From Paenibacillus brasilensis (lineage in GTDB: Bacteria; Bacillota; Bacilli; Paenibacillales; Paenibacillaceae), in the NCBI RefSeq assembly GCF_009363115.1, contig NZ_CP045298.1, positions 1,069,001 to 1,133,000 of the forward strand: a stretch of DNA of 64,000 nt, in the 5' to 3' direction. The number at the start of each line of letters is the position of its first letter. Within the stretch, counting starts at the first letter, position 1. The notes below the pieces were generated by a model. That model saw nothing but the letters and a program-made list of their open reading frames with translations, had not been told where the DNA came from and did no database searches. Below are positions 1 to 64,000 of this stretch, piece by piece. A program made the translations under genes and the position numbers.

Positions 1-54
1 GAGAATTTCGACAAAGGTCTGCTAACCATTGTGGAGTTCTTGAAATCGGTGTAA
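1..54 (+). CDS. C-terminal tail of an unknown protein (partial)
   Basis: The window opens inside a reading frame that ends at TAA 52-54 after 17 codons reading ENFDKGLLTIVEFLKSV. A strong intrinsic terminator follows 28 bases later, which fits a genuine 3' end. Too little is present to name a family. Confidence 0.5.
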   Translation, partial: ENFDKGLLTIVEFLKSV

Positions 55-82
55 GTTCACAGCTTCTTATTAAATATGTTAC

Positions 83-115
83 AATAGAGAGGGCGAAAGC
101 CCTTTCTATTTTTTT
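83..115 (+). terminator. Rho-independent terminator
   Basis: A 12-bp stem (one G-T pair) with a GAAA tetraloop runs from 83 to 110 and is followed by a T run to 115. It closes the gene that enters from the left edge. Confidence 0.85.
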
Positions 116-126
116 AGGGGAGTGCT

Positions 127-335
127 GCACCATATGCCGATTTAAAGAGCATTTTCAACTTCTAAACGTCGAGCGGGTAACCTATTGTTTTCCGTTACAT
201 GCCGATCTCATGGAGCCTTTAATCCATATGACTCCCTTAACGTGGGGAGCCACGGAAGCAGATTGGCATCGAGTACAGAAAATGAATTTAACCCATATTA
301 CAGTAGATTTGCTCATCTTATGCGGTAGAAAATAG
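127..335 (+). pseudogene. Relic of an RlmA-type 23S rRNA (guanine) methyltransferase, C-terminal part
   Basis: A frame open from about 115 to the TAG at 333-335 has no usable start codon and no ribosome binding site. Its translation includes CFPLHADLMEPLIHMTPLTW and then THITVDLLILCGRK. The family is recognised by the block MTPLTWGA near the end and the closing V-D-L-x-I-L-x-G-R pattern of RlmA/RrmA methyltransferases, which modify helix 35 of 23S rRNA. Only about the last 65 residues remain; the SAM-binding domain is gone. A strong terminator follows directly, as expected for the original gene end. The family assignment is from memory of the C-terminal motif and is moderately secure. Confidence 0.6.
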
Positions 336-348
336 AGGGCAAGCTAAC

Positions 349-394
349 AAAGCATTCACGGCATGTGTTACACATGCTTCGTGAATGCTTTTTT
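349..394 (+). terminator. Rho-independent terminator
   Basis: A long near-perfect hairpin has outer arms AGCATTCACG/CGTGAATGCT and an inner GCATGTG/CACATGC extension. It is followed by six T residues on the plus strand and terminates the methyltransferase relic. Confidence 0.85.
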
Positions 395-423
395 GGGTTA
401 TTCTTGTTTTCGATCACACCGAC

Positions 424-810
424 TTATGTAAAACGGGTATAGCGCAGCAGACGCACCAGTTGATCCAGCCGCTCTATTTCCCGATCCCATTCGTGAAGCG
501 GCTGCCCGGCCAAAGCAGCATTCGCTCTCTGATCACGTAACGGGTTCATCCTGCGACCAATCAGCTTTAGTACCGTGGCCTTACCCATATTATTAATTAC
601 CGCATATTGCGTTAAGGGATCTACCTCAATCCACAATACATGATGCTGTTGAAAAAACGACAGCAATTGCTGTTTCAGCTCCTCCTGTTCATCAGGCTCA
701 CCTGCGATTTGTGGATGATGGTGAAAAGCAATGTAGCCCATCACCCGCAGATCACTTATGATTTGTTCCAGTTGAAGCGTTTCGTTGATGTACACTTTGT
801 TCGTACTCAT
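424..810 (-). CDS. Hypothetical protein, 128 aa
   Basis: The ORF is open further upstream from a TTG at 861, but that part includes poorly conserved-looking sequence; the ATG at 808-810 (MSTNKVYINET) looks the more natural start, although its ribosome binding site is weak. The protein is charged and mostly helical by composition: an early acidic-Gln segment (EPDEQEELKQQ) and an Arg-rich C-terminus. No signal peptide or membrane segment is evident. I do not recognise a family. It lies head-away from the methyltransferase relic and is followed upstream by the zinc-ribbon gene on the same strand. Confidence 0.5.
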   Translation of the reverse strand: MSTNKVYINETLQLEQIISDLRVMGYIAFHHHPQIAGEPDEQEELKQQLLSFFQQHHVLWIEVDPLTQYAVINNMGKATVLKLIGRRMNPLRDQRANAALAGQPLHEWDREIERLDQLVRLLRYTRFT

Positions 811-865
811 GCGGTTTCTTGCCCCGTTCGTATAATTTTCCCGGATGACGTTCACCCCCAATCAT

Positions 866-896
866 AAAAAAACAACCGGCTTACACGCCAGTTGTT
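866..896 (-). terminator. Rho-independent terminator of the downstream zinc-ribbon gene
   Basis: Read on the minus strand, AACAACTGGC pairs with GCCGGTTGTT and is followed by a T run. The hairpin overlaps the stop codon of the gene that ends at 881. Confidence 0.8.
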
Positions 897-1372
897 TCCC
901 GGTCCACAAAATACTTATTCGTCATATAATGAGCCTTGCCTCTAGAAGTGTCAACCATTCCCTTTTTACTGTCAAGAAAGACAATCTCCCGGCATTTGGT
1001 GCAGTACCACTTGGTCCGCTTAATGGGGGATTCTGTTACATACGATGTACCACATTTGCAATCTACTTTAATCAAGGTTTCTGTTGATTTGTAAGCTTGG
1101 GACAACTCTTTTAAGCCAGTATCCGGCTGTTGAATCGGGATAATGACCTCCTGATAGCTTGAATACTGATTGTGCACTTTAAAATCTGCCACCAATTCTG
1201 CATGCAGTCCAAAGTACTCTTTGCCAATCTCGGTTACAAATTTTTTGCCGATTCTGTAACACTCAAGCCATTCCTGTATCTGCTGATTAGACAAAGGCAC
1301 TGTGCCCTTGATACCGCTATTTAATGTGTAAGTCATGATGTATAAAGTATCATCTTGTCTATGTCCGTACAT
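881..1372 (-). CDS. Zinc-ribbon protein, paralogue of the neighbouring gene
   Basis: The 163-residue product carries a C-terminal four-cysteine zinc-ribbon pattern: CKCG near residue 105 and CTKC near residue 124. The start is clear: AAGGAGG lies six bases before the ATG at 1370-1372. It shares the segment MTYTLNSGIKGTV, the block YRIGKKFVT, the phrase ADFKVHN and the zinc ribbon with the protein encoded at 1517-1990, so the two arose by tandem duplication. No enzyme motif is visible. The ribbon suggests binding to nucleic acid or protein, but that is inference. Each copy has its own terminator, so they are probably separate transcription units. Confidence 0.7.
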   Translation of the reverse strand: MYGHRQDDTLYIMTYTLNSGIKGTVPLSNQQIQEWLECYRIGKKFVTEIGKEYFGLHAELVADFKVHNQYSSYQEVIIPIQQPDTGLKELSQAYKSTETLIKVDCKCGTSYVTESPIKRTKWYCTKCREIVFLDSKKGMVDTSRGKAHYMTNKYFVDRETTGV

Positions 1373-1490
1373 GAGAAGCCTCCTTATAATACACTTGATA
1401 ATGTACTACAAAGCGCAAAAAACATCAATTTTATTATTTGGCAAAAGCTTATAGCTGATTTATAAAAGTCAGGGAATCGACATATGGAAT

Positions 1491-1518
1491 AAAACAACTG
1501 ACCCAGGTCAGTTGTTTT
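1491..1518 (-). terminator. Rho-independent terminator
   Basis: A perfect 13-bp inverted repeat (AAAACAACTGACC with its complement, two-base loop) is followed on the minus strand by a short T-rich run. It overlaps the stop codon of the second zinc-ribbon gene. Confidence 0.8.
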
Positions 1519-1990
1519 ATCTTTCCACATAGTACATGTTCGTCATATACCACGCCTTGCCTTTTTCCGTATCCACCATACCCTTCTTACGATCCAGAAA
1601 TACAATGTTATTGCATTCCTTGCAGGACCACTTGGTTCTTTTGTGCGGTGACTCCTCCATATAAGAGGCTCCACATTTACATTCAACCTGAATTAATGTT
1701 TTATGCTGATTGTATGCATCTGCCAGCGGGTCCACATTTATAACCTTGCGTTCTATTACAGGCTGTATCATGGATATGTGCTCTCTCTGCTCCGAGTATT
1801 CATTATGTACCTTAAAATCTGCTACCAACTCAGGGTTTAAGCCAAAATATTGTTTACCTACTACCGTTACAAACTTGCTGCCAATTCGATATGCTTTGAT
1901 CCATTCCTGCACCTGCCTACTGGATAGGTCGACAGTTCCCTTTATGCCGCTGTTCAGCGTATAAGTCATCAAGTGTTGGTTGGGTGTCAT
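1517..1990 (-). CDS. Zinc-ribbon protein, second tandem paralogue
   Basis: This 157-residue protein resembles its neighbour over nearly its whole length, with the same MTYTLNSGIKGTV block and a C-terminal zinc ribbon (CKCG ... CKEC). I chose the ATG at 1988-1990 because AGGAG lies four bases upstream; a TTG at 2011 is in frame but has no site of its own. The central linker, with its charged spacer before the ribbon, is the most divergent part between the copies. Function unknown; a small DNA- or protein-binding role is possible. Confidence 0.65.
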   Translation of the reverse strand: MTPNQHLMTYTLNSGIKGTVDLSSRQVQEWIKAYRIGSKFVTVVGKQYFGLNPELVADFKVHNEYSEQREHISMIQPVIERKVINVDPLADAYNQHKTLIQVECKCGASYMEESPHKRTKWSCKECNNIVFLDRKKGMVDTEKGKAWYMTNMYYVER

Positions 1991-2011
1991 ATGTCTCCTG
2001 TTCACCTCCAA

Positions 2012-2509
2012 TCAAGAATATACCAGGTAGCTCTATGGAAAAGCTACTTCCTGCTACCCTCGAGACCTGATCCATCTCTTCCATTCTGTCGATACCCTGA
2101 ATACTGATCTTTCAGGGATTCCATATTGCATTTACATTCTTAGACTATCACCGAATGCATTATTATCCTTGTATAACTTTGTGGTACAGCCTTCTGCATT
2201 GATTGCTCATATGAGCGGCTACATGATTGAATGGTAGTTTCTTCCTTCTATATATAATACAACACTTGCACACAAATTCCCACATATTTCAGCGGTTTAA
2301 GCGTTTTATTTTTCTACCTTCCTTGATAAGTGTATATACTGTATCTAAATCTAAGAGCGTTCGATCAATACTAGCTGCAAATAATAATTTAAGCCAAAAA
2401 GCGTCTTCTTGAGCATAATTTTGCATACCTACAAAACAAAAGCCTTCCCGCCCTTCCTTCATGTAAAAGGATCATCGAGAAGACTTTGTACCCCGCAAGG
2501 AACGAGAGG
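2012..2509. other. Intergenic region without a recognisable gene
   Basis: About 500 bases of AT-rich sequence separate the zinc-ribbon gene from gerE. Short ORFs on the plus strand lack ribosome binding sites and family features. The region must hold the promoter of the 1517-1990 gene and the 3' end of the gerE transcript. I see no RNA gene. Confidence 0.4.
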
Positions 2510-2737
2510 TCAGATTTTTAATTCGCCAAGCCTGATTAATTCCACGACCGCCTGTGAACGACCTTTTACGTTCAATTTTTGCATAACATTAGAAATATGG
2601 TTTCGGACCGTTTTTTCGCTAATAAATAGCTGTCCGGCGATGTCACGCGTCGTTTTGTCCTGCACGAGCAGTTCAAATACTTCACGTTCACGGTGAGTTA
2701 ACAAAAACTTGTTTTTGTGGTCGTTACCCTTCGTCAA
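2510..2737 (-). CDS. gerE: GerE, late sporulation transcription regulator
   Basis: The 75-residue protein is almost wholly a LuxR/FixJ-type helix-turn-helix domain: LTHREREVFELLVQDKTT, then IAGQLFISEKTVRNHISNVM and the end KGRSQAVVELIRLGEL. This matches the 74-residue GerE of Bacillus subtilis very closely as remembered; GerE modulates late mother-cell genes with SigK, including coat genes. The start is a TTG at 2735-2737, seven bases after AAGGAGG; an upstream in-frame TTG at 2776 has no such site. Its presence fits the spore-surface genes later in the window, which would be natural targets. Confidence 0.92.
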   Translation of the reverse strand: MTKGNDHKNKFLLTHREREVFELLVQDKTTRDIAGQLFISEKTVRNHISNVMQKLNVKGRSQAVVELIRLGELKI

Positions 2738-2905
2738 TTTCACCCCTCCTTGCTCGGGTTTTGTGTGGTGTAACAAGGTTAAGGGATACAGTCAACACAT
2801 TTTATGTCATGTGCTCAGGTATGGTTCAATATGCGGGTAAAAATGGGCATAGGCACCTTACTTGCAGCTTTAATGATGCGTTGAACTTTGTGTCTAAATT
2901 ATGTA

Positions 2906-2934
2906 TTGACAGGCATATGGGCCAGCCTTATGAT
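2906..2934 (+). promoter_or_regulatory. SigA-type promoter of the efe operon
   Basis: TTGACA at 2906-2911 and TATGAT at 2929-2934 are separated by exactly 17 bases. This is close to consensus and lies about 107 bases upstream of the efeO start. A Fur box begins 15 bases after the -10 element, where it would block transcription. Confidence 0.8.
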
Positions 2935-2949
2935 AAGAAAAACCGCGAC

Positions 2950-2964
2950 TGATAATCATTATCA
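2950..2964. promoter_or_regulatory. Fur box
   Basis: TGATAATCATTATCA is a perfect match to the 7-1-7 inverted repeat (TGATAATnATTATCA) known for Bacillus Fur. It sits just after the predicted transcription start of the efe operon, so iron-loaded Fur should repress iron uptake here. Confidence 0.92.
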
Positions 2965-3040
2965 AATAATAATTCGATATAGATATCTCGCAACAGACTA
3001 TGGTTCAGGGCCAGTGTGGCCGGAAAGGGTGTCATTGATT

Positions 3041-3919
3041 ATGAAACTACGTTATGCCGTACCGGCTGGAGTGCTGGTCTCTTCTATTCTGTTCGCAGGC
3101 TGCGGACAAGCCGGAACTGCTACTCAGCAGCCGGCTGCAGCGACCAAAAATGCGGGGGCAACAACACAGACAACGACTCCTGCAGCTCCTGCTCCCAATT
3201 TCGATCAAGCGGTAGCAGCTTACCGCACCTATGCCATCGAGCAATGCGATACATTTGTGAAGAAGACGGAAGAATTCACGAATGCGGTCAAAGCTGGCGA
3301 ACTCGACAAAGCCAAGTCGCTGTATGCTCCTGCGCGCATGTACTATGAGCGGATTGAACCAATTGCAGAAGCGCTGGGCGATCTGGACCCCAATATTGAT
3401 GCCCGCGACGGTGATGTGGATGCCGCGGATTGGCGCGGCTTTCACCGTATTGAAAAAACATTGTGGGAAGAGAACACGACCAAAGGATTGGACGAGTTTG
3501 CCGACCGCCTGTTGAGTGATGCCAAACTGCTGCGTGCCAAGGTAGAAACGGTTAACATTGACACCAGCCTGATGGTAACGGGGGCAGTGGAGCTGTTGAA
3601 TGAAGTCTCTTCCTCCAAGGTAACCGGTGAAGAGGAACGGTATTCGCATACAGATTTGTACGACTTTGCAGCCAATGTGGAAGGCGCCCAAAAGATATAT
3701 GACATCTTGAAAACAGACCTGAACCAAAAAGATGCGGCGTTGGAAAAACAAATTGGTGAGCGCTTTGCCGCCTTGCAGCAGGAGCTGGCTCCTTTCAAGG
3801 AAGGTGAAGGCTACGTGTTGTATACCAAACTGAAGCCGGAAGAAATTAAAAAGCTGAGCCAGAACCTCGATGCCTTGGCAGAACCGTTGTCCCAAATGGG
3901 TAAATTGTTAGGAGTGTAA
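3041..3919 (+). CDS. efeO: EfeO-family (imelysin/M75-like) iron-binding lipoprotein
   Basis: The 292-residue protein begins with a lipoprotein signal ending in the lipobox LFAGC (Cys21), then an Ala/Thr/Pro-rich linker, then an all-helical EfeM/EfeO domain. YAPARMYYERIEPIAEALGD and the block DWRGFHRIEKTLW are typical of the family. EfeO is thought to bind iron outside the membrane and pass it to EfeU. The ORF is open upstream, but the ATG at 3041 begins the signal peptide and is preceded by GGAAAGGG. It is first in the operon, downstream of the Fur box; efeB begins four bases after its stop. No cupredoxin domain is present, as in other Gram-positive forms. Confidence 0.9.
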   Translation: MKLRYAVPAGVLVSSILFAGCGQAGTATQQPAAATKNAGATTQTTTPAAPAPNFDQAVAAYRTYAIEQCDTFVKKTEEFTNAVKAGELDKAKSLYAPARMYYERIEPIAEALGDLDPNIDARDGDVDAADWRGFHRIEKTLWEENTTKGLDEFADRLLSDAKLLRAKVETVNIDTSLMVTGAVELLNEVSSSKVTGEEERYSHTDLYDFAANVEGAQKIYDILKTDLNQKDAALEKQIGERFAALQQELAPFKEGEGYVLYTKLKPEEIKKLSQNLDALAEPLSQMGKLLGV

Positions 3920-3923
3920 CGAC

Positions 3924-5285
3924 ATGAAAGGCTTTAGGCGACAAAAGGAACAGGGAGCCCCGCAGCATGCGGAATCCCATAAAGAACAAGCTGATCTGGA
4001 AAAAAAGGATGCTCAGCCAGCGGATGGTGAGCTGTCAGGAAAGAGCACAACCGTATCACGCCGGGAGCTCTTGAAGCTGGCCGGGGTAGGTGGACTGGGT
4101 CTCCTGCTCGGCGGCGGTGTCGGAGCTGTGCTGTCAGCTGGTCAGCGCCTCGAAAGCATGGTGACGGAGGCAGATACCCAAGATGTGGTCCCTTTTTACG
4201 GCAAACATCAGGCCGGTATTGTGACTCCGGCTCAGGATTTTATCTGCTTTGCAGCCTTTGATCTGACGACAAGCGACAAGGAACAGGTACGCAGCCTGTT
4301 CAAAGCCTGGACGGAAGCCAGTGCTGCGATGACTTCTGGCACGCTGATCGGTACCGATAATGAAAACCTCAACCTGCCTCCTTCCGATACAGGCGAGGCG
4401 GCAGGGTTGTCACCGTCCCGAACGACAATCACATTTGGAGTGGGCCCATCCTTTTTTGATGGCCGCTATGGCCTGGCAGGGTTTAAACCTGCCGGGTTCC
4501 GTGAGCTGCCCCGTTTCCAGGGGGATGCGCTGGAAGAGCAATGGTGCGGCGGCGATATTGGCGTACAGGTATGCGCCAATGACCTGCAGGTCGCTTTCCA
4601 TGCCCTGCGTAATTTGGCACGGATCGCCCGAGGAACGGCAGTGCTTCGCTGGACGCAGGAGGGCTTCCAGCGGACAGCACAGGCCGATCCGGCGGGAAGC
4701 ACACCACGCAATTTGCTTGGCTTCAAGGACGGTACAGGGAACCCGGATACGTCCAAGGCAGACGAGATGAAGCGGCTGGTATGGACACAGTCCAGTGACG
4801 GTCCTGCATGGATGGGCAACGGCAGCTATATGGCTGTACGCCGTGTACGCATGCGGATAGAGGTTTGGGATCGCTCGACACTGGGCGATCAAGAGGATAC
4901 CTTTGGGCGCCATCGCAGCAGCGGTGCGCCACTGGGCAAGGCCAAGGAGTTTGACAAGCTCGATCTGACGGCTACAAGTCCAGAAGGCAAGCCGCTTACG
5001 CCCCCCACCTCTCATGTTGCATTGGCTCATGGAGATGGGAGCATTAATATTTTGCGGCGGTCTTATTCGTATTCAAGTGGATTGGACAAGCAAACAGGAC
5101 AGCTGGATGCCGGACTGTTGTTCATCAGCTACCAGCGTGATCTATTCAAGCAGTTCGTTCATATTCAGGAGAAGCTTGCACGCAATGACAAGCTGAACGA
5201 ATATATTGTACACAAAGGCAGTGCGGTGTTCGCCTGCTTCCCGGGTGTATCGCAAGGCGGCTACATCGGGGATACGTTATTGTAA
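3924..5285 (+). CDS. efeB: EfeB, Tat-exported DyP-type haem peroxidase/deferrochelatase
   Basis: The 453-residue protein has a twin-arginine signal (SRRELLKLAGVGG, about residues 49-61) behind a long charged N-region, followed by a DyP peroxidase fold. The signature GFKDGTGNPD lies near residues 266-275 and contains the GxxDG motif with the catalytic Asp. EfeB oxidises ferrous iron or takes iron from haem outside the membrane. AGGAG lies nine bases before the ATG at 3924, inside the end of efeO. The Tat signal means it is exported folded with haem. It is the middle gene of efeO-efeB-efeU. Confidence 0.92.
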   Translation: MKGFRRQKEQGAPQHAESHKEQADLEKKDAQPADGELSGKSTTVSRRELLKLAGVGGLGLLLGGGVGAVLSAGQRLESMVTEADTQDVVPFYGKHQAGIVTPAQDFICFAAFDLTTSDKEQVRSLFKAWTEASAAMTSGTLIGTDNENLNLPPSDTGEAAGLSPSRTTITFGVGPSFFDGRYGLAGFKPAGFRELPRFQGDALEEQWCGGDIGVQVCANDLQVAFHALRNLARIARGTAVLRWTQEGFQRTAQADPAGSTPRNLLGFKDGTGNPDTSKADEMKRLVWTQSSDGPAWMGNGSYMAVRRVRMRIEVWDRSTLGDQEDTFGRHRSSGAPLGKAKEFDKLDLTATSPEGKPLTPPTSHVALAHGDGSINILRRSYSYSSGLDKQTGQLDAGLLFISYQRDLFKQFVHIQEKLARNDKLNEYIVHKGSAVFACFPGVSQGGYIGDTLL

Positions 5286-5307
5286 CAGCAGGCAAGGAAG
5301 GGGATTT

Positions 5308-7137
5308 ATGATGAAGCGGCGCAATAAAAACTTGGGATGGGTGTTTCTGCTGGCAGCTCTGCTGCTGACAGTGACTCCGTTCATATCCAATTCGGGAGCG
5401 GTCGCTTTGGCACAATCAGACGCCAAAGCTGTCTCCAACGATCAACTGATGCCTGTGGTGGGCGGAGCGCTGGTGGAGGCGGGACAAGCCCAATGGATGG
5501 AAGCCTCCAAGGATCTTAAACAATTCCGTGCTCTGTGGGAGAATGCCAAAACAAATGGCGGTGATTCAGCCCACATCGCAGCCGTGGATCAAGCACTCAC
5601 CGACGCGGAGCAGGCGCTTGCCAGTGGCGGCGGAGAGTCAGCAAAAGCTGCACTATCCGTGCTGGCCCGCTCAGTCAATGAGTATGTGACTGCTGCTGAA
5701 GGAGATCAATCAGCTCCGGCTGGAGCCACAGCAGCAGAAAAACTGCTGCCTATGGCCAAGGGCAGTCTGGCTGCCATGCAAAAAGGCAACTGGACAGCTG
5801 CCCGGCTGGATTACGACCAAATCGTAAAAGCCTGGTACCAGGTGGAAACGCCGATTCGTTCGGACAATTTTCCAGTATACAGTGCGCTGGAAACTAAAAT
5901 CAGTCTCATTCGCATTTCTATGCAAGCCGAGCCGATTCGTCAAAAGCAGGCTCTTAAGGAAATGCAGGAGCTGACGACCCTGCTATCCGATTATAGTCAG
6001 GGCAAATCCGTGAACACAGGACAGGGAGCAGGTGCAGGCAATGCGGCGGCTGGAACGACAAATGGTTCGGCGGCTTCCCTGGCCGATGCAGTCCAATTGC
6101 TCGAATCCGCACGACAGGATGCGGTAGCCCGTCAGCCAGCGCCAGCGGCTGACAAAATAGGTCAGTTTATCGCTATGTGGCCTTCTGTGGAAGGACATGT
6201 GCAAATTTCCGATCCAGCTTCGTATACTGCGATTGAAAATGAAATGACCGAGGCTTCCGGTCATCTGCTGTCTTCTTCACCAGACACGGCCAAAGCGATC
6301 CAGACGATTGATCAAATGCTGGACAGGCTTCGTCCGTTGACGGAAAATCGTTCCTACACCGCCTGGGATGCCGCTCTGATTTTGCTGCGCGAGGGCTTGG
6401 AGGCCATTCTCGTGCTTGCAGCTCTGCTGGCGTATGCCAAAAAAAGCGGCGAGGCCGTGGCTGGCCGCTGGATCTGGGCAGGCGCCGGCACGGGACTGGT
6501 GCTGAGCGGTGTCCTGGCGGTGCTGTTCACCACGCTGGTGGCGGCTGCCGCCTCAGGCAGCATGCGTGAGCTGCTGGAAGGCGTTACCGGGCTGGTAGCG
6601 GTTGTGCTCATGCTGACTGTGGGCAGCTGGCTGCACAGCAAATCCAACGCTGCTGCGTGGAACCGCTTTGTTGAAAACAGCGTCGGCAATGCGCTGGCGC
6701 GTGGCAGCCTGTGGTCGCTATTTGCAGTGTCTGCACTCGCGATTTTGCGTGAGGGAGCCGAGACAGCCATCTTTTATATCGGTATGGCTCCAGCCATCGA
6801 AACCTCACAATTGCTGATCGGTATTGGTTCAGCAATAGCTATACTGGTCGTCCTGGCATTTGCAATCATTAAATTCAGCGTACGTTTGCCGATTCGCGCC
6901 TTTTTCCTGACTGCCACTGTATTGATTTACTATCTCGTATTCCGATTTTTGGGCGAAAGTATTCATTCGCTTCAAGTGGCTGGCAAGCTTTCGGGGCATA
7001 CTGCCTCCACGCTTCCAACCACTAGCTGGCTCGGAATGTACCCGACTTGGGAAACGTTTGTCCCACAAGTGGCTGTACTGATTTTTATGGTGTGGCAGCT
7101 CGTACGTCAGGAAATGCGCAGCTCCAAGCAGCGCTAA
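5308..7137 (+). CDS. efeU: EfeU, FTR1-family iron permease with a large extracellular N-domain
   Basis: The 609-residue protein starts with a signal peptide, continues with about 310 residues of helical extracellular sequence, and ends with a seven-helix permease domain. Two REXXE iron-binding motifs of FTR1/EfeU are present: REGLE at residues 361-365 and REGAE at 481-485. The start is ATG 5308 after AAGGAAGGGG; the longer ORF from 5206 overlaps efeB and is not needed. The N-terminal domain resembles that of Gram-positive EfeU forms and may bind iron or dock EfeO. It is last in the operon and is followed by a strong terminator. Confidence 0.9.
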   Translation: MMKRRNKNLGWVFLLAALLLTVTPFISNSGAVALAQSDAKAVSNDQLMPVVGGALVEAGQAQWMEASKDLKQFRALWENAKTNGGDSAHIAAVDQALTDAEQALASGGGESAKAALSVLARSVNEYVTAAEGDQSAPAGATAAEKLLPMAKGSLAAMQKGNWTAARLDYDQIVKAWYQVETPIRSDNFPVYSALETKISLIRISMQAEPIRQKQALKEMQELTTLLSDYSQGKSVNTGQGAGAGNAAAGTTNGSAASLADAVQLLESARQDAVARQPAPAADKIGQFIAMWPSVEGHVQISDPASYTAIENEMTEASGHLLSSSPDTAKAIQTIDQMLDRLRPLTENRSYTAWDAALILLREGLEAILVLAALLAYAKKSGEAVAGRWIWAGAGTGLVLSGVLAVLFTTLVAAAASGSMRELLEGVTGLVAVVLMLTVGSWLHSKSNAAAWNRFVENSVGNALARGSLWSLFAVSALAILREGAETAIFYIGMAPAIETSQLLIGIGSAIAILVVLAFAIIKFSVRLPIRAFFLTATVLIYYLVFRFLGESIHSLQVAGKLSGHTASTLPTTSWLGMYPTWETFVPQVAVLIFMVWQLVRQEMRSSKQR

Positions 7138-7163
7138 TCCAATCGACAAAGCTTACAACGTAA

Positions 7164-7223
7164 AAAAACGCCAAAACACGGGAAGCCGATTTTGTATCGA
7201 CTCCCCACGGTTTTGGCGTTTTT
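7164..7223. terminator. Bidirectional terminator between efeU and the biosynthetic cluster
   Basis: AAAAACGCCAAAAC at 7164-7177 pairs perfectly with GTTTTGGCGTTTTT at 7210-7223. The arms give T-runs on both strands, so it can stop the efe transcript and the minus-strand cluster. Confidence 0.88.
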
Positions 7224-7246
7224 GCATGCTTATAGCACATCTTTGC

Positions 7247-8648
7247 TTACAGCACATCCTCGGGCAACGGAATCATACGCTGATGATGCAGCAAATCCGT
7301 GCGGTCACCGTGTTCACGAATCACATGTATTTCCCCGCGAAAATCAAGCAGCTCTGCCGGGGTAGCATGTCCCAGAAAATGTACTGGACTATAGCTTAAT
7401 CCATAAGCTCCCGCGTTTGGAAAGACGATATAGTCGCCCTCCTGAATCGGGGGAAGCTGCGCCTTTTTCACAATACAATCCTCGGGTGTGCAGAGCGGGC
7501 CAACAATGCTTACCGTTTCCAGCTCCAGTGATGCTTCTACCGGATGCTCCCCGATCCGACTTGCAGCCTCCCCTGGCAGCTCAACAGCCATGGCCTCCTG
7601 AAAAGGAACGTTTCTCTGCTCCATGCGCATGTTAGCTCCCACTTCCTGCACTTCCCGTTCCGTTACTTGCTTGCGCATAATTCGCACCGGGTAGTTGTCC
7701 CGAATGCGGCGTCCCCGAAAAGCAGCCGAGGCATAATGATTCATGCCGCCATCAGCCACGACAAATTTCTCTCCCTTGGACTCCTTTGTATATAGTGCCC
7801 GGCAAACATACATGCCTGCTTGAGCGACCAAATACCTTCCGCTTTCGATAATCAGCGTAACCCCCGGCATACGGGAGCGGGTCTGCTCCGCGAGTGCGTT
7901 TAGTCCGTCGATAACTTGCTCCATATCGAGCGGCTGCTCATGAGCAAAATAAGGAACACCAAACCCGCCGCCCAAATTTACCGTATGCATGGCAACCCCA
8001 TACCGGGCCTGTACCCGTTCCGCCAACTGCAGCGTATTCGCAAATGAAGCCAGGATCTGATCCGCTTTAAGCATTTGCGTGCCTGTATACACCTGGATAC
8101 CTTTAAAATAAACATGCGGACAATCCTCCAGCACCTCAAAAAAGTGCTCCAGTTGCCCTTCATCGACACCAAAGGGACGTGGAACACCGCCCATTTTTAT
8201 CGTCGCCCCCGACAGATCGTTATCGGGATTGATACGAACCGCAGCTCTGACAAACAAGCCCGCCTGGGCCGCAATATCCTCCAGTAGACGCAGCTCCCGC
8301 ACCGATTCGACATGAATGCAACCAATTCCGCAGGCTACCGCCTCATTCAGCTCGGCTGCCGTTTTTCCCGGTCCGGCGTACAACACGTCTTCCGCTGCAT
8401 ATCCGGCCTCCATCGCGACGAACATTTCCCCGGCCGAAGCGATCTCGGCCCCGCAGCCTAACGAACGCAGCAATCCCGCCAAGGCTACGTTACCGTTAGC
8501 CTTAAGTGCGTAATGTACACGCACAGCCGGATGCAACCGGGCCAGTAGCGAGCTGACATGAGCAATACATCGCGTCTCCGTCGTAATAGTAAAATGGTGT
8601 CCGGTGCTTACCGAAACGCTCCAGCAAGGCCTTGTCCTTTTCAACCAT
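7247..8648 (-). CDS. BtrK-like PLP-dependent decarboxylase, apparent frameshift near the N-terminus
   Basis: Fold-type III (DapDC/alanine racemase-like) decarboxylase. Visible are HYALKANGN with the PLP lysine, GCGAEIASAGE, VLYAGPGKT, IKMGGVPRPFG, VNLGGGFGVPYF, IIESGRYLV, GPLCTPEDC and GAYGLSYSPVHFLGH. These match BtrK of butirosin biosynthesis, which decarboxylates glutamyl bound to a carrier protein, better than lysine-making DapDC. The true start is ATG 8646-8648 (MVEKDKALLERFG) after GAGGGGGG. That frame reads TPFYYYDGDAM and then must shift near 8565-8575 to IAHVSSLLARL; one extra base would explain it. A roughly 45-residue insert before SIVGPLCTPEDC also looks unlike BtrK. It is the last gene of the minus-strand cluster. 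Confidence 0.75.
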
Positions 8649-8753
8649 CTGCTGAATCCCCCCTCTCTTCCCTGTTCTATCCTCAGCATTTTGCATCATT
8701 CGGTTCCCAACGCTCCTGAGATTTATGCAAAATACTCATTTATGCAAAAATAC

Positions 8754-9857
8754 TCATCCTGCATAGATCGTCTCACCCGAACGTGCTGCCTCATGAATGG
8801 CTGCCAGCAGTCTGACGCGCTCGGCGGCCTCACGGAACGGAATCGGCTCCGCTTCACCCCGGATGATGCTGCAGAAGGCCTCTAACTGATTGACATAATA
8901 GTTCATAGGCTCGAAAACGGTTTTCATTTTGGATTGCAACTGATGTGATGGTCCCTCTGTCGATGCATCCGTTGCTGCAATATTCGGCGTGATGTCCCTG
9001 CCTATATCCGTCATTTCCGTCTTGAGTGTTATTTTATAAAAGCCCAAATTTGCCCGAAAACAGTCCTGCAAGGTGACCACCGCCGAATCAAAGGTAAATA
9101 CATGAGCACAGCGGTAAGGCCGCTCAAATGAAAAAAGAGCTGACGCCTCCAAGCCACCCGGATAGTGGGCCTGTGCATGAAATGTCCAGTCACAGCCATG
9201 GGGACCATTGAAATCCGATTGACTGCGGAATTCGGCCTGCTCCAATCCCACGACGGCCTGAAGCAGCTGGAGCCAGTACACGCCCAAATCCCAAAAGCAT
9301 CCCCCACCTTGCTCTGGCCGGGATCTATAATTGTGTACATGCCCATCTTTGGCGGGAATACACAGACTCGTCGCTATGGTGCGTAAACGACCGTAGCAGC
9401 CTGATTCCACGATCCTTCGCAGCTCACGCTGCCAAGGGTGATGCTGCACCATGACGCCCTCCAGCAGGTAGGCACTGCTCTGCTCGACAGTCGCAGCCAG
9501 GGGAATCAGATCCGCCGTACTCAGGCATAACGGCTTTTCCACCAGCACGTGCTTGTGAGCCTGCAGTGCTTTACCAATCCACTCGGCATGCAGGTCGTTG
9601 CTAAGTGCAATGTATACAGCGTCGATGTCCGGGTCCTTTAGCAAATCCTCGGCATGTCGATAGACGACACTGATCCCAAAACGATCCGCCATTTCTCCTG
9701 CCTTCGCAACTGTACGATTCGCCAACGCGGTTACACGGGCCCCTGCAACGTGCCCAATCGGCTCCAGCAATGCACGCGGCGCAATGGCGGAACAGCCAAT
9801 GATTCCAAAGCGGATATCTCTCACCGCAGGTTCGTGTGCAGCGACAGCGACGTTCAT
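8754..9857 (-). CDS. Gfo/Idh/MocA-family NAD(P)-dependent oxidoreductase
   Basis: The 367-residue protein has an N-terminal Rossmann motif (FGIIGCSAIAPRALL, about residues 17-31), the family phrase VLVEKPLCLS near residue 108 and the C-terminal alpha/beta dehydrogenase domain with GGGCFWDLGVYWLQ. Such enzymes oxidise or reduce sugars, inositols or their derivatives. The ATG at 9855-9857 overlaps the stop of the preceding gene by four bases, so translation is coupled. In this cluster it may make or modify a sugar-like or hydroxy-acid building block; the substrate cannot be read from the sequence. Confidence 0.82.
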   Translation of the reverse strand: MNVAVAAHEPAVRDIRFGIIGCSAIAPRALLEPIGHVAGARVTALANRTVAKAGEMADRFGISVVYRHAEDLLKDPDIDAVYIALSNDLHAEWIGKALQAHKHVLVEKPLCLSTADLIPLAATVEQSSAYLLEGVMVQHHPWQRELRRIVESGCYGRLRTIATSLCIPAKDGHVHNYRSRPEQGGGCFWDLGVYWLQLLQAVVGLEQAEFRSQSDFNGPHGCDWTFHAQAHYPGGLEASALFSFERPYRCAHVFTFDSAVVTLQDCFRANLGFYKITLKTEMTDIGRDITPNIAATDASTEGPSHQLQSKMKTVFEPMNYYVNQLEAFCSIIRGEAEPIPFREAAERVRLLAAIHEAARSGETIYAG

Positions 9858-11056
9858 GACCCTTGCTCCATTCCCGCTGCGCTTGCCTGCATTTGGATGC
9901 TATTCACATACAACTCAACATAGCGCGGCGTCCGGCTGCGCAGCTCCACGATCCTCCGATGCATATCCTCCAGTACATTAGAGCTGCCGCCATAGGTTTC
10001 CATCCACGTCTCGTAGCGCATACCTAGTCCCAGACGTTCCCACAGATCCGCATTATGCTTCTCATGCACACCAAACGGCTCCAGCATAATAAGCGGAGTT
10101 GCTGTAGCGAACGAATCGGTCAGACTGCCTCCTCCAGGCTTACTGACAATGGCTTGGACATGGCACGCCCGGTCCAGCATGCCATGGTAATCTGGCCCAA
10201 CCTGATACATCGTCTCCTCACCCGATTTTACCTCTCCGAAAGGGGGAAACGTATGCTCTCCGGCTTCATTTCGCTGCCATGTTCTCCACTGCGGATCCAT
10301 CCGAAAATAGCGTATACTGTCCCGCTGTTCATCCGGTTGATCCTGATCATACAACAGCAGATCCAGCTCCCAGCCCGCCTCTTCCAGCTGCCCAACCTTG
10401 TCACGGTATGTGCCCATGCCCCAGCCGCCGCCATGTACGAATAAGCGGGATTGCCGTGCTTCAAAAGGGATATGCTCTACTGCCGGGATATCAATATAAT
10501 GGCTGACTCTATTCTTGTCATTTTCAAAAAAAGTCGTTTCTCCACATCCATCAGCAAAACGCGGGTGATGCTTGGCAAGATTTTTCCAGGAAGGAGAAGG
10601 TGTCGAATCCATATACACGATATCCACATGCACCGGCTCCGGCTCTCTCCGCCTGCGATACTCCTCTAGTACATATATCCAATGACCGGATAAGCATATA
10701 AAATACCGCCGATCCTCCGCCGTCCATTGGTTCAGCAGCACTTCCATCGCAGCGGGGTCCAGTGAATTGCGCATATCCTGCGGAACCTTCTGTGACATTA
10801 AGGCTACAGCAAAATTGTCGTGATAAGCTTTGCGGCTCTTGTCGACCTTGAGACGGGCCGATTCCGGCAGCACATTTTCAAATACATGAATCGCCGTATC
10901 TACGCCCAGCCTGCGAAGACCCGCCTGCAACAACAAGCCGGGGGTATAAAAGCCCAATCCGAAGCCGGAACACAAAATCGTTACCTTAATAGGCTTATCC
11001 ATAGGCTGATCCATAAGCTGATCCATAAGCTGATCCATACTCTCACGCATGCTCAT
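9854..11056 (-). CDS. Glycosyltransferase-like protein (GT-B, MGT/GT28-like C-terminus)
   Basis: The 400-residue protein begins its conserved part with IKVTILCSGFGLGFYTPGLL, a GT-B-like N-terminal strand and glycine loop. Near residue 310 it has SKPGGGSLTDSFATATPLI followed by EPFGVHEKHNADLWERLGLG, which resembles the donor-binding region of MurG/UGT-like enzymes (GGxS...P.I..P...EQ..NA). The first 20 residues come from a 12-base tandem repeat (MDQL/MDQP) and are probably dispensable. GGGAGG lies before the ATG pair at 11050-11056. It could attach a sugar to the cluster product or to an intermediate; that is inference. Confidence 0.6.
   Translation of the reverse strand: MSMRESMDQLMDQLMDQPMDKPIKVTILCSGFGLGFYTPGLLLQAGLRRLGVDTAIHVFENVLPESARLKVDKSRKAYHDNFAVALMSQKVPQDMRNSLDPAAMEVLLNQWTAEDRRYFICLSGHWIYVLEEYRRRREPEPVHVDIVYMDSTPSPSWKNLAKHHPRFADGCGETTFFENDKNRVSHYIDIPAVEHIPFEARQSRLFVHGGGWGMGTYRDKVGQLEEAGWELDLLLYDQDQPDEQRDSIRYFRMDPQWRTWQRNEAGEHTFPPFGEVKSGEETMYQVGPDYHGMLDRACHVQAIVSKPGGGSLTDSFATATPLIMLEPFGVHEKHNADLWERLGLGMRYETWMETYGGSSNVLEDMHRRIVELRSRTPRYVELYVNSIQMQASAAGMEQGS
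10992..11039. repeat. Four tandem 12-base units
   Basis: The units GGCTTATCCATA, GGCTGATCCATA and two copies of AGCTGATCCATA follow each other without gaps. They lie in frame at the start of the glycosyltransferase-like gene and encode repeats of M-D-Q/K-L/P. Such an array is prone to slippage and may vary among strains. Confidence 0.85.
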
Positions 11057-11067
11057 ACGCCTCCCGT

Positions 11068-12603
11068 TTAATTCAGCACTGTAAAATGATGCTCCGCCAA
11101 AAAACGCTCCAGCTTTGTAGTCAAACGCATTTTTTCTTCATCTCCCGTAGCAACCAGCTCCAAATAAAGACGACCTTTTCCTCGTGCCCGTTCGCTTCCG
11201 GCAGCTTCTTTTTTACCACTTAAGTCCGGCTTAGCCATGCCATTCTCTTCCGATCCGCCATAGTCGGCACTCATCCCACTCACGCGAACCTGCTTGGCAG
11301 ATGATCTGCCCCCGCGCACGGTTGCATTGCTGCTCGGTGTGCTTGTATGGCCTTCAATCCTGTGTTTCCCATCTCGTCCACCTGTGTTCACATATAACGT
11401 ATTGGCGCCCAGCGGCATTATGCCTTCCTCACGTTCACCTGTGAACAGCAGTCCTTCGCATTTCAATCCTTCCAGCAACGCCTCATAAGACAGACTGCCG
11501 TCATGGGACAACGAATAATTCGTCAGCGTGCCACGCATGTTTTTCGCGGCGAGAAAATTATCGAGCTGATGCTTGATCAAACTCATCGACTTGCGGGCGT
11601 TAATTTCGATAATGGGCTCCAGCTTCCCGCCACGAAGTGTCATGGAGTCAATGCAAACATCACCGTAATATCCATCCTGATACAGCTGCCGTCCCACGTC
11701 CTGCATTAAGCTAAAATAGCCCTCACGCTCCAGCCGTTCCATAAAAGCCCCGTCCGGCGACAAAGATTCCCGATAGGCGAATTGAGTGTTAGCCAGCCAT
11801 TGCACAGATAAGATATCGACTCTTCCATCATCACCAATCGAAAATTGGCATGAAAAATCCCGCTCTTTTTCCAAAAAAGGCTCCAGAAGGAATAGCACCT
11901 GTTTGCCTTTACGCTCCTGTCCACGTAAATACGATACAATCCGGTCCAGCATTTGCGTCGAAGTAATGTGCAGATTTCCTTTGCCCGATACGCCAAAATC
12001 ATCCTTGATTAAAAAGCTTCCATCCCGCAGCAGCTTACGCCCCGCCTCAGCTACATCCGCAAACGAAGTCACGATATGGCCCGGGTTACGCAGACCGAGA
12101 CTGCGTTTTAGATCAGAGGAATAGGTTTTGGCATTTACCTTGCGAATCGTCTCCAGCGGTGGCTGATGCAATGTGATTCCCCAGGCACGGGCAGCCTCCT
12201 CCACATACGGCAAACCCGCAAACGGACTCAGCACACAGCCCTCCAGCTGAGGGAAATCCTCGCCGCTATCGGCCTTGCGGCTGCCCAGCAGCTCAAAAAC
12301 GGAAGCCGCCGACACGTTGCCACCGGCTTGCTCCATTCCGTCCGTCAAATCCCGTTCGTTGACAGCCGGATGAAAGCCCAACTCGGCGATATATTGACGA
12401 TGCACGGGTGACATCGCATAACGGGTCAATAACGCGTCCCCTGGCTGGCAAAAGCTGAACAGCAGTTCATCCATCGCCGCTACAATCGCTGAAGAAGCCC
12501 GGTCAGGCAGGGCAGGCAGGGAAGCCAACCGGGTATCCCGCCAGTATGCCTCCGCTTCGAACGTTCCCATATACAAATGACGCTGGCTCGGTATCGCATT
12601 CAT
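11068..12603 (-). CDS. ATP-grasp ligase (second of two in the cluster)
   Basis: The 511-residue protein has an ATP-grasp fold: lysine and glycine loop FLIKDDFGVSGKGNLHI near residues 197-213, FLLEPFLEKERDFS as the next ATP/Mg strand, and the metal-binding end IIEINARKSMSLI. ATP-grasp enzymes join a carboxylate to an amine or thiol through an acyl phosphate. It is distantly like the other ATP-grasp protein at 16713-18089, including the late LLFTGEREEGIM block. The BtrJ precedent (glutamate loaded on a carrier protein) suggests that it charges a carrier or adds an amino acid. A low-complexity Ser/Gly linker lies near residues 405-470. Start ATG 12601-12603 has AAAGGAA upstream. Confidence 0.75.
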   Translation of the reverse strand: MNAIPSQRHLYMGTFEAEAYWRDTRLASLPALPDRASSAIVAAMDELLFSFCQPGDALLTRYAMSPVHRQYIAELGFHPAVNERDLTDGMEQAGGNVSAASVFELLGSRKADSGEDFPQLEGCVLSPFAGLPYVEEAARAWGITLHQPPLETIRKVNAKTYSSDLKRSLGLRNPGHIVTSFADVAEAGRKLLRDGSFLIKDDFGVSGKGNLHITSTQMLDRIVSYLRGQERKGKQVLFLLEPFLEKERDFSCQFSIGDDGRVDILSVQWLANTQFAYRESLSPDGAFMERLEREGYFSLMQDVGRQLYQDGYYGDVCIDSMTLRGGKLEPIIEINARKSMSLIKHQLDNFLAAKNMRGTLTNYSLSHDGSLSYEALLEGLKCEGLLFTGEREEGIMPLGANTLYVNTGGRDGKHRIEGHTSTPSSNATVRGGRSSAKQVRVSGMSADYGGSEENGMAKPDLSGKKEAAGSERARGKGRLYLELVATGDEEKMRLTTKLERFLAEHHFTVLN

Positions 12604-12667
12604 GTCATTCGCTTCCTTTCTTGCTTCGTTATTAGCCTACTATGACTAGCCTACTGAGACGGTAGCG

Positions 12668-13480
12668 CTACTGACTTGCACTCGTATAATCACGCAGCGC
12701 AAACTGCCATATCAAACGAATGATCGCCAGCAGCCAGAGAGGTGCGAGAAATGCCCATACAATCAAACCGGTATCCATTTTGCCGAGAATAAACATGGGC
12801 GGAAAGTTACAAATGACAAACACCGGAAGCACAAACAAACCGATACGCTGAATCAGATTGCTATACACGGCCATCGGCACATAGTTGGTCTCGAAAATGC
12901 TGTTGGACAGCTCCGTTACGCCGTTCGTACGGATAATCCAAAAGGCCAGCAATTGTGGCAGCAAAAACACGGAATAGGCCGTAAGCACCCCGCATCCGAG
13001 CAGCACAGCGAAGCCTCCCACGGTTTCCAAATCAAATGGCAAACCAAGCCGATACCAGCCGATGCCCGTCATAATTCCACCACCCACTACATTCGACACA
13101 GTGTAGCCCAGCTCAAATTGACGCAGCGTCACCATAAATTGCAGCGACACCGGCTTGGTGATAAGCACGTCCAGTGAGCCGGTACGGATTTTGTCAGGCA
13201 GACTTGTAAAATTACTGTAGAACAAGCCACTGTAAAACCCGCTCATCATCGTAAATACGCCGATATATAGCAGCACCGCATCGGGAGTCCAGCCGTTAAT
13301 ATCCGTCCCGGCCCGGTATGGAACCGAAGCGTACAGCAGCTTGATGAGCAAATAAGCCGTTTCAACCAGAAACGCAGTAATAAAATTTATGCGGTATTCC
13401 ATCTGTGACATGACGGAAAACTGGATGAATTTCCAGTACAGCCTGAGGTAACGTCCAACGTTTCGGAAAACATTTTTCAT
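12668..13480 (-). CDS. ABC-2 type exporter permease
   Basis: The 270-residue product (from ATG 13478-13480, with GGGAGG six bases upstream) has about six hydrophobic segments and the pattern of the paired ABC-2 permeases that export small molecules. Its N-terminus, QFSVMSQMEYRINF, resembles QLGMQNEMEYRANY in the next gene, so the two are paralogues that form a heterodimer. The gap between them is one base. The ATPase is encoded just upstream in the transcript. It probably exports the cluster product and gives self-protection. Confidence 0.82.
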   Translation of the reverse strand: MKNVFRNVGRYLRLYWKFIQFSVMSQMEYRINFITAFLVETAYLLIKLLYASVPYRAGTDINGWTPDAVLLYIGVFTMMSGFYSGLFYSNFTSLPDKIRTGSLDVLITKPVSLQFMVTLRQFELGYTVSNVVGGGIMTGIGWYRLGLPFDLETVGGFAVLLGCGVLTAYSVFLLPQLLAFWIIRTNGVTELSNSIFETNYVPMAVYSNLIQRIGLFVLPVFVICNFPPMFILGKMDTGLIVWAFLAPLWLLAIIRLIWQFALRDYTSASQ

Positions 13481-13481
13481 G

Positions 13482-14288
13482 TTAGCCTCCCACCGAGACA
13501 AAGCGTTTGAGCCCAGCCTGCCACACCCAGCGCGATACCGCCGCCAGCACTGCAATCCAGAGCCATTGCACACCAATGCCTTTAGCAGCTTCCAGCACAG
13601 TCAGCTTACCTGTTAGCGCGTTCACGGGAAAAAATACGGTGTAGCTAAACGGTAGCAAGCTGAACAGACGGGCCAAAGCATCTCCAAAAATCGTCAGCGG
13701 GAATACGGTACCGCTAGCTACATAAATGACAAGCGACAGCGTGTAAAATAATCCTGCCGATTCCGTCACCCAAAAGGCTATGCCGCTCAGCGCGTAATAG
13801 ACCACAAAATTGAGCACAAGCGCTCCCGGCAACGCCAATATGTAAAGCAGAATATACGACAGCCTGAAGCTGATATGTCCGTCCAGACTGAGACATAACA
13901 GCAAAATAGCCGCCGCCAGCAGCACGACTGCGGATTGTACCGCTTTGCCACCGATAAATCGGGAAAAACGGTAAGCAAAATAATGCACAGGCTGCACCAT
14001 GAACTTGGCCAATCCGCCTTCCTTGATATCTGTAGCAATTTCATATTCAAAGCCTGTGGCGATCAGTTTTCCAGTCACGCCCGCCATGACTACATAGACC
14101 AGCATTTCCGGCAGCGAATAGCCCAGCACTCTTGCCTGTCCCGAAGAGCCGAATACCGCAAGCCAGAGAAAAATTTGCGTCATGATCGGCAGCATAAACC
14201 CCGCCATCTGGAGCCAATAATTGGCCCGGTATTCCATTTCGTTTTGCATGCCAAGCTGGAGTACCTTTACATATTTGTTATTTCGCAT
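13482..14288 (-). CDS. ABC-2 type exporter permease, partner subunit
   Basis: A membrane protein of about 268 residues with six hydrophobic segments. I use the ATG at 14286-14288 ([13 protein letters not shown]) by comparison with its paralogue; an ATG at 14309 is also possible. The loop DIKEGGLAKFMVQPVHYF is typical of these permeases, where the cytoplasmic loop after helix 2 meets the ATPase. It overlaps the end of the ATPase gene, so the three exporter genes are translationally coupled. Confidence 0.82.
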   Translation of the reverse strand: MRNNKYVKVLQLGMQNEMEYRANYWLQMAGFMLPIMTQIFLWLAVFGSSGQARVLGYSLPEMLVYVVMAGVTGKLIATGFEYEIATDIKEGGLAKFMVQPVHYFAYRFSRFIGGKAVQSAVVLLAAAILLLCLSLDGHISFRLSYILLYILALPGALVLNFVVYYALSGIAFWVTESAGLFYTLSLVIYVASGTVFPLTIFGDALARLFSLLPFSYTVFFPVNALTGKLTVLEAAKGIGVQWLWIAVLAAVSRWVWQAGLKRFVSVGG

Positions 14289-15269
14289 CAGCCAGCCTGC
14301 CCCCATCATACAAATTGGCTATCCCCTCTTCCAGCGGGACATCCTCAATCGTAAAATCAACGACAGGCAGTGCATCCAAAATCTTTTTGGACCAGGTCAA
14401 AGTATCTTCTGCATCCAGCTCAAATATCGCCTCCAGCTCCGAATTAGAGCGCAGCTTGCCGAGTCCCGTCAACGTCAGATTAGGTACGGGGGTCTCCAGT
14501 CGAACTTTGAGCAATTTACGAGCACCGATGACCTCATTCACCTTGTGCAAATCTCCGTCATAAACCAACTGGCCACCGCTAATGATGATGGATCTCCTGC
14601 ATAAATCCTCAATATCCTTCATGTAATGGCTTGTCAGCAGGATGGTCGTCCGGTGCGCGCGGTTATAGGCTTTAAAAAACTCACGAATCCGCCGCTGAGA
14701 AACAAGATCCAGTCCGATCGTCGGCTCGTCCAGTAAAATAACCCGTGGACGGTGCAGCAGAGCGGCGATCAGCTCCATTTTCATACGTTCACCGAGAGAT
14801 AGCCGCCGCACCTGTACATGAAGCTGCTCCTCTACACCAAGCAGGGTGACCAGCTCGTCCAACGCCTCCTTATAACGCCTTTCATCTATTTCGTAAATAA
14901 GCTTGTTCAGCTCGAATGACTCACTGGCAGGCAGATCCCACCAGAGTTGGTTTTTCTGTCCCATCACGATGGAAAACTGACGTCTAAACTCTTTTTGGCG
15001 CTTCCACGGAGTAAAACCGAGTACCGATGCTTCCCGTCGCTGGGGTGGAGAATGCCGGACAGCATTTTGAGCGTCGTTGTTTTGCCCGCCCCGTTCGGAC
15101 CGAGAAACCCGACAATTTCACCTTCCTCAATGCTGAAGCTGGTATCTTGCACAGCCTTCTTGGTCAGCTTTTCCCGCCTGAACAGGTTTTGTAACGATTT
15201 GCGCACGCCCGGCTCCTTTTTGTAGTACGTAAACGTTTTCGACAATTGATGCAATGTAATGGACGGCAA
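14278..15269 (-). CDS. ABC transporter ATPase of the exporter, apparent frameshift
   Basis: Two overlapping frames together encode one ATPase. The first holds the Walker A motif [18 protein letters not shown]; the second holds Signature [12 protein letters not shown], Walker [13 protein letters not shown] and the H-loop LLTSHYMKD. The first frame goes wrong after HPSDGK: a run of three C at 15033-15035 (plus strand) would restore the reading [20 protein letters not shown] if it were four. The start is a TTG at 15267-15269 with GAGGAGGGG six bases upstream. As written, the protein is cut before the signature motif. It is either a sequencing error in a homopolymer or a real loss of the exporter. 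Confidence 0.78.
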
Positions 15270-15326
15270 TGAATTCCCCTCCTCTTCCGACTGGCCCAAA
15301 CGATTTAACCGAACGATCGACCTGAG

Positions 15327-16457
15327 CTAATCGGCTGCTTGCTCCGCCAGAACCATCAATTCCTCCAGCATATGCCGCTGTCTTTCAATCAGACTCAGCG
15401 CGCGTTCCGTAATCTCAGGCATCCGCTGCTTGCACAGTTGGAGACCTGTTTTGTAAATATGCAGATTGAGCTTGTGCCAATCCGCATACAACGACTGCGC
15501 CAATTCAATCACATGCTGTACTTGAGGTCCCAGCGTGTCTTGATGCAGCAGGCAATAATCAGCCGTGTAATCCGTCAAATGAAGGGCACTGCCCAATCGC
15601 AGATTGTAATAGATTTCATGGCAGTACGTCCGAAAATCCTGGTCCTCCATGTCGGCCAGCAGGCGGAAGTCGTCAACAAATGTCCGGTAACCCGCATCCC
15701 CCCGCTTGACCTGCTTACCTGTCAGGGCCTTTCCGGCCTGATTTCCCGACTCATCAGGCGAAGGCACACCTCTCCAGACAGCTTCGTGCCCGGTCACATA
15801 CTGACGAATATGGTATGCACACGCAGCATGCAGCTCGCCTGGCGAAAGCCGGGCAGGCTCCTCTACCAGCCATGCATACTCAATAATCCCTTGCATCAAA
15901 TCATCGAGACGGGCCGGTCCCACGTAAGTCATAGCCTGTCCCGAGGAATCCAGCAGGAAGCTGTCATTGACCTGTGCCGTTCGCTCCCCCAGGTCCAAGC
16001 CGCACAGCTCAATCACATGACCCCTTGGGTAATTTTTCACATATACATCGTGATAGGTTAAGGCGGTGCTCGACGTATGCAGCATCGTACCATAACCTGA
16101 GGTGAGCACCCGCAGCAGATCGGTTTCATCACTTACGCCAGCAATCCACGGCTCCACCCGAATCACAGGTCCGCCACTAGCCGCCATTTCTTGCAGCTGT
16201 TCCGGGTATTTCTCAGGTCCGAAGCGCTTCAAATCTCCGCTATACTCCGCGCACATACTCCCACACAGCATGAACAGCTCGGACTCCGCCATGTTCACCC
16301 CATAGCGCCGCAATGAAGTGCGCAGAGAAGAATATACACAATGTTTCCCCGGAAGAGCGTTGGCTTCTTCTGCAACAGCGTGGTCAACAATGGAATCAGG
16401 ACGACTATCTAAGCCAGATTCCTGCACAGGTCTGGTCTTCTCAGCGCCCTTATGCAT
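15327..16457 (-). CDS. BtrH N-terminal-domain protein, candidate carrier-protein acyltransferase
   Basis: The 376-residue protein (ATG 16455-16457, overlapping the ACP stop) carries a BtrH-like N-domain: GKHCVYSSLRTSLRRYGVNM with Cys40, then ESELFMLCGSM. In butirosin biosynthesis BtrH moves the acyl side chain from carrier protein BtrI to the aminoglycoside, using a cysteine of this kind. The C-terminal half is helical and may bind the acceptor. No strong ribosome site is present, so translation is probably coupled to the ACP gene. The assignment is by short motif and context; a peptidase-like or purely structural role is possible. Confidence 0.65.
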   Translation of the reverse strand: MHKGAEKTRPVQESGLDSRPDSIVDHAVAEEANALPGKHCVYSSLRTSLRRYGVNMAESELFMLCGSMCAEYSGDLKRFGPEKYPEQLQEMAASGGPVIRVEPWIAGVSDETDLLRVLTSGYGTMLHTSSTALTYHDVYVKNYPRGHVIELCGLDLGERTAQVNDSFLLDSSGQAMTYVGPARLDDLMQGIIEYAWLVEEPARLSPGELHAACAYHIRQYVTGHEAVWRGVPSPDESGNQAGKALTGKQVKRGDAGYRTFVDDFRLLADMEDQDFRTYCHEIYYNLRLGSALHLTDYTADYCLLHQDTLGPQVQHVIELAQSLYADWHKLNLHIYKTGLQLCKQRMPEITERALSLIERQRHMLEELMVLAEQAAD

Positions 16458-16695
16458 ATTTGCCCAGCAAACGTTCAATGCCTTGCAGTGTAGATAGGTG
16501 CTCCAGCACGAGATCGTCGTCCTCCATCGTAATGTCAAGCTCATTTTCCAACTCTACAATCAATTCAACAGCGGACAGAGAATTCAGCCCCAAAGCTCGC
16601 AGGTCCTGATCAGGAGCCAACTGTTCAAGCTCGCCCGGAGCCAGCTTTAATACTTTTTCCAGCAAGGGTACTACATGGTATACATCTGTTTTCAT
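16450..16695 (-). CDS. Acyl/peptidyl carrier protein (second)
   Basis: The 81-residue protein shows the carrier-protein motif LRALGLNSLSAVELIVELEN, in which Ser39 receives the 4'-phosphopantetheine arm; acidic helix II and III residues follow (DITMEDDDLVLEHL). ATG 16693-16695 is preceded by GGGAGGAA. In the cluster it lies between an ATP-grasp ligase and the BtrH-like transferase, which suggests that the ligase loads it and the transferase unloads it. No PPTase is encoded nearby, so a host Sfp-like enzyme would be needed. Confidence 0.88.
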   Translation of the reverse strand: MKTDVYHVVPLLEKVLKLAPGELEQLAPDQDLRALGLNSLSAVELIVELENELDITMEDDDLVLEHLSTLQGIERLLGKYA

Positions 16696-16712
16696 CTTGA
16701 ATTCCTCCCGAA

Positions 16713-18089
16713 TTATGAGCATCCCAATCCAGCGATAATCCCTTCCAACTTGTGCGCATATGCTTCTGCTTCCTGCCAGCTGTCTGCCAAAATAAGTGTG
16801 AATATTCGGTTCACATATCCCCGTTTTACAGGAATACCGGATAGCGTACCCGCCGTATAAACGAACACTCCTTGAGGACGTTCCGGTGTATAAAGCAATC
16901 CTTCCTCCGCGAGTAAGTCGCACAAGCGGCTGTAGGTAAGGGGTGCGGCGGTAACGTTGCGATAGTAACGGGACAATGTTTTATGCTGCTCTCCCAAGAC
17001 AGAGGACAGGAACGAGATATACGTAGACAGGGTAAACCTGCCGTTAATCTCGATCACCGGAACCAGCAGTCCGCCTTCATCCACAAAACCGTCAATGGAG
17101 GCCATACCTGTATATCCGATGGAATACAGATAGGTTCCCAGCTGACAGGCGCAGCGTCTCACTTCTTCCTCCAGTGCAACGCCAATTTCAGCCGGAACTT
17201 GAGACCCGATATATACAGTCCCGTCCACGTTTTGCTTTTTTAGCGAAAACATCGTCACACCGCCGCTCTCGTCGATACAGAGCTGATAGTTGAGATCCAT
17301 CTGCTTGTTGTGCCAGCGCTCCACCAGCCAACCGCCGGAGGATGGCGACGAGCCGCCGAAGCGCCTCATCACACTCAGCAGCGTGTCCAGCTTGGACAGC
17401 TCGTCCAGCATATACATGCCTTGTCCCGAAGCGCCGTGCGGCTGCTTGATAATCAGCTTCACAGGTCCGTCCGCCAATTCAGCCAGTCTGACACACTCCC
17501 TGCGGATCGCCGCTTCGTCTTCACATACAGCCCCTTCACTGACAGCAAAACCAAGCTTTTGCGCGGTCAGGCGACTGAATATTTTATCATTCACCCGAGC
17601 GCTGACCGAGGACGGAGCGCCGATCAGCTTCAGCCCGCAGCACTCCGCAATCGCTTCCTCCTGCGGTGTGACCGCATACGGAACGAGCCACGCTTTGGCT
17701 CCACCGCCGCTGTGGCCTGCTTCCGCAACCGCGCGCAGTCGTGCCAAAAGCGCCTTGTCCGCCAGCACCAGCTCCGAAATCGGCGTTAGTGGGTCAGAAG
17801 GCTCCGGCACCTCAATACGCGGCAGGCTAAAGCCCAATCGCTGAAGCATGTCCAGAAAAGCCTCATCCGGCTTTTCGCGAAGTACAATGATATCCTGACT
17901 TCGGCACAGCAGGAGATTCATTTCCTCCATCCGGTTTACGACCTGCTGTTCATCCTTGTCCACCATCCCCCCCTTGCGGAGAGACGGATGCCATACCTGC
18001 TCTGCGCCAATATTGAACAGCCAAATCAGTACACCATGATCTCGTTCATGAGCAAGCGCTTCCACGAGATTTATCGTTTTAGTCGTCAC
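16713..18089 (-). CDS. ATP-grasp ligase (first of two; BtrJ-like role likely)
   Basis: The 458-residue protein has the ATP-grasp elements VNDKIFSRLTAQKLGF (substrate/ATP domain entry), KLIIKQPHGASGQGMYML with the ATP lysine and glycine loop, and VPVIEINGRFTLSTYI with the metal-binding Glu/Asn. The order fits the ligases that load an amino acid on a carrier protein, as BtrJ does with glutamate on BtrI. It starts with GTG 18087-18089 after an AGAGGGA site and ends 18 bases before the downstream ACP. That close pairing is the main reason to link the two. The amino acid specificity cannot be told. Confidence 0.75.
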   Translation of the reverse strand: MTTKTINLVEALAHERDHGVLIWLFNIGAEQVWHPSLRKGGMVDKDEQQVVNRMEEMNLLLCRSQDIIVLREKPDEAFLDMLQRLGFSLPRIEVPEPSDPLTPISELVLADKALLARLRAVAEAGHSGGGAKAWLVPYAVTPQEEAIAECCGLKLIGAPSSVSARVNDKIFSRLTAQKLGFAVSEGAVCEDEAAIRRECVRLAELADGPVKLIIKQPHGASGQGMYMLDELSKLDTLLSVMRRFGGSSPSSGGWLVERWHNKQMDLNYQLCIDESGGVTMFSLKKQNVDGTVYIGSQVPAEIGVALEEEVRRCACQLGTYLYSIGYTGMASIDGFVDEGGLLVPVIEINGRFTLSTYISFLSSVLGEQHKTLSRYYRNVTAAPLTYSRLCDLLAEEGLLYTPERPQGVFVYTAGTLSGIPVKRGYVNRIFTLILADSWQEAEAYAHKLEGIIAGLGCS

Positions 18090-18139
18090 GTCCTGTCATC
18101 CCTCTCTTCCATTCCGTAACAAACAACATTCATAGGACA

Positions 18140-19333
18140 CTAGATATATTTCAAAGAGCCGGCTCCGTGCAGGTATAAAACGCTGCATTTGGAGCATACA
18201 GGCGTTAAGCCCTCGTGATTAATCTTTTGACGGGTTTTCTCATACGCATCCGATTTCCATATCTCCTCCAGACTGTGCTCACGCAAGCTTCCAATCGTGA
18301 ACTCACTGAAAAATTTGCAAGGCATAACCTTTCCATCCGGCAAAATATCCGTTCTGGAGGTGAGTGCCAGGCATTGATTGGAACAACGGCTGACCATTTC
18401 CTCGCCATGTATAAATTTATCAATCTCCTCATAGTCCAAACCGGGCTGATAGCGCACACGAATGTTCCATACCCGTTCATTGATCCGCTGCAGCTCCTGC
18501 ATCAGAGGGTCGATGTTATCCGGGTTGATTTTATATTTGAAAGCATGCCAGCTGCTAATATTATTTTCCTCAAGCTGTCGGAGCCAGGAGAAATTGCGTG
18601 TAAAATATTCAACCATTTTGAGGGAGGTTTCTTTGGAAATGTACCAGGGGAACGTCAGCAGCACCAGATCCAGCCGTTTGTCCTCCAGCATTTGCAGAAA
18701 TTCGTACATCCGTCCGATCATGTTATCGTTAATGACCGCATGGACGGTTACCCGCCCTTTGTACAATCCCTGGTCACGCAGTTCAATCAGCTTATCCATC
18801 TGCCGCATCGTTTTTTGAAAGGTGCCTTTACCGCGAATCAGATCGTGTTCTCTTTCAAAACCTTCAATCGCTATTAATAGTTCCAGATTTTCAGATAAAT
18901 CCAAAATCCGGTCCAAATATTTGTCAATGAGTAGTCCGTTCGTACAAAACGTCATTTCGCGCCGGTCTTCCGCCAGCACGTCCAAAATTTCATCAAAGCG
19001 CCGGTGAAACATCGGTTCACCGCCCCACATGTATAAACGGGACTTGGCTTCCTTGGTCTCGCTCAAAATTTGCCGAAGCATGTCCGGGGCAAGATCCATG
19101 TTTTGCTCTTCTTTATCCATTTGATGATGATAGCCTTCCTCGTTCCATTCAAAGCAGTGAGTACATCTCAGGTTGCAGCGGTTGGTCAGCTTAATGCCGA
19201 TCGTCTGGGGCATGTCCGTTTTGAAGGCAGGGTTCTGGGTTGCGTTACGATAAGACACGGAAGCGTTTTTCAGGTTACGCTTGATGAGCTTGAACGCCTT
19301 CTCATCAATCAGCACATTGCTTTTGGGCTGCAT
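18140..19333 (-). CDS. Radical SAM/SPASM-domain enzyme
   Basis: The 397-residue protein has the radical SAM cluster motif CNLRCTHC (Cys53, Cys57, Cys60), the GGEP SAM loop (YMWGGEPMFHRRF) and a C-terminal SPASM region with further cysteines (CSNQCLALTSRTDILPDG, then MPCKFF and CSKCSVLY) for auxiliary iron-sulfur clusters. SPASM enzymes act on peptides (RiPP maturation) or on small molecules; BtrN, in the butirosin pathway, is a related but shorter dehydrogenase. There is no obvious precursor-peptide gene, but ACP-bound intermediates are plausible substrates. It follows the first ACP by 57 bases and starts at ATG 19333 with GAGGTG upstream. Confidence 0.88.
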   Translation of the reverse strand: MQPKSNVLIDEKAFKLIKRNLKNASVSYRNATQNPAFKTDMPQTIGIKLTNRCNLRCTHCFEWNEEGYHHQMDKEEQNMDLAPDMLRQILSETKEAKSRLYMWGGEPMFHRRFDEILDVLAEDRREMTFCTNGLLIDKYLDRILDLSENLELLIAIEGFEREHDLIRGKGTFQKTMRQMDKLIELRDQGLYKGRVTVHAVINDNMIGRMYEFLQMLEDKRLDLVLLTFPWYISKETSLKMVEYFTRNFSWLRQLEENNISSWHAFKYKINPDNIDPLMQELQRINERVWNIRVRYQPGLDYEEIDKFIHGEEMVSRCSNQCLALTSRTDILPDGKVMPCKFFSEFTIGSLREHSLEEIWKSDAYEKTRQKINHEGLTPVCSKCSVLYLHGAGSLKYI

Positions 19334-19390
19334 GCTAACACCTCGTGTAATGGATTTTCAGGCAGAGTGTACCTAAGCCAAAGCCGCCTC

Positions 19391-19669
19391 TCAGACCGTC
19401 TTTATTCCCTCCGGGTGCGGTACTTGTTCCGCTTCGCTGATCCCCTGTATATAGCTGCAAAAGGCATCTACCGAGCACAGATGTTCCAGCTCAAAGGAAT
19501 CAAAATCAATTTCCACATCAAACGCATCCTCTACTTGCAGCATGAAATGAACCAACTGCAACGAATCCAGTCCTGCATCATGAATAATATCTGAATGTCC
19601 ATCCAGCTTACCGACCAGTTCAGGATCTTCCTTGACCGCGCTGATCATTTCAATCACTCGGCTTTGCAT
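19391..19669 (-). CDS. Acyl/peptidyl carrier protein (first)
   Basis: The 92-residue protein has the motif DAGLDSLQLVHFMLQVED with the phosphopantetheine Ser36, and strongly acidic surroundings (DVEIDFDSFELEHL). AAGGAGGAG precedes the ATG at 19667-19669. It is the first gene of the minus-strand cluster. Its sequence differs clearly from the other carrier protein, so each probably has its own partner enzymes. BtrI of butirosin is the nearest conceptual model. Confidence 0.88.
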   Translation of the reverse strand: MQSRVIEMISAVKEDPELVGKLDGHSDIIHDAGLDSLQLVHFMLQVEDAFDVEIDFDSFELEHLCSVDAFCSYIQGISEAEQVPHPEGIKTV

Positions 19670-20020
19670 AGCAACTCCTCCTTGTGGATGAGATTCTGTT
19701 TGTTCTGCCCAACGATATCCTTTGCAAGCTCTTAGAAATATTCCTTCACTGGAACTTTATTCAATTATACTCCTCCAATGAAGAGACAAGTCAATAGGTT
19801 GTTTTGTAAATAAAACTCGCAATATGTAAATTAATGTGTGATCATTTCCACAAATTTTGCAGCCTATTTTTATGTGAAATACAGCAAATATTCTCTTCAC
19901 TTCTCTTGCAGGAACGACATAATTATTTTACAATATACACGAAAATATTTTTCTTTATTTCATTTTATATAACGATACTTTTTTTCATAAAAACATTATA
20001 CAGCTAAAGGAGCACCGCTC
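19670..20020. other. Divergent promoter region, AT-rich
   Basis: This 351-base spacer between the carrier-protein cluster and the murR operon is very AT-rich and encodes nothing recognisable. It must contain promoters for both directions. The plus-strand gene is preceded by AAAGGAGC. Confidence 0.5.
19764..19794 (-). promoter_or_regulatory. Candidate SigA promoter for the biosynthetic cluster
   Basis: On the minus strand TTGACT (19794-19789) and TATAAT (19769-19764) are 19 bases apart. The spacing is slightly long, but both boxes are good and the site is about 95 bases upstream of the first carrier-protein gene. Confidence 0.45.
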
Positions 20021-20887
20021 ATGTCACCCATTCTTCATACATTAGCCCGTAGCCTGGAGCAGCTTCCCGTACAAGAGCGCAGGCTGGCAGAATCCATTCT
20101 GCAATCCCCGGAGGACGTGCTGCATCTGGGTATTCGGGAACTGTCAGAGCGTTGTGGTGTGAGTGCAGCGACCGTAACACGGTTTTGCAAATCATTACAT
20201 TTTAAAGGCTATCCTGATTTCAAAATGAAGCTGGCCGCCGAGTTGTCCCATTCAAACCGTAATGGTGAAGAATCCTATCAGGACATTGTTGCCGGAAATT
20301 CACTTTCCCGTATCGTGCAGGCTATTCAGGCCAACCACACTGCATCTATTGCGGACACGACTCGGCTGCTGGATTTCGCCAAGCTGGAGCAGGCCATTAC
20401 GTGGCTGTCAGCTACAAGCCGCATTGATTTGTACGGGATGGCGACCTCCTCCATTGTGGCGCAAGACTTTTACCAGAAGCTCATTCGTATTGGCAAAAAC
20501 GGTACCGCCTTCGCTGATTCGCATATGCAGATCACCTCTGCCTCCTCGCTTGGACCGGGAGATGTCGCCTTTGCAGTCTCCTACTCGGGGGAAACCCAGG
20601 AGACGATCGCAGCTCTGCGCTGTGCGAAGGAGCAGGGAGCTAAAACACTATCCCTGACCTCCTTCGGAAATAATACGCTGGCGGGTATTTCGGATATTGC
20701 TTTATTTTCCTCTTCGCTGGAGGAAGGAATGCGGCGGGGAGATATGGCGTCCCGCATCGCCCAGCTTCATATCATAGATATCCTGTTTACAGGTATGGTG
20801 AGCGCGAATTTTGACAAATATATTCCGAGATTGGAAGGTTCATATCAACAAGTGAGCAAGCTCAAAAAACAACCAGGGGGTCACTAA
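20021..20887 (+). CDS. MurR/RpiR-family transcriptional regulator
   Basis: The 288-residue protein has an N-terminal RpiR helix-turn-helix (IRELSERCGVSAATVTRFCK, about residues 37-57) and a C-terminal SIS sugar-phosphate-binding domain (DLYGMATSSIVAQDFYQKL; AVSYSGETQET). It sits one base ahead of nagB, with nagA after it, so it most likely senses an amino-sugar phosphate such as GlcN-6-P or GlcNAc-6-P and controls this operon. Bacillus NagR is a GntR protein, so an RpiR regulator here is a different solution. Confidence 0.88.
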   Translation: MSPILHTLARSLEQLPVQERRLAESILQSPEDVLHLGIRELSERCGVSAATVTRFCKSLHFKGYPDFKMKLAAELSHSNRNGEESYQDIVAGNSLSRIVQAIQANHTASIADTTRLLDFAKLEQAITWLSATSRIDLYGMATSSIVAQDFYQKLIRIGKNGTAFADSHMQITSASSLGPGDVAFAVSYSGETQETIAALRCAKEQGAKTLSLTSFGNNTLAGISDIALFSSSLEEGMRRGDMASRIAQLHIIDILFTGMVSANFDKYIPRLEGSYQQVSKLKKQPGGH

Positions 20888-20888
20888 G

Positions 20889-21617
20889 ATGAACATACGC
20901 ATTTTGAACAGCCGTGAAGACCTGAACGCTACTGCCGCCGCTGTGATATCCGGCTTGCTGTTAACCAAGCCTCAGGCCATGCTTGGTCTGGCTACCGGTA
21001 GTACGCCTATTGGCATCTACCGACATCTTGCAGATATATACCGCAAGGGACAGGTCAGCTTTGCACGAGCCTACGCTGTCAATCTGGATGAATATGTCGG
21101 CCTTTCCCCGGATCACCCGCAGAGCTACCGCAGCTTTATGAATGAACACCTGTTCCAGCATATTGACATTCCCATTGCCCATACACGTGTACCTGACGGG
21201 AATGCAATGGATTTGGCGGCAGAATGTGCGGCACACGAGCAAGCCATTTTGGATCATGGACCCGTGGATCTTCAATTGCTGGGCATTGGTCATAATGGTC
21301 ATATCGGCTTTAACGAACCTGGTCACAGCTTGACTGGGTCCACACATGTTGTCGATTTGGAAGAAAGAACGCGGACGGCAAATGCCCGATTTTTTGGCAA
21401 TATAGATGCTGTACCCCAGCAAGCCATTACGATGGGCGTAGGCACGATTTTAAAGGCAAAACAAATTATACTGGTGGCTTTTGGCGCGTATAAGGCTGAC
21501 ATTATAAAGCAGGCCTTAACCGGACCCATCACTACAGAATGTCCGGCTTCTCTGCTGCAATGCCACCCCAACGTGCTTATATTACTGGATCAGGAAGCAG
21601 GAGGATGGTTCAATTGA
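20889..21617 (+). CDS. nagB: Glucosamine-6-phosphate deaminase
   Basis: The 242-residue protein has the NagB features LGLATGSTPIGIYRHL near the N-terminus, VNLDEYVGLSPDHPQSY and LLGIGHNGHIGFNEPG with the catalytic Asp/His/Glu. It converts GlcN-6-P to fructose-6-P and ammonia. The length is that of the short Bacillus type without the allosteric C-terminal extension. Its end overlaps the start of nagA. Confidence 0.95.
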   Translation: MNIRILNSREDLNATAAAVISGLLLTKPQAMLGLATGSTPIGIYRHLADIYRKGQVSFARAYAVNLDEYVGLSPDHPQSYRSFMNEHLFQHIDIPIAHTRVPDGNAMDLAAECAAHEQAILDHGPVDLQLLGIGHNGHIGFNEPGHSLTGSTHVVDLEERTRTANARFFGNIDAVPQQAITMGVGTILKAKQIILVAFGAYKADIIKQALTGPITTECPASLLQCHPNVLILLDQEAGGWFN

Positions 21618-22834
21618 ACTCAGATGAATCGAGTGGCAGCATAACCCAGCTGCTGTATGGACAGGTTGTTATCGGGAACGACATTATTGAAAAAGGGGTT
21701 GTTATCATTAAGGGACAATCCATTGTATATGCTGGTTCAGAGGAGAGCTTGCCTGCAGATTGGACATCAGTTGACAAGACAAGTCAGGCAGATGGTACAA
21801 CTGAAGCAATGAATATAGTTCGTTTGGAAAGCGGCTATCTGCTGCCGGGCTTTATTGATATTCATGTTCACGGTGGTAATGGCGAGGATTTTATGGACTC
21901 CGATCCAAGGGTACTGGCTGCGATCACCTCCTTTCATGGCTCGCAAGGAACGACTGCCATGCTGGCTACCACGATGACCGCACCCAAGGAACGAATTGAC
22001 CGGGTGCTGAGCGAAGTTCACGCCTATATGGCACAGCCCATGCCCCATGCACAGCTGGAGGGCGTGCATCTGGAGGGTCCGTTCATTAGCCCGAACTGGC
22101 CCGGAGCACAAAACCCGGAACACATCGTGCCTCCAAATCTCGCGTGGATGATAGAATGGGAGCAGCGCTACCCTGGCCTTGTACGCCAGGTGACACTTGC
22201 GCCCGAACAGGAAGGCGCGCTGGAACTGATTGCATGGCTGCGCCGTCATGGTATTACCGCAGCACTGGGTCATACGGATGCCACGTATGAAGAGGTAGAG
22301 CAGGCAGCGGCGGCGGGCCTTAATCATGCGGTGCATACGTTCAATGCCATGACTCCGCTGCATCACCGCAAGCCAGGAGCGGTTGGAGCGGTACTAGCTG
22401 ATCCGCGCATTGAAGCGGAGGTCATCGCGGACGGCATCCATGTGCATCCCGCTGCCATATCTCTGCTCGCTAAGCTAAAGCAGAATCATAATCTCATTTT
22501 AATTACTGATGCCATGTCTGCCACCGGGCTGAAGGACGGGCACTACACGATCGGTGACCTGCCAGTAATCGTGCAGGATGGTGTGGCACGATTGGAGGAT
22601 GAAATCACATTGGCGGGAAGCACACTGACCATGATTGCAGGCTTTCGTTTTCTGGTTCAACAAGTGGGCCTGAGTATCCCCGAAGCATCACAAATGGCCA
22701 GCCTGAATCCGGCTCAATCCCTGAACATTCACGATCGGACAGGATCGCTAGAAGCAGGCAAGCAAGCAGACATCCTGTTGCTGGATGCCGATCTAAATCT
22801 GCAGGGCGTATGGATTAAAGGAATGCGCCAATAA
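21605..22834 (+). CDS. nagA: N-acetylglucosamine-6-phosphate deacetylase
   Basis: An amidohydrolase of about 409 residues. Visible are the metal-binding start PGFIDIHVHGGNGEDFMD, GVHLEGPFISPNWPGAQN, ALGHTDATYEE, HTFNAMTPLHHR and LITDAMSATGL. NagA removes the acetyl group from GlcNAc-6-P to feed NagB. The start is either ATG 21605, directly after AGGAGG but nine bases after AGGA, or TTG 21614, nine bases after GGAGG; I give the ATG. Either way the gene overlaps nagB, so translation is coupled. Confidence 0.93.
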   Translation: MVQLNSDESSGSITQLLYGQVVIGNDIIEKGVVIIKGQSIVYAGSEESLPADWTSVDKTSQADGTTEAMNIVRLESGYLLPGFIDIHVHGGNGEDFMDSDPRVLAAITSFHGSQGTTAMLATTMTAPKERIDRVLSEVHAYMAQPMPHAQLEGVHLEGPFISPNWPGAQNPEHIVPPNLAWMIEWEQRYPGLVRQVTLAPEQEGALELIAWLRRHGITAALGHTDATYEEVEQAAAAGLNHAVHTFNAMTPLHHRKPGAVGAVLADPRIEAEVIADGIHVHPAAISLLAKLKQNHNLILITDAMSATGLKDGHYTIGDLPVIVQDGVARLEDEITLAGSTLTMIAGFRFLVQQVGLSIPEASQMASLNPAQSLNIHDRTGSLEAGKQADILLLDADLNLQGVWIKGMRQ

Positions 22835-22855
22835 TTTATATCATTCCACCAAACC

Positions 22856-22908
22856 AAAAAGCTATCCGTCGGCGCATTCGCCGAAATGGATAGCTCTTTT
22901 TTTGGCAT
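22856..22908 (+). terminator. Rho-independent terminator of the nag operon
   Basis: AGCTATCC pairs with GGATAGCT around an inner GGCG/CGCC stem and is followed by a C and seven T residues. Confidence 0.88.
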
Positions 22909-22925
22909 TATACATATGTTGTGAA

Positions 22926-23906
22926 TTAGCGATAATTCATAGGTGCAGGTGTATGATTTTGTGGACGTGTTGGTGATGTAATTGGACGGTTTGTACCAGC
23001 CGCAGGTGTTGGAAAAACGCGTTGAATGATATCACCTAGTTGGGTACTCATTCCTTTGATCGGATGACCACTTTGCACACTGCGTGCAAAGTCGGTGCTA
23101 TGCTTGATAAAATCAGGGTTCGCTGATACATACACCTGTTGAATCGATGGCGCAAATTGCTTAACCTTGTGGGCAATTTTACTTTTGACCGCTTCGGTCA
23201 GCGTGCTAGGCTCATACGCAGTTCGTGCACCCTGAACTGTGGTGCCATCCGTGCGGGTACCATCCGTCAAGCCACGAATCATACCATAAGAACCTGTACC
23301 CATTGTGCCGTATAATCCGTCACCACGACGCGCAGGTGTTCCGTATCCGGTAACCCCATCTGTCACTCCGGGCGTAGTGGTACCCGTTGTATAGCCCCCG
23401 CGCGTACCATTAACGCCACTCACGCTCGGTGCATTTCTGTAATGCTGAGTACTGGTGGCGCTAGGAGTACCCACACCAGTTGCGTTGGCATGGTCCTTCA
23501 AGGAAACCGCTACATAAGCATTACGATCACCAACCAGTACGGTCGCAGATTTAACATCCGGCAACTCGGCTATACGTTTGGACAAATTGCGATCGACTTG
23601 CAAATTACGAACTGGATGTCCGGGAACATTGGTGTTCGGGTTCAATGGCACCCCATCCATACCGTTGGACCTAACCCCATAACGGTTCACACCATCAATA
23701 CGGTTTACACCATCCATACCATAACGATTTACACCATCAATACGGTTCACACCATCCACACCATCCAATGGACGTGTGCTTTGCACGTTATAGCGAGTAG
23801 CGTTCGTACGGACGTTTTTCGCAGTCCCACACCCTGTCAAAGTAGCCATGCTGGCAAGTAAAGCAGCAGAAATCGTCAAGCTGATGATCTTCTTAGTTCC
23901 TGGCAT
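22926..23906 (-). CDS. YhcN/YlaJ-family sporulation lipoprotein with internal repeats
   Basis: The 326-residue protein begins with a lipoprotein signal ending in LTGC, after the ATG at 23904-23906 with GGAGG upstream. A repeat region (GVNRIDGVNRYG units) and a Gly/Thr-rich central stretch follow. The YhcN/YlaJ-like core is seen in LSKRIAELPDVKSATVLVGD, YVAVSL and the C-terminal IAHKVKQFAPSIQQVYVSANPD. Family members are spore lipoproteins of unclear function, in some species needed for germination. The repeats and the glycine-rich linker are unusual for the family and may be species-specific. Confidence 0.8.
   Translation of the reverse strand: MPGTKKIISLTISAALLASMATLTGCGTAKNVRTNATRYNVQSTRPLDGVDGVNRIDGVNRYGMDGVNRIDGVNRYGVRSNGMDGVPLNPNTNVPGHPVRNLQVDRNLSKRIAELPDVKSATVLVGDRNAYVAVSLKDHANATGVGTPSATSTQHYRNAPSVSGVNGTRGGYTTGTTTPGVTDGVTGYGTPARRGDGLYGTMGTGSYGMIRGLTDGTRTDGTTVQGARTAYEPSTLTEAVKSKIAHKVKQFAPSIQQVYVSANPDFIKHSTDFARSVQSGHPIKGMSTQLGDIIQRVFPTPAAGTNRPITSPTRPQNHTPAPMNYR
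23676..23763. repeat. In-gene tandem repeats of the YhcN-like lipoprotein
   Basis: Two units of about 42-45 bases contain repeated ACACCATCAATACGG, ACACCATCCAT and CATAACG blocks. They encode GVNRIDGVNRYGMD-like repeats directly after the lipidated N-terminus. The repeats are near-identical at DNA level, so they are recent or kept similar by recombination. Confidence 0.8.
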
Positions 23907-24060
23907 GAACTCATCCTCCATACATATAAAATGTGTGACGAGAATAGCATGCGCCATGAATCGTAGGGATATCCTGACTAAAAAATGACTGAAAAAATAA
24001 AATTTTAATGTAAATATGAAATACAATTGATGATTTACCACAAAATGGAATGTATAATAG

Positions 24061-24859
24061 GTTGGGAAAAATACTTTTCGTACAGGCTCCTACGTTTTTT
24101 CCCTGATCCAGTCCTACCTTCAAGCGAACACTCCAGCATTGAATCAGGAATCTGAGGCACTTTCAGTGGCATCTTCCCTGCCTGCTTCTGCTTTACAATC
24201 CACCTATAGCGAGATCGACAATTCATACTTTATCCGTGGCGGAAACTATAATGGAAAAGCCTCCGAAATCCTCACTGTTGAAAATGGTGTCCAAATCCAT
24301 TGATCTGGACTGGATCAGCGATAAGCGTGTAAGTCAGCTTGAGTTGACCAAGCCTGACGGTACCAGTGAGATTGTTAATCTGAAAGCAGGTTATGATGAC
24401 GAAATTTTTGCTGGTGCCTGGCATCATAGCGCTGCCATTCAAAATCCAAACCCGGGCACCTATAAACTGAATGTCACGGCTCCTGATAAGGGTGCGTATC
24501 TTCTGATTGCTCGCTACCAAGCCGTTCAGGTACCTGAACTAAAATACAAACTCAACGCAGTGGGTCCGAAGCTAAATCTGAAACCACAGGATTCTAAGGA
24601 CAGCGTTACAGAAGTCACCTACCAGGTTCAGTACTACGGTGACCCGCAGCAAGGAATCACTTCAGCGTCCAAGGGTTTGACATTACAGCAAAAAACCGTT
24701 AATCCTACCGGACAAATCGAGCTTTCCAAAGCGGACAAACCCGGCCTTTATTCCGTAACCTATGAAATTAGCGGCGCCACCGAGGCCGGCTATCCTTACC
24801 GCCGTACGGCTGTTCAATCCATTTATATTGACGCTGACGGCAATAAATATGTGAATTAA
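24061..24859 (+). pseudogene. 5'-truncated and frameshifted secreted-protein gene
   Basis: A frame beginning at 24061 without a start codon reads FRTGSYVFSLIQSYLQANTP, then IDNSYFIRGGNYNGKASEIL and ends at TGA 24302. The neighbouring frame continues the same protein as LDWISDKRVSQLELTKPDGT to the stop at 24859, so a one-base change near 24295-24312 broke it. The C-terminal part resembles two beta-sandwich domains of a secreted protein (GAWHHSAAIQNPNPGTYKL; PGLYSVTYEISGATEAGYPY). The missing N-terminus may have been an enzymatic domain. The family is not recognised. Confidence 0.6.
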
Positions 24860-24876
24860 TTTATTTTAAAATATCA

Positions 24877-24918
24877 AAAGCCTGAGGACGCCACCTATGA
24901 GCGTTTTCAGGCTTTTTA
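24877..24918. terminator. Bidirectional terminator
   Basis: AAAAGCCTGA pairs with TCAGGCTTTTT, giving A/T runs on both sides. It separates the pseudogene from the convergent small regulators. Confidence 0.8.
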
Positions 24919-24926
24919 TCATGAGT

Positions 24927-25193
24927 CTAATCGTCAGATTTTGCAAGCTTATGATATCCATTGTCCACCTTTTCTATTTGTAATTCTTGCCGTAGCTCTT
25001 CAATAAAATCAGTCACAATACTTTGAACGGCATCCTCACGGGACATGCGGATATACCGGCTGGTTTTCTGAATATCTTCCTCAAATAAATGAAGTATTCT
25101 GCACATGGCCTCCTGATCACCACTTCGTGCTAATTTGAGCAATCGGATAAACTCAGCATCCGAAATAATTCCTTGAGCATTTTCTTTTTCCAT
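24927..25193 (-). CDS. RsoA-like helix-turn-helix sigma co-factor
   Basis: The 88-residue protein has the core LLKLARSGDQEAMCRILHLF, typical of the small helix-turn-helix/sigma region 2-like proteins related to B. subtilis RsoA (YvrHa). RsoA works with SigO as a two-part sigma factor. Its start (ATG 25191-25193) lies inside the end of the upstream gene, overlapping by 64 bases, so the two proteins are made together. The upstream partner has a region-4-like helix-turn-helix, and yvrJ lies divergently next to them, as in B. subtilis; the neighbourhood supports the assignment more than the sequence alone does. Confidence 0.68.
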   Translation of the reverse strand: MEKENAQGIISDAEFIRLLKLARSGDQEAMCRILHLFEEDIQKTSRYIRMSREDAVQSIVTDFIEELRQELQIEKVDNGYHKLAKSDD

Positions 25194-25471
25194 TTATTCA
25201 CCGCCTGTTGGGATAGCTTTAACTCTGCTGCAATCTGTGCTTCGGTTTTATCCAGTATGTAAAGGTCAAAGATGATGGTTTTGCCGATCTCAGACGGTAG
25301 AGAGTTGATGAGCTGTAAAGTATACATTTTAGAGTTTACAGAGTCTATAAAAGATGGAGTACCGACGGCTTCGTTCTTTTCCATTACAAATTCATGATTG
25401 GTTTGTACCCGCGCACGATATTGAATCCTCCATGCAATGCGGTATAACTTCTTTCGGTATTGTTCCACCAA
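25130..25471 (-). CDS. SigO-like sigma factor subunit (region 4 type)
   Basis: The product of up to 113 residues ends in a helix-turn-helix, TEAQIAAELKLSQQAVNKWK, like sigma region 4, preceded by PSEIGKTIIFDLYILD. The likely B. subtilis counterpart is SigO (YvrI). The start is unclear: a TTG at 25469-25471 and the following GTG have no good ribosome site, while AAAGGGTGA lies about 30 bases upstream, before an in-frame stop. That stop lets an atypical ATT start follow the site, or indicates a different N-terminus. It overlaps the RsoA-like gene by 64 bases. Confidence 0.65.
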   Translation of the reverse strand: MVEQYRKKLYRIAWRIQYRARVQTNHEFVMEKNEAVGTPSFIDSVNSKMYTLQLINSLPSEIGKTIIFDLYILDKTEAQIAAELKLSQQAVNKWKKKMLKELFRMLSLSDCSN

Positions 25472-25677
25472 TGTTAGCTGAGATGTGCTAATTGTAAATC
25501 ACCCTTTCTCTTTGGATTTGGCCTTTCGAAATCCTCATATTATAGGGTAATTTGGGAACCTATTTAACAACCAAAACAGAACATTTGTTCTTATTTATTA
25601 TACTATTTTTCCAAGCAGTTGTATATGGTTCTTTTAATTTACCTTCATTTATATACGGATAAAAAGGAGGGAATACA

Positions 25678-25881
25678 TTGCAGATGGATGATGCTCTTTC
25701 TTTGGTAACCAACGTCGGCTTTCCAGCTGGGCTTTGTTTTATTTTGTTGCGGCACATCCTGCACACGATGGAGGAAAAATTGGATAAGCTGGATCTCTCG
25801 CTTCATGAGCTGATTCAGGTCATTAAAGAATTAAACGATAACAACAGCCCTTCTTCCAAAAGCAGTAAATCTGATGAATAA
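25678..25881 (+). CDS. yvrJ: YvrJ-family small membrane protein
   Basis: The 67-residue protein has one hydrophobic N-terminal helix (VGFPAGLCFILLRHIL) followed by a charged coiled segment (MEEKLDKLDLSLHELIQVIK), as in the YvrJ family. The start is TTG 25678, seven bases after AGGAGG; an ATG two codons later is in frame. In B. subtilis yvrJ adjoins sigO-rsoA and oxdC; here it is divergent from the same pair, so gene order is partly conserved. Function unknown. Confidence 0.8.
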   Translation: MQMDDALSLVTNVGFPAGLCFILLRHILHTMEEKLDKLDLSLHELIQVIKELNDNNSPSSKSSKSDE

Positions 25882-25887
25882 CGAGCA

Positions 25888-25932
25888 CAAAGAAGCTCCA
25901 ACCGACAATTATTCGCCGTTGGAGCCTCTTTG
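25888..25932. terminator. Hairpin between yvrJ and the convergent DUF4340 gene
   Basis: CAAAGAAGCTCCAAC pairs with GTTGGAGCCTCTTTG with one mismatch. There is only a short T run, so termination strength is uncertain. Confidence 0.55.
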
Positions 25933-25961
25933 CATACATATAAAATTAAATCATCTTTTGT

Positions 25962-26900
25962 TTATTTTTTAGTCTGAGCCTGGTCGTGCCCATTTTGTTC
26001 GATACGGTTCACGTCAGATACTGACAGCCCATAGGCCCAGTTGCTTTGTGGAGGTACAACCCATACCGTATTCGGATCATCGTTAAGCGTCCAGCCCTGA
26101 TAAACCAGCTGGGAATCATCCTGATTCAGCGATACGCTCAGCGTAAAGCGGTGAACAGGCTTGCTCAGCTCGGAGGCTTTGCGCAGGGGCAGATTGCTGG
26201 CCAGATTTTTGATTTGCTGCGACAAGGAGGTCGCCGTATCACCGGCTATTGACTTTCCGTTCAGCGTCCAGGAAGTGGAAGCACTATCTCCGGCCTGGCT
26301 GCTGCCAGAAGACTTGAGCATCCATGAGGCCTTTTGGCCTTCCCACTCTAGTCCGCTTAGCTTGGCATCATCCCAGTCGAACGGTGTTGTATCTGTAAAA
26401 TCAGCAGTACCCAGCAGTAAACCCGAAAGTGTATCTAAAGGTACGGAAGCTACCTCTTTTTGATCTGATAAAACATAAGCAGCATCTCCCGAAGGTAACG
26501 TTTCACCAAACGCAAAGGTGTGTACGTCGCCCTTCTTGGTCTTGATCTCAATCCGGTCATGGGTAGCGCTGATTCCGTATTTGGCTACATCCTTGGGGGA
26601 AGATTCTACCGTTTCACCCAGCTTCACATCTTGAATCGCAGCTAACCAATTGTCTACTGTATATCCGTTTAACGGGTAAGACTGTGGCTTGGTCATGCTC
26701 CATTTGCCATCACGTTGTGTAAGCTCCACCGTTGCACCGTCCTTTCCTGTGATAGCGAAAGACGTAATATCTTCCCGGGTGAGCTGAACCAGCTGGCGAG
26801 CCGCTGGTGCCTGTTCACGAAAAAAGTTTTGGCTCTTGGCATAGATTATACCCGCTCCCAATACAACTAACAGCAGCACTGTGGGTATCCATTTTTTCAT
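25962..26900 (-). CDS. DUF4340-domain protein, part of the Gld-like ABC system
   Basis: The 312-residue protein has one N-terminal membrane anchor (WIPTVLLLVVLGAGIIYA) and an extracytoplasmic DUF4340 domain of repeated beta segments (ITSFAITGKDGATVELTQRD). It starts at ATG 26900, overlapping the GldG-like stop by four bases. DUF4340 proteins are usually found next to GldG-like proteins and ABC-2 permeases. Its role may be to help move or modify envelope components; the substrate is unknown. Confidence 0.82.
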   Translation of the reverse strand: MKKWIPTVLLLVVLGAGIIYAKSQNFFREQAPAARQLVQLTREDITSFAITGKDGATVELTQRDGKWSMTKPQSYPLNGYTVDNWLAAIQDVKLGETVESSPKDVAKYGISATHDRIEIKTKKGDVHTFAFGETLPSGDAAYVLSDQKEVASVPLDTLSGLLLGTADFTDTTPFDWDDAKLSGLEWEGQKASWMLKSSGSSQAGDSASTSWTLNGKSIAGDTATSLSQQIKNLASNLPLRKASELSKPVHRFTLSVSLNQDDSQLVYQGWTLNDDPNTVWVVPPQSNWAYGLSVSDVNRIEQNGHDQAQTKK

Positions 26901-28288
26901 GCTCTTCTTCGCCTCCACCATAATAGGATTCCGACTACCGCGAACAGCAACGGCATTCCGATGACGGATATGGTCAATATTGTTTTCGCTTGTGCAGGAG
27001 TCAAATAGGCTACCTTGTAATCCTGCTCCTGACGAGGCCGAATGGTGAGTCCATCAGAGTGTTCCTGTACATAGTTCAGACTGTTCAGCACAAAATCCCG
27101 ATTTCCTCCCGTGCTGATCTCGGTGTCGCTTAGAAGCGCAGACGTTCCGAGAATCACCGCTTTGGGCTTGCCGTCTTTTCCATCTACTGCATAACCCAGA
27201 TCAAGTGGCCCCTGCAGATCCTTCCCATCCTTCTGTGCTTCGTTGTTCAGCAGCCCCTGGATATTCGTTTCACCATAGCTGGCGGCAGAAGATTTTAGCA
27301 GAGGCGTCGTCTTCCAATTTTTTTGCTCCTCCGCCTGTAAAGCAATAGACAGCGAAAGAACTGGATACAGATTGGAAGCTGCCAGCTTATCGGTAATCGC
27401 ATGACTGCCAAAGGTAGGAACTGTCCATAGAGGTCCCAGCGTATTCGTCTGCTCCTGATCCACCACAATCGCATGCGTATCCTTCACTCCATAATCAGCC
27501 GCCAGGCCGTCTAGGTTTTTCCAGTCGGATTGCATGCTCGGATGGAAGCCCAACGCCATCAAAAGCTTTCCACCGCCGTTCAGGTACGTACGAATACTCT
27601 TCAGCTCCGTTGTGCTGATATCCCGCTGTGGCCCGATAATAGCCAACACGGATGCATCTTTAGGCACACTTCCAGCCCGATTGAGCTGTACTTCTTCTGT
27701 TTTCACATTATCCTGCGCCAGTGAGCTGCTTAATTGGGTCATTTGAGACAAAGGGATTTCCTCATGACCGGTCAGAAAAACCACTTTCCCCTGACGGGTC
27801 GATGATAGCCCCAGCAGTCCGCTGGTCAGCTTTTCTTCACCAGTAAACTGGTATGCTCCTTCACCACTCCCCTGCGCTTGCGTAAACAGACTCCCAATAT
27901 CTATAACCCGTTTCTTTTCACCCTGCACCAACACAATAGATGCTGCGGTAACACCATATTGCTTGGCAAGCACCGGTTCCTGATTCAGATCGTACTGCTC
28001 GACCTTGAGCTTGCTGTTACGCTTGGCGTATTCGCTCAGCATATCCGTAACATCCCGGTTCAGCTTCTGATTTTGTGAAGTGGATACGGTAAAAGCAATT
28101 AACCGTACGTCTTCCTTCACTCCCTGAATAGCCGTTAACGTCTGGTCAGACAGCGTATACTGCTTGCCTGACGTCAAATCCAGTTGAAAACCTCCCAGCG
28201 AACGCAGAAACAACGTCAGCAAAATAAAAATACCGATAGCCGCAACCGATAATACTACACTGTTTGTATGACCCAGCCATTTTTTCAT
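26897..28288 (-). CDS. GldG-like auxiliary protein of an ABC-2 transporter
   Basis: The 463-residue protein has an N-terminal membrane segment (VVLSVAAIGIFILLTLFLRS), a large extracytoplasmic GldG-like domain (LTSGKQYTLSDQTLTAIQGV at the start, then VKVLTGHEE-like VVFLTGHEEIPLSQM) and a C-terminal membrane helix followed by WWRRRRA. GldG domains bind to ABC-2 permeases and are of unclear chemistry. GGAGGTGA lies seven bases before ATG 28286-28288, which overlaps the end of the permease gene's reading region. Confidence 0.82.
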   Translation of the reverse strand: MKKWLGHTNSVVLSVAAIGIFILLTLFLRSLGGFQLDLTSGKQYTLSDQTLTAIQGVKEDVRLIAFTVSTSQNQKLNRDVTDMLSEYAKRNSKLKVEQYDLNQEPVLAKQYGVTAASIVLVQGEKKRVIDIGSLFTQAQGSGEGAYQFTGEEKLTSGLLGLSSTRQGKVVFLTGHEEIPLSQMTQLSSSLAQDNVKTEEVQLNRAGSVPKDASVLAIIGPQRDISTTELKSIRTYLNGGGKLLMALGFHPSMQSDWKNLDGLAADYGVKDTHAIVVDQEQTNTLGPLWTVPTFGSHAITDKLAASNLYPVLSLSIALQAEEQKNWKTTPLLKSSAASYGETNIQGLLNNEAQKDGKDLQGPLDLGYAVDGKDGKPKAVILGTSALLSDTEISTGGNRDFVLNSLNYVQEHSDGLTIRPRQEQDYKVAYLTPAQAKTILTISVIGMPLLFAVVGILLWWRRRRA

Positions 28289-28293
28289 CCTGA

Positions 28294-29016
28294 TCACCTC
28301 CACCGTTTCCGTTCGACTACTTGGATGCTGAACAGCAAAAAGAGTGCCGCCACTGTCACGTAATACATCACATCGGCTCCGTTCAGCAATCCTTTGGTGA
28401 AACTGTCAAACCGTGCGGTTAATGAAAAAGGCTCCAGCCATTGCTGTACCGTCGCAGATGCGCCCGTTTGTCCACCAAACGAATCCAGCATCCAAAATAC
28501 GAGTAAAATAATAAAGCTAACAACCGCCGACATCATCTGATGCTGTGACAGCGTCGAAGCGAACAAACCGATCGCCATCATGGATGCGCCAAGCAAAAAC
28601 AGTCCGATCACGGATGTAAGCACCAGCGTCCAATCCAGCGATCCATAAAAGGACATCACCACCGGATACGCCAGACTGCACAGCACTAAAATGAACAGCA
28701 TGCCCAGTGACGCCAAAAATTTACCTATAATCATTTCTGTTACACTTACAGGTGAGGTTAGCAGCAGTTCATCTGTGCCCTGCCTGAATTCCTCCGCGAC
28801 CAGCCGCATTGTGAGTAGTGGAACGACAAATACCAGCATGGACAGCGTATCACCAAGCACTAACCGATAGTCCAGAATACTTGGCTGATACAGGACAAAA
28901 TTCGTATAAAAGAGTAACCCCGTCAGCAGCATGTACACTGCCAGCGCAAAATACGTTGTGGGTGTCCACAAATAGGCCTGTAGCTCTTTTTGACAGACCG
29001 CGAACAAACGCCTCAT
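28294..29016 (-). CDS. ABC-2 permease of the Gld-like system
   Basis: The 240-residue protein has six hydrophobic segments and begins MRRLFAVCQKELQAYLWTPT, typical of GldF/NosY-like permeases (LVAEEFRQGTDELLLTSPVS is a family landmark). It overlaps the ATPase gene by four bases. With ATPase, GldG-like protein and DUF4340 protein it makes a four-gene operon, as in many Firmicutes without gliding. Confidence 0.85.
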   Translation of the reverse strand: MRRLFAVCQKELQAYLWTPTTYFALAVYMLLTGLLFYTNFVLYQPSILDYRLVLGDTLSMLVFVVPLLTMRLVAEEFRQGTDELLLTSPVSVTEMIIGKFLASLGMLFILVLCSLAYPVVMSFYGSLDWTLVLTSVIGLFLLGASMMAIGLFASTLSQHQMMSAVVSFIILLVFWMLDSFGGQTGASATVQQWLEPFSLTARFDSFTKGLLNGADVMYYVTVAALFLLFSIQVVERKRWR

Positions 29017-30134
29017 GACTGATTACCTCCTGTATCCTTGGCCTCTACAGCCTTGTCACCGCTGGAAGCGGACTCTTCATGATCTACCTTAACGCCTGTT
29101 GCTGTATTCTCCGTGGAGGATACAGCATCAGCCGCTTGATCGCCCATCTGACCTGCCCCCGTCTCGCGGGTTGTCAACTGCTGGAAGATATTTTCCAGAC
29201 TAAGGCTCTCTTTTTTCATCTCCAGAATCGGAAGCCTCGCAGCAGACAACACATAAAACAGCTCTTCACGAAAATCCTCATTGGAAGCTCCTGTTAGTAA
29301 CACTCCAGTCAAATCCTGCTCCCTTGCAGCCCGCTTCATATCCGCATGAGACAAGGCAGATGCTAAAGGCTCGACCTCCACTTTTCCCCAAGCCTGCAGG
29401 ACATCCAGCACCTGCTCACGATTTCCTTTAACCTCCACCTTTACCTTAAATCCATCCTCCATCGAACCACCGAGTGCATCTGGTCGCCCATCCAACACCA
29501 ATTGCCCCTCATGGATGATAAGAACCCGATTGCATAAAGCGTCCACCTCTGGCAAAATATGCGTGCTGAGTAGTACCGTATGATTTTCACCAATTTCTTG
29601 TATAAGCTGACGAATCTCCAAAATCTGATTAGGGTCCAAGCCTGAGGTCGGTTCATCCAGCACCAGCAAATCCGGGTTATGGATAATAGCCCCCGCCAGT
29701 CCCAAACGTTGCTTATACCCTTTAGACAAACTGCGTACCAGTTGTTTTTCACGCCCGTTCAGTCCCAGCCTGGAAATCATTTCAGAAATACGCAGCTTCT
29801 GCTCTCGCGCAGGTACGTCCCGAATACTAGCTACAAATTTTAAATAGGATTGGACGGACATATCTCCATACAAAGGTGGAGTCTCCGGCAAATAACCGAT
29901 TTTGGAACGAGCCTGTCTGCCCTTATCCTGAATCGGGATGCCGTCAATCGTAATGACTCCCTCGCTCGGCTGGAGATACCCTGTAATCATGCGCATTGTC
30001 GTCGTTTTACCTGCACCATTTGGCCCCAAAAAACCGACAATTTCACCACGCTGCATTTCAAAATCCAGCTTATGTACGCCCCGGTTGCCCTCATACCACT
30101 TGCTCACCTGTTGCACCTTGAGCACACGTTTCAC
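29013..30134 (-). CDS. ABC transporter ATPase of the Gld-like system
   Basis: The 373-residue protein has Walker [18 protein letters not shown], signature LSKGYKQRLGLA, Walker B LLVLDEPTSGLD and the His switch. The C-terminal domain of about 150 residues (after residue 220) ends in a Ser/Ala/Asp-rich tail that is longer than in most such ATPases. Start ATG 30132-30134; it is the first gene of the four-gene minus-strand operon. Confidence 0.85.
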   Translation of the reverse strand: MKRVLKVQQVSKWYEGNRGVHKLDFEMQRGEIVGFLGPNGAGKTTTMRMITGYLQPSEGVITIDGIPIQDKGRQARSKIGYLPETPPLYGDMSVQSYLKFVASIRDVPAREQKLRISEMISRLGLNGREKQLVRSLSKGYKQRLGLAGAIIHNPDLLVLDEPTSGLDPNQILEIRQLIQEIGENHTVLLSTHILPEVDALCNRVLIIHEGQLVLDGRPDALGGSMEDGFKVKVEVKGNREQVLDVLQAWGKVEVEPLASALSHADMKRAAREQDLTGVLLTGASNEDFREELFYVLSAARLPILEMKKESLSLENIFQQLTTRETGAGQMGDQAADAVSSTENTATGVKVDHEESASSGDKAVEAKDTGGNQS

Positions 30135-30617
30135 CCTTTCTTATATCGCTTTACAAAATCATACCACCCTACATACGTGGCAAAAGAATCCCACTGCAAC
30201 AGCGATCGGAGACCCAAAGCCTTCGCGCAGCGGTCTCCCCTTACTGCTCTCCTACCAAAATGTGCATGAGTAGCGGGTAGCAGCGCAGCGGAGGGTTTGG
30301 AGCTGGAGAAGCGCCAGCGGTCGCCTTTGCTGGAGGATTCTTACCTTTTTATATCTCATCTAATCCAAGAAGAATCCTACAGCAACAGCGATCGGAAGCC
30401 CAAAGCCTTCGCGCAGCGGTCTCCCCCTACCTCATGCTACACTTTTAAATTCTAATAATAATCCCACACATATAGCCTTAGCTTAACGTCACTTAAATAG
30501 AAGCTTAAAATAATGTGTCTAAAATGTGAACAGGAAAATAGACTTTCATCCTCGTAAACTTGTACGGTTCGTCATAATATAGATTCGCATCTACCATCAC
30601 TGTCAAAAAGACCAACC
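30135..30617. other. Intergenic region with repeats, no gene
   Basis: Apart from the repeat units described separately, the stretch holds only short ORFs without sites. The ABC operon promoter must lie at its left side. Confidence 0.4.
30185..30430. repeat. Cluster of three related intergenic repeat units
   Basis: Two 60-base units at 30185-30244 and 30371-30430 match in about 55 positions and share the block CCTTCGCGCAGCGGTCTCCC. Between them (about 30281-30344) lies a related unit in the opposite orientation: GGTCGCCTTTGCTGGAGGAT matches the reverse complement of the unit start. The arrangement (forward, inverted, forward) resembles REP/BIME-type elements. Confidence 0.75.
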
Positions 30618-30833
30618 TTTTATAGTGCGATTCCCCCATGCGCTTTTTGCTGGGACACTACACTGTATGATCTCGGAGCCCTTGCTTGCTAAGAGTTGGG
30701 CCTTCTGTACAAAGCCTGTGAATTTGCAAGAGAAGCAATGGAACTCTCCCCGGAGGATGCTCGTCTCCGTCATAATTATGCGCTGATTCAATCTAGGCTT
30801 CCATATATACCCACACCCCGTCCTGTAGGTTGA
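30618..30833 (+). pseudogene. C-terminal remnant of a TPR-containing glycosyltransferase-type protein
   Basis: A frame from about 30618 to TGA 30831-30833 reads CWDTTLYDLGALAC, a stop in place of Tyr, then ELGLLYKACEFAREAMELSP and EDARLRHNYALIQSRL. This is a TPR-like helix pair as found at the C-terminus of TPR-linked glycosyltransferases. There is no start, and one in-frame stop. It lies 40 bases before an intact glycosyltransferase gene, so it may be left from a larger sugar-transfer locus. Confidence 0.5.
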
Positions 30834-30872
30834 ATAACTTGGTATAGGGGCTTGCGATTGGCAAAGGAGGTT

Positions 30873-31952
30873 ATGGAGATCAAAGTTCTATTCACTTTTT
30901 ATATACCCAGCGGCGGCGTGGAAACCCTGAACCGCCAACGCTGTAAAGTGCTCATTCAGGACGGGATTGAGTGTCACCTTCTCTATTATCAGCAGGGAAC
31001 TGGGATGCAAAACCTGCAAGGCGATATTCCGGTGTTCATGACTTCTTCCGAAGAGGAAATTCGAAAGCTGGTGGAGACTCATCGCTACGATGCAATTATC
31101 GTCTCCTCCGATTATCCTATGCTCCCCAGACTGCGCATGTTAGGCTATCAGGGGATATTAATCTATGAATCGCAAGGCTTTGGCACACACAAAGAAGCGG
31201 CATTGGTAGTCGCAGATGCGGTTCCGTATCTTCAACAATATGCCGATGCCGTGCTCCTGCCAGATACAACTCATTTAGTGAATCTATTCTCCGGCATGTG
31301 TCCGTGGCTTAAACGTTTCGCTTTTCCAAACGTACTGGATACCAGTGTATTTAATTATGTACCCAACACTCCTCCGATCCATCCGGTCATTGCATGGGTT
31401 GGGCGGCTGGAGCCAAACAAGAACTGGAGGCATTTTGTCGATATCTCCTACTGGATGCTGCAAAACCGTGCTGATCTTCGCATTTGGATGTTTTATGATG
31501 ATACCTTGTCTCAGCCAGAGGATCAAATACAATTTGAGCAGATGCTCACTCAACTCGGCATGTCCTCGATTATTGAGCGCTTTAAAAGCATACCTCATGC
31601 CAAAATGCCTCTGTATTACTCCATGATTGGCGACTCCGGCGGCTACCTGCTGTCAACTTCGCTTGTGGAGGGCTTCGGCTATGCGGTAGCTGAGGCAATG
31701 GCCTGCCGTTGCCCGGTTTTAAGCTCTGATTCAGATGGAGTACGAGCATTCATTGATCACAACGAAACCGGTAAGTTTTATGAACAAGGAGACATCTTGC
31801 AGGCGGTATTGCAAGGGTTAGACTTGATGAACAATGTACCTCATCGCGAATCTATTCGCCAGAAGGGGCAAACACGGATTGTTAGCCTGTTGGCACCGGA
31901 TAAATATGTGCGCTCCTTCCGTCAGATGATGAACATGTTGGGTGTATGGTAA
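30873..31952 (+). CDS. Glycosyltransferase family 4-like protein
   Basis: The 359-residue protein has an N-terminal GVETLNRQR loop (acceptor side) and the C-terminal GT-B donor region: VIAWVGRLEPNKNWRHFVDI and later LLSTSLVEGFGYAVAEAMAC with the E-x7-E pattern. ATG 30873 lies two bases after AAAGGAGG; a TTG upstream is also in frame. Its acceptor is unknown. It stands alone, with a hairpin downstream. Confidence 0.82.
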   Translation: MEIKVLFTFYIPSGGVETLNRQRCKVLIQDGIECHLLYYQQGTGMQNLQGDIPVFMTSSEEEIRKLVETHRYDAIIVSSDYPMLPRLRMLGYQGILIYESQGFGTHKEAALVVADAVPYLQQYADAVLLPDTTHLVNLFSGMCPWLKRFAFPNVLDTSVFNYVPNTPPIHPVIAWVGRLEPNKNWRHFVDISYWMLQNRADLRIWMFYDDTLSQPEDQIQFEQMLTQLGMSSIIERFKSIPHAKMPLYYSMIGDSGGYLLSTSLVEGFGYAVAEAMACRCPVLSSDSDGVRAFIDHNETGKFYEQGDILQAVLQGLDLMNNVPHRESIRQKGQTRIVSLLAPDKYVRSFRQMMNMLGVW

Positions 31953-32000
31953 CCTACTATTTTAGCGCATGTCCACAAAAGTCTGTTTCAGTTTTCAAAA

Positions 32001-32050
32001 AAGCTGACGACAACCCTATTATTACACACGGGTGATCGTCAGCTTGATGA
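32001..32050. terminator. Hairpin terminator between convergent genes
   Basis: AAGCTGACGA pairs with TCGTCAGCTT, with an inner ACCC/GGGT pair. T-rich sequence follows on both sides but without a clean T run. Confidence 0.55.
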
Positions 32051-32091
32051 GTTTCCTTTTTATTACTTAATATTTGCGACCTATCTGATCT

Positions 32092-32520
32092 TTAATGTTC
32101 AACGCAATCCAACGGCATTTTATTGTCCTTTTGGAACATTTCAGCCCATGTATCCGGTACATAGTTGCACCACAGCAGAACCAACGCTGGAATAAATCCG
32201 CGCTCTACAGCCATCTTTATCATGACCCCTGCCCGGTCGAAATAAGCTTCGTTTAATGTACGGTAGTCAAAATTTTCATTTTCCAGTAATGCAAACGGCT
32301 GCAGATTTAAATCCGCTTCACTTGCATCCCATTGCCGGAGCATGTTGATTTGCAAAACGTTGAATCCCTGCACCTTTCGATAATCCAGGTAATCGCTCCA
32401 CTCTTCAATTGTCGCATTGGTAAAAGCGCTCCAGACGGTATCTGCCAAGTAAAAGAAAGGCTTGCCCTCTTTTGCAAAACTTCTTTGATTTTCAGCAATG
32501 TTTAATCTCAAATAAATCAC
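32092..32520 (-). pseudogene. N-terminal fragment of a DUF4038-type glycoside hydrolase
   Basis: The 142-residue frame shows the start of a DUF4038 (apiosidase-like) hydrolase: FFYLADTVWSAFTNATIEEW, DYLDYRKVQGFNVLQINMLR and MIKMAVERGFIPALVLLW. Full-length members have over 400 residues. The frame ends at DCVEH; another frame continues WIALNIKDQIGRKY to a stop at about 32070, so the gene seems to have lost its middle, or the join is out of frame. It is divergent from a LacI regulator that probably controlled it. Confidence 0.65.
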
Positions 32521-32735
32521 CCTTTCTTACATAAACAAAACTAAATTACATTGCAAATTTATATGATATTGTATAAAATAAACTAAATTAAAGCGTTCAC
32601 AATTGAATATTAACACTATAGATTCTAAAAGGTCAACTCATTTTTCATATCGTTATTTAGTTTAATTTATAAACTAAACTTTATCGTATAATCATGATAT
32701 AATTTATATAGTTTAGTCCAATGGGAGGTTCCACG
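32521..32735. promoter_or_regulatory. Divergent control region with repeated AAACTAAA half-sites
   Basis: This very AT-rich spacer between the hydrolase fragment and the LacI gene has AAACTAAATT at about 32538 and 32579, a perfect palindrome at 32656-32678 and TAGTTTAGT near 32709. The repeated half-sites are good candidates for LacI operators. Confidence 0.6.
32656..32678. promoter_or_regulatory. Palindromic operator candidate
   Basis: TTTAGTTTA, five bases, TAAACTAAA: a perfect 9-bp inverted repeat. It lies about 60 bases before the LacI start and matches half-sites elsewhere in the spacer. It lacks the central CG typical of many LacI operators. Confidence 0.6.
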
Positions 32736-33779
32736 TTGAAAATTGATGATATTGCAAGGCTTGCCGGTGTTTCAAAATCAGCCGTCTCTCTTGCGTTTAA
32801 TAACAAACCCGGTGTTAGCGAAGAAACCAAGGAGCATATTTTAAAAATTGCCCACGAGCATGGATATAGACCACGGACCATGAAGTCAAATAAGGAATTT
32901 ACTAAAAGTCACCATGTCATTCGTTTTGTTGCATGCAAAAATACAGGCATCGTGACCGAGCAATACGAATCACTTCCATTTTTCAATGAGTTAATTCATC
33001 ATATTACCAATCAGGTGAGAAACCATGGAAACACTCTTATTTTTTCGTCTTTTGATAGCCATAGCCTTGTAGAGGAATTGTATGCCCTGGAAAAAGAGCA
33101 GCCCTCCTCAGGAGTGCTTCTGCTGGGCACTAATTTAACTTCCGAGATTATTCATTCTATACAATCCATTCATGCCAATATCGTTATTTTGGATACTTGC
33201 TTTGAACACATCGACGCCAGTTTTGTATCCATTAATAACTACCTTGGGGGGTATAAGGCAGGCCAATATTTAGTTCAGTCTGGACACAGACAAATAGGAT
33301 ATGTGCAATCCAGTACCAGAATCCTTAACTTTAAGAAACGAAAGGAAGGATTTATGGCGGCTTTAGAGGAACATGATCTTTCCATAGATGATAGGCTTAC
33401 CTTTAATATGCATCCCATGCTTGTGATGTCACAGGATTCTTTTAAAACAGCTATCCAAGAATTAACGGAGCTTCCTTCGGCCCTATTTTGCGAAAATGAT
33501 TACATGGCGATTAGTGCCATTAAAACGTTTCAGGAAATGAATATCCGAGTACCTGAGCAAATTTCCGTTATGGGGTTCGATAATATTCATGAGGCCAAGG
33601 TCATCAGCCCTGAACTAACTACCATTCATGTAAAAAAGGATGTTTTGGCTCAGACAGCTGTAAACTTGCTGATGGAGAAGCTCAATCAAAATCAGGAGCA
33701 TCATACGCAGGTGCTGGTAAATACCGTGGTCATTGAGCGGAAATCTTGCTTAGCCTTAATAAAGGAGGGTTCGCTATGA
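32736..33779 (+). CDS. LacI-family transcriptional regulator
   Basis: The 347-residue protein has the LacI helix-turn-helix and hinge (IDDIARLAGVSKSAVSLAFN, then NKPGVSEETKEHILK) and a periplasmic-binding-protein-like effector domain (YVQSSTRILNFKKRKEGFMA; ISVMGFDNIHEAKVISPELT). The start is TTG 32736, seven bases after GGAGG; the ATG at 32721 would place the site inside the gene. Divergence from a glycoside hydrolase fragment and multiple palindromic half-sites suggest that it represses both genes in response to a sugar. Its TGA overlaps the next ATG. Confidence 0.88.
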   Translation: MKIDDIARLAGVSKSAVSLAFNNKPGVSEETKEHILKIAHEHGYRPRTMKSNKEFTKSHHVIRFVACKNTGIVTEQYESLPFFNELIHHITNQVRNHGNTLIFSSFDSHSLVEELYALEKEQPSSGVLLLGTNLTSEIIHSIQSIHANIVILDTCFEHIDASFVSINNYLGGYKAGQYLVQSGHRQIGYVQSSTRILNFKKRKEGFMAALEEHDLSIDDRLTFNMHPMLVMSQDSFKTAIQELTELPSALFCENDYMAISAIKTFQEMNIRVPEQISVMGFDNIHEAKVISPELTTIHVKKDVLAQTAVNLLMEKLNQNQEHHTQVLVNTVVIERKSCLALIKEGSL

Positions 33780-33994
33780 TTCATGATTATGTATGGCGGG
33801 CAGGCGCTGCCTGCATGATACTCGCTATTATATTAAGTGGAACAGGAGTTAGTGGTGATCGCATGCGTGCCAACTACTATACGGAGCAGGCATGCGATCC
33901 TGAGGGGAAAGATCGGAAGCGCAGATGGAAATGGTCCTTCATACTTATGATCCTGGGTTTAATATTGCTGGCTATATCTTTGATTCTAGAATAA
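33776..33994 (+). CDS. Small two-helix membrane protein, DUF5316-like
   Basis: The 72-residue protein has two hydrophobic helices around a charged loop with SGDRMRANYY, which resembles DUF5316 proteins. The ATG at 33776 overlaps the LacI stop and follows AAAGGAGGG. Function unknown; linkage to the regulator may be chance. Confidence 0.65.
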   Translation: MIHDYVWRAGAACMILAIILSGTGVSGDRMRANYYTEQACDPEGKDRKRRWKWSFILMILGLILLAISLILE

Positions 33995-34007
33995 AAAGGA
34001 CCCTAAC

Positions 34008-34913
34008 TTATCCGAAATCTTCATCCGTCAGATCCATATTTACGCTCGTGGCGGTTCGACTGCCGTCGGCTGCGGCAAAAATCAATTGAGAAGGCATAAA
34101 GTACGAAGAATCGCCCGCGGCGTATACACCAGGTATGGAGGTTCTTCCCGCCCCATCGGTCTTGATCCCGCCCGACTCCATCCTTTCACAGCCCAATTGT
34201 TCTCCAAACGATGCACTTTGTACCAACTGAGGTGTCACGAAGCCGCCGACCCTCGGGAGCTTGGTACCGTCCGTAAAACGAACATGCTCAAGCTGGCCAT
34301 GCTGGCCAATGAAAGCCGCAACAGGCTGCTCCATCACCACGATTCCCTTGGACTGAAGCCGTTCTTTTTGCTCATCCGACAGGGATGCCTGTCCATTCGT
34401 GCATACCACCAAATCCTGACTCCAATTGAGGAGCAGCTTGGCCGTATGATAGACAGCTGGCAATTCAGAGACGAGGACAAGCGGTTGATCCCGCAGCTCC
34501 CAGCCGTCGCAATAAGGGCAATTAAACAAACTTTTCCCGTATAACGGATAAAAGCCTTCGATCTCGGGGAATATCTCCTTTAGCCCTGTCGCCAGGACCA
34601 GTTTTCGCGCTTGGACGCGAATGCCTGACGAATCAAGCACCTCAAATCGACCGGATTCGATTTTGGCAATTGAAACCACCTCGGTTGGCAAATGATCCAC
34701 AGACGGGTAGCGCTGTACTTCCTCATAAGCCACACGACGAAACTCGGCCGGCGTTACACCATCTCGCGTAATAAAGCCGTGTGATGCATGCGTAACGGCA
34801 TTTCTGGGCCGATTGTTGTCCATCAAAGCTACGTTTCTCCTTGCTCTGCCAAGCACAAGGGCTGCATTCAGCCCGGCAGGTCCTCCACCAATAATGACGC
34901 AATCGTACAGCAT
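34008..34913 (-). CDS. Thioredoxin-reductase-like FAD-dependent oxidoreductase
   Basis: The 301-residue protein has the FAD-binding GGGPAGLNAALVLGRA, the redox-active CPYC (CPYCDGWELRD) and a C-terminal GVYAAGDSS motif. It differs from TrxB in having no clear NADPH GxGxxA motif in the middle, so it resembles the YumC-unlike, shorter TrxR-like proteins often next to Rrf2 regulators. The chosen ATG (34911-34913) has AGAGAG ten bases upstream. A 20-base motif in its promoter also occurs upstream of the Rrf2 gene. Confidence 0.82.
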   Translation of the reverse strand: MLYDCVIIGGGPAGLNAALVLGRARRNVALMDNNRPRNAVTHASHGFITRDGVTPAEFRRVAYEEVQRYPSVDHLPTEVVSIAKIESGRFEVLDSSGIRVQARKLVLATGLKEIFPEIEGFYPLYGKSLFNCPYCDGWELRDQPLVLVSELPAVYHTAKLLLNWSQDLVVCTNGQASLSDEQKERLQSKGIVVMEQPVAAFIGQHGQLEHVRFTDGTKLPRVGGFVTPQLVQSASFGEQLGCERMESGGIKTDGAGRTSIPGVYAAGDSSYFMPSQLIFAAADGSRTATSVNMDLTDEDFG

Positions 34914-34937
34914 AGCATCCAACTCTCTTTAAAAGAT

Positions 34938-34957
34938 ATTAAAGATTCATTATATCT
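34938..34957. promoter_or_regulatory. Rrf2 operator candidate at the reductase promoter
   Basis: ATTAAAGATTCATTATATCT lies about 25 bases upstream of the reductase start and matches 17 of 20 bases with the site at 35411-35430. Read on the gene strand it contains TATAAT, so binding would cover the -10 box. Confidence 0.6.
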
Positions 34958-34999
34958 GTTATTAGATTAAAAAAAGCTTATTATAATTCCCCCTCGGCC

Positions 35000-35398
35000 T
35001 TAACCCTGCGTATGCTTGTGGGCCAGATCCACCAATTTTGTATTTTTAAGATGACGTTCCATTTTTTCCTCCGCTTCCCTCATGACAGCTTGAATCAAGC
35101 ATTCGGAACTGTGGACAAAATCACAATCAAACAAGGAATTTGTACCCTCAATAGCATGGATTATATCCAAAAAGGTAATATCATCCTTATTGCGGGATAT
35201 ACGATAGCCTCCATTGGCTCCGGAAACCGATTCGATCATACCAACTTTCACAAGTCTGGTCAAAATTTTTGAAAGATAGGTTGGTGACACATTCTGGGAT
35301 TCGGCCAACTGCTGAACACCTACCGGCTTAACCGACGAATCGGCAACAAGCATGAGCATGGTGTGCAGAGCATAATTCGTTGCCTTTGTAAATTTCAT
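35000..35398 (-). CDS. Rrf2-family transcriptional regulator
   Basis: The 132-residue protein has the Rrf2 winged helix (YALHTMLMLVADSSVKPVGV, then QQLAESQNVSPTYLSKILTR) and the wing SGANGGYRISR. Two cysteines (CDFVHSSEC) are near residues 92-100, but the three-cysteine cluster pattern of IscR is not complete. It probably controls the reductase and itself through the shared 20-base motif. Redox sensing via the cysteines is possible. Confidence 0.88.
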   Translation of the reverse strand: MKFTKATNYALHTMLMLVADSSVKPVGVQQLAESQNVSPTYLSKILTRLVKVGMIESVSGANGGYRISRNKDDITFLDIIHAIEGTNSLFDCDFVHSSECLIQAVMREAEEKMERHLKNTKLVDLAHKHTQG

Positions 35399-35410
35399 AA
35401 CTACACCTCA

Positions 35411-35430
35411 ATTAAAGACTTATTGTATCT
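35411..35430. promoter_or_regulatory. Rrf2 autoregulation site candidate
   Basis: ATTAAAGACTTATTGTATCT is 13 bases upstream of the Rrf2 start, in the same orientation and at similar distance as the reductase site. Confidence 0.6.
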
Positions 35431-35436
35431 ATGATA

Positions 35437-35460
35437 GCTCCCAATCTGCTGATATGTCAA
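35437..35460 (-). promoter_or_regulatory. Candidate promoter of the Rrf2 gene
   Basis: On the minus strand TTGACA (35460-35455) lies about 18 bases before TATCAT. The transcription start would fall inside the proposed operator. Confidence 0.45.
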
Positions 35461-35527
35461 CCTATCCACAATTAAGGAGGGGCTGAGTCTCGTCACTCTG
35501 CCCCTCCCTGATTCGGGCGCTCTATCA

Positions 35528-36457
35528 CTACGTTCCTTTTTTTCCTGAATCCATGCTGCTCGTATACGTTTCCTTTAAACCAGCAGAGATGCCGTAAAGC
35601 GGTTCCCAACGAAGCCAATGTCTAGCGACCGCGTTACTAAGGCAGCTATGGTGAATGTCTCCCGCCCGCGCTGGTGAATATACGGGGCGGACGGACGAAC
35701 CATGCAGCTTTAGTAAATCATAGGCCAGTCGATTGATGGATGTCGTTCGTCCCGTACTTACATGTACCGTGCGTTGATCCGCAGCGCGTATAGCCGCCAC
35801 ATTCGCTCTGACTACATCCTTGACGTACACAAAGTCGCGGGTCTGTGTTCCGTCGCCGTGAATGAGCAAGGGACTGCCTTTTTTCAGCCGTTCCATAAAA
35901 AGAGCGACTACGCCGCCCTCTCCCTTCGCCGCCTGACCGGGACCATACACGTTTCCGTAACGTAAAATCGTGTAGTTCATGCCATACAGTCGATAAAAAA
36001 GCCGAATATACGACTCTGCGGTCAGCTTGGACAGCCCGTAGCCCGAGATCGGCTCTGTGGGATCGTCTTCATGGATACATTGCTTTTCCAGCTCTCCGTA
36101 CACGCCGGATGTAGAGGCAAATATAAGTTTGGCTACACCGGCTTCATGGCAAGCCTGCAACAGATAGATCGTCCCCAACACATTCACTTCCGCATCCTCA
36201 TCCGGTTGATGAATGGAATGCTGCACATCAGCCTGTGCCGCCAAGTGAAACACAATATCCGGGCTTTCCCGAATCAGCAGCGTCCGGGTTTCAGAGCTGC
36301 GAATATCTGCTATATGCATGACCGCGCGCGGGTCCACATTTGCGACATTCCCGGTCGACAAATTATCCAGCACATGCACTCGGATGCCCGAATCAGCAAG
36401 CGCACGCACCAGATGGGAACCGATAAATCCAGCCCCCCCGGTGACCAAAGCCTTCAC
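35528..36457 (-). CDS. NAD-dependent sugar epimerase/dehydratase (GalE-like)
   Basis: The 309-residue extended SDR has GGAGFIGSHLVRAL at the N-terminus, the catalytic-type YGLSKLTAESYI (YxxxK) and SGVYGELEK. These enzymes epimerise or dehydrate nucleotide sugars. It is the most downstream gene of the long glycan cluster, beside a DUF1796 remnant and facing away from the Rrf2 gene. Likely UDP-glucose 4-epimerase type; exact substrate uncertain. Confidence 0.82.
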   Translation of the reverse strand: MKALVTGGAGFIGSHLVRALADSGIRVHVLDNLSTGNVANVDPRAVMHIADIRSSETRTLLIRESPDIVFHLAAQADVQHSIHQPDEDAEVNVLGTIYLLQACHEAGVAKLIFASTSGVYGELEKQCIHEDDPTEPISGYGLSKLTAESYIRLFYRLYGMNYTILRYGNVYGPGQAAKGEGGVVALFMERLKKGSPLLIHGDGTQTRDFVYVKDVVRANVAAIRAADQRTVHVSTGRTTSINRLAYDLLKLHGSSVRPVYSPARAGDIHHSCLSNAVARHWLRWEPLYGISAGLKETYTSSMDSGKKGT

Positions 36458-36584
36458 TAGCGCACCCTCCTTTTAAACCGAAGCCAAAGTCTTCCTTTCG
36501 CATTATGTTATGCGACGCTCTATAGCTTGGCGCAGGCACACGTACAGACAGTAAAGACAATCTAAGCCTGTATAATCCGGAACC

Positions 36585-36905
36585 TCAGACCTGCAGCCTG
36601 ATGTTTTCCAGCATATAACACCACAGCTCATCCTGACCGTTCCATATATCCTCAGGCGGCAGCGCCATTGAAACCACCCGCTCCGGCCCCCAATCCAGCT
36701 CTATCACCTGCTCCCGGCTGCCCCCCACACGAACCAGCAGCAGACGGGACGCAAGCGCGAATTTCTCCAGTAGCCGTGTGATACGGCGATCAAGCATCGT
36801 TTTGAATGCAGGATAGGAGGTCAGATGCTGATTACCGGAGATCATCCAATCCAGCGGCCCGGCATACGGACGCAGTCCGTTTTTATCCAGCTGAATGGAA
36901 GGCAA
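36585..36905 (-). pseudogene. DUF1796-like protein remnant with lost start and internal deletions
   Basis: The frame starts at a TTG (36903-36905) but reads back to a family-like start, YDAVFSLGGHC, that follows a TAG with no ATG. Then come PYAGPLDWM and YPAFKTMLDRRITRLLEKFA, RLLLVRVGGS and VIELDWGPERVVSMALPP. Members of this putative cysteine-peptidase family that I remember have about 100 more residues between these blocks. The gene therefore looks shortened inside. GGGAGGA before the TTG could still give a protein of 106 residues. It lies between the epimerase and the lone plus-strand gene. Confidence 0.5.
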
Positions 36906-37216
36906 GCAATGTCCTCCCAGGCTGAATACAGCATCATAATCCCCCTATAGGTTCCCAGCAACTCCAGCCTCCGTTTAATTTGCAGCATAAAGGCCATACA
37001 CCACCCAAATGAGGAATGGGCCAGTACGTAGCCAGCAAGATTTTCACAACTGCCTCACCTCCCCGTCTAGTGCATTACGTTCCGTCGCTTCTATTAAATG
37101 TACCTTTTTCAGCATACCCTACCGACAAGCGTACAAGCTTTCCCTTCAATAGATTCATAGTATAGAAGCATCCCTCCAGGGTTCTTCAATATTTTGTTTT
37201 TGAGAGGATAATTCAA
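36906..37216. other. Intergenic region
   Basis: About 310 bases. The right end has the start region of the plus-strand gene (GAGAGG before TTG 37217); the left end belongs to the DUF1796 remnant. No other structure seen. Confidence 0.35.
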
Positions 37217-37594
37217 TTGGCTTTTACAACCGGCTATATGACAAACACGAGAGATTTTGGCACAGCCTGCTCCAATGTTGTTGTGAATTTGGTCAATGAG
37301 GATACCGTGAACGCGGCGACCGTGGCGATCCAAATTTTTTTCTCACTTGTACCGGATACCAAAACACCGTTGTATGTGAGCTCGATTAACTTACCTGCAA
37401 ATTCCATTGCCCGCCGTACCTTTTTCATTCAAGGGGTACTTGCCTATGAGGTGCAATACAACGTAGTCTCCGCTGCTCCAGCCAATGTCGTTCTGTCCAA
37501 CTTTGGGCTGGACCAATTCGGTAATATTGTGCAGGAGCACCGTGTTCTTCAGTCGGAGCTGACTACAATCGCAGCACTGTCTCCTGTTAGTTAA
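37217..37594 (+). CDS. Beta-rich hypothetical protein inside the glycan cluster
   Basis: The 125-residue protein is uncharged and beta-rich (NVVVNLVNEDTVNAATVAIQ; SINLPANSIARRTFFIQGVL). It is the only plus-strand gene in a 19-kb minus-strand cluster and has its own AGAGG nine bases before the TTG start. It has no cysteine except Cys18 and no signal peptide. The composition and position suggest a surface structural protein, perhaps the glycosylated acceptor, but I recognise no family. Confidence 0.6.
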   Translation: MAFTTGYMTNTRDFGTACSNVVVNLVNEDTVNAATVAIQIFFSLVPDTKTPLYVSSINLPANSIARRTFFIQGVLAYEVQYNVVSAAPANVVLSNFGLDQFGNIVQEHRVLQSELTTIAALSPVS

Positions 37595-37598
37595 AAGC

Positions 37599-38792
37599 TC
37601 AGCCCTGCTCCAGTGCCTGATGTAATCTATGGGTATAATACACGTAATTCCATTCCGGCGGTATGGACTGAACTCCTCGGCCGCTGCCGACGGTTGAATG
37701 ATCATCTGTATAGTAGGAAAAGGCATGTGTAGCCTGGAGTGGACGCAGCAAATCCGTCAAATACAGCAAATCGGTCACAGCAATATACGGTTTGACACCG
37801 AAGCATACAACAAAGCGGGTCACTGTTTCCCCTATGGCCTGAATCAGTGCTTCCACGACAGAATAGTGCGGTCTTGGCGTTACGATTAGTCGAGGATCTT
37901 GCATCATGGACAGGAAAGAGGCAGCTCCCTGTTCCGGCGTTAAATCCAGTAACCGAATCATGCAATTGCTGTAGTGCTGCTCCAGCAGGTTATCCAGTAA
38001 TGGCTCGGCTTGAGTCATATCTGTGACAGGCATTAAAATGGTCATTTCAAGCGGGATGCCCCGACGCGCTCTCGCCTCATACTTGGCGATTTGAAATGCG
38101 TGCCGATAGCGCCGGTGTTCCCCCTGGCTGTGCAAGCTGGCCGATACGCTAAAAGCTGAATTTACCCGGTAATCCATCAGGATTTCCGGGATGAATTTCA
38201 TGCTGCACGTCTCGGTCAGCCGCAGCCAGTAGTCATAATCCTCCACGGGTTGCAGCCGATAGCCGCTAATCTGGCGGGCATATTTGCTTTTGTACATAAA
38301 CGAAACCCCGACAATGCTGGCGTTCAGTAATTCATGATGCGGCTGGCTTTGATATCGGATCAGCGCTTGTTGGTGCTGCTCGTCATGCAGCGGGTTCCCT
38401 CCGGCGTCCACCTGCCGGAAGGTGGAGAATACAAGGCCGAGCGAGTCCGGCCCCTGCATCAGTTCCTGCCGCAATCGTTCTACGAATGAAGGATAATAAA
38501 CATTATCACTCGATACCCACGTCACATAGGTGATTGCAGGGTCCTGGAACAACTCGTCGAAGCCCCGATTGAGGGCACTGGATACTCCTTTGTTCTCGGG
38601 AAGTGTAATCAACTGAACGCGCGGGTCCCCCCCTGCTGCGTGGAGCGCCGGTCCTATCATTTCCGGCGCTCCGTCAATAACAATAATAAACCGGAACGCT
38701 CCGTAGCTCTGAGAAAGTACGGACGAAATCGCAGCTTGTAGATAACCGATATCCTGTTTGTAAAGCGGCATAACAATCCCCGTATCGCTCAT
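37599..38792 (-). CDS. Family 2 glycosyltransferase with second small domain
   Basis: The 397-residue protein starts at ATG 38790-38792, after AGGGGGG. The GT-A fold is shown by VMPLYKQDIGYLQAAISSVL, FIIVIDGAPEM and the DxD-like SSDNVYYPSF, followed by SGYRLQPVEDYDYWLRL. A C-terminal part with MTILMPVTDMTQAEPLLDNL looks like a second, degenerate GT-A domain. It probably adds one sugar to the cluster's glycan. Confidence 0.82.
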   Translation of the reverse strand: MSDTGIVMPLYKQDIGYLQAAISSVLSQSYGAFRFIIVIDGAPEMIGPALHAAGGDPRVQLITLPENKGVSSALNRGFDELFQDPAITYVTWVSSDNVYYPSFVERLRQELMQGPDSLGLVFSTFRQVDAGGNPLHDEQHQQALIRYQSQPHHELLNASIVGVSFMYKSKYARQISGYRLQPVEDYDYWLRLTETCSMKFIPEILMDYRVNSAFSVSASLHSQGEHRRYRHAFQIAKYEARARRGIPLEMTILMPVTDMTQAEPLLDNLLEQHYSNCMIRLLDLTPEQGAASFLSMMQDPRLIVTPRPHYSVVEALIQAIGETVTRFVVCFGVKPYIAVTDLLYLTDLLRPLQATHAFSYYTDDHSTVGSGRGVQSIPPEWNYVYYTHRLHQALEQG

Positions 38793-38850
38793 ATCAATCC
38801 CCCCTGATCTACTTTCCGGGTTCATATGGTTCTCTAATGAGAAAGCCATT

Positions 38851-39564
38851 CTAAGATAGACCGTTCAATAGCTGATTAAAGCGATCTTGATAACGTGCTT
38901 GGGTGATGCGATATTCCCGCTCAACGTCTGGCCAATGCTTTTTGGTTCCCATTTCATCATGCCAGCGATAATTAACCAGCGACTCATTCAGAAAAAGAAA
39001 TGGATATCCCGCCAGCATCACTCGGTACCACATATCCAGATCATGGGTATACGGCAGCAATTCATCGAATAGACCGATATGTGAGAACAGCTCCTTTTTA
39101 AACATGACCGTGCATCCATTAACCGGATTACCCTGCTGGAAAAAACGGTAAAACTCTGTCAGGGACGGGAATACGGCTGCTGTCTGATAGCTTGTGATTT
39201 GGCTGTATTGATTGATGAAATTGAAATTGGTATGAGAGATATGAGCACCATGTTCAACCATAAAAGAAACCTGGTTATTAATTTTGTCTCTATGGTAGGT
39301 ATCATCCGAGCTGAGCCACGCAATATATTCGCCGCTGGCATGTCGGATACCGTGATTCAATGCGCTGGCTGTTCCACCGTTGGCTTTGCCCAAATAATGT
39401 ATATACGGACGATAGGGCTGGAGCATTTCGACATGTGTCGTGGACCCATCATCGACGACAATAATCTCAAGTGGTCCGTAGGTTTGCTCCAATGCGCTTT
39501 GTAAAGCCTGATCCACGTAAGCACAGTTATAAAAGGGAATGACGATCGTTACTTTCGGTCTCAT
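38851..39564 (-). CDS. Family 2 glycosyltransferase
   Basis: The 237-residue protein (ATG 39562-39564, AAGGAAGG upstream) has the GT2 start VTIVIPFYNCAYVDQALQSA, IIVVDDGSTT, LSSDDTYHRDK and a late YTHDLDMWYRVML. It overlaps the preceding epimerase gene by four bases. Upstream in-frame codons belong to that gene's region. Donor and acceptor unknown. Confidence 0.85.
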   Translation of the reverse strand: MRPKVTIVIPFYNCAYVDQALQSALEQTYGPLEIIVVDDGSTTHVEMLQPYRPYIHYLGKANGGTASALNHGIRHASGEYIAWLSSDDTYHRDKINNQVSFMVEHGAHISHTNFNFINQYSQITSYQTAAVFPSLTEFYRFFQQGNPVNGCTVMFKKELFSHIGLFDELLPYTHDLDMWYRVMLAGYPFLFLNESLVNYRWHDEMGTKKHWPDVEREYRITQARYQDRFNQLLNGLS

Positions 39565-40562
39565 ATCGTTCCTTCCTTTCCAGCTCGGCGGTATTGAATC
39601 ATATCCTCTAGTGATTGCTCTAGCTGTATGTTCGGCTTCCAGCCCATGTCCTCCAGCTCCTTTGCACGGTATGCCTCCGTCGCTGCTGACTCTGCTGTGT
39701 CCCCCCATTGTACAGGGACAGATGTATTCGCCAGTGCAACCATACGCTCCACGATATGGCCCAGCTCTACGATGCTGCCTGTGCAGACCGGATAAATACG
39801 GCCCGGCACACCTTGCTCCAGCAGCACACCATACGCACGAACGGCGTCGCGAACGTCCAGAAAATCACGCTGCGCATGTCGGGAAGATACCCGAAACGGG
39901 GCAGGGGCAGCTTCAGTTACCGACTGCCCTTTCATGCGTTCCGTCCGAACGATATACCCCGCCAGTAATGCGCAAAATCCGGTTGAGGGACCCGGGCCGA
40001 TCAAGTTGCAAGGCTCCGCCAGCATAACGGATTGATCGAATAGCGCACCCCACGACAGCGCGACTGCCTCTTGAAGGCTTTTGCTGAGACTGTATGGGTG
40101 CGTAGGATGATACGGAGCGTGCAAAGCCGTCTTAAGCCGAGAGCCCGCCACAACAATTCGAGCTTTGGGAAAAGGGCGCAGTGCATCCAGCAAATACAAT
40201 GTGGACAGTACATTGGATTCCATATACAGCAGTGGACTTTGCCATGATTCAGGCACCGAGTTTTTACCGCCCAGATGAAGCACATAATCCGGAGCAATCT
40301 GGCGAATGACTTCGCCAAGACGTTTCTTGTCGAGCAAATCGCACACATAAGGCGCGATGCGGACATGAGTGCCGACATCCGGACTGAGGTTCTCATCCCC
40401 AGCCAGTGAGATCAGCTTTGATGCGGAAGCGGCAGTACGAGTCAGCGCCGCCACCTCCCAGCCAAGCTTTGCAAAATAGCGGCAGGCATGCATCCCGGTA
40501 TAGCCCGCCGCTCCGGTAATGACTATGACAGGCCGACGTGGTTCCGCTGTGCTTCTGTCCAT
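39561..40562 (-). CDS. NAD-dependent epimerase/dehydratase (GDP-mannose dehydratase-like)
   Basis: The 333-residue extended SDR has ITGAAGYTGMHACRYF, HLGGKNSVPESW and the active-site-like PYSLSKSLQEAV (YxxxK). The pattern resembles GDP-4-keto-6-deoxymannose reductases and 4,6-dehydratases. Its start overlaps the end of the upstream RmlD-like gene by 40 bases. Confidence 0.8.
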   Translation of the reverse strand: MDRSTAEPRRPVIVITGAAGYTGMHACRYFAKLGWEVAALTRTAASASKLISLAGDENLSPDVGTHVRIAPYVCDLLDKKRLGEVIRQIAPDYVLHLGGKNSVPESWQSPLLYMESNVLSTLYLLDALRPFPKARIVVAGSRLKTALHAPYHPTHPYSLSKSLQEAVALSWGALFDQSVMLAEPCNLIGPGPSTGFCALLAGYIVRTERMKGQSVTEAAPAPFRVSSRHAQRDFLDVRDAVRAYGVLLEQGVPGRIYPVCTGSIVELGHIVERMVALANTSVPVQWGDTAESAATEAYRAKELEDMGWKPNIQLEQSLEDMIQYRRAGKEGTI

Positions 40563-41377
40563 TCCAGCAGCTCCTTCAGCATGATGCTGTAGTGAGGAAC
40601 ATCGTAGAGCAGATCGGCCCGGGTAGAACGAAGCGTCCGATCCTGTACCGGCTCATCTTTCGGCACGATCCGAATATCCTCCCTCTTCCAGATGTCTTTA
40701 AACAGCAACAGCAAATCATGCTTGCTGATCGGTTCAGGGTGAACCAGATGAATAAGTCCATCCAGTGGCTTATTCATAAGCACCCGTATCGCTTTAGCTA
40801 ATTCCAGTGTCGTGACCCCGTTCCAAAAAACACGGCGATACCCGTCAACATCTCCGCTCTGCTGCAAGAACCAGTGCAGCAGACCAATGCCTCCCGCCCG
40901 AATTTCCGGGCCGATAATGGAGGTGCGAATGGTCAGATGCCCTGCCGCCTTTACTTCTCCGAGTATTTTCGTCACAGCATAGGCGCTTGTCCCGTCAGGC
41001 TGATCCGTCTCCTTGTATAGACCAGGAACCCGCTTTCCCTCAAATACGCAATCCGTGCTGATATGAATGAGACGGGCACCGATGCCGTCCGCCGTCCGCT
41101 GAATAAGATGAGGCAGCAGACCATTGATTTGGTATGCTGTAATCTGATCCTCCCCGGCATACTGATTCAGTACGCCTACCGCGTTAATGATGACATCTGG
41201 CCGCACACTCCGCACCAGTTGCTCCACCATAAAGCTGTCCCTTACATCCAGCAGCAGACCGCCTTTACTTTCGGGATCACGGGTGGTGTAGAAGACGTTA
41301 TACCCACCCTGATGTTGAAAGTAATCGACCAGGACATGGCCCGCCATGCCGTTACCGCCCAAAATAAGCAGCTTCAT
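40523..41377 (-). CDS. RmlD/CapF-like NADPH-dependent sugar-nucleotide reductase
   Basis: The 284-residue protein has LILGGNGMAGHVLVDYFQHQ, INAVGVLNQYAGED, ISTDCVFEGKR and YAVTKILGE (YxxxK). In CapE-CapF-CapG pathways the middle enzyme reduces the 4-keto sugar; CapF has an extra C-terminal cupin, absent here. It overlaps the CapE-like gene by four bases, and the three enzymes are consecutive. Confidence 0.82.
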   Translation of the reverse strand: MKLLILGGNGMAGHVLVDYFQHQGGYNVFYTTRDPESKGGLLLDVRDSFMVEQLVRSVRPDVIINAVGVLNQYAGEDQITAYQINGLLPHLIQRTADGIGARLIHISTDCVFEGKRVPGLYKETDQPDGTSAYAVTKILGEVKAAGHLTIRTSIIGPEIRAGGIGLLHWFLQQSGDVDGYRRVFWNGVTTLELAKAIRVLMNKPLDGLIHLVHPEPISKHDLLLLFKDIWKREDIRIVPKDEPVQDRTLRSTRADLLYDVPHYSIMLKELLEWTEAQRNHVGLS

Positions 41378-42360
41378 TTAATGAACCCCCCGCTCTGGAG
41401 GATGCTTCGAATTTCCTTTTTGGACATCAGATTGAACTCCGAGCTAAAGCTGCTGAATGACACCGGAGGGCACTGACTATAGCGGTCTTTTAATTGAGGA
41501 ATATTTAAAGTTGGGAGAATGACTAAATATTGATCGTCATACACAACCGTTGTCAGGCTTTCAAAATCACTCATCAAAATCTCATGAATTTTCTCGCCGG
41601 GACGGACACCTTGTTCCACAATTTCTACGTTTTCCACACCCGAATCTTCAATGAGTACCTCAGCCAGATCCAAAATACGGCAGGTTGGCATAGTCATGAT
41701 AAAAATTTCTCCGCCGATGCTTTCCACCGAGGCTTTGAACAGGAGACTGATTGCATCACGCAGGGTCAGGAAAAAGCGGGTCATTTTCATATCTGTAATC
41801 GAAACCTTGCCCTTTTGGCGAATCTGACTTTGAAACAGATGCACTACGCTGCCGTTTGTACCCAATACATTACCGCCACGCACCGTCACAAACCGTGTAT
41901 CACTATTCAGCAGATTGGCGTAGACAATCAGTTTTTCCCCAATCGCTTTGGTCATGCCGTAAAAATTGGACGGATTCGCAGCCTTGTCAGTCGATATATA
42001 AATTACTTTTTTTACCTCATTGGCAACAGCGGCCTCGATTACGTTTTGCGTGCCTACGACATTGGTCTTGAGTGCTTCATAGGGCTGATCCTCGCAGACA
42101 GGCACGTGCTTGAGGGCCGCCAAATGAAACACATAGTCCACACCCTGACAAGCGGTAATCAGCGCCTCCTTATCCCGAATATCCCCAATACAGAAGCTGA
42201 GTCGTTCATCCTCAAACTGTCTGCTCATGGCAACCTGGTTCGATTCTCCGCGTGAATAGATAATGACCTCTTTGGGGTTACGCGGCAGTAGCTGGGTAAC
42301 CAGCTCATGCCCCCAGGAGCCGGTACCGCCGGTAACCAAGATACGTTGATTTTCAAACAT
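41374..42360 (-). CDS. UDP-GlcNAc 4,6-dehydratase/5-epimerase (CapE/FnlA-like)
   Basis: The 328-residue SDR has ILVTGGTGSWGHELVTQLLP, FHLAALKHVPVCEDQPYEAL and the signature ISTDKAANPSNFYGMTKAIG, characteristic of the CapD/FlaA1/CapE class that lacks Tyr at the usual site or uses MxxxK. The start is ATG 42358-42360, seven bases after GGAGGG. It should turn UDP-GlcNAc to the 4-keto-6-deoxy sugar for a deoxy-acetamido sugar such as UDP-FucNAc. Confidence 0.85.
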   Translation of the reverse strand: MFENQRILVTGGTGSWGHELVTQLLPRNPKEVIIYSRGESNQVAMSRQFEDERLSFCIGDIRDKEALITACQGVDYVFHLAALKHVPVCEDQPYEALKTNVVGTQNVIEAAVANEVKKVIYISTDKAANPSNFYGMTKAIGEKLIVYANLLNSDTRFVTVRGGNVLGTNGSVVHLFQSQIRQKGKVSITDMKMTRFFLTLRDAISLLFKASVESIGGEIFIMTMPTCRILDLAEVLIEDSGVENVEIVEQGVRPGEKIHEILMSDFESLTTVVYDDQYLVILPTLNIPQLKDRYSQCPPVSFSSFSSEFNLMSKKEIRSILQSGGFIK

Positions 42361-43444
42361 GCCGTTTCCCTCCAAGCAGAAATTTAACTACTTTATCCGA
42401 CACATCTTCCGCCAGATAGCCTGCGGGACACTGCCAGTTATGCTGCATCCCGGTCATTAAGGCTACCGCGTTCGCTATAACCTCGCCGTCGAGTCCGGAT
42501 ACGATATTACTGCCGCAATCTACCGTTTCCGGCCGTTCTGTCGTCCGGCGCATCGTGACTGTTGGCACGCCCATGACGCAGCATTCCTCCTGTACGGTAC
42601 CGCTGTCCGTCAAAGCACAGCGGGTATGCCGCTCCAGCAGCACAAAGTCAAAAAATCCGAACGGTTCGTGGAATTCCACCAGCGGATCAAGCCGGGTCGG
42701 CGGATGGCTTGCGATTCGGGCGGCGGTGCGAGGATGAATGCTGCAAATGATCCGCTGCCCGAATCGCTGGGCTACCCGGTTAAGACCATCCAAAATACCC
42801 AGCAAATGCGGCGGATGGTCAACATTTTCAGCTCTGTGGGCAGTAACCAGGAAATATTCCCCCGGCGACAATCCGAGCTTATTCAAAATATCGCTGCCGG
42901 ACACCTCTTTCTCATAGTGCTGCATTACTTCGTAGATCGGATTCCCAGTCAGTATAATTCGTTGACTCGGAAAGCCCTCCCGTATGAGATGCTGCTTGCT
43001 TTGCTCTGTATACGGCATATTAATCGTAGAAATGGCGTCAATGACACGGCGGTTCTTCTCCTCCGGCACATCCAGATCATAGCAGCGGTTTCCCGCCTCC
43101 ATATGCACGACCGGGTAGCCCATACGTTCCGCAAGCAATGCACATAAAGCACTGTTCGTATCACCTAGCAGCAGCACATGATCCGGGCGTTCCTTGTTTA
43201 AAATCTCCTCCATCTGCGAATACATGGCAGACAGCTGTTTGCCTAGCGTTCCCGCCTTCTCCTGAAGCACATAGTCCGGGGCACGCAGGCCCAGCTCGCG
43301 GAAGAATTGCCCGCTCAGGCTTTCGGTGTAATTTTGGCCCGTATGCACAAGCACATGTTCATCTGCATGTCGATCCAGCTTTGGAATGATTAGGCTGAGC
43401 CGTATAATTTCCGGTCTTGTGCCGAGCACGGTCAATATTTTCAT
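42353..43444 (-). CDS. Non-hydrolysing UDP-GlcNAc 2-epimerase (CapG/FnlC/WecB-like)
   Basis: The 363-residue protein has VLGTRPEIIRLSLIIPKLD, HTGQNYTESL, LLGDTNSALCALLAERMG, HMEAGNRCYDLDVPEEKNR and TDSGTVQEECCVMGVPTVTM, all standard for the family. ATG 43442-43444 begins the family core. Together with the two preceding enzymes it would complete UDP-L-FucNAc or a related sugar. It is the first gene of this metabolic trio. Confidence 0.9.
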   Translation of the reverse strand: MKILTVLGTRPEIIRLSLIIPKLDRHADEHVLVHTGQNYTESLSGQFFRELGLRAPDYVLQEKAGTLGKQLSAMYSQMEEILNKERPDHVLLLGDTNSALCALLAERMGYPVVHMEAGNRCYDLDVPEEKNRRVIDAISTINMPYTEQSKQHLIREGFPSQRIILTGNPIYEVMQHYEKEVSGSDILNKLGLSPGEYFLVTAHRAENVDHPPHLLGILDGLNRVAQRFGQRIICSIHPRTAARIASHPPTRLDPLVEFHEPFGFFDFVLLERHTRCALTDSGTVQEECCVMGVPTVTMRRTTERPETVDCGSNIVSGLDGEVIANAVALMTGMQHNWQCPAGYLAEDVSDKVVKFLLGGKRHV

Positions 43445-43557
43445 AGTTTTGGAACCCACCTTTGCTGTCGTTGTTTCATTAAGCTGTGGAGTTCAATATG
43501 AGATTCATCCAGCAGGCTGGCTATGCTCCAGTTTGATGTTCAGTTTGATGTTCAGTT

Positions 43558-43590
43558 CAACGGTCCGGTGTATGTTCACCCGGACCGTTG
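43558..43590 (-). terminator. Hairpin at the end of the basic-tailed glycosyltransferase gene
   Basis: CAACGGTCCGG pairs perfectly with CCGGACCGTTG across an 11-base loop. It overlaps the stop at 43576. There is no T run, so it may attenuate or protect mRNA. A tandem GTTTGATGTTCA repeat follows it. Confidence 0.55.
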
Positions 43591-45213
43591 TCTTGTATGC
43601 CGTCCACCCTTAAGCGTGATTCGCTTTCGCTTATGAAGGTGTTGTCGCCGTGACTTTAGTTTTCGCTTGAGCTTGGGCGACATTGTCGATCCCTGAGTAC
43701 TCTTGCGACGACTTCTGCCGTTGCTGCTACTGTTGTGCTTACGGCTCTTGCGGTGGCGTAGTCTGATATGCCTGCGACCCTTCGGCCATCTTGCACGAAT
43801 GCTACGCTTGCTGCGGGGCGTTTCTGGCTGTAGCTCAGGTACTGGGGGAGCTGGTTGCGGCAGGCCCTGGATGGCTGCGTATTCGATCGGCGGCAACCCC
43901 AGCACAGGCAGCTGACAAACCACAGATTCGGGAAATTCTCGAATTGTGCTGGTAAACGCCTCAGGTATAGCAATGACCTGACGCAGTCCTTCACCTTCCC
44001 TCGTCCATACAGGGCCACCCGGCTGCTGAATCAGTGGAAACCAATGGGGATGATGACACAACCATTGACTTACCATGAGATGCAAGTTGCCTCGATAGGA
44101 CTCGGGTCCGTAAACACGTGTAGCCGCGCTGTTATTACGTATACCAATTCGTTTGATTTCCTCGGGATGATTGAGCAGATAACCCACTTTTTGCGCCAGC
44201 ATGTCGCTGTTGCCTGGCTCCACCAAAAAATCTGTGTTTCCGGTCGCCTCCATCAATTCGACCAATCCGCCCTGCGCAAAGGCTACAACAGGCTTGCCGT
44301 AAACCAACCCTTCCAGTGCAGTCAGACCAAAACCTTCCTCCACCATACTGGGGATCACAACAATATCCATCGCACTATAGGCAGTCGACACAGACTCCTC
44401 AAAGGAGTTGAACTGAAAGCGGCGACTAAAACGAGATTGGCGGATTAACGAGACGCATTTTACGTAATATTCCGAGTCTACCGAGCTGCCGATAATCCAG
44501 AAACGACAGCGCGAATTGGTTTCGCACAGCTTTAAGGCCATCTGGACAAAAGGCAGCAGCCCCTTGGCTTCGTAGATAAAGGAAGAAATATAACCAATAC
44601 AAATATGAAAATCCCGCAGCCCCAGCTTTTCACGTTTTCTTTTCCGTTCCAGCACATGCTCCTTGGGTGGCGGCATATCCATATCCCGACAAGGTGGTAA
44701 CACGGTATGCAGACGTGTCAGCCCCCCGCCGTGCAAAGGACGCATAACGGCCTGTGAGATGCCGATGACCCATTGACTGTAACGCTCTATGATGGAGACT
44801 GAGACTGGCGTATGCTCATTCTGGTTAATGACCTCGGTTATTTTCCAGATCACCGGAATATTAAGCTCCTGGGCAGCTATCGCGGGCATAACGTTCACAC
44901 AGGTATTGACCAGCACCACATCAGGACGGGCTTGCTGGAGCATTTGGAGCAACGGTGCATACACAACATGGCTTCGCAAATTCTCCGCATCCTGCGCTAA
45001 GCCCTCATACGGGGTATACATGCCGTGCAGCATGAACAGGCTCTGGATCTGAACAGTGATCCCGCGCTTGCGTGCAATCGTAGTCAGACGCCCTTCACCG
45101 GGTGTTACCAGAATACAGTCAAAGTACGTACGAATGTCCAAACAGAATTGCAATAGCAGCTTCTCGGCTCCCGTAATACTACGGACGTTGCTGACATGGC
45201 TGAATAGCATCAT
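43576..45213 (-). CDS. Family 4 glycosyltransferase with Arg/Lys-rich C-terminal tail
   Basis: The 545-residue protein has a GT-B glycosyltransferase over residues 1-400: SNVRSITGAEKLLLQFCLDI, PVIWKITEVIN, ICIGYISSFIYEAKGLLPFV and PSMVEEGFGLTALEGLVYGK with the E-x7-E pattern. Residues from about 467 on are very basic, with RSKRSIRARWPKGRRHIRLR and many more Arg, Lys and His to the end. Such tails are not usual for GT4 enzymes, but similar basic ends occur in other proteins of this cluster. The tail may bind acidic partners or polyanions in the spore surface layer. Confidence 0.82.
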   Translation of the reverse strand: MMLFSHVSNVRSITGAEKLLLQFCLDIRTYFDCILVTPGEGRLTTIARKRGITVQIQSLFMLHGMYTPYEGLAQDAENLRSHVVYAPLLQMLQQARPDVVLVNTCVNVMPAIAAQELNIPVIWKITEVINQNEHTPVSVSIIERYSQWVIGISQAVMRPLHGGGLTRLHTVLPPCRDMDMPPPKEHVLERKRKREKLGLRDFHICIGYISSFIYEAKGLLPFVQMALKLCETNSRCRFWIIGSSVDSEYYVKCVSLIRQSRFSRRFQFNSFEESVSTAYSAMDIVVIPSMVEEGFGLTALEGLVYGKPVVAFAQGGLVELMEATGNTDFLVEPGNSDMLAQKVGYLLNHPEEIKRIGIRNNSAATRVYGPESYRGNLHLMVSQWLCHHPHWFPLIQQPGGPVWTREGEGLRQVIAIPEAFTSTIREFPESVVCQLPVLGLPPIEYAAIQGLPQPAPPVPELQPETPRSKRSIRARWPKGRRHIRLRHRKSRKHNSSSNGRSRRKSTQGSTMSPKLKRKLKSRRQHLHKRKRITLKGGRHTRQRSG

Positions 45214-45273
45214 TTTCGGCTTGATCGGAGTTCACCTCCTTTAAAATAGCAACCAGCAGATGTGCGATTGGTA

Positions 45274-46407
45274 TTATGGAAATACAATCGACAGCAACTG
45301 GTCTATCCGGTGACCATACGTGTGCTCCCGCAAGGTTCGTTCCAGCGCGCGCAGGGCAATTTCACGACGTTCCTTTTCATGTGTCAAATAAAACTCAATC
45401 TTCTCCAGTAATTCCTGCTGAGAGCTGTACGTCTCAATCTCCTCTCCCGGCTTGTAAAAACGGACCAGATCATCTCTTGTATCTGTCAGCTGCAGGGTAC
45501 AGCTGGCAGAAATTTCGAACGTGCGCGGATTCGGAGACGCCCCCGGAATTTTCAGCGTGTTGTTGTTCACCGAATCATCCTGATGGGAACGATGAAGATT
45601 AATCACGATCTTGCTGCCGTTATAAGAATCATTTGTTTCGGCCGGGGACATCCAGCGGCCCAGTTCAATTTTGTCGCCATAAGACTGATAATCAGGAAGG
45701 CGATCCCACCAGATTCCATTGATTTTAATGTTACGTGCCATCAGTTGGGGCATAATCGGATTAAAGAAATAGACGCGATTCCAATAAGCCGAGCCGGTAA
45801 AGCCGATTTCACGTCTTATCGAAGCAGGCGAGCTGAGAGGGAAATAGTGAGTCAGAAATGCCCCGAAAGGCAAATAGTGTACTGAAGAGCAGCCCAACTG
45901 ACGGTACAACTCTATACAATTCATTTCCAGCGTGAATACATGATCATAGTGCGGAACAATTTTAGTCGTGGTATCGGTGTAATAAGGATCGTCTGTGAGC
46001 CAGATGGTGGTTGGAATGCCCAACTGGCGTACCGCAGTAACCTGCTCCACTGGAAGATCCATTCCATCCAGTGACAGCATCAGATCCGGACGGAGCTGAG
46101 CGGCAATATCTCCTACCGGCTGGCGCGGGTCCGTGACGGTAACCTGAGCCGTCATGCTTTGCAGCGTGTTAATGACCGCCTCATCCAGCGGAGAATACGG
46201 AAGGCCTTTACCCGAGACGACATACAGTACATGGATTTGCCGAAAAGGAAAAACGGCCTTCGTCCGGGAAACAATCGCGTTGGCACGTCCTCGCAGATAT
46301 CCTTCGTCATAGCCGTCATGGAGCCCCGCAGCTCTTCCCTTTTCCCAAGAGGCTGCCGCCGTCTGATGAACAGCCGGGTCATACGGTCCTGTCGTAGATA
46401 TTGTCAT
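45274..46407 (-). CDS. CgeB-like protein (spore maturation glycosyltransferase-like) with glycine-every-fourth segment
   Basis: The 377-residue protein (ATG 46405-46407, AGGAG eight bases upstream) has a CgeB-type GT-like core: LRPDLMLSLDGMDLPVEQVT, TTIWLTDDPYYTDTTTKI, YDHVFTLEMNCIELYRQLG, IGFTGSAYWNRV and NPRTFEISASCTLQLTDTRD. CgeB of B. subtilis acts in spore outer-layer maturation. Ahead of it is a segment with Gly24, 28, 32, 36 and 40 (EKGRAAGLHDGYDEGYLRGR). That segment is shared with other cluster proteins. It pairs with a paralogue encoded just upstream. Confidence 0.82.
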   Translation of the reverse strand: MTISTTGPYDPAVHQTAAASWEKGRAAGLHDGYDEGYLRGRANAIVSRTKAVFPFRQIHVLYVVSGKGLPYSPLDEAVINTLQSMTAQVTVTDPRQPVGDIAAQLRPDLMLSLDGMDLPVEQVTAVRQLGIPTTIWLTDDPYYTDTTTKIVPHYDHVFTLEMNCIELYRQLGCSSVHYLPFGAFLTHYFPLSSPASIRREIGFTGSAYWNRVYFFNPIMPQLMARNIKINGIWWDRLPDYQSYGDKIELGRWMSPAETNDSYNGSKIVINLHRSHQDDSVNNNTLKIPGASPNPRTFEISASCTLQLTDTRDDLVRFYKPGEEIETYSSQQELLEKIEFYLTHEKERREIALRALERTLREHTYGHRIDQLLSIVFP

Positions 46408-46440
46408 CACTTTCACTCCTCACTGTATTTGGTATTTACT

Positions 46441-47532
46441 CTAGGCCATCGCCTTGTCCAGCAATTCTTCCATGCGATTTGAGTACATATGCTTTTGCAT
46501 GGTGGTGCGCAGCGCGCGCCAGGCCATACGTTCCCGCTCCCAGTCATGCTTGAGATAGTAGTCCAGCTTGATCTTCAGTTCCTCTACTCCAGAGTAGGTT
46601 TCGATATCATAGCCTGGTTGGTAATAACGGCTCAGGTCTTTCCGAATGTCCGTTATTTGAAGCGTACCGCAAGCCGCAATTTCGTATGTCCGGGGATTGA
46701 TGGACTCCGCTGACAGCTGATGTGTATTCCGGTTATCCAGTCCGTGGTCTGTCGGGCGGTGCATATTGAGGACAATTTTGGAGCCGTTATAGTATTGAGC
46801 GGTCTCCCACGGCTCCATATAAACCGGACGGATAAAACGTTCCAGCACATCTCGGCGAGTCAGTCGATCCCAGTGCCCACCTACGATCAGCACTCTTTTG
46901 TCTGCAAGAAAGGGAGCGAGGTAGTCAAACAGCTTCACCCGGTTCCAGAAGGCATTCCCGATGAAGCAAACATCATGCTGATGCTCCCGTTCCACCCGCC
47001 TTGGATAAAAGATACGAGCTGATGCTGCAAGCGGCAAATAGTGTACCCTCGCTACTCCCTGATCGCGATAAAGCTGCAAGCAGGACATTTCATGCGTAAA
47101 TACGACATCGTAGGATTGACAGATCAACGCTGTATCCTCCGTAAAGTAGGGATCGTCTACAAACCAGATGGCCGTACGAATGCCCAAGGCTCGTATTTGC
47201 TGCACCTGCTCCAGATGATCCGCCGGAAAAATATGCAGCCCGTTCAGGACCAGCACGAGGTCGGGGCGATGGACCTCGGCGTCAGCCAGCATCGTGGCAG
47301 GCGTACCGATGACAAATGCGCTGCACATTTGGCTTAGTGCGTCTTGCACACCAGTGTCTATAGCTGTGAAGCCTTGCGGAATGTACAACACTTTCAAAGG
47401 GCGAACAGCAGGCTGTATTCCCACGACCTGTGACAGAGCAGCCGTGCAACCGCCCATTCTGCGTCCTTCCCGGTAGCCGCATCGGTATGCTTCGCGTTCA
47501 TTTCCGCTTCGTTGATCTTTCACATCCTTCAC
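46441..47532 (-). CDS. CgeB-like protein, paralogue
   Basis: The 363-residue protein parallels its neighbour: RPDLVLVLNGLHIFPADHLE, RTAIWFVDDPYFTEDTALIC, YDVVFTHEMSCLQLYRDQG, VCFIGNAFWNRVKLF and NPRTYEIAACGTLQITDIRK. The N-terminal glycine segment is shorter (CGYREGRRMGG; Gly19, 23 and 27). The start may be GTG 47530-47532 or the GTG three codons on; both have poor sites. It also fits a glycosyltransferase-like fold of spore proteins. Confidence 0.82.
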   Translation of the reverse strand: MKDVKDQRSGNEREAYRCGYREGRRMGGCTAALSQVVGIQPAVRPLKVLYIPQGFTAIDTGVQDALSQMCSAFVIGTPATMLADAEVHRPDLVLVLNGLHIFPADHLEQVQQIRALGIRTAIWFVDDPYFTEDTALICQSYDVVFTHEMSCLQLYRDQGVARVHYLPLAASARIFYPRRVEREHQHDVCFIGNAFWNRVKLFDYLAPFLADKRVLIVGGHWDRLTRRDVLERFIRPVYMEPWETAQYYNGSKIVLNMHRPTDHGLDNRNTHQLSAESINPRTYEIAACGTLQITDIRKDLSRYYQPGYDIETYSGVEELKIKLDYYLKHDWERERMAWRALRTTMQKHMYSNRMEELLDKAMA

Positions 47533-47709
47533 CCTGTCCTGTTGTAAGATAAACTTCTGTCACTCCTAAACTATATGCGGAGGGGTCAAACGCATCATGG
47601 ACGACTGCCACTGCCCGGACAAAATTGGCGTTTGCCCGTCCAACTGCCAAATCGCAAATAACCCCGAAGCTGTTAGCCTCGGGGGAGCAATATTCAATGA
47701 TCTGACTAT
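47533..47709. other. Intergenic region with a hairpin
   Basis: 177 bases without a gene. A CCCCGA/TCGGGG hairpin at about 47661-47685 would follow the Arg-rich gene on the minus strand and may act as a weak terminator. Confidence 0.45.
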
Positions 47710-48066
47710 TTACTGAGCCTTGTATGCGATCTGATGACCATCTTCATAGCCTTTGGCAAAGCCGGAATTGAAGCCTTCGTTGTAAGCTGCATCATACCCC
47801 TGCTGAAATGCCTGCGGATCATGCTCCAGACGGGCAGGCTCGGACTGTGGATTTTCCGCAGCAGGGGCTGCTGCTGGATGATGAGATTTTTTGCGCCGCC
47901 GTAGAAGAGAGTGTCTTCTGCGTGTAGAATGAAGTCCTCTTCTACGTCGTCTTAGAGCAAGCAGACGTCTTCTTCTCCGTTTTAATCTGCGAATGCTGGA
48001 ACGCCGGGCATCTTTGCGTCTTTTGCGGGCTTTGCCCCGAGCGAAGCGTTCCCACCTTATACTCAT
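47710..48066 (-). CDS. Arg-rich protein with a C-terminal glycine/aromatic repeat
   Basis: The 118-residue protein is extremely basic up to residue 60 (RARKRRKDARRSS-like blocks with runs of Arg), then has an Ala/Pro hinge, and ends with a helix-like array in which glycine or alanine stands at 90, 94, 98, 102, 106, 110 and 114, each followed by Tyr, Phe or His (GYDAAYNEGFNSGFAKGYED). ATG 48066 has AGGAGG seven bases upstream. The array is the same type seen in the CgeB-like proteins and a GT2 of this cluster. It may be a scaffold for those enzymes. Confidence 0.7.
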   Translation of the reverse strand: MSIRWERFARGKARKRRKDARRSSIRRLKRRRRRLLALRRRRRGLHSTRRRHSLLRRRKKSHHPAAAPAAENPQSEPARLEHDPQAFQQGYDAAYNEGFNSGFAKGYEDGHQIAYKAQ

Positions 48067-48364
48067 GTTCATTCCTCCTTGGCTTTTTCGTGATAGCTTC
48101 ATTTTTTTGAACAGGGATATGGAGCCACGGCTGTGTCGGTTTCCCATATACCTGCCGTCTTAATGGAATTCCTGCCAGCATTTGCGTGATTTTTCCCTGA
48201 TAGTTGCTGAGTATCCGAATGGTTTCCTCCAGACGGGCGGCCGACATTTCCGCATGGGGCGTTAAGTCCGCAAGACTGCTCAGCATCCGGGTGACGGCGT
48301 GCTGGCTGGCAGCAATAGATTCCAGCATATCCAGCTTGATCTCACGTTCACGCCTCATGCTCAT
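47942..48364 (-). CDS. Small helical protein, uncertain C-terminus
   Basis: The 140-residue frame starts at ATG 48362-48364 overlapping the previous stop (TAATG). Its first 80 residues are helical (REREIKLDMLESIAASQHAV; ADLTPHAEMSAARLEETIRI). The last 42 residues overlap the Arg-rich gene in another frame and include its ribosome binding site, so the real end may be shorter or a frameshift may exist. Resembles the two following small proteins in style. Confidence 0.55.
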   Translation of the reverse strand: MSMRREREIKLDMLESIAASQHAVTRMLSSLADLTPHAEMSAARLEETIRILSNYQGKITQMLAGIPLRRQVYGKPTQPWLHIPVQKNEAITKKPRRNEHEYKVGTLRSGQSPQKTQRCPAFQHSQIKTEKKTSACSKTT

Positions 48365-48696
48365 TAGCTCATATCCCCCGAACCCATGCCTCCCATCATC
48401 CCTTCCATTCCGCCACCCTGCTGCTCATCCTGATCCAGCAATGCCTTGAGATTGCTGCAAAGTCCAGTCTGAAGCCGGGTTAGTCCCTCCAGCATTTCCA
48501 CCATCTGCTCGTGAACCTCCAGTGGCCGTCCCAGTTGCTCTTCATCGGTATCAAATACGTTGGGCGCCAAATGGTTCAGCGCCCAATTACGCATTTTTTC
48601 CGCTTCGACCGCCTTGGCCTCCAGGATCATGGACACGTTCCTTTGCATTTTGGAAGCTGCATCCAGCATATGAATCATTGCTTTTTCCCTACTCAT
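48364..48696 (-). CDS. Small helical protein with Gly/Met-rich end
   Basis: The 110-residue protein is helical (HMLDAASKMQRNVSMILEAK; LEVHEQMVEMLEGLTRLQTG) and ends GGGMEGMMGGMGSGDMS. It has no recognised domain. Together with its two neighbours it looks like a set of related helical-bundle proteins of the cluster. Spore-associated structural role is inference. Confidence 0.65.
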   Translation of the reverse strand: MSREKAMIHMLDAASKMQRNVSMILEAKAVEAEKMRNWALNHLAPNVFDTDEEQLGRPLEVHEQMVEMLEGLTRLQTGLCSNLKALLDQDEQQGGGMEGMMGGMGSGDMS

Positions 48697-48725
48697 GTGT
48701 TCACTCCCTACCCTCGGTTGGTACG

Positions 48726-49013
48726 TTACTCCTCTTCCGGGTATGCCGTCTCTTTCACGACACGAACGAGCATCTCAGCCATTGCTTCCTGAAGATCGGC
48801 AATACCGTTCAAGTAGGCAACGATGCTTTTGTTTACTTGTCTCGAGCCTTCCAGAATGCCCGGAATTCCGTCAAAACGCGGCTCCTCATCCGGCAGTTCA
48901 TGTATGATCTGCGCCATACGCACGACCACCTGCCGTTCCGCATCCAGCAGCCTTGACATTTGCTGCTGCGAGTGCGAAATATGAATTAGCAAATCATCTA
49001 CCTCGTTATGCAT
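48726..49013 (-). CDS. Small helical protein
   Basis: The 95-residue protein (ATG 49013) is acidic and helical: HNEVDDLLIHISHSQQQMSR and GILEGSRQVNKSIVAYLNGI, with an acidic ending (AYPEEE). The spacing of its helices resembles the 110-residue neighbour. No family is recognised. Confidence 0.65.
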   Translation of the reverse strand: MHNEVDDLLIHISHSQQQMSRLLDAERQVVVRMAQIIHELPDEEPRFDGIPGILEGSRQVNKSIVAYLNGIADLQEAMAEMLVRVVKETAYPEEE

Positions 49014-49131
49014 AAGCCCCTCCTTTATGTGCTCCGCCTTGCGGAACCCACGAATACCTACGGGCTTTCCGCTACTACAGCGTATGCCGCAGCGAGTAGT
49101 CGGTTCCGCCTAAAAGCGCCTATTCCGATCA

Positions 49132-50589
49132 TTACAGATGCCCCTGCAGCACAGGTGGCGCAATAATCGGCTGCTCCTCCACCAGCACGGACAGATCTCC
49201 TGGGGACAACAACCGAATTCGGTAGTCAGCCGCCCGCCAGATCATGGCTGCATAGGAAGTAAGGAACGGCCTTTTCCAGCCGTTCCCGATTTGATACAGT
49301 TGACTGCCTTCGGCATACAGTACCTCAATCCATTGCTTGCGTTGAGCCGGGGTAAGCGTGGGGAGCATGGATGTGCTCTCCACTTCGGAAGCTGCCAGCA
49401 CCGGAATGGATTCCTCTGCCGGTACGGCCACAGGTGCTTCCACGCCACCGGAAACCGCGGCCTCCGGCTTCGGTATCCGAGGAAGCGCCAACAGATCAAG
49501 CTGGGATATTCTAACGGGGGCCGCGTATTCATCTCCCGCAGCACGGACCCCATCCAGAAGGCGCCTTCCTCCCCGTTCTAACCGAAATACGGCACCGGAT
49601 GGTCCTTCGACGAGCACTCCGATGGGATAAAAACTTGCCGCTGACACATGTTTTTCCTTGCTGGATAATACCTTTCCGTCCGGCTCCGCTGCAGCGAGCT
49701 TCTGACTGGGAAGCAGCTTATTGATGTCCCCCCACTTTTGGACAAAAAAGGATCGGTTCTGGCTGCTCTCCTCCATTGAACCGTTTTTTACGGTCATCTG
49801 GGGAAAACGATAAGCCGTATCCCGATCACTTTCTGCGTAGTGGATAAAAGCATCTCCGGCAATTGCCATACGTATCCCCAGCAAGCGAACACGCAGCAGC
49901 CAATCTGCAGCGGCTTCCTGACCACTGTGACAGCCCTCGTCCCAGTACCCTGTTTTTTCCAGCGTTTCTCTGCGCAGCAATAAACAAAATCCGGCCAGGC
50001 TCTCTGTTTCTCGCCATGCAGCCGGGTTGGAAATATTGTAGGTCAGGGCAAATGGATATGCCTCATTTTCGTTTATATAAGGAACCTCAATCTGCTGCTC
50101 TCCGAATGGTCCATTCGTTACAGGCCCGACGACCCCCATTGACGGATCGCTGTACAAGCACTCCAGCATACGATCCAGCCAGCCGGGGGTCACCATGACA
50201 TGTGGTTCCAGTACCGCAATAGTCTTGCCTTTTGCCATCATCAGTCCCTGATTCAGACTTCCCAGCATATGAGCATCCTTTTTTAGCAGCGCATAACGCA
50301 CAGCGATGCTCTTACGGAGCAAATAGGTGCGTGTCCCGTCCGCCGAGCCGTAATCCACCACAATAATTTCGTGAGGATGGCTCGTATGCTCCTCAATACG
50401 TTGAATACATGCTCGAAGCTGATGAAAGTGATTGCAGGACGGAATGATAATGCTGACACCTTCAAAAACCTTGCCGAACGAAGCCTGGCCCAGCCTGCAG
50501 CCCTGCTCCTGGCCTCTTTTATGTCCTGCCCAATAGCCTTTCTTACCGAGCCGCTTGCTGTGTTTCCTTTGTATACTCAGGCGTTTCAT
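49132..50589 (-). CDS. Family 2 glycosyltransferase with N-terminal basic and glycine-repeat segment
   Basis: The 485-residue protein (ATG 50587-50589, GGAGGAG upstream) starts with a basic stretch (MKRLSIQRKHSKRLGKKG), then Gly18, 22, 26, 30 and 34 (KGYWAGHKRGQEQGCRLG), then a GT2 domain: GVSIIIPSCNHFHQLRACIQ, IIVVDYGSADGT, PHVMVTPGWLDRML and GFCLLLRRETLEKTGYWDEG. The C-terminal 150 residues include proline- and valine-rich linkers. The GT2 part resembles the neighbouring GT2 at 51391-52191. Confidence 0.82.
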   Translation of the reverse strand: MKRLSIQRKHSKRLGKKGYWAGHKRGQEQGCRLGQASFGKVFEGVSIIIPSCNHFHQLRACIQRIEEHTSHPHEIIVVDYGSADGTRTYLLRKSIAVRYALLKKDAHMLGSLNQGLMMAKGKTIAVLEPHVMVTPGWLDRMLECLYSDPSMGVVGPVTNGPFGEQQIEVPYINENEAYPFALTYNISNPAAWRETESLAGFCLLLRRETLEKTGYWDEGCHSGQEAAADWLLRVRLLGIRMAIAGDAFIHYAESDRDTAYRFPQMTVKNGSMEESSQNRSFFVQKWGDINKLLPSQKLAAAEPDGKVLSSKEKHVSAASFYPIGVLVEGPSGAVFRLERGGRRLLDGVRAAGDEYAAPVRISQLDLLALPRIPKPEAAVSGGVEAPVAVPAEESIPVLAASEVESTSMLPTLTPAQRKQWIEVLYAEGSQLYQIGNGWKRPFLTSYAAMIWRAADYRIRLLSPGDLSVLVEEQPIIAPPVLQGHL

Positions 50590-50662
50590 GCCGTTCACTC
50601 CTCCGGGTGGCATTATGCCTATACTATATGCCTGGCCCGGCCGGATGGTGTTTCACCCGAGA

Positions 50663-51394
50663 TCAGGGCAGAAGCCCCTTCATTTTTACGCCTGCCTCCT
50701 GCAGGGAATCAAAGGTTCCTGCATCGCTCCAGTATCTTCGTAAAATGTCATATTCCAGTTTGCCCTCAGCGGCATAACAGTTGTTGACATCCGTGATCTC
50801 AAGCTCACCGCGTGCCGAAGGCTTAATTTGTCTGATCTTATCAAATACGGCAGTATCGTACATGTAAATCCCGGTAACACAATATTTGGATTGGGGGTGC
50901 TGTGGCTTTTCTTCAATTCTTGAGATGCTCTCCGGCCGCTCGGGATCAAACACCGGCACCCCGTAACGACGGGCATCTGCCACCTTTTTCAACAATACTC
51001 TGGCGCTACCCGGTGGCTGCTGCTTGAACCGTTCGATGACAGGCCCCAGGTCCTCCTTGAACAAATTATCCCCTAGCAAAACAGTAAATTTTTCTTCCGA
51101 CTGCATATAGCTTCTCGCCAGTTCGAGTGCTTCCGCGATACCGCCCGCCTTTTCTTGAATCCGGTACGTCAGTTGAACTCCATAATCGCTGCCGCTGCCC
51201 AAGAAATCGGTGTATAGTCCAGCCGATTGTTTGCCAATAATGATGAGCATGTCGGTGATTCCCGCCTGTCGCAGTCTTTCGATACCATATACAATCATGG
51301 GATATTTGCCGACCGGAAGCAGATGCTTGTTGAGTAATGAAGTCAACGGATGAAGGCGCGACCCGGTTCCTCCTGCGAGAATAACCCCTTTCAT
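50663..51394 (-). CDS. Sugar-1-phosphate nucleotidyltransferase (RmlA-like)
   Basis: The 243-residue protein has GVILAGGTGSRLHPLTSLLN, HLLPVGKYPMIVYGIERL, LLGDNLFKED and VTGIYMYDTAVFDKIRQI, typical of RmlA-type nucleotidyltransferases making NDP-sugars. It lacks the C-terminal extension of long RmlA forms. It overlaps the following GT2 gene by four bases. Confidence 0.88.
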   Translation of the reverse strand: MKGVILAGGTGSRLHPLTSLLNKHLLPVGKYPMIVYGIERLRQAGITDMLIIIGKQSAGLYTDFLGSGSDYGVQLTYRIQEKAGGIAEALELARSYMQSEEKFTVLLGDNLFKEDLGPVIERFKQQPPGSARVLLKKVADARRYGVPVFDPERPESISRIEEKPQHPQSKYCVTGIYMYDTAVFDKIRQIKPSARGELEITDVNNCYAAEGKLEYDILRRYWSDAGTFDSLQEAGVKMKGLLP

Positions 51395-52191
51395 ATCTTC
51401 CCTCCTCCTTCGACAGCATGTTCAGCACATGACTCCCCAACGTTACCCGTTTCAATGAACATTCTGGGGTCTATGCTCCATTTCTCTATAAACAAACGAT
51501 AGTTCCGCTCAATCAGCTCTTCGATCCAGGACGTATCCGTGCGTGAGAAGCTTGCATTTCCCTGGTGATAAACAAAACAGTCATTACACATCAGCAGCTT
51601 ATAGCCATGCACGCGTGCTCGCAGACAGTAATCGTCATCCTCATAATGTCCGGGACTGAACCGTTCATCAAGCAATCCGATGCGTTCCACCAGCTCACGC
51701 CGGAACAACATGCAAAATCCGACCAACCGTTTGACCTCTTGCCATCTGGACGGATTACTTATATTATTTTGCTCCGCAAACCGCAGGCAACTGGCCAAAT
51801 CCCCTGTCAATCCGTGAACCTGCTGAATACCGCTGACATAATTGGTCACTGGACCCACTAGTCCCACCGTGCTTTCGCTCTGCAATGCAGCCAGCATATT
51901 GGATAGCCACCCGCGCGTAACCGTCACATCATTGTTCAATATGACGAGCTGATCACCCGTTGCCAGACGAAACCCCATATTACAAGCTGTCGGAAACCCC
52001 CGGTTTTCGGGGAGACGTACGCTGATCAGACGCTCGGCTGCACAAAAAGCATCCGTACCGTCATTCGAAGCGTTATCTACTACAATAATTTCATAAGGCA
52101 CATCCAGCGTATGTGTCCGAATCGCCTCAATACACGGCTTTAGCAGATGCAGGCCGTTATAAGTCGGGATAATAATGCTCGTCACGCTCAT
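51391..52191 (-). CDS. Family 2 glycosyltransferase
   Basis: The 266-residue protein has SIIIPTYNGLHLLKPCIEAI, IIVVDNASNDGTDAF, LVILNNDVTVTRGWLSNML and GFCMLFRRELVERIGLLDER, then a DDYCLRARVHGYK block. These are standard for GT2 rhamnosyl/galactosyltransferase-type enzymes. Overlaps both neighbours by four bases, so it is part of a coupled operon. Confidence 0.86.
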   Translation of the reverse strand: MSVTSIIIPTYNGLHLLKPCIEAIRTHTLDVPYEIIVVDNASNDGTDAFCAAERLISVRLPENRGFPTACNMGFRLATGDQLVILNNDVTVTRGWLSNMLAALQSESTVGLVGPVTNYVSGIQQVHGLTGDLASCLRFAEQNNISNPSRWQEVKRLVGFCMLFRRELVERIGLLDERFSPGHYEDDDYCLRARVHGYKLLMCNDCFVYHQGNASFSRTDTSWIEELIERNYRLFIEKWSIDPRMFIETGNVGESCAEHAVEGGGKI

Positions 52192-53123
52192 CGTGCATTC
52201 CTCCCTTTGGCAACGTCTATCCGCGTGGGAACGGGGCCGAACGGGGAAGCACCCGCTACCTGGAATACCGCCGTCAGCGCCTCCGCATGATCACCAACGA
52301 TCAATTGCTCCATAACGTTTCCCTTGCCTGTATTGAAGGTCCGTTTGCGGTTCGTTTTAAGGACGTCGACAGCATGTACGGCTGTTACCATCATACCGTA
52401 CAGCACTGCCATGGCATGGGCCTTTGGCGGGACAGCGAGCACGGCCGGACCAAGCAAATCCAGCACGCGCCGTGACAAGGCGTGCGGCACAGCGGTCAAT
52501 GAGCTTGCTCCAAGATCCGGCCTGCGCAGTATGCGGTTCAGGAACCCTTTGCACCGTGTGACGCTGTCCTGTCGGGCATAGGGCGGTAAATGTTTGCCCA
52601 GATCGTTAAGTGCCACATCCGTCCCCTGATCAACCGCTTGGAGAAAAGGCAGCAAGTCAGACGCCGGAATTGGCAAATCTCCGTCCACAAACAGCACGAT
52701 ATCAGCCTGCGTCATACGTGCGCCTACAGCACGCCCGACATCATGCCCAAGCCGATCCGGCAGGTTGACGAGGGTCACGCCAGGATGATGCTTCGCTACG
52801 ATAGAGCGCGTGCCGTCCGTACAGCCGTTCAAAACGACAATGATGTCCTTAAGCGGAAGTTTCTCCAGCTCGCTCAGTGCCCGGTCAATTGTTGACTCCT
52901 CATTACAGGCACTAACCACGGCTGCTGCTGTTCCCTGCAGCAGAATGTCCTTGGGAACTTTTTGTATCTCAGGCAGATTCACTTCGGTCGTTCCTTTTCC
53001 CCGAGGTGCGGGCTTCCTTATTCTGCGGCTGTGCATTGAATGAGTTGATCCTTGTCTTCGCTGTACACGTCTACTCCCCCAACTTGGATCGTCACGCTTT
53101 CCTCTGCCATACTCTCTGCTCAC
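52188..53123 (-). CDS. GT2-like glycosyltransferase with basic N-terminus (paralogue A)
   Basis: The 311-residue protein starts with GTG 53121-53123 after GAGGTG, overlapping the preceding gene's stop. About 45 basic residues (MSREYGRGKRDD, SRRVQRRQGS, SRRIRKPAPRGKG) precede the catalytic domain: AAVVSACNEESTIDRALSEL, IIVVLNGCTDGT, LGHDVGRAVGARM and DIVLFVDGDLPIPASDL. The GT2 core resembles glucosyl-3-phosphoglycerate synthase-like enzymes. The neighbour at 53120-54058 is a paralogue. Confidence 0.8.
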   Translation of the reverse strand: MSREYGRGKRDDPSWGSRRVQRRQGSTHSMHSRRIRKPAPRGKGTTEVNLPEIQKVPKDILLQGTAAAVVSACNEESTIDRALSELEKLPLKDIIVVLNGCTDGTRSIVAKHHPGVTLVNLPDRLGHDVGRAVGARMTQADIVLFVDGDLPIPASDLLPFLQAVDQGTDVALNDLGKHLPPYARQDSVTRCKGFLNRILRRPDLGASSLTAVPHALSRRVLDLLGPAVLAVPPKAHAMAVLYGMMVTAVHAVDVLKTNRKRTFNTGKGNVMEQLIVGDHAEALTAVFQVAGASPFGPVPTRIDVAKGRNAR

Positions 53124-54058
53124 GGTTTCACCTCATCTCTGATCCGTTTGCGCTTCAAATCCGTAAATCCCACACGGGTTCCCAAATGTGATGTAATCCA
53201 GGAAATAGCATCCAGGTGATCCTGTACAATCACATCCACCAGCGGGTCCTTGCCGTTCTGTTTTTTTCGTGTCGCATTCATTCTACCGACAGCTATTCCA
53301 TATACGGTCACCACTCGCAACCCGGAGACGATGGACATAGCTTGAAATAAAGGAGGCTTCTCCAATGACTTTAGACCTATTTTTTTCAAAGCCCTTTGAC
53401 TTATGGCATGTGGAATAGCCGTCATGGATGCCCCTCCTAAATCAGCACGGTTCGACAAAATATTCAATACATGCTTTGCATCAACTACAGGATGTACCGA
53501 CGTATGATTCACGGGTCCATGGTAATCATTCAGCACAATATCCGCTCCTGCGCATATGGCCTGTATGAACGGTCGAAGTCTTTCGCAGGGAATGACGATA
53601 TCCCCATCCAGAAAAAGCAGTACCTGTCCGGAAGCCGCCTCCGCTCCAATCCGACGGCCCACATCATGTCCCAGCGGTTCCGGGAAGGAAATAACACGCG
53701 CCCCCGCCGCTAGTGCCACCTTCGCCGTCCTGTCGCTTGATCCGTTCTCGACCACGATAACCTCAGTATGTGGATGGACACGTCGTGCCTCACGAATAAC
53801 AGCTCCAATCGTTTTTTGCTCATTCATGGCCGGAATAATGACAGATACGAGCAATTTTCCACTCGCTGACGGTTTGGATGGCCGCTCCTCACCTGTCTGT
53901 GCGCCTTTTTCCGCGCCCGCTTCCTCCCCAATGACAGGACTTATCGGGTTCATATTCAGCTTGGGCACTCTTACTGGCAGCCACAACCTTGAGTAGCGAT
54001 TGGCGCTGGAATGCCGTCTGCGATTGAGCTTATATCCAGCTCTTCTCTGCTTCCTCAT
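53120..54058 (-). CDS. GT2-like glycosyltransferase with basic N-terminus (paralogue B)
   Basis: The 312-residue protein begins with a basic segment (MRKQRRAGYKLNRRRHSS), then the GT2 core VSVIIPAMNEQKTIGAVIRE, VIVVENGSSDRTAKVA, LGHDVGRRIGAEAASGQVLL and FLDGDIVIPCERL. It matches paralogue A in LGHDVGR, ADLGGASMTAIPHAISQRAL and other blocks. It is the first gene of the glycan cluster as transcribed. The ATG at 54056-54058 has AGGTGA and GGGAG ahead. Confidence 0.82.
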   Translation of the reverse strand: MRKQRRAGYKLNRRRHSSANRYSRLWLPVRVPKLNMNPISPVIGEEAGAEKGAQTGEERPSKPSASGKLLVSVIIPAMNEQKTIGAVIREARRVHPHTEVIVVENGSSDRTAKVALAAGARVISFPEPLGHDVGRRIGAEAASGQVLLFLDGDIVIPCERLRPFIQAICAGADIVLNDYHGPVNHTSVHPVVDAKHVLNILSNRADLGGASMTAIPHAISQRALKKIGLKSLEKPPLFQAMSIVSGLRVVTVYGIAVGRMNATRKKQNGKDPLVDVIVQDHLDAISWITSHLGTRVGFTDLKRKRIRDEVKP

Positions 54059-56408
<2,350 letters not shown>

Positions 56409-56495
56409 ATCAGATAACGATCCCCTCAATATCCTCGTCCATAGATCTTGGTCGTTGTACAACTGTCAACTGCCTACGCATGCAAAGGACGAATT

Positions 56496-56530
56496 AGGGG
56501 TGCAGTGTACAAGTCTGCACCCCTCCCCCC
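56496..56530 (+). terminator. Hairpin after npr
   Basis: AGGGGTGCAG pairs with CTGCACCCCT, nine-base loop. It is followed by a C run and TTATTTAT, so it is a plausible but T-poor terminator. Confidence 0.6.
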
Positions 56531-56558
56531 TTATTTATGGTGGATTGTCAACAGTAAA

Positions 56559-57353
56559 TCAAACAACTTTTTTAAGGGATGCATGACGATAGTGAACTGA
56601 GGTCATGAACTCCAGGGTTCCATGGATTCGATGATGGTTATACCAATTCACATAATCAAACAGCTCCAGTTCTAGATGACGAAGGCTCTGAAAATTCATC
56701 TGATACACAAACTCTGTCTTCATGACTTTGAACGTAGCTTCTGCTACAGCGTTATCGTAGGGGCAGCCTTTCATACTGAGAGAACGTCCAATGTGAAAGG
56801 TTTTCAGCAGTTCATCCATGCTTTGATTTTTAAACTCACTCCCCCGATCTGTGTGAAACCACTGGATGTCGCGTAAATCGCCCTCCACCGTCGCAAAAGC
56901 GCGAGCAACCAGAGCAGCGTCCTTCCGAGGACCTGCACTATGACCGATGATCTCTCGATTAAACAGATCCACCAGCACGCAAATATAGTGCCACTGGTTC
57001 TGGACTTTCACATAGGTCAGGTCACTGACAACGAAGCGTTTGCTTTCCATTTGGGTGAACTCGCGGTTCAGTGTATTGGCTGTAGCCGCTTCATTACAGG
57101 CGGTTTTATAGGGCTTATATTGTGCCACCGTGTAGGTTGAAACGAGTCCATGTTCTTTCATGATTCGACCGATCCGCCGCCTGGAGACGACGAATCCGCG
57201 CTCATGGAGCTTGACTTTGATCTTGCGCATGCCATAGGCTTTTCGTTTCTTGTGGAAGATATCCACAACCGCTTCGGTTACATCGTCTTCGGTTGCCTGT
57301 TCTTTGGCTTCGTAGTAAAACGTACTTCTTGCGATTTGCAGGACGTCACACAT
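56559..57353 (-). CDS. IS3-family transposase OrfB, copy 1
   Basis: The 264-residue part has the rve/DDE catalytic core: first Asp in VVSDLTYVKVQNQWHYICV, second in IQWFHTDRGSEFKNQ, Glu in DNAVAEATFKVMKTEFVY. An HTH_21-like part precedes it (KLHERGFVVSRRRIGRIMKE). In IS3 elements OrfB is made as a fusion to OrfA by -1 frameshifting, so the listed ATG (MCDVLQIARSTF) may not be a real start. This copy's OrfB looks intact. Confidence 0.88.
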   Translation of the reverse strand: MCDVLQIARSTFYYEAKEQATEDDVTEAVVDIFHKKRKAYGMRKIKVKLHERGFVVSRRRIGRIMKEHGLVSTYTVAQYKPYKTACNEAATANTLNREFTQMESKRFVVSDLTYVKVQNQWHYICVLVDLFNREIIGHSAGPRKDAALVARAFATVEGDLRDIQWFHTDRGSEFKNQSMDELLKTFHIGRSLSMKGCPYDNAVAEATFKVMKTEFVYQMNFQSLRHLELELFDYVNWYNHHRIHGTLEFMTSVHYRHASLKKVV

Positions 57354-57375
57354 TACTGATACCGAGTATTTATCA

Positions 57376-57674
57376 CGATTGTTCTGGATGATAGATACTT
57401 TCGTCCATGATCAGCGCGGCTTGCTTTAAAATGTCGACCTCCATTTTGAGGCGTGGTTTTCTTTACGTAAAGCAATGAGTTCATTCTCTTCCGCAGAGCG
57501 ATTGTCCTTCTCGGAAAAGGAACCTGTTGTCTGAGCCTGTTTGATCCAGCGATCCAGAGCTGAGGCTGTGAGCCCATATTCCTCCACAAGGGCTGCTCTG
57601 GTTTTGCCGTTCTCGTATAACTGAACCATTTGTTTTTTGAACTCTGTTGTAAAGGTACGTCGTTGATTTGGCAT
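57376..57674 (-). pseudogene. IS3-family transposase OrfA, copy 1, frameshifted
   Basis: It begins like the intact OrfA of copy 2 (RTFTTEFKKQMVQLYENGKT, GLTASALDRWIKQAQT), a helix-turn-helix that binds the IS ends. At LRKENH it changes to SKWRSTF and stops early. Comparison with copy 2 shows one missing base near 57453-57456; with it the frame would read on as leucine-zipper residues ending LKQAALIM. So this copy lacks a working OrfA and OrfAB. Confidence 0.8.
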
Positions 57675-57793
57675 TGTAGATAATCCGCTCCTTAGCGTAA
57701 TAGGTTTATTCTACAAGCCCTCGTTTTTGTTGTCCAACTAAGTGTAGCCGATCCATCCACAACGGGGACCGCAAGGTGGGCTCCCAACTAAGG

Positions 57794-57835
57794 AAGCAGT
57801 TGTCGCAGAGATTCCTCTGTGATGGCTGCTTTTTC
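57794..57835 (+). terminator. Rho-independent terminator, plus strand
   Basis: AAGCAG pairs with CTGCTT around an inner GCAGAG/CTCTGT stem, followed by a T run. No plus-strand gene precedes it except npr, so it may be npr's old terminator, separated by the IS. Confidence 0.65.
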
Positions 57836-57888
57836 TGTTATATTCACAGTTGCAAGCAGCGTAGCACTGGAGTTGGGAAATGACGTAA

Positions 57889-58299
57889 CTATCGATGTAT
57901 TATCGGCGAAGCTAGAGGTTTTTGCACTCCTTCGTCCGGGTCACGATTGCGGCAGCGGTTAGTGACGTACTTGAGCTTTTTCCTTCCGCTATGCTTAACG
58001 TTTCCCATCATGGAGTAGTAGGTGCCGATGGTTTTTCGGCATTCCCCACGTACAATCAAGCCCCTCAGCAGATACGCCCGGGCTAGTGCTTGTTGCCTTC
58101 CATCTTCTCCTGCAAGCTGGAACGCTTCCTTCGAAATGAACTCAGGCAGGATTTGCAGCCTTTCTCGGCGAGTTCCGAAAATGTATGCAAATGATAAATA
58201 CTGGTTATTATAATTATCAAAGTTAATTAAAGATTTGTGAGGTAGCCTATGCCACTCTTTAAAAGGATTTTTCACGGAGCCTTTTGGAAGCAATCGCAT
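57889..58299 (-). CDS. Uncertain ORF upstream of the ger operon
   Basis: A 136-residue frame. Its first 20 residues overlap the start of the ger operon antisense and its ATG has no ribosome site. The middle (FISKEAFQLAGEDGRQQALA, RAYLLRGLIVRGECRKTIGT) could be a remnant of a real helical protein. No family is recognised and coding is doubtful. Confidence 0.25.
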   Translation of the reverse strand: MRLLPKGSVKNPFKEWHRLPHKSLINFDNYNNQYLSFAYIFGTRRERLQILPEFISKEAFQLAGEDGRQQALARAYLLRGLIVRGECRKTIGTYYSMMGNVKHSGRKKLKYVTNRCRNRDPDEGVQKPLASPIIHR

Positions 58300-59835
58300 A
58301 ATAACAAACCTATACAGGATTTCTTACCGTCGCAGCAAGCCGATGACTCAATAAAAGAGCATTTGGAAGAAAACGAAATGAATATCAAAGTGATTTTCGC
58401 AAATTGTCCGGATGTTATATTCAGAGCCTTTAAAATCAAGGGGGTCCAACAAGCGCTGCTCGTCTACCTCGACGGATTAAGCGATACGGATTTGTTGGAT
58501 ACACATGTATTGTTGCCCTTAATGCAAATGAAAGAGACTGAAGAAACTAGCATTGAACTGCTTCTCGAAGAAAAGCTGTCCATTGCTGATCTTACAATTG
58601 TTTCCATGATGCATAAAGCCGTTTCTGAAATTTTATCGGGAAATCCCGTATTATTCTTCGATCATGAACCGCGGGCAGTCGTTTTAGGACTGGCAAAATG
58701 GGAGAAACGCTCGATTGAAGAACCGCAATCGGAATCTGTCGTAAGGGGCCCGCGCGAAGGGTTTACAGAAAGCATAAGTGTTAATATGATGCTGCTTCGC
58801 CGTCGAATAAAGACTCCGAACCTCAAATTTCAGCCGTTCAAACTGGGGACTGAAACGCAGACTCAAATTTTTTTAGCGTACCATAAAGGAACCGCAGAAC
58901 CAAACTTGATTGAAGAAGTCACGAATCGGCTTCGTAAAATCAATTTAGACGCTGTATTGGAGAGCTCGTATATTGAGGAATTAATTGAAGATAACCCCTA
59001 TTCCCCATTTCCGCAAATTCTAGAGACCGAAAGAGCTGATGTTGTTTGCGCCTCCTTACTTGAGGGACGTGTAGCGATTCTTATCGACGGAACGCCTTTT
59101 GTTCTGATTGCTCCAATTACCGTATTCTCCTTAATACAATCGGCGGAGGATTATTATTCCCGGTGGTTTGTTGGCTCCATCGTACGTATCTTGCGTTACG
59201 TTTTTATAGCGTTATCTCTTTTATTGCCGTCCATATACGTTGCAATCGTCACGTTTCACCCACAAATGCTGCCGCTGTCTTTATTGTTCAGTTTTTCATC
59301 ATCCCGGGAATTAGTTCCGTTTCCAACCATTGTAGAAGCGTTAATGATGGAAATCGCATTCGAAGCGCTCCGTGAAGCAGGCATTCGATTGCCCAAGCAG
59401 ATAGGCGCTGCCGTTAGTATTGTCGGGGCGATCGTGATCGGTGATGCGGCGGTTCGGGCCGGCCTCGTCTCTGCACCGATGGTCATCGTGGTTGCCATTA
59501 CGGGTGTTTCTAGCTTTGTCATTCCCCATTATTCGATCGGGTTGACTCTTCGGGTGCTTCGTTTTCCCATCATGATTCTCGCCGGATTTCTTGGGATCGT
59601 CGGAGTCATGCTGGGAATTATGGCGATTCTTCTCCATTTATGCACACTGCGATCGTTTGGCGTACCCTACTTGTCAGGTATCGCGCCGACCATTAGAGAG
59701 GATCTTAAAGACCAGTTGATTCGAGCACCTTGGTGGGCCATGAATAAAAGGCCGCACTTGACTGGAGACATCCGTACATTCAGACATGCCTCGCCGAAAC
59801 CGGGTCCAACTCCACAGGATGATGATTCAAAATAA
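58249..59835 (+). CDS. GerA-family germinant receptor subunit A
   Basis: The 528-residue protein has the GerA hydrophilic N-domain (residues 1-240) and about five membrane helices afterwards. Family landmarks are DIVFRAFK-like DVIFRAFKIKGVQQALLVYL, FVGSIVRILRYVFIALSLLL, ELVPFPTIVEALMMEIAFEA and LREAGIRLPKQIGAAVSIVG. It starts at ATG 58249 with GAGGT upstream. It would sit in the spore inner membrane with B and C and sense a nutrient. Such operons are made in the forespore under SigG. Confidence 0.93.
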   Translation: MPLFKRIFHGAFWKQSHNNKPIQDFLPSQQADDSIKEHLEENEMNIKVIFANCPDVIFRAFKIKGVQQALLVYLDGLSDTDLLDTHVLLPLMQMKETEETSIELLLEEKLSIADLTIVSMMHKAVSEILSGNPVLFFDHEPRAVVLGLAKWEKRSIEEPQSESVVRGPREGFTESISVNMMLLRRRIKTPNLKFQPFKLGTETQTQIFLAYHKGTAEPNLIEEVTNRLRKINLDAVLESSYIEELIEDNPYSPFPQILETERADVVCASLLEGRVAILIDGTPFVLIAPITVFSLIQSAEDYYSRWFVGSIVRILRYVFIALSLLLPSIYVAIVTFHPQMLPLSLLFSFSSSRELVPFPTIVEALMMEIAFEALREAGIRLPKQIGAAVSIVGAIVIGDAAVRAGLVSAPMVIVVAITGVSSFVIPHYSIGLTLRVLRFPIMILAGFLGIVGVMLGIMAILLHLCTLRSFGVPYLSGIAPTIREDLKDQLIRAPWWAMNKRPHLTGDIRTFRHASPKPGPTPQDDDSK

Positions 59836-59848
59836 AAGGGAGGCCATT

Positions 59849-60949
59849 ATGGAAAAAGGAAAAATATCAGCATATCAAATGTCGCTGATCATGTACCCCG
59901 CAGTTTTGGCAACAGTGCTTCTTTCGATTCCTGCACTCGTTGGCAAACTAGCGGAACGGGATATGTGGATCTCACCCATTTGGGCATCCGTTCTAGGCTA
60001 TTTTACCGTTTGGATATCCTTTCGGCTGCATAATCAGTATCCCGGGGCTACATTGATCCAAATGATGGAGCAAATATTCGGGACCTTACTAGGAAAATTT
60101 ATCGGTCTGCTGTATTTACTCTTTTTAACCTTCAATCTGGGCATCATGATACGGGAGTATACGGAACTTACTGTAGGCAGAGCTCTGTCCCTGACTCCTA
60201 TGCCCGTAATCATCGGCAGTCTGCTTATCATTTGCGCGTTTACCGTACGCAGCGGATTGGAGGTTATAGGCCGGATGGCGCAAATTTGTGTTATACCTAC
60301 AATCTTTTTCCTTATATTATTGACACTTATGATCAGTCCAGATTGGGATATTGAGCGTATGTCGCCAATTTTTGCCAATGGGTTACAACCTTCGGTTAAT
60401 GGGGCATTGATTGTGCAGGGATGGTTTTCAGACTTTATCCTGCTTTTGTTTATGTTACCCTACGTAAAAGACCCGGATAAAGCGAAGAAATGGGCAAATA
60501 TTTCTGTACTGGCCGTGACTTTAACTATGTGTTTGGTTAATTTGACAACTCTTCTCGTATTCGGAAGCATTACAGGAAAAGTGGTCGATCCTTTGATGTC
60601 TACTATAGCGTATATTAGTATTGCAGATTTCTTCCAATCTATGGAGCCCGTTGGTATCGGCATTTTTGTGAGCGGATCTTGTATTAAAATCGCTATATTC
60701 GGATATGCTTTGTCTTTAGGTATCGCACAGTGGCTGAAATTGTCCGATTATCGTCCGATTGTGCTTCCACTTTATTTCACGCTCGTATTTCTTGCCCAGT
60801 TGGTTGTAAAAAATAGAATTGAATTGAACCATTTTTTAGCTACATTGTTTCCTTATTATTTAACTACATTCCAAACCGCCATCCCTTTGCTTATGTTGAT
60901 CGTCTCCTTTTTTCTGACAAGAAAACATGCTATGAGAGTGAAACGATGA
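59849..60949 (+). CDS. GerB-family germinant receptor subunit B (permease-like)
   Basis: The 366-residue protein has about ten membrane helices of the APC-like GerB fold: KISAYQMSLIMYPAVLATVL, YPGATLIQMMEQIFGTLLGK, LSLTPMPVIIGSLLIICAFT. The start is ATG 59849, five bases after GGGAGG; the longer ORF overlaps the A subunit. The B subunit likely binds the germinant amino acid or sugar. It overlaps the C gene by four bases. Confidence 0.92.
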   Translation: MEKGKISAYQMSLIMYPAVLATVLLSIPALVGKLAERDMWISPIWASVLGYFTVWISFRLHNQYPGATLIQMMEQIFGTLLGKFIGLLYLLFLTFNLGIMIREYTELTVGRALSLTPMPVIIGSLLIICAFTVRSGLEVIGRMAQICVIPTIFFLILLTLMISPDWDIERMSPIFANGLQPSVNGALIVQGWFSDFILLLFMLPYVKDPDKAKKWANISVLAVTLTMCLVNLTTLLVFGSITGKVVDPLMSTIAYISIADFFQSMEPVGIGIFVSGSCIKIAIFGYALSLGIAQWLKLSDYRPIVLPLYFTLVFLAQLVVKNRIELNHFLATLFPYYLTTFQTAIPLLMLIVSFFLTRKHAMRVKR

Positions 60950-62094
60950 ATTCGATTAGGTACATCATTCTCCTTACGTCGATATTCCTTACCCTCATTT
61001 TTCTTACGGGCTGCTGGAATTCCAATGAACTTAATCAATTGGCTATCGTTACGGGGGGAGGTATAGACAAAGCTGACGACAATAGAATTCGATTTACTGT
61101 CCAAATCCACGTTCCATCTTCCAAAAAAGATTCAAATGAATCACTCGGCAGCCCGTCCATTCTCTGGGCCGACGGGGTTAACACCGCCGATGCTTTATCC
61201 AAGCTTCAAATTAAAAGCCCGAGAAAGCTGTTTTTTGGGCAGATGCACGTATTCATCATCAACGAGAAGTTTGCTAAAGAAAACGGCGTCCGCGATCAGC
61301 TCGATTTTCTTGCACGGGTCCCGGACATCCGGCTTCGCAATAAATTGTTTATCAGCGAAGATTCCGTAGATCAAATATTGTCTTCCAAAACCGAGCTAGA
61401 AAAGAGCAGCGTGGAGACACTGAGTGGAATTTCTAAAAAGCTGGTTGTGCCGGCCATTGATTTAAATTACTTCTTGCAGATGCAGGAGGATAAGGGACAA
61501 TCCGCTGTCATACCCAAAATTCGCATGATGGAACCAGATCAGAAAGCAAGTAATTCTATGACCCCCGCAATAGTCGGCACTTCTATTTTAAAAAAAGATC
61601 GCATAGTAGGTGAGATTGATGTCGAAACGACTCGCGGTCTTATGTGGTTTCGCAATAAAATCGAAAACCCGATGATAACGATTGTCCTAGACGATGAAAA
61701 AGGTTCTGTGTCTTTTAAAACTCTCCATGCCCGGACAGAATTACTGCCTCGGATTGAAAACGGCGAATGGAAGATGACCGTAAAGACATTATCGTCTGTC
61801 GATGTGGTTCAAAATGCAACAAATCTGCAAATCCCTAAACCGGATGTCACCGAAATGCTTGAAAAGAAATTGAACGAAGATTTACAAAAACGTCTGGAGC
61901 AGGTCGTTCAGCAAGTTCAACAGAAATTTAAAACAGATGTACTCGGATATGCCGAGGCTATCTACAGGAAATATCCAAAACAGTGGTACGCAAAAAAAGA
62001 TCACTGGGATGAAATTTTCCCCGAGATCGAGACGGAATACGATCTCAACGTAAAAATTCTCAAACCGGGCGAATACGTCCGCCAGCGGCAATGA
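60946..62094 (+). CDS. GerC-family germinant receptor lipoprotein
   Basis: The 382-residue protein has a lipoprotein signal ending in FLTGC, followed by the GerC hallmark CWNSNELNQLAIVTGGGIDK, then AHVFIINEKFAKENGV-like MHVFIINEKFAKENGVRDQL, and C-terminal RKYPKQWYAKKDHWDEIFPE. It completes the receptor; in B. subtilis each of the three subunits is needed. Last 15 bases before the small D-like gene. Confidence 0.93.
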   Translation: MNSIRYIILLTSIFLTLIFLTGCWNSNELNQLAIVTGGGIDKADDNRIRFTVQIHVPSSKKDSNESLGSPSILWADGVNTADALSKLQIKSPRKLFFGQMHVFIINEKFAKENGVRDQLDFLARVPDIRLRNKLFISEDSVDQILSSKTELEKSSVETLSGISKKLVVPAIDLNYFLQMQEDKGQSAVIPKIRMMEPDQKASNSMTPAIVGTSILKKDRIVGEIDVETTRGLMWFRNKIENPMITIVLDDEKGSVSFKTLHARTELLPRIENGEWKMTVKTLSSVDVVQNATNLQIPKPDVTEMLEKKLNEDLQKRLEQVVQQVQQKFKTDVLGYAEAIYRKYPKQWYAKKDHWDEIFPEIETEYDLNVKILKPGEYVRQRQ

Positions 62095-62109
62095 AAGGGC
62101 AGTGATGAA

Positions 62110-62316
62110 ATGAAATGGGTTCAGATTGCCAATGTTACTTGGATTCTCGCTTTAATTGTGCTTTACGAATGGCCTAAAATCGACAAGACCTTGAAAAGGG
62201 AAAAAAGAGCGTTTATTATCCTATGCGTGATCGCTTATGGTTTCTCTTTTCTACTTGTGCTTTTCCCTGACCTTTACAGTCCTGTAAAGGTCTTATTGAC
62301 CCTGCATAAATCGTAG
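62110..62316 (+). CDS. Small two-helix D-like subunit of the germinant receptor
   Basis: The 68-residue protein has two hydrophobic helices (ANVTWILALIVLYEWPKI; FIILCVIAYGFSFLLVLFPD) with a charged turn (DKTLKREKR). Its size, topology and place after the C gene fit the small D subunits known for some ger operons such as gerK, which tune germination rate. A GTGATGA start region lies before ATG 62110. No catalytic motif. Confidence 0.75.
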   Translation: MKWVQIANVTWILALIVLYEWPKIDKTLKREKRAFIILCVIAYGFSFLLVLFPDLYSPVKVLLTLHKS

Positions 62317-62375
62317 CTTACGAAAAAAATACAGAAAAAAAGGTACAGTCTCCTCAGTTTTCTTGAGCGACTGTA

Positions 62376-62401
62376 CCCTTTGAGCATCAAAGGGACTTTT
62401 T
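62376..62401 (+). terminator. Rho-independent terminator of the ger operon
   Basis: CCCTTTGA, GCA, TCAAAGGG, then a T run. A second hairpin (GGTACAGTC/GACTGTACC at 62342-62377) lies just before it. Confidence 0.85.
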
Positions 62402-62425
62402 CAGTGGTGGATTGTCAACAGTAAA

Positions 62426-63219
62426 TCAGACAGCTTTTTTAAGGGCCTCTTGGCGGTACTGAGCAGGTGTCATGTATCCCAGTGTTCCGTGAATGCGATA
62501 ATTATTAAACCAGTTGACGTAATCGTATAGTTCGACCTCCAAATGATCAAAGCTCTGAAATTCCATCTGGTTTACGAACTCGGTTTTCATGACCTTGTAG
62601 GTGGCTTCCGCTACGGCATTGTCATAGGGACAGCCTTTCATGCTCAGAGAACGACCGATCTCAAAGGTTTCCAGAAGCTCGTCCATCTTTTCATTTTTAA
62701 ATTCACTGCCACGGTCTGTATGAAACCACTGAATTTGATGCAGATCACCCTGTACTGTGGCAAAGGCGCGAGAAATCAGAGCAGCGTCCTTGTTCGGACC
62801 TGCACTATGACCGATAATCTCTCGATTGAACAGGTCAACGAGTACACAAATGTAGTGCCACTGGTGCTGAACCTTCACATAGGTCAGGTCGCTGACGACG
62901 AAGCGCCTGGTCTCGGTTTGGTCAAATTCACGATTCAGGATGTTGGCTGTAGCCGCTTCATTACAGGCGGTTTTATAGGGCTTATATTGTGCCACCGTGT
63001 AGGTTGAAACGAGTCCATGTTCTTTCATAATCCGGCCAATTCGACGTCTGGACACCACGAATCCGCGCTCATGGAGCTTGATTTTGATCTTGCGCTGCCA
63101 TAGGCTTTTCGGTTTTTGTGGAAGATATCCACAACCGCTTCGGTTACATCGTCTTCGGTTGCCTGTTCTTTGGCTTCGTAGTAAAACGTACTTCTTGCGA
63201 TTTGCAGGACGTAGCACAT
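62426..63219 (-). pseudogene. IS3-family transposase OrfB, copy 2, frameshifted
   Basis: The C-terminal part from KIKLHERGFVVSRRRIGRIM holds the DDE core (VVSDLTYVKVQHQWHYICVL; IQWFHTDRGSEFKNEKM; DNAVAEATYKVMKTEFVN). The N-terminal part (MCYVLQIARSTFYYEAKEQA) is in another frame. Copy 1 has GCGCATGCC where this copy has GCGCTGCC near 63095, so one base is missing. The product is therefore broken in the HTH_21 part. Confidence 0.82.
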
Positions 63220-63260
63220 TGCTGATACCGAGTACTTATCACGATTGTTCTGGATGATAG

Positions 63261-63545
63261 CTACTTTCGTCCCATGATCAGCGCGGCTTGCTTTAAAATA
63301 TCGACCTCCATCTTCAAACGCTGGTTCTCTTTTCGCAAAGCCAACAGTTCGTTTTCATCTGAAGAACGATTGTCTTTCTCCTTAAAGGAGCCTGACGTCT
63401 GAGCTTGCTTGATCCAGCGATCTAAAGCTGAAGCTGTGAGGCCATATTCCTCCACAATCGCTGCCCGAGATTTCCCGTTTTCATAGAGTTGCACCATTTG
63501 CTTTTTAAATTCTGAGGTGAAGGTTCGACGTTGTTGTTTTGGCAT
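63261..63545 (-). CDS. IS3-family transposase OrfA, copy 2
   Basis: The 94-residue protein is intact: helix-turn-helix (RTFTSEFKKQMVQLYENGKS; GLTASALDRWIKQAQT) and a leucine-zipper end (NELLALRKENQRLKMEVDIL). It ends at IMGRK, where -1 frameshifting to OrfB would be expected. Copy 1 has the frameshift here instead. Confidence 0.85.
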   Translation of the reverse strand: MPKQQRRTFTSEFKKQMVQLYENGKSRAAIVEEYGLTASALDRWIKQAQTSGSFKEKDNRSSDENELLALRKENQRLKMEVDILKQAALIMGRK

Positions 63546-63639
63546 TGTAGATAATCCGCTCCTTAGTGTAATAGGTTTATTCTACAAGCCCCCATTTTTG
63601 TTGTCCAACTAAGTGTAGCCGATTGGACTTAAACAGCTC

Positions 63640-64000
63640 TTACAAAAGTAATCCTGTATCTCTTGCTTTTTGCACGGCTTCTTCTCGATTATTGACTCCC
63701 AGCTTGTCATAGAGAGTGGAAGCGTAATTTCTTACGGTGCCGTTGGATAGGTAAAGTTTCTCAGAAATTGTTTTATAACGGTTTCCTTGAGATAAAAGAT
63801 TCAAAACTTCTAGTTCGCGTTTCGTTAAGCCATACTCTTCTCCATCTGACCATGGTCCGACTGACTCTTCTTCATCATTTCCGTCCCACATTTTATGGAA
63901 CAAATCTTGGTTTATTACCGTGCCTCCCCGATAGACGAGGCGAATCGTTTCAGCCAGTTCACGCGACTCTATGGATTTCAGCAAATAGCCATCAGCACCG
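63640..64000 (-). CDS. NarL/LuxR-type response regulator, partial
   Basis: The frame continues past the right edge: the plus-strand end encodes GADGYLLKS on the minus strand, the end of a receiver domain. Residues IESRELAETIRLVYRGGTVI follow, then the GerE/LuxR helix-turn-helix (LTKRELEVLNLLSQGNRYKT; LYLSNGTVRNYASTLYDKLG). It should be the output half of a two-component system whose kinase lies outside. It begins 16 bases beyond the IS copy. Confidence 0.9.
   Translation of the reverse strand, partial: GADGYLLKSIESRELAETIRLVYRGGTVINQDLFHKMWDGNDEEESVGPWSDGEEYGLTKRELEVLNLLSQGNRYKTISEKLYLSNGTVRNYASTLYDKLGVNNREEAVQKARDTGLLL

Follow-up and report, generated by a model that had tools for sequence, protein, structure and literature searches.

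The tagged genes and their segments

The window analyzed here is a stretch of 64,000 nucleotides from the Paenibacillus brasilensis genome (contig NZ_CP045298.1, positions 1,069,001 to 1,133,000), and positions below count from its first letter. It contains a gene cluster that probably serves the spore surface, as suggested by its CgeB-family enzymes and sigma-K-like promoters. Four of the encoded proteins carry a segment with glycine, in places alanine, at every fourth residue, hereafter called the GX3 tag. The relevant features are the following:

45274..46416, minus strand: CgeB-like glycosyltransferase 1 (CgeB1), DUF3880 and Glyco_trans_1_2 (Pfam), with a predicted N-terminal GX3 helix (AlphaFold)
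46270..46350, minus strand: GX3 tag of CgeB1 (G27, G31, G35, G39, G43, A47), profile match E 1.1e-6
46441..47532, minus strand: CgeB-like glycosyltransferase 2 (CgeB2; Pfam), paralogue of CgeB1, with an N-terminal GX3 segment
47434..47511, minus strand: GX3 tag of CgeB2 (A15, G19, G23, G27, A31), profile match E 1.8e-6
47710..48147, minus strand: Arg-rich protein (from sequence) with a C-terminal GX3 helix, predicted at residues 111-144 (AlphaFold)
47719..47799, minus strand: GX3 tag of the Arg-rich protein, profile match E 2.8e-7; Yae1_N match E 0.011, below cut-off
49132..50613, minus strand: GT2 glycosyltransferase with a basic N-terminus, a GX3 segment and a GT2 domain at residues 54-218 (Pfam)
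50470..50544, minus strand: GX3 tag of the GT2 (G26, G30, G34, G38, G42), profile match E 0.0068
54120..54128, minus strand: CATAGGTTA, resembling a sigma-K -10 element and lying 70 bases ahead of GT2d (upstream sequence)

The spacing of glycine or alanine in these four proteins had been pointed out in the original prediction, and all four segments were found where it placed them. Its residue numbers match later starts: Gly24-40 of CgeB1 count from Met4 (G27-G43 from the GTG), Gly18-34 of the GT2 equal G26-42 if translation starts at Met9, and the numbering of the Arg-rich protein fits roughly with a start at MNMSIRWERF. For CgeB2 the numbering (G19, G23, G27) agrees with the predicted Gly19-27. 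The true start of the Arg-rich protein is likely the MNMSIRWERF start at about 48070, with AAGGAGG just upstream.

CgeB1 and CgeB2 belong to the CgeB family, as both Pfam domains score over the cut-off in each (DUF3880 52.2 bits and Glyco_trans_1_2 115.2 bits in CgeB1; 59.6 and 99.9 bits in CgeB2), and the CgeB1 model has a GT-B fold. The C-terminal part of the tagged GT2 (49132..50613) has no Pfam match.

We assumed that the cluster begins with GT2d (53120-54058). The sigma-K promoter consensus is AC-N16/17-CATANNNTA, and in this window no AC lies at the usual distance before CATAGGTTA. CATANNNTA occurs in 19/40 homologous GT2d upstream 90-mers, which come from related loci and have an antisense control that is also high (9/40); together with AC at N15-18 it occurs in 12/40. 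Random 90-mers contain CATANNNTA in 1.35% and the combination with AC in 0.2% of cases. Together, the CgeB family and the sigma-K-like promoters suggest that the cluster is used late in sporulation.

Specificity of the tag in the genome

Among 250 window ORFs, the period-4 score ranks the Arg-rich protein first, CgeB1 second, the GT2 third and CgeB2 sixth, and shuffled copies reach the observed scores 1, 3, 105 and 161 times per 20,000, respectively. As background, 20-kb stretches were taken at 38 evenly spaced places in this genome (760 kb and 2,690 ORFs in total). A score of at least 10 was found in 6 of these 2,690 ORFs, and in none of the 6 are the glycines followed by Y/F/W/H twice or more; a score of at least 7 was found in 46, three of them with two such residues. 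In the window, three of the four proteins score at least 10, and all four score at least 7 with two Y/F/W/H, the aromatics being counted by eye.

A sequence profile of the tag (A1) was searched over the whole 5.64 Mb genome. The four best matches are the four window proteins, all within 4.3 kb, with E values of 2.8e-7 (Arg-rich), 1.1e-6 (CgeB1), 1.8e-6 (CgeB2) and 0.0068 (GT2), followed by FliH at E 0.115 (identity by eye) and then a match at E 0.75. A1 includes near relatives of the four proteins, and we aligned its segments by their last glycine; the window ORFs were therefore also searched with profiles that each left out one class. CgeB1 was recovered third (E 0.0031) and the Arg-rich protein fourth, right after the three kept proteins (E 0.0038), while the GT2 (fourth, E 0.32) and CgeB2 (14th, E 9.9) were not significant.

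The original prediction would have failed if the same pattern ran throughout unrelated proteins; by the whole-genome profile and the 38 background stretches, it is not widespread. Glycine-rich runs of period 4 were seen elsewhere by eye, e.g., in hydrophobic membrane-like stretches and Rpn-like proteins. A match outside this genome, at L190 (G413) with E 1.2e-5, was judged unrelated by eye; it is a short GX3 frame whose neighbor is an Rpn-like protein containing EGREEG repeats. Within the cluster, CgeB1, CgeB2 and one GT2 are tagged as predicted, but the GT4 and the other GT2s gave no match to A1 in the whole-genome search, and most of the glycosyltransferases of the cluster are without the tag.

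Distribution and conservation

The carriers are CgeB1 and CgeB2 (GT-B), a GT2 and the small Arg-rich protein and, in other species, also GT-D-like enzymes. In a named set of 80 cluster loci (6,964 ORFs, threshold E<0.05) the tag profile matched 75 CgeB1, 72 Arg-rich proteins, 70 CgeB2, 20 GT2, 4 GT-D-like proteins and one other, by eye a divergent Arg-rich protein. Tagged CgeB cores (E<1) make up 158/165 in the named cluster loci and 70/78 in a second sample of 40 loci, which we selected among 82 genomes of the order with a match and of which 8 repeat named loci. At the same threshold the tag was found on 0/32 CgeB cores from 18 stretches outside the order and two other-locus stretches of same-family genomes. 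The median N-terminal extension of CgeB follows the same division, with 48.5 residues in the picked loci, 49 in the named loci and 0 in the outside and other loci.

A tagged Arg-rich gene is present in 71/80 named loci, each with a tagged CgeB. Among the nine misses, L113 has the divergent protein, and L110 and L179 are contigs shorter than 5 kb. The gene does not keep one position: it may precede CgeB2, follow CgeB1 or lie at a distance of about 9 kb. A CgeB2-CgeB1 fusion was sought in the 80 named loci and not found; a natural fusion of this kind was noted at L049.

The tagged GT-D-like (PF22882) proteins of related species have a basic N-terminus, then the GX3 segment and then the GT-D domain. 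Their tags are weak, with 13/34 at E<=1 and 20/34 at E<=10. The GT-D-like copy of this genome, a 261-residue frame at C1:1062657 about 6 kb outside the window, gave no tag match. One GT-D protein, at L163, has two GX3 segments. The 20-kb loci of the genomes G062 and G070 contain a tagged GT-D and no tagged CgeB or Arg-rich gene, and in these two genomes no further tag match at E<=0.05 was found except for a FliH-length frame in G070.

Across species, each protein has 3-5 glycines that are conserved in 97-100% of rows while the flanking residues drift, and aromatic residues often adjoin the glycines. The glycine columns of CgeB1 are 97-100% conserved (70 rows), against an average of 29% and a maximum of 74% for the other columns of the first 55 residues. 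For the GT2 (30 rows), G34, G38 and G42 are invariant and G30 is kept in 97%, but G26 in only 40%. Most tag glycines are also invariant or nearly so in non-anchored full-length alignments, and all four glycine codons are in use at the near-invariant positions (70, 30 and 40 rows).

Predicted structure and charge

In single-chain AlphaFold models the tag is predicted to be helical in both proteins modelled, over residues 14-51 in CgeB1 (block pLDDT 81-95 from residue 21 onward) and 111-144 in the Arg-rich protein (pLDDT 69-89). The GT-B core of CgeB1 begins at about residue 55 of the model (VIA-align), and in the 50 listed GT-B matches the alignment begins at residue 49-61; therefore, the fold common to these enzymes includes almost none of the helix. 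This comparison listed GT-B enzymes only and barely probes the tag helix, so that the missing helix match is uninformative. Searching solved structures by sequence, with the segment and with A1, gave chance-level matches only (best E 0.093 and 1.4), and thus no structural template was found by sequence.

Tags of the Arg-rich protein are acidic, with a mean net charge of -1.9 (88/94 negative, none positive), and so are those of GT-D (mean -1.5, 13 loci), whereas CgeB and GT2 tags are neutral to basic (means of 0.3 to 1.1). In these counts duplicates were removed and tags with E>1 dropped, and kinship among the sequences is left uncorrected. The difference between acidic Arg-rich tags and neutral-to-basic CgeB and GT2 tags would suit hetero-pairing. 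Ahead of the tag the median net charge fraction in the four classes is 0.13 to 0.34, whereas past the tag it is about 0, and K+R reaches 0.21 to 0.54 in the 31/34 GT-D proteins that have an N-terminal extension. The window's own CgeB1 and CgeB2 have no basic stretch before the tag (K+R equals D+E). Polybasic tails were also observed on several untagged enzymes of the cluster.

A candidate module for enzyme assembly

Our results show that the segment is a selected feature. Within one conserved cluster it occurs on several catalytic folds that are unrelated to each other, as well as on a single small basic protein. Chance or composition as its source was rejected by shuffling, the genome profile, the background stretches and codon use. 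An accident of composition, or the shared descent of low-complexity sequence without function, is accordingly very improbable. Glycine-rich runs of period 4 do exist elsewhere, but this reading would have to explain why all four glycine codons maintain near-invariant positions (70, 30 and 40 rows) and why a tag that is cluster-specific in this genome is absent from 32/32 outside CgeB cores.

We consider it probable, with some reservation, that the segment is an add-on module for protein-protein assembly, joining CgeB1, CgeB2, the GT2 (elsewhere GT-D) and the Arg-rich protein in one glycan-building complex. The glycine face of one tag helix would pack on that of another, for which FliH and Yae1-Lto1 provide precedents. 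Such a complex would probably form in the mother cell at a late stage of sporulation, and where a basic stretch precedes the helix, it may tether the complex to an acidic surface or glycan. The docking tag of the original prediction is partly supported: different enzymes and a protein that is not an enzyme share a predicted helix, which in this genome is specific to the cluster and resembles in its build motifs that are known, or have been argued, to pair proteins. The predicted scaffold, with the Arg-rich protein as hub, is the least certain step and conjectural; G062 and G070 have a tagged GT-D for which no tagged partner was found.

Alternatively, each tag might pair with itself or pack on its own enzyme, giving separate homodimers of CgeB1, CgeB2, GT2 and GT-D and no joint complex. 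The lone tagged enzymes of G062 and G070 fit this, as do the FliH repeats, argued in the accessible part of PMC2674601 to pair inside the FliH dimer. We find it unlikely, since the best tag match of the genome is a protein without a catalytic domain, the Arg-rich protein, since this protein accompanies tagged CgeB in 71/80 named loci, and since tag charges differ between classes. The segment, often with its basic neighbor, could also be an address label read by a partner without a GX3 helix, such as a coat protein, the forespore membrane or the nascent acidic glycan. The positive charge before the tag (median fraction 0.13 to 0.34, falling to about 0 after it), the basic GT-D extensions (K+R 0.21 to 0.54 in 31/34) and the polybasic tails of untagged enzymes would agree with a label. 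Yet the conserved part is the glycines, a sign that helices pack closely and not that a surface is labeled by charge or hydrophobicity, and CgeB1 and CgeB2 of the window lack the basic stretch, making the label rather improbable.

A more far-reaching form of the assembly module is put forward tentatively. In Paenibacillaceae, a portable GX3 tag, often after a basic stretch, might recruit glycosyltransferases of three unrelated folds (GT-B, GT-A and GT-D) to a dedicated small protein consisting of hardly more than the tag. This would give a modular, soluble complex for spore-surface glycosylation with an acidic hub tag and neutral-to-basic client tags on CgeB and GT2. Since the tag is short, conserved and deletable, the organization of spore-surface glycosyltransferases at the forespore becomes directly testable in Paenibacillus, and the tag might serve enzyme engineering as a small scaffold tag.

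Comparison with known systems

No description of such a tag on glycosyltransferases was found in the titles and abstract openings on CgeB, spore glycosylation and GX3 or FliH repeats, the subscription literature being mostly outside reach. Among known motifs, the deca-GX3 motif and the glycine repeats of FliH come closest to the tag. In the deca-GX3 proteins Yae1 and Lto1 (PF09811), glycines likewise recur every four residues through many helical turns, in two different proteins that form a complex, and changes of the Lto1 glycines reduce its complex with Yae1 (PMC4523923, available portion). They differ in their role, which is that of adaptors in yeast and man for inserting Fe-S into Rli1, with no glycosyltransferase involved. 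The deca-GX3 run has about ten glycines at spacing 4; the window tags have 3 to 5 consecutive ones plus alanines, and longer glycine runs occur in the GT-D of L235 and L236. The Arg-rich protein and CgeB1 match Yae1_N below threshold and are not assigned to that family (Arg-rich 15.9 bits against a gathering cut-off of 27.5; the best in the genome is 17.1, with none above the cut-off). A Yae1_N match at L002, on the strand opposite a SecF-like gene (by eye), was dropped.

The AxxxG(xxxG)mxxxA repeat of FliH/YscL is the same repeat, predicted helical and mostly hydrophilic in soluble proteins, and its glycines are argued to mediate dimerization (PMC2674601, as far as accessible). This pattern is found in CgeB2 (A15-G19-G23-G27-A31) and the Arg-rich protein (A121-G125-G129-G133-G137-A141), and the predicted helix in CgeB1 and the Arg-rich protein. 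Matches of NCBIfam FliH models to the Arg-rich protein reach E 1.6e-5, and the genome's own FliH (by eye) is the fifth match of the tag profile. As an NCBIfam equivalog, the Arg-rich protein is not a FliH (best 24.6 bits, cut-off 180).

The cgeAB/cgeCDE genes of B. subtilis likewise place CgeB-family enzymes in a spore-surface context (PMC10502511 and PMC7439481, available text). Unlike here, the CgeB cores sampled outside the order are without the tag, B. subtilis not being identified in that sample. In B. subtilis, cgeA is under SigK and GerE, and CgeA has been proposed as target or hub of glycosylation (same portions of PMC10502511 and PMC7439481). Long soluble GX3 helices have few known uses, and with the cluster a glycosylation system of bacteria would join them.

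Glycine repeat in four proteins of the glycan cluster

The original prediction placed a segment with glycine, or alanine, at every fourth residue (GX3; here called the tag) in four proteins, all of which are encoded on the minus strand inside a glycan gene cluster:

45274-46416, minus strand, CgeB1 (Pfam DUF3880 and Glyco_trans_1_2)
46441-47532, minus strand, CgeB2 (Pfam DUF3880 and Glyco_trans_1_2)
47710-48147, minus strand, Arg-rich protein (likely true start ~48070; Yae1_N, below threshold, is the sole Pfam match)
49132-50613, minus strand, GT2 (Pfam Glycos_transf_2)

They are surrounded by GT2 and GT4 enzymes, a UDP-GlcNAc 2-epimerase, a Polysacc_synt_2 protein, a nucleotidyltransferase, and RmlD-like and other epimerase-type enzymes. 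From family membership, three of the sugar genes presumably form something like the FnlABC-type FucNAc route. Polybasic tails are frequent among the cluster proteins: a GT4 enzyme (43576-45213) has a long C-terminal Arg/Lys-rich tail without GX3, and GT2c and GT2d (52188-54058) start with Arg-rich stretches. Three small proteins (47942-49013; 140, 110 and 95 aa) lack a Pfam match and are found again near tagged genes in many loci, even with altered gene order. IS3-type transposase genes, identified by eye, lie close to the right end of the window (56559-57674).

When 250 window ORFs were scored for period-4 glycine, the Arg-rich protein, CgeB1 and GT2 took ranks 1-3 and CgeB2 rank 6. Of 2,690 ORFs from a 760-kb sample of this genome, 6 attained a score of 10, and in none of these are the glycines followed by two aromatic or His residues. 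A whole-genome search with A1, a 37-row profile of the segment, returned the four proteins as its best matches, followed by FliH (identified by eye; E 0.115) and one match at 0.75. The profile carries some circularity, since it was built from relatives of the four proteins, anchored on the last glycine. With leave-one-class-out profiles over the window ORFs, the Arg-rich protein and GT2 came directly after the retained classes and CgeB1 third, but significance was not reached for GT2 (E 0.32) or for CgeB2, which ranked 14th (E 9.9).

Conservation was judged on full-length alignments without anchoring on the segment. Of the CgeB1 tag glycines, G35, G39 and G43 never vary among 70 proteins (the window's and 69 others with 41-97% identity to it), and G27 and G31 persist in 97-99%; elsewhere in the first 55 residues, column conservation averages 29%. 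In GT2 (30 proteins), G34, G38 and G42 are invariant, with G30 in 97% and G26 in just 40%, and across the rest of the first 50 residues mean column conservation is 38%. The Arg-rich protein (40 proteins) has an invariant G129, and G125 and G133 are retained in 98%. All four glycine codons are in use at the conserved positions, so the constraint acts on the protein. Together, the period-4 score, the genome-wide search and the unanchored alignments confirm the GX3 segments in the four proteins. A cysteine stands two residues past the last tag glycine in CgeB2 (91/100 loci) and CgeB1 (47/106), and could permit cross-linking.

Carriers of the tag in related genomes

Two locus sets were compared: 40 loci of 20 kb, hand-picked from 82 matching genomes of the order, and 80 named loci from Paenibacillus, Cohnella, Fontibacillus and one record titled Paenibacillaceae. 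Eight of the 40 duplicate named loci, and the named loci are slightly biased, being the best 80 of 361 matches to a tag-containing CgeB query. The tag recurs on the same proteins in both sets despite changed gene order. Among 6,964 named-locus ORFs, matches at E<0.05 fell on 75 CgeB1, 72 Arg-rich, 70 CgeB2 and 20 GT2 proteins, the remainder being 4 GT-D-like proteins (PF22882) and 1 divergent Arg-rich protein. In all, 34 GT-D-like proteins occur in the 120 loci, with the tag at E<=1 in 13 and at E<=10 in 20; an N-terminal extension, basic in character, is present in 31 and absent from three. The carriers thus span at least three catalytic folds, GT-B (CgeB), GT-A (GT2) and GT-D. The GT-B carriers are two paralogues, for which a single ancestral gain is enough.

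Several loci show further arrangements. A natural CgeB2-CgeB1 fusion (L049:7995-10286) forms one 763-residue frame with a GX3 segment in each half. A very large protein near the cluster has GSVTSEALAE-like or similar repeats (L053:13193-18628; likewise in L047, L056, L059 and L068), and we would guess that such proteins are glycan acceptors; large frames are present also in L054, L058 and L061. The window's own genome has a GT-D-like gene without the tag ~6 kb outside the window (G000:C1:1062657-1063325).

CgeB proteins and genomes without the tag

Searched against 299 genomes of the class, the tag-free CgeB core had matches in 41. The tag was found in 0/32 CgeB-core proteins of 20 control stretches (18 outside the order and two other loci from same-family genomes), where the median N-terminal extension is 0; it is present in 70/78 and 158/165 CgeB-core proteins of cluster loci, with an extension of ~49 residues. 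Untagged CgeB inside the order includes that of three loci of one genome group, f9, and the Arg-rich gene is absent from the 20 kb of these loci. Among 20 genomes whose CgeB is untagged (16 outside the order, 4 from f9), a search for the tag found matches at E<=0.1 in 3, namely to a FliH, to an Rpn-like pair and to a frame containing a stop.

Across the order, 118/149 genomes had a profile match at E<=0.01. Of 22 order genomes selected for lacking a CgeB match or for having at most a few tag matches, 17 gave matches at E<=0.05, 26 altogether. The 13 matches inspected were three FliH, one Rpn-like, two GT-D and one GT2 protein, the rest being Arg-rich or CgeB proteins. G066 has a lone tagged Arg-rich gene at a contig end. 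Five of the inspected matches, in G117 and G121, lie on Arg-rich and CgeB genes, and the cluster proved present in both genomes. Another GX3 pair, seen in one locus, consists of an Rpn-like protein with EGREEGREEG repeats and an adjoining short GX3 frame (L190:1372-2718).

Possible link to sporulation

In B. subtilis, cgeAB-cgeCDE are described as acting on the spore crust (PMC7439481), and cgeA as controlled by SigK and GerE, its product being proposed as a glycosylation target or hub (PMC10502511). In 40 loci, many of them related, CATANNNTA lies within 90 bases upstream of the first cluster gene in 19, and an AC precedes it by 15-18 bases in 12; the frequencies in random 90-mers are 1.35% and 0.2%. 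The antisense control was raised too (9/40), perhaps owing to divergent genes. In the window, the first cluster gene (taken to be GT2d, 53120-54058) has a -10-like element and lacks AC at the usual distance. The promoter evidence is thus supportive of a sporulation link and does not prove it. Homologues of the s95 gene (window 48726-49013) have CATANNNTA within 90 bases upstream in 17/49 loci, 8 of them with AC at N15-18, a possible second sigma-K-type promoter within the cluster.

Predicted helix and proposed pairing of the tag

AlphaFold (70 rows) models CgeB1 residues 14-51 as a single helix, with block pLDDT values of 81, 86 and 95 over residues 21-50. The GT-B matches of the model (PimA, BshA and others; top match Z 24.9, rmsd 3.5, 302 aligned) align from residue 49-61 to 379-380, therefore nearly the whole helix lies outside the shared fold. 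The tag of the Arg-rich protein is also modelled as a helix (111-144) at low overall confidence (pTM 0.31), and the helix predicted at 26-87 in its Arg-rich part may be a low-complexity artefact.

With duplicates and tags at E>1 excluded and kinship among loci ignored, the Arg-rich tag is acidic in 88/94 loci and positive in none, and its net charge is below that of the CgeB1 tag in 76/85 loci, the CgeB2 tag in 77/85 and the GT2 tag in 29/36. An acidic Arg-rich tag set against the CgeB and GT2 tags agrees with hetero-pairing. However, GT-D tags are acidic as well, which counts against this charge-based argument. Judged by the median, the region preceding the tag is basic in every class; the window's own CgeB1 and CgeB2 have no basic stretch there.

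The proposal that the tag docks different enzymes is partly supported: a conserved predicted helix on different enzymes speaks for it, but G062 and G070, two genomes with a tagged GT-D in whose loci no Arg-rich or tagged CgeB gene was found, speak against a strict hub role of the Arg-rich protein as scaffold for the tagged glycosyltransferases. For docking itself, FliH offers a precedent: its glycine repeats are reported to be consistently predicted as helix, argued to pair, and described as very rare (PMC2674601). By this analogy, the tag would be expected to act in helix pairing.
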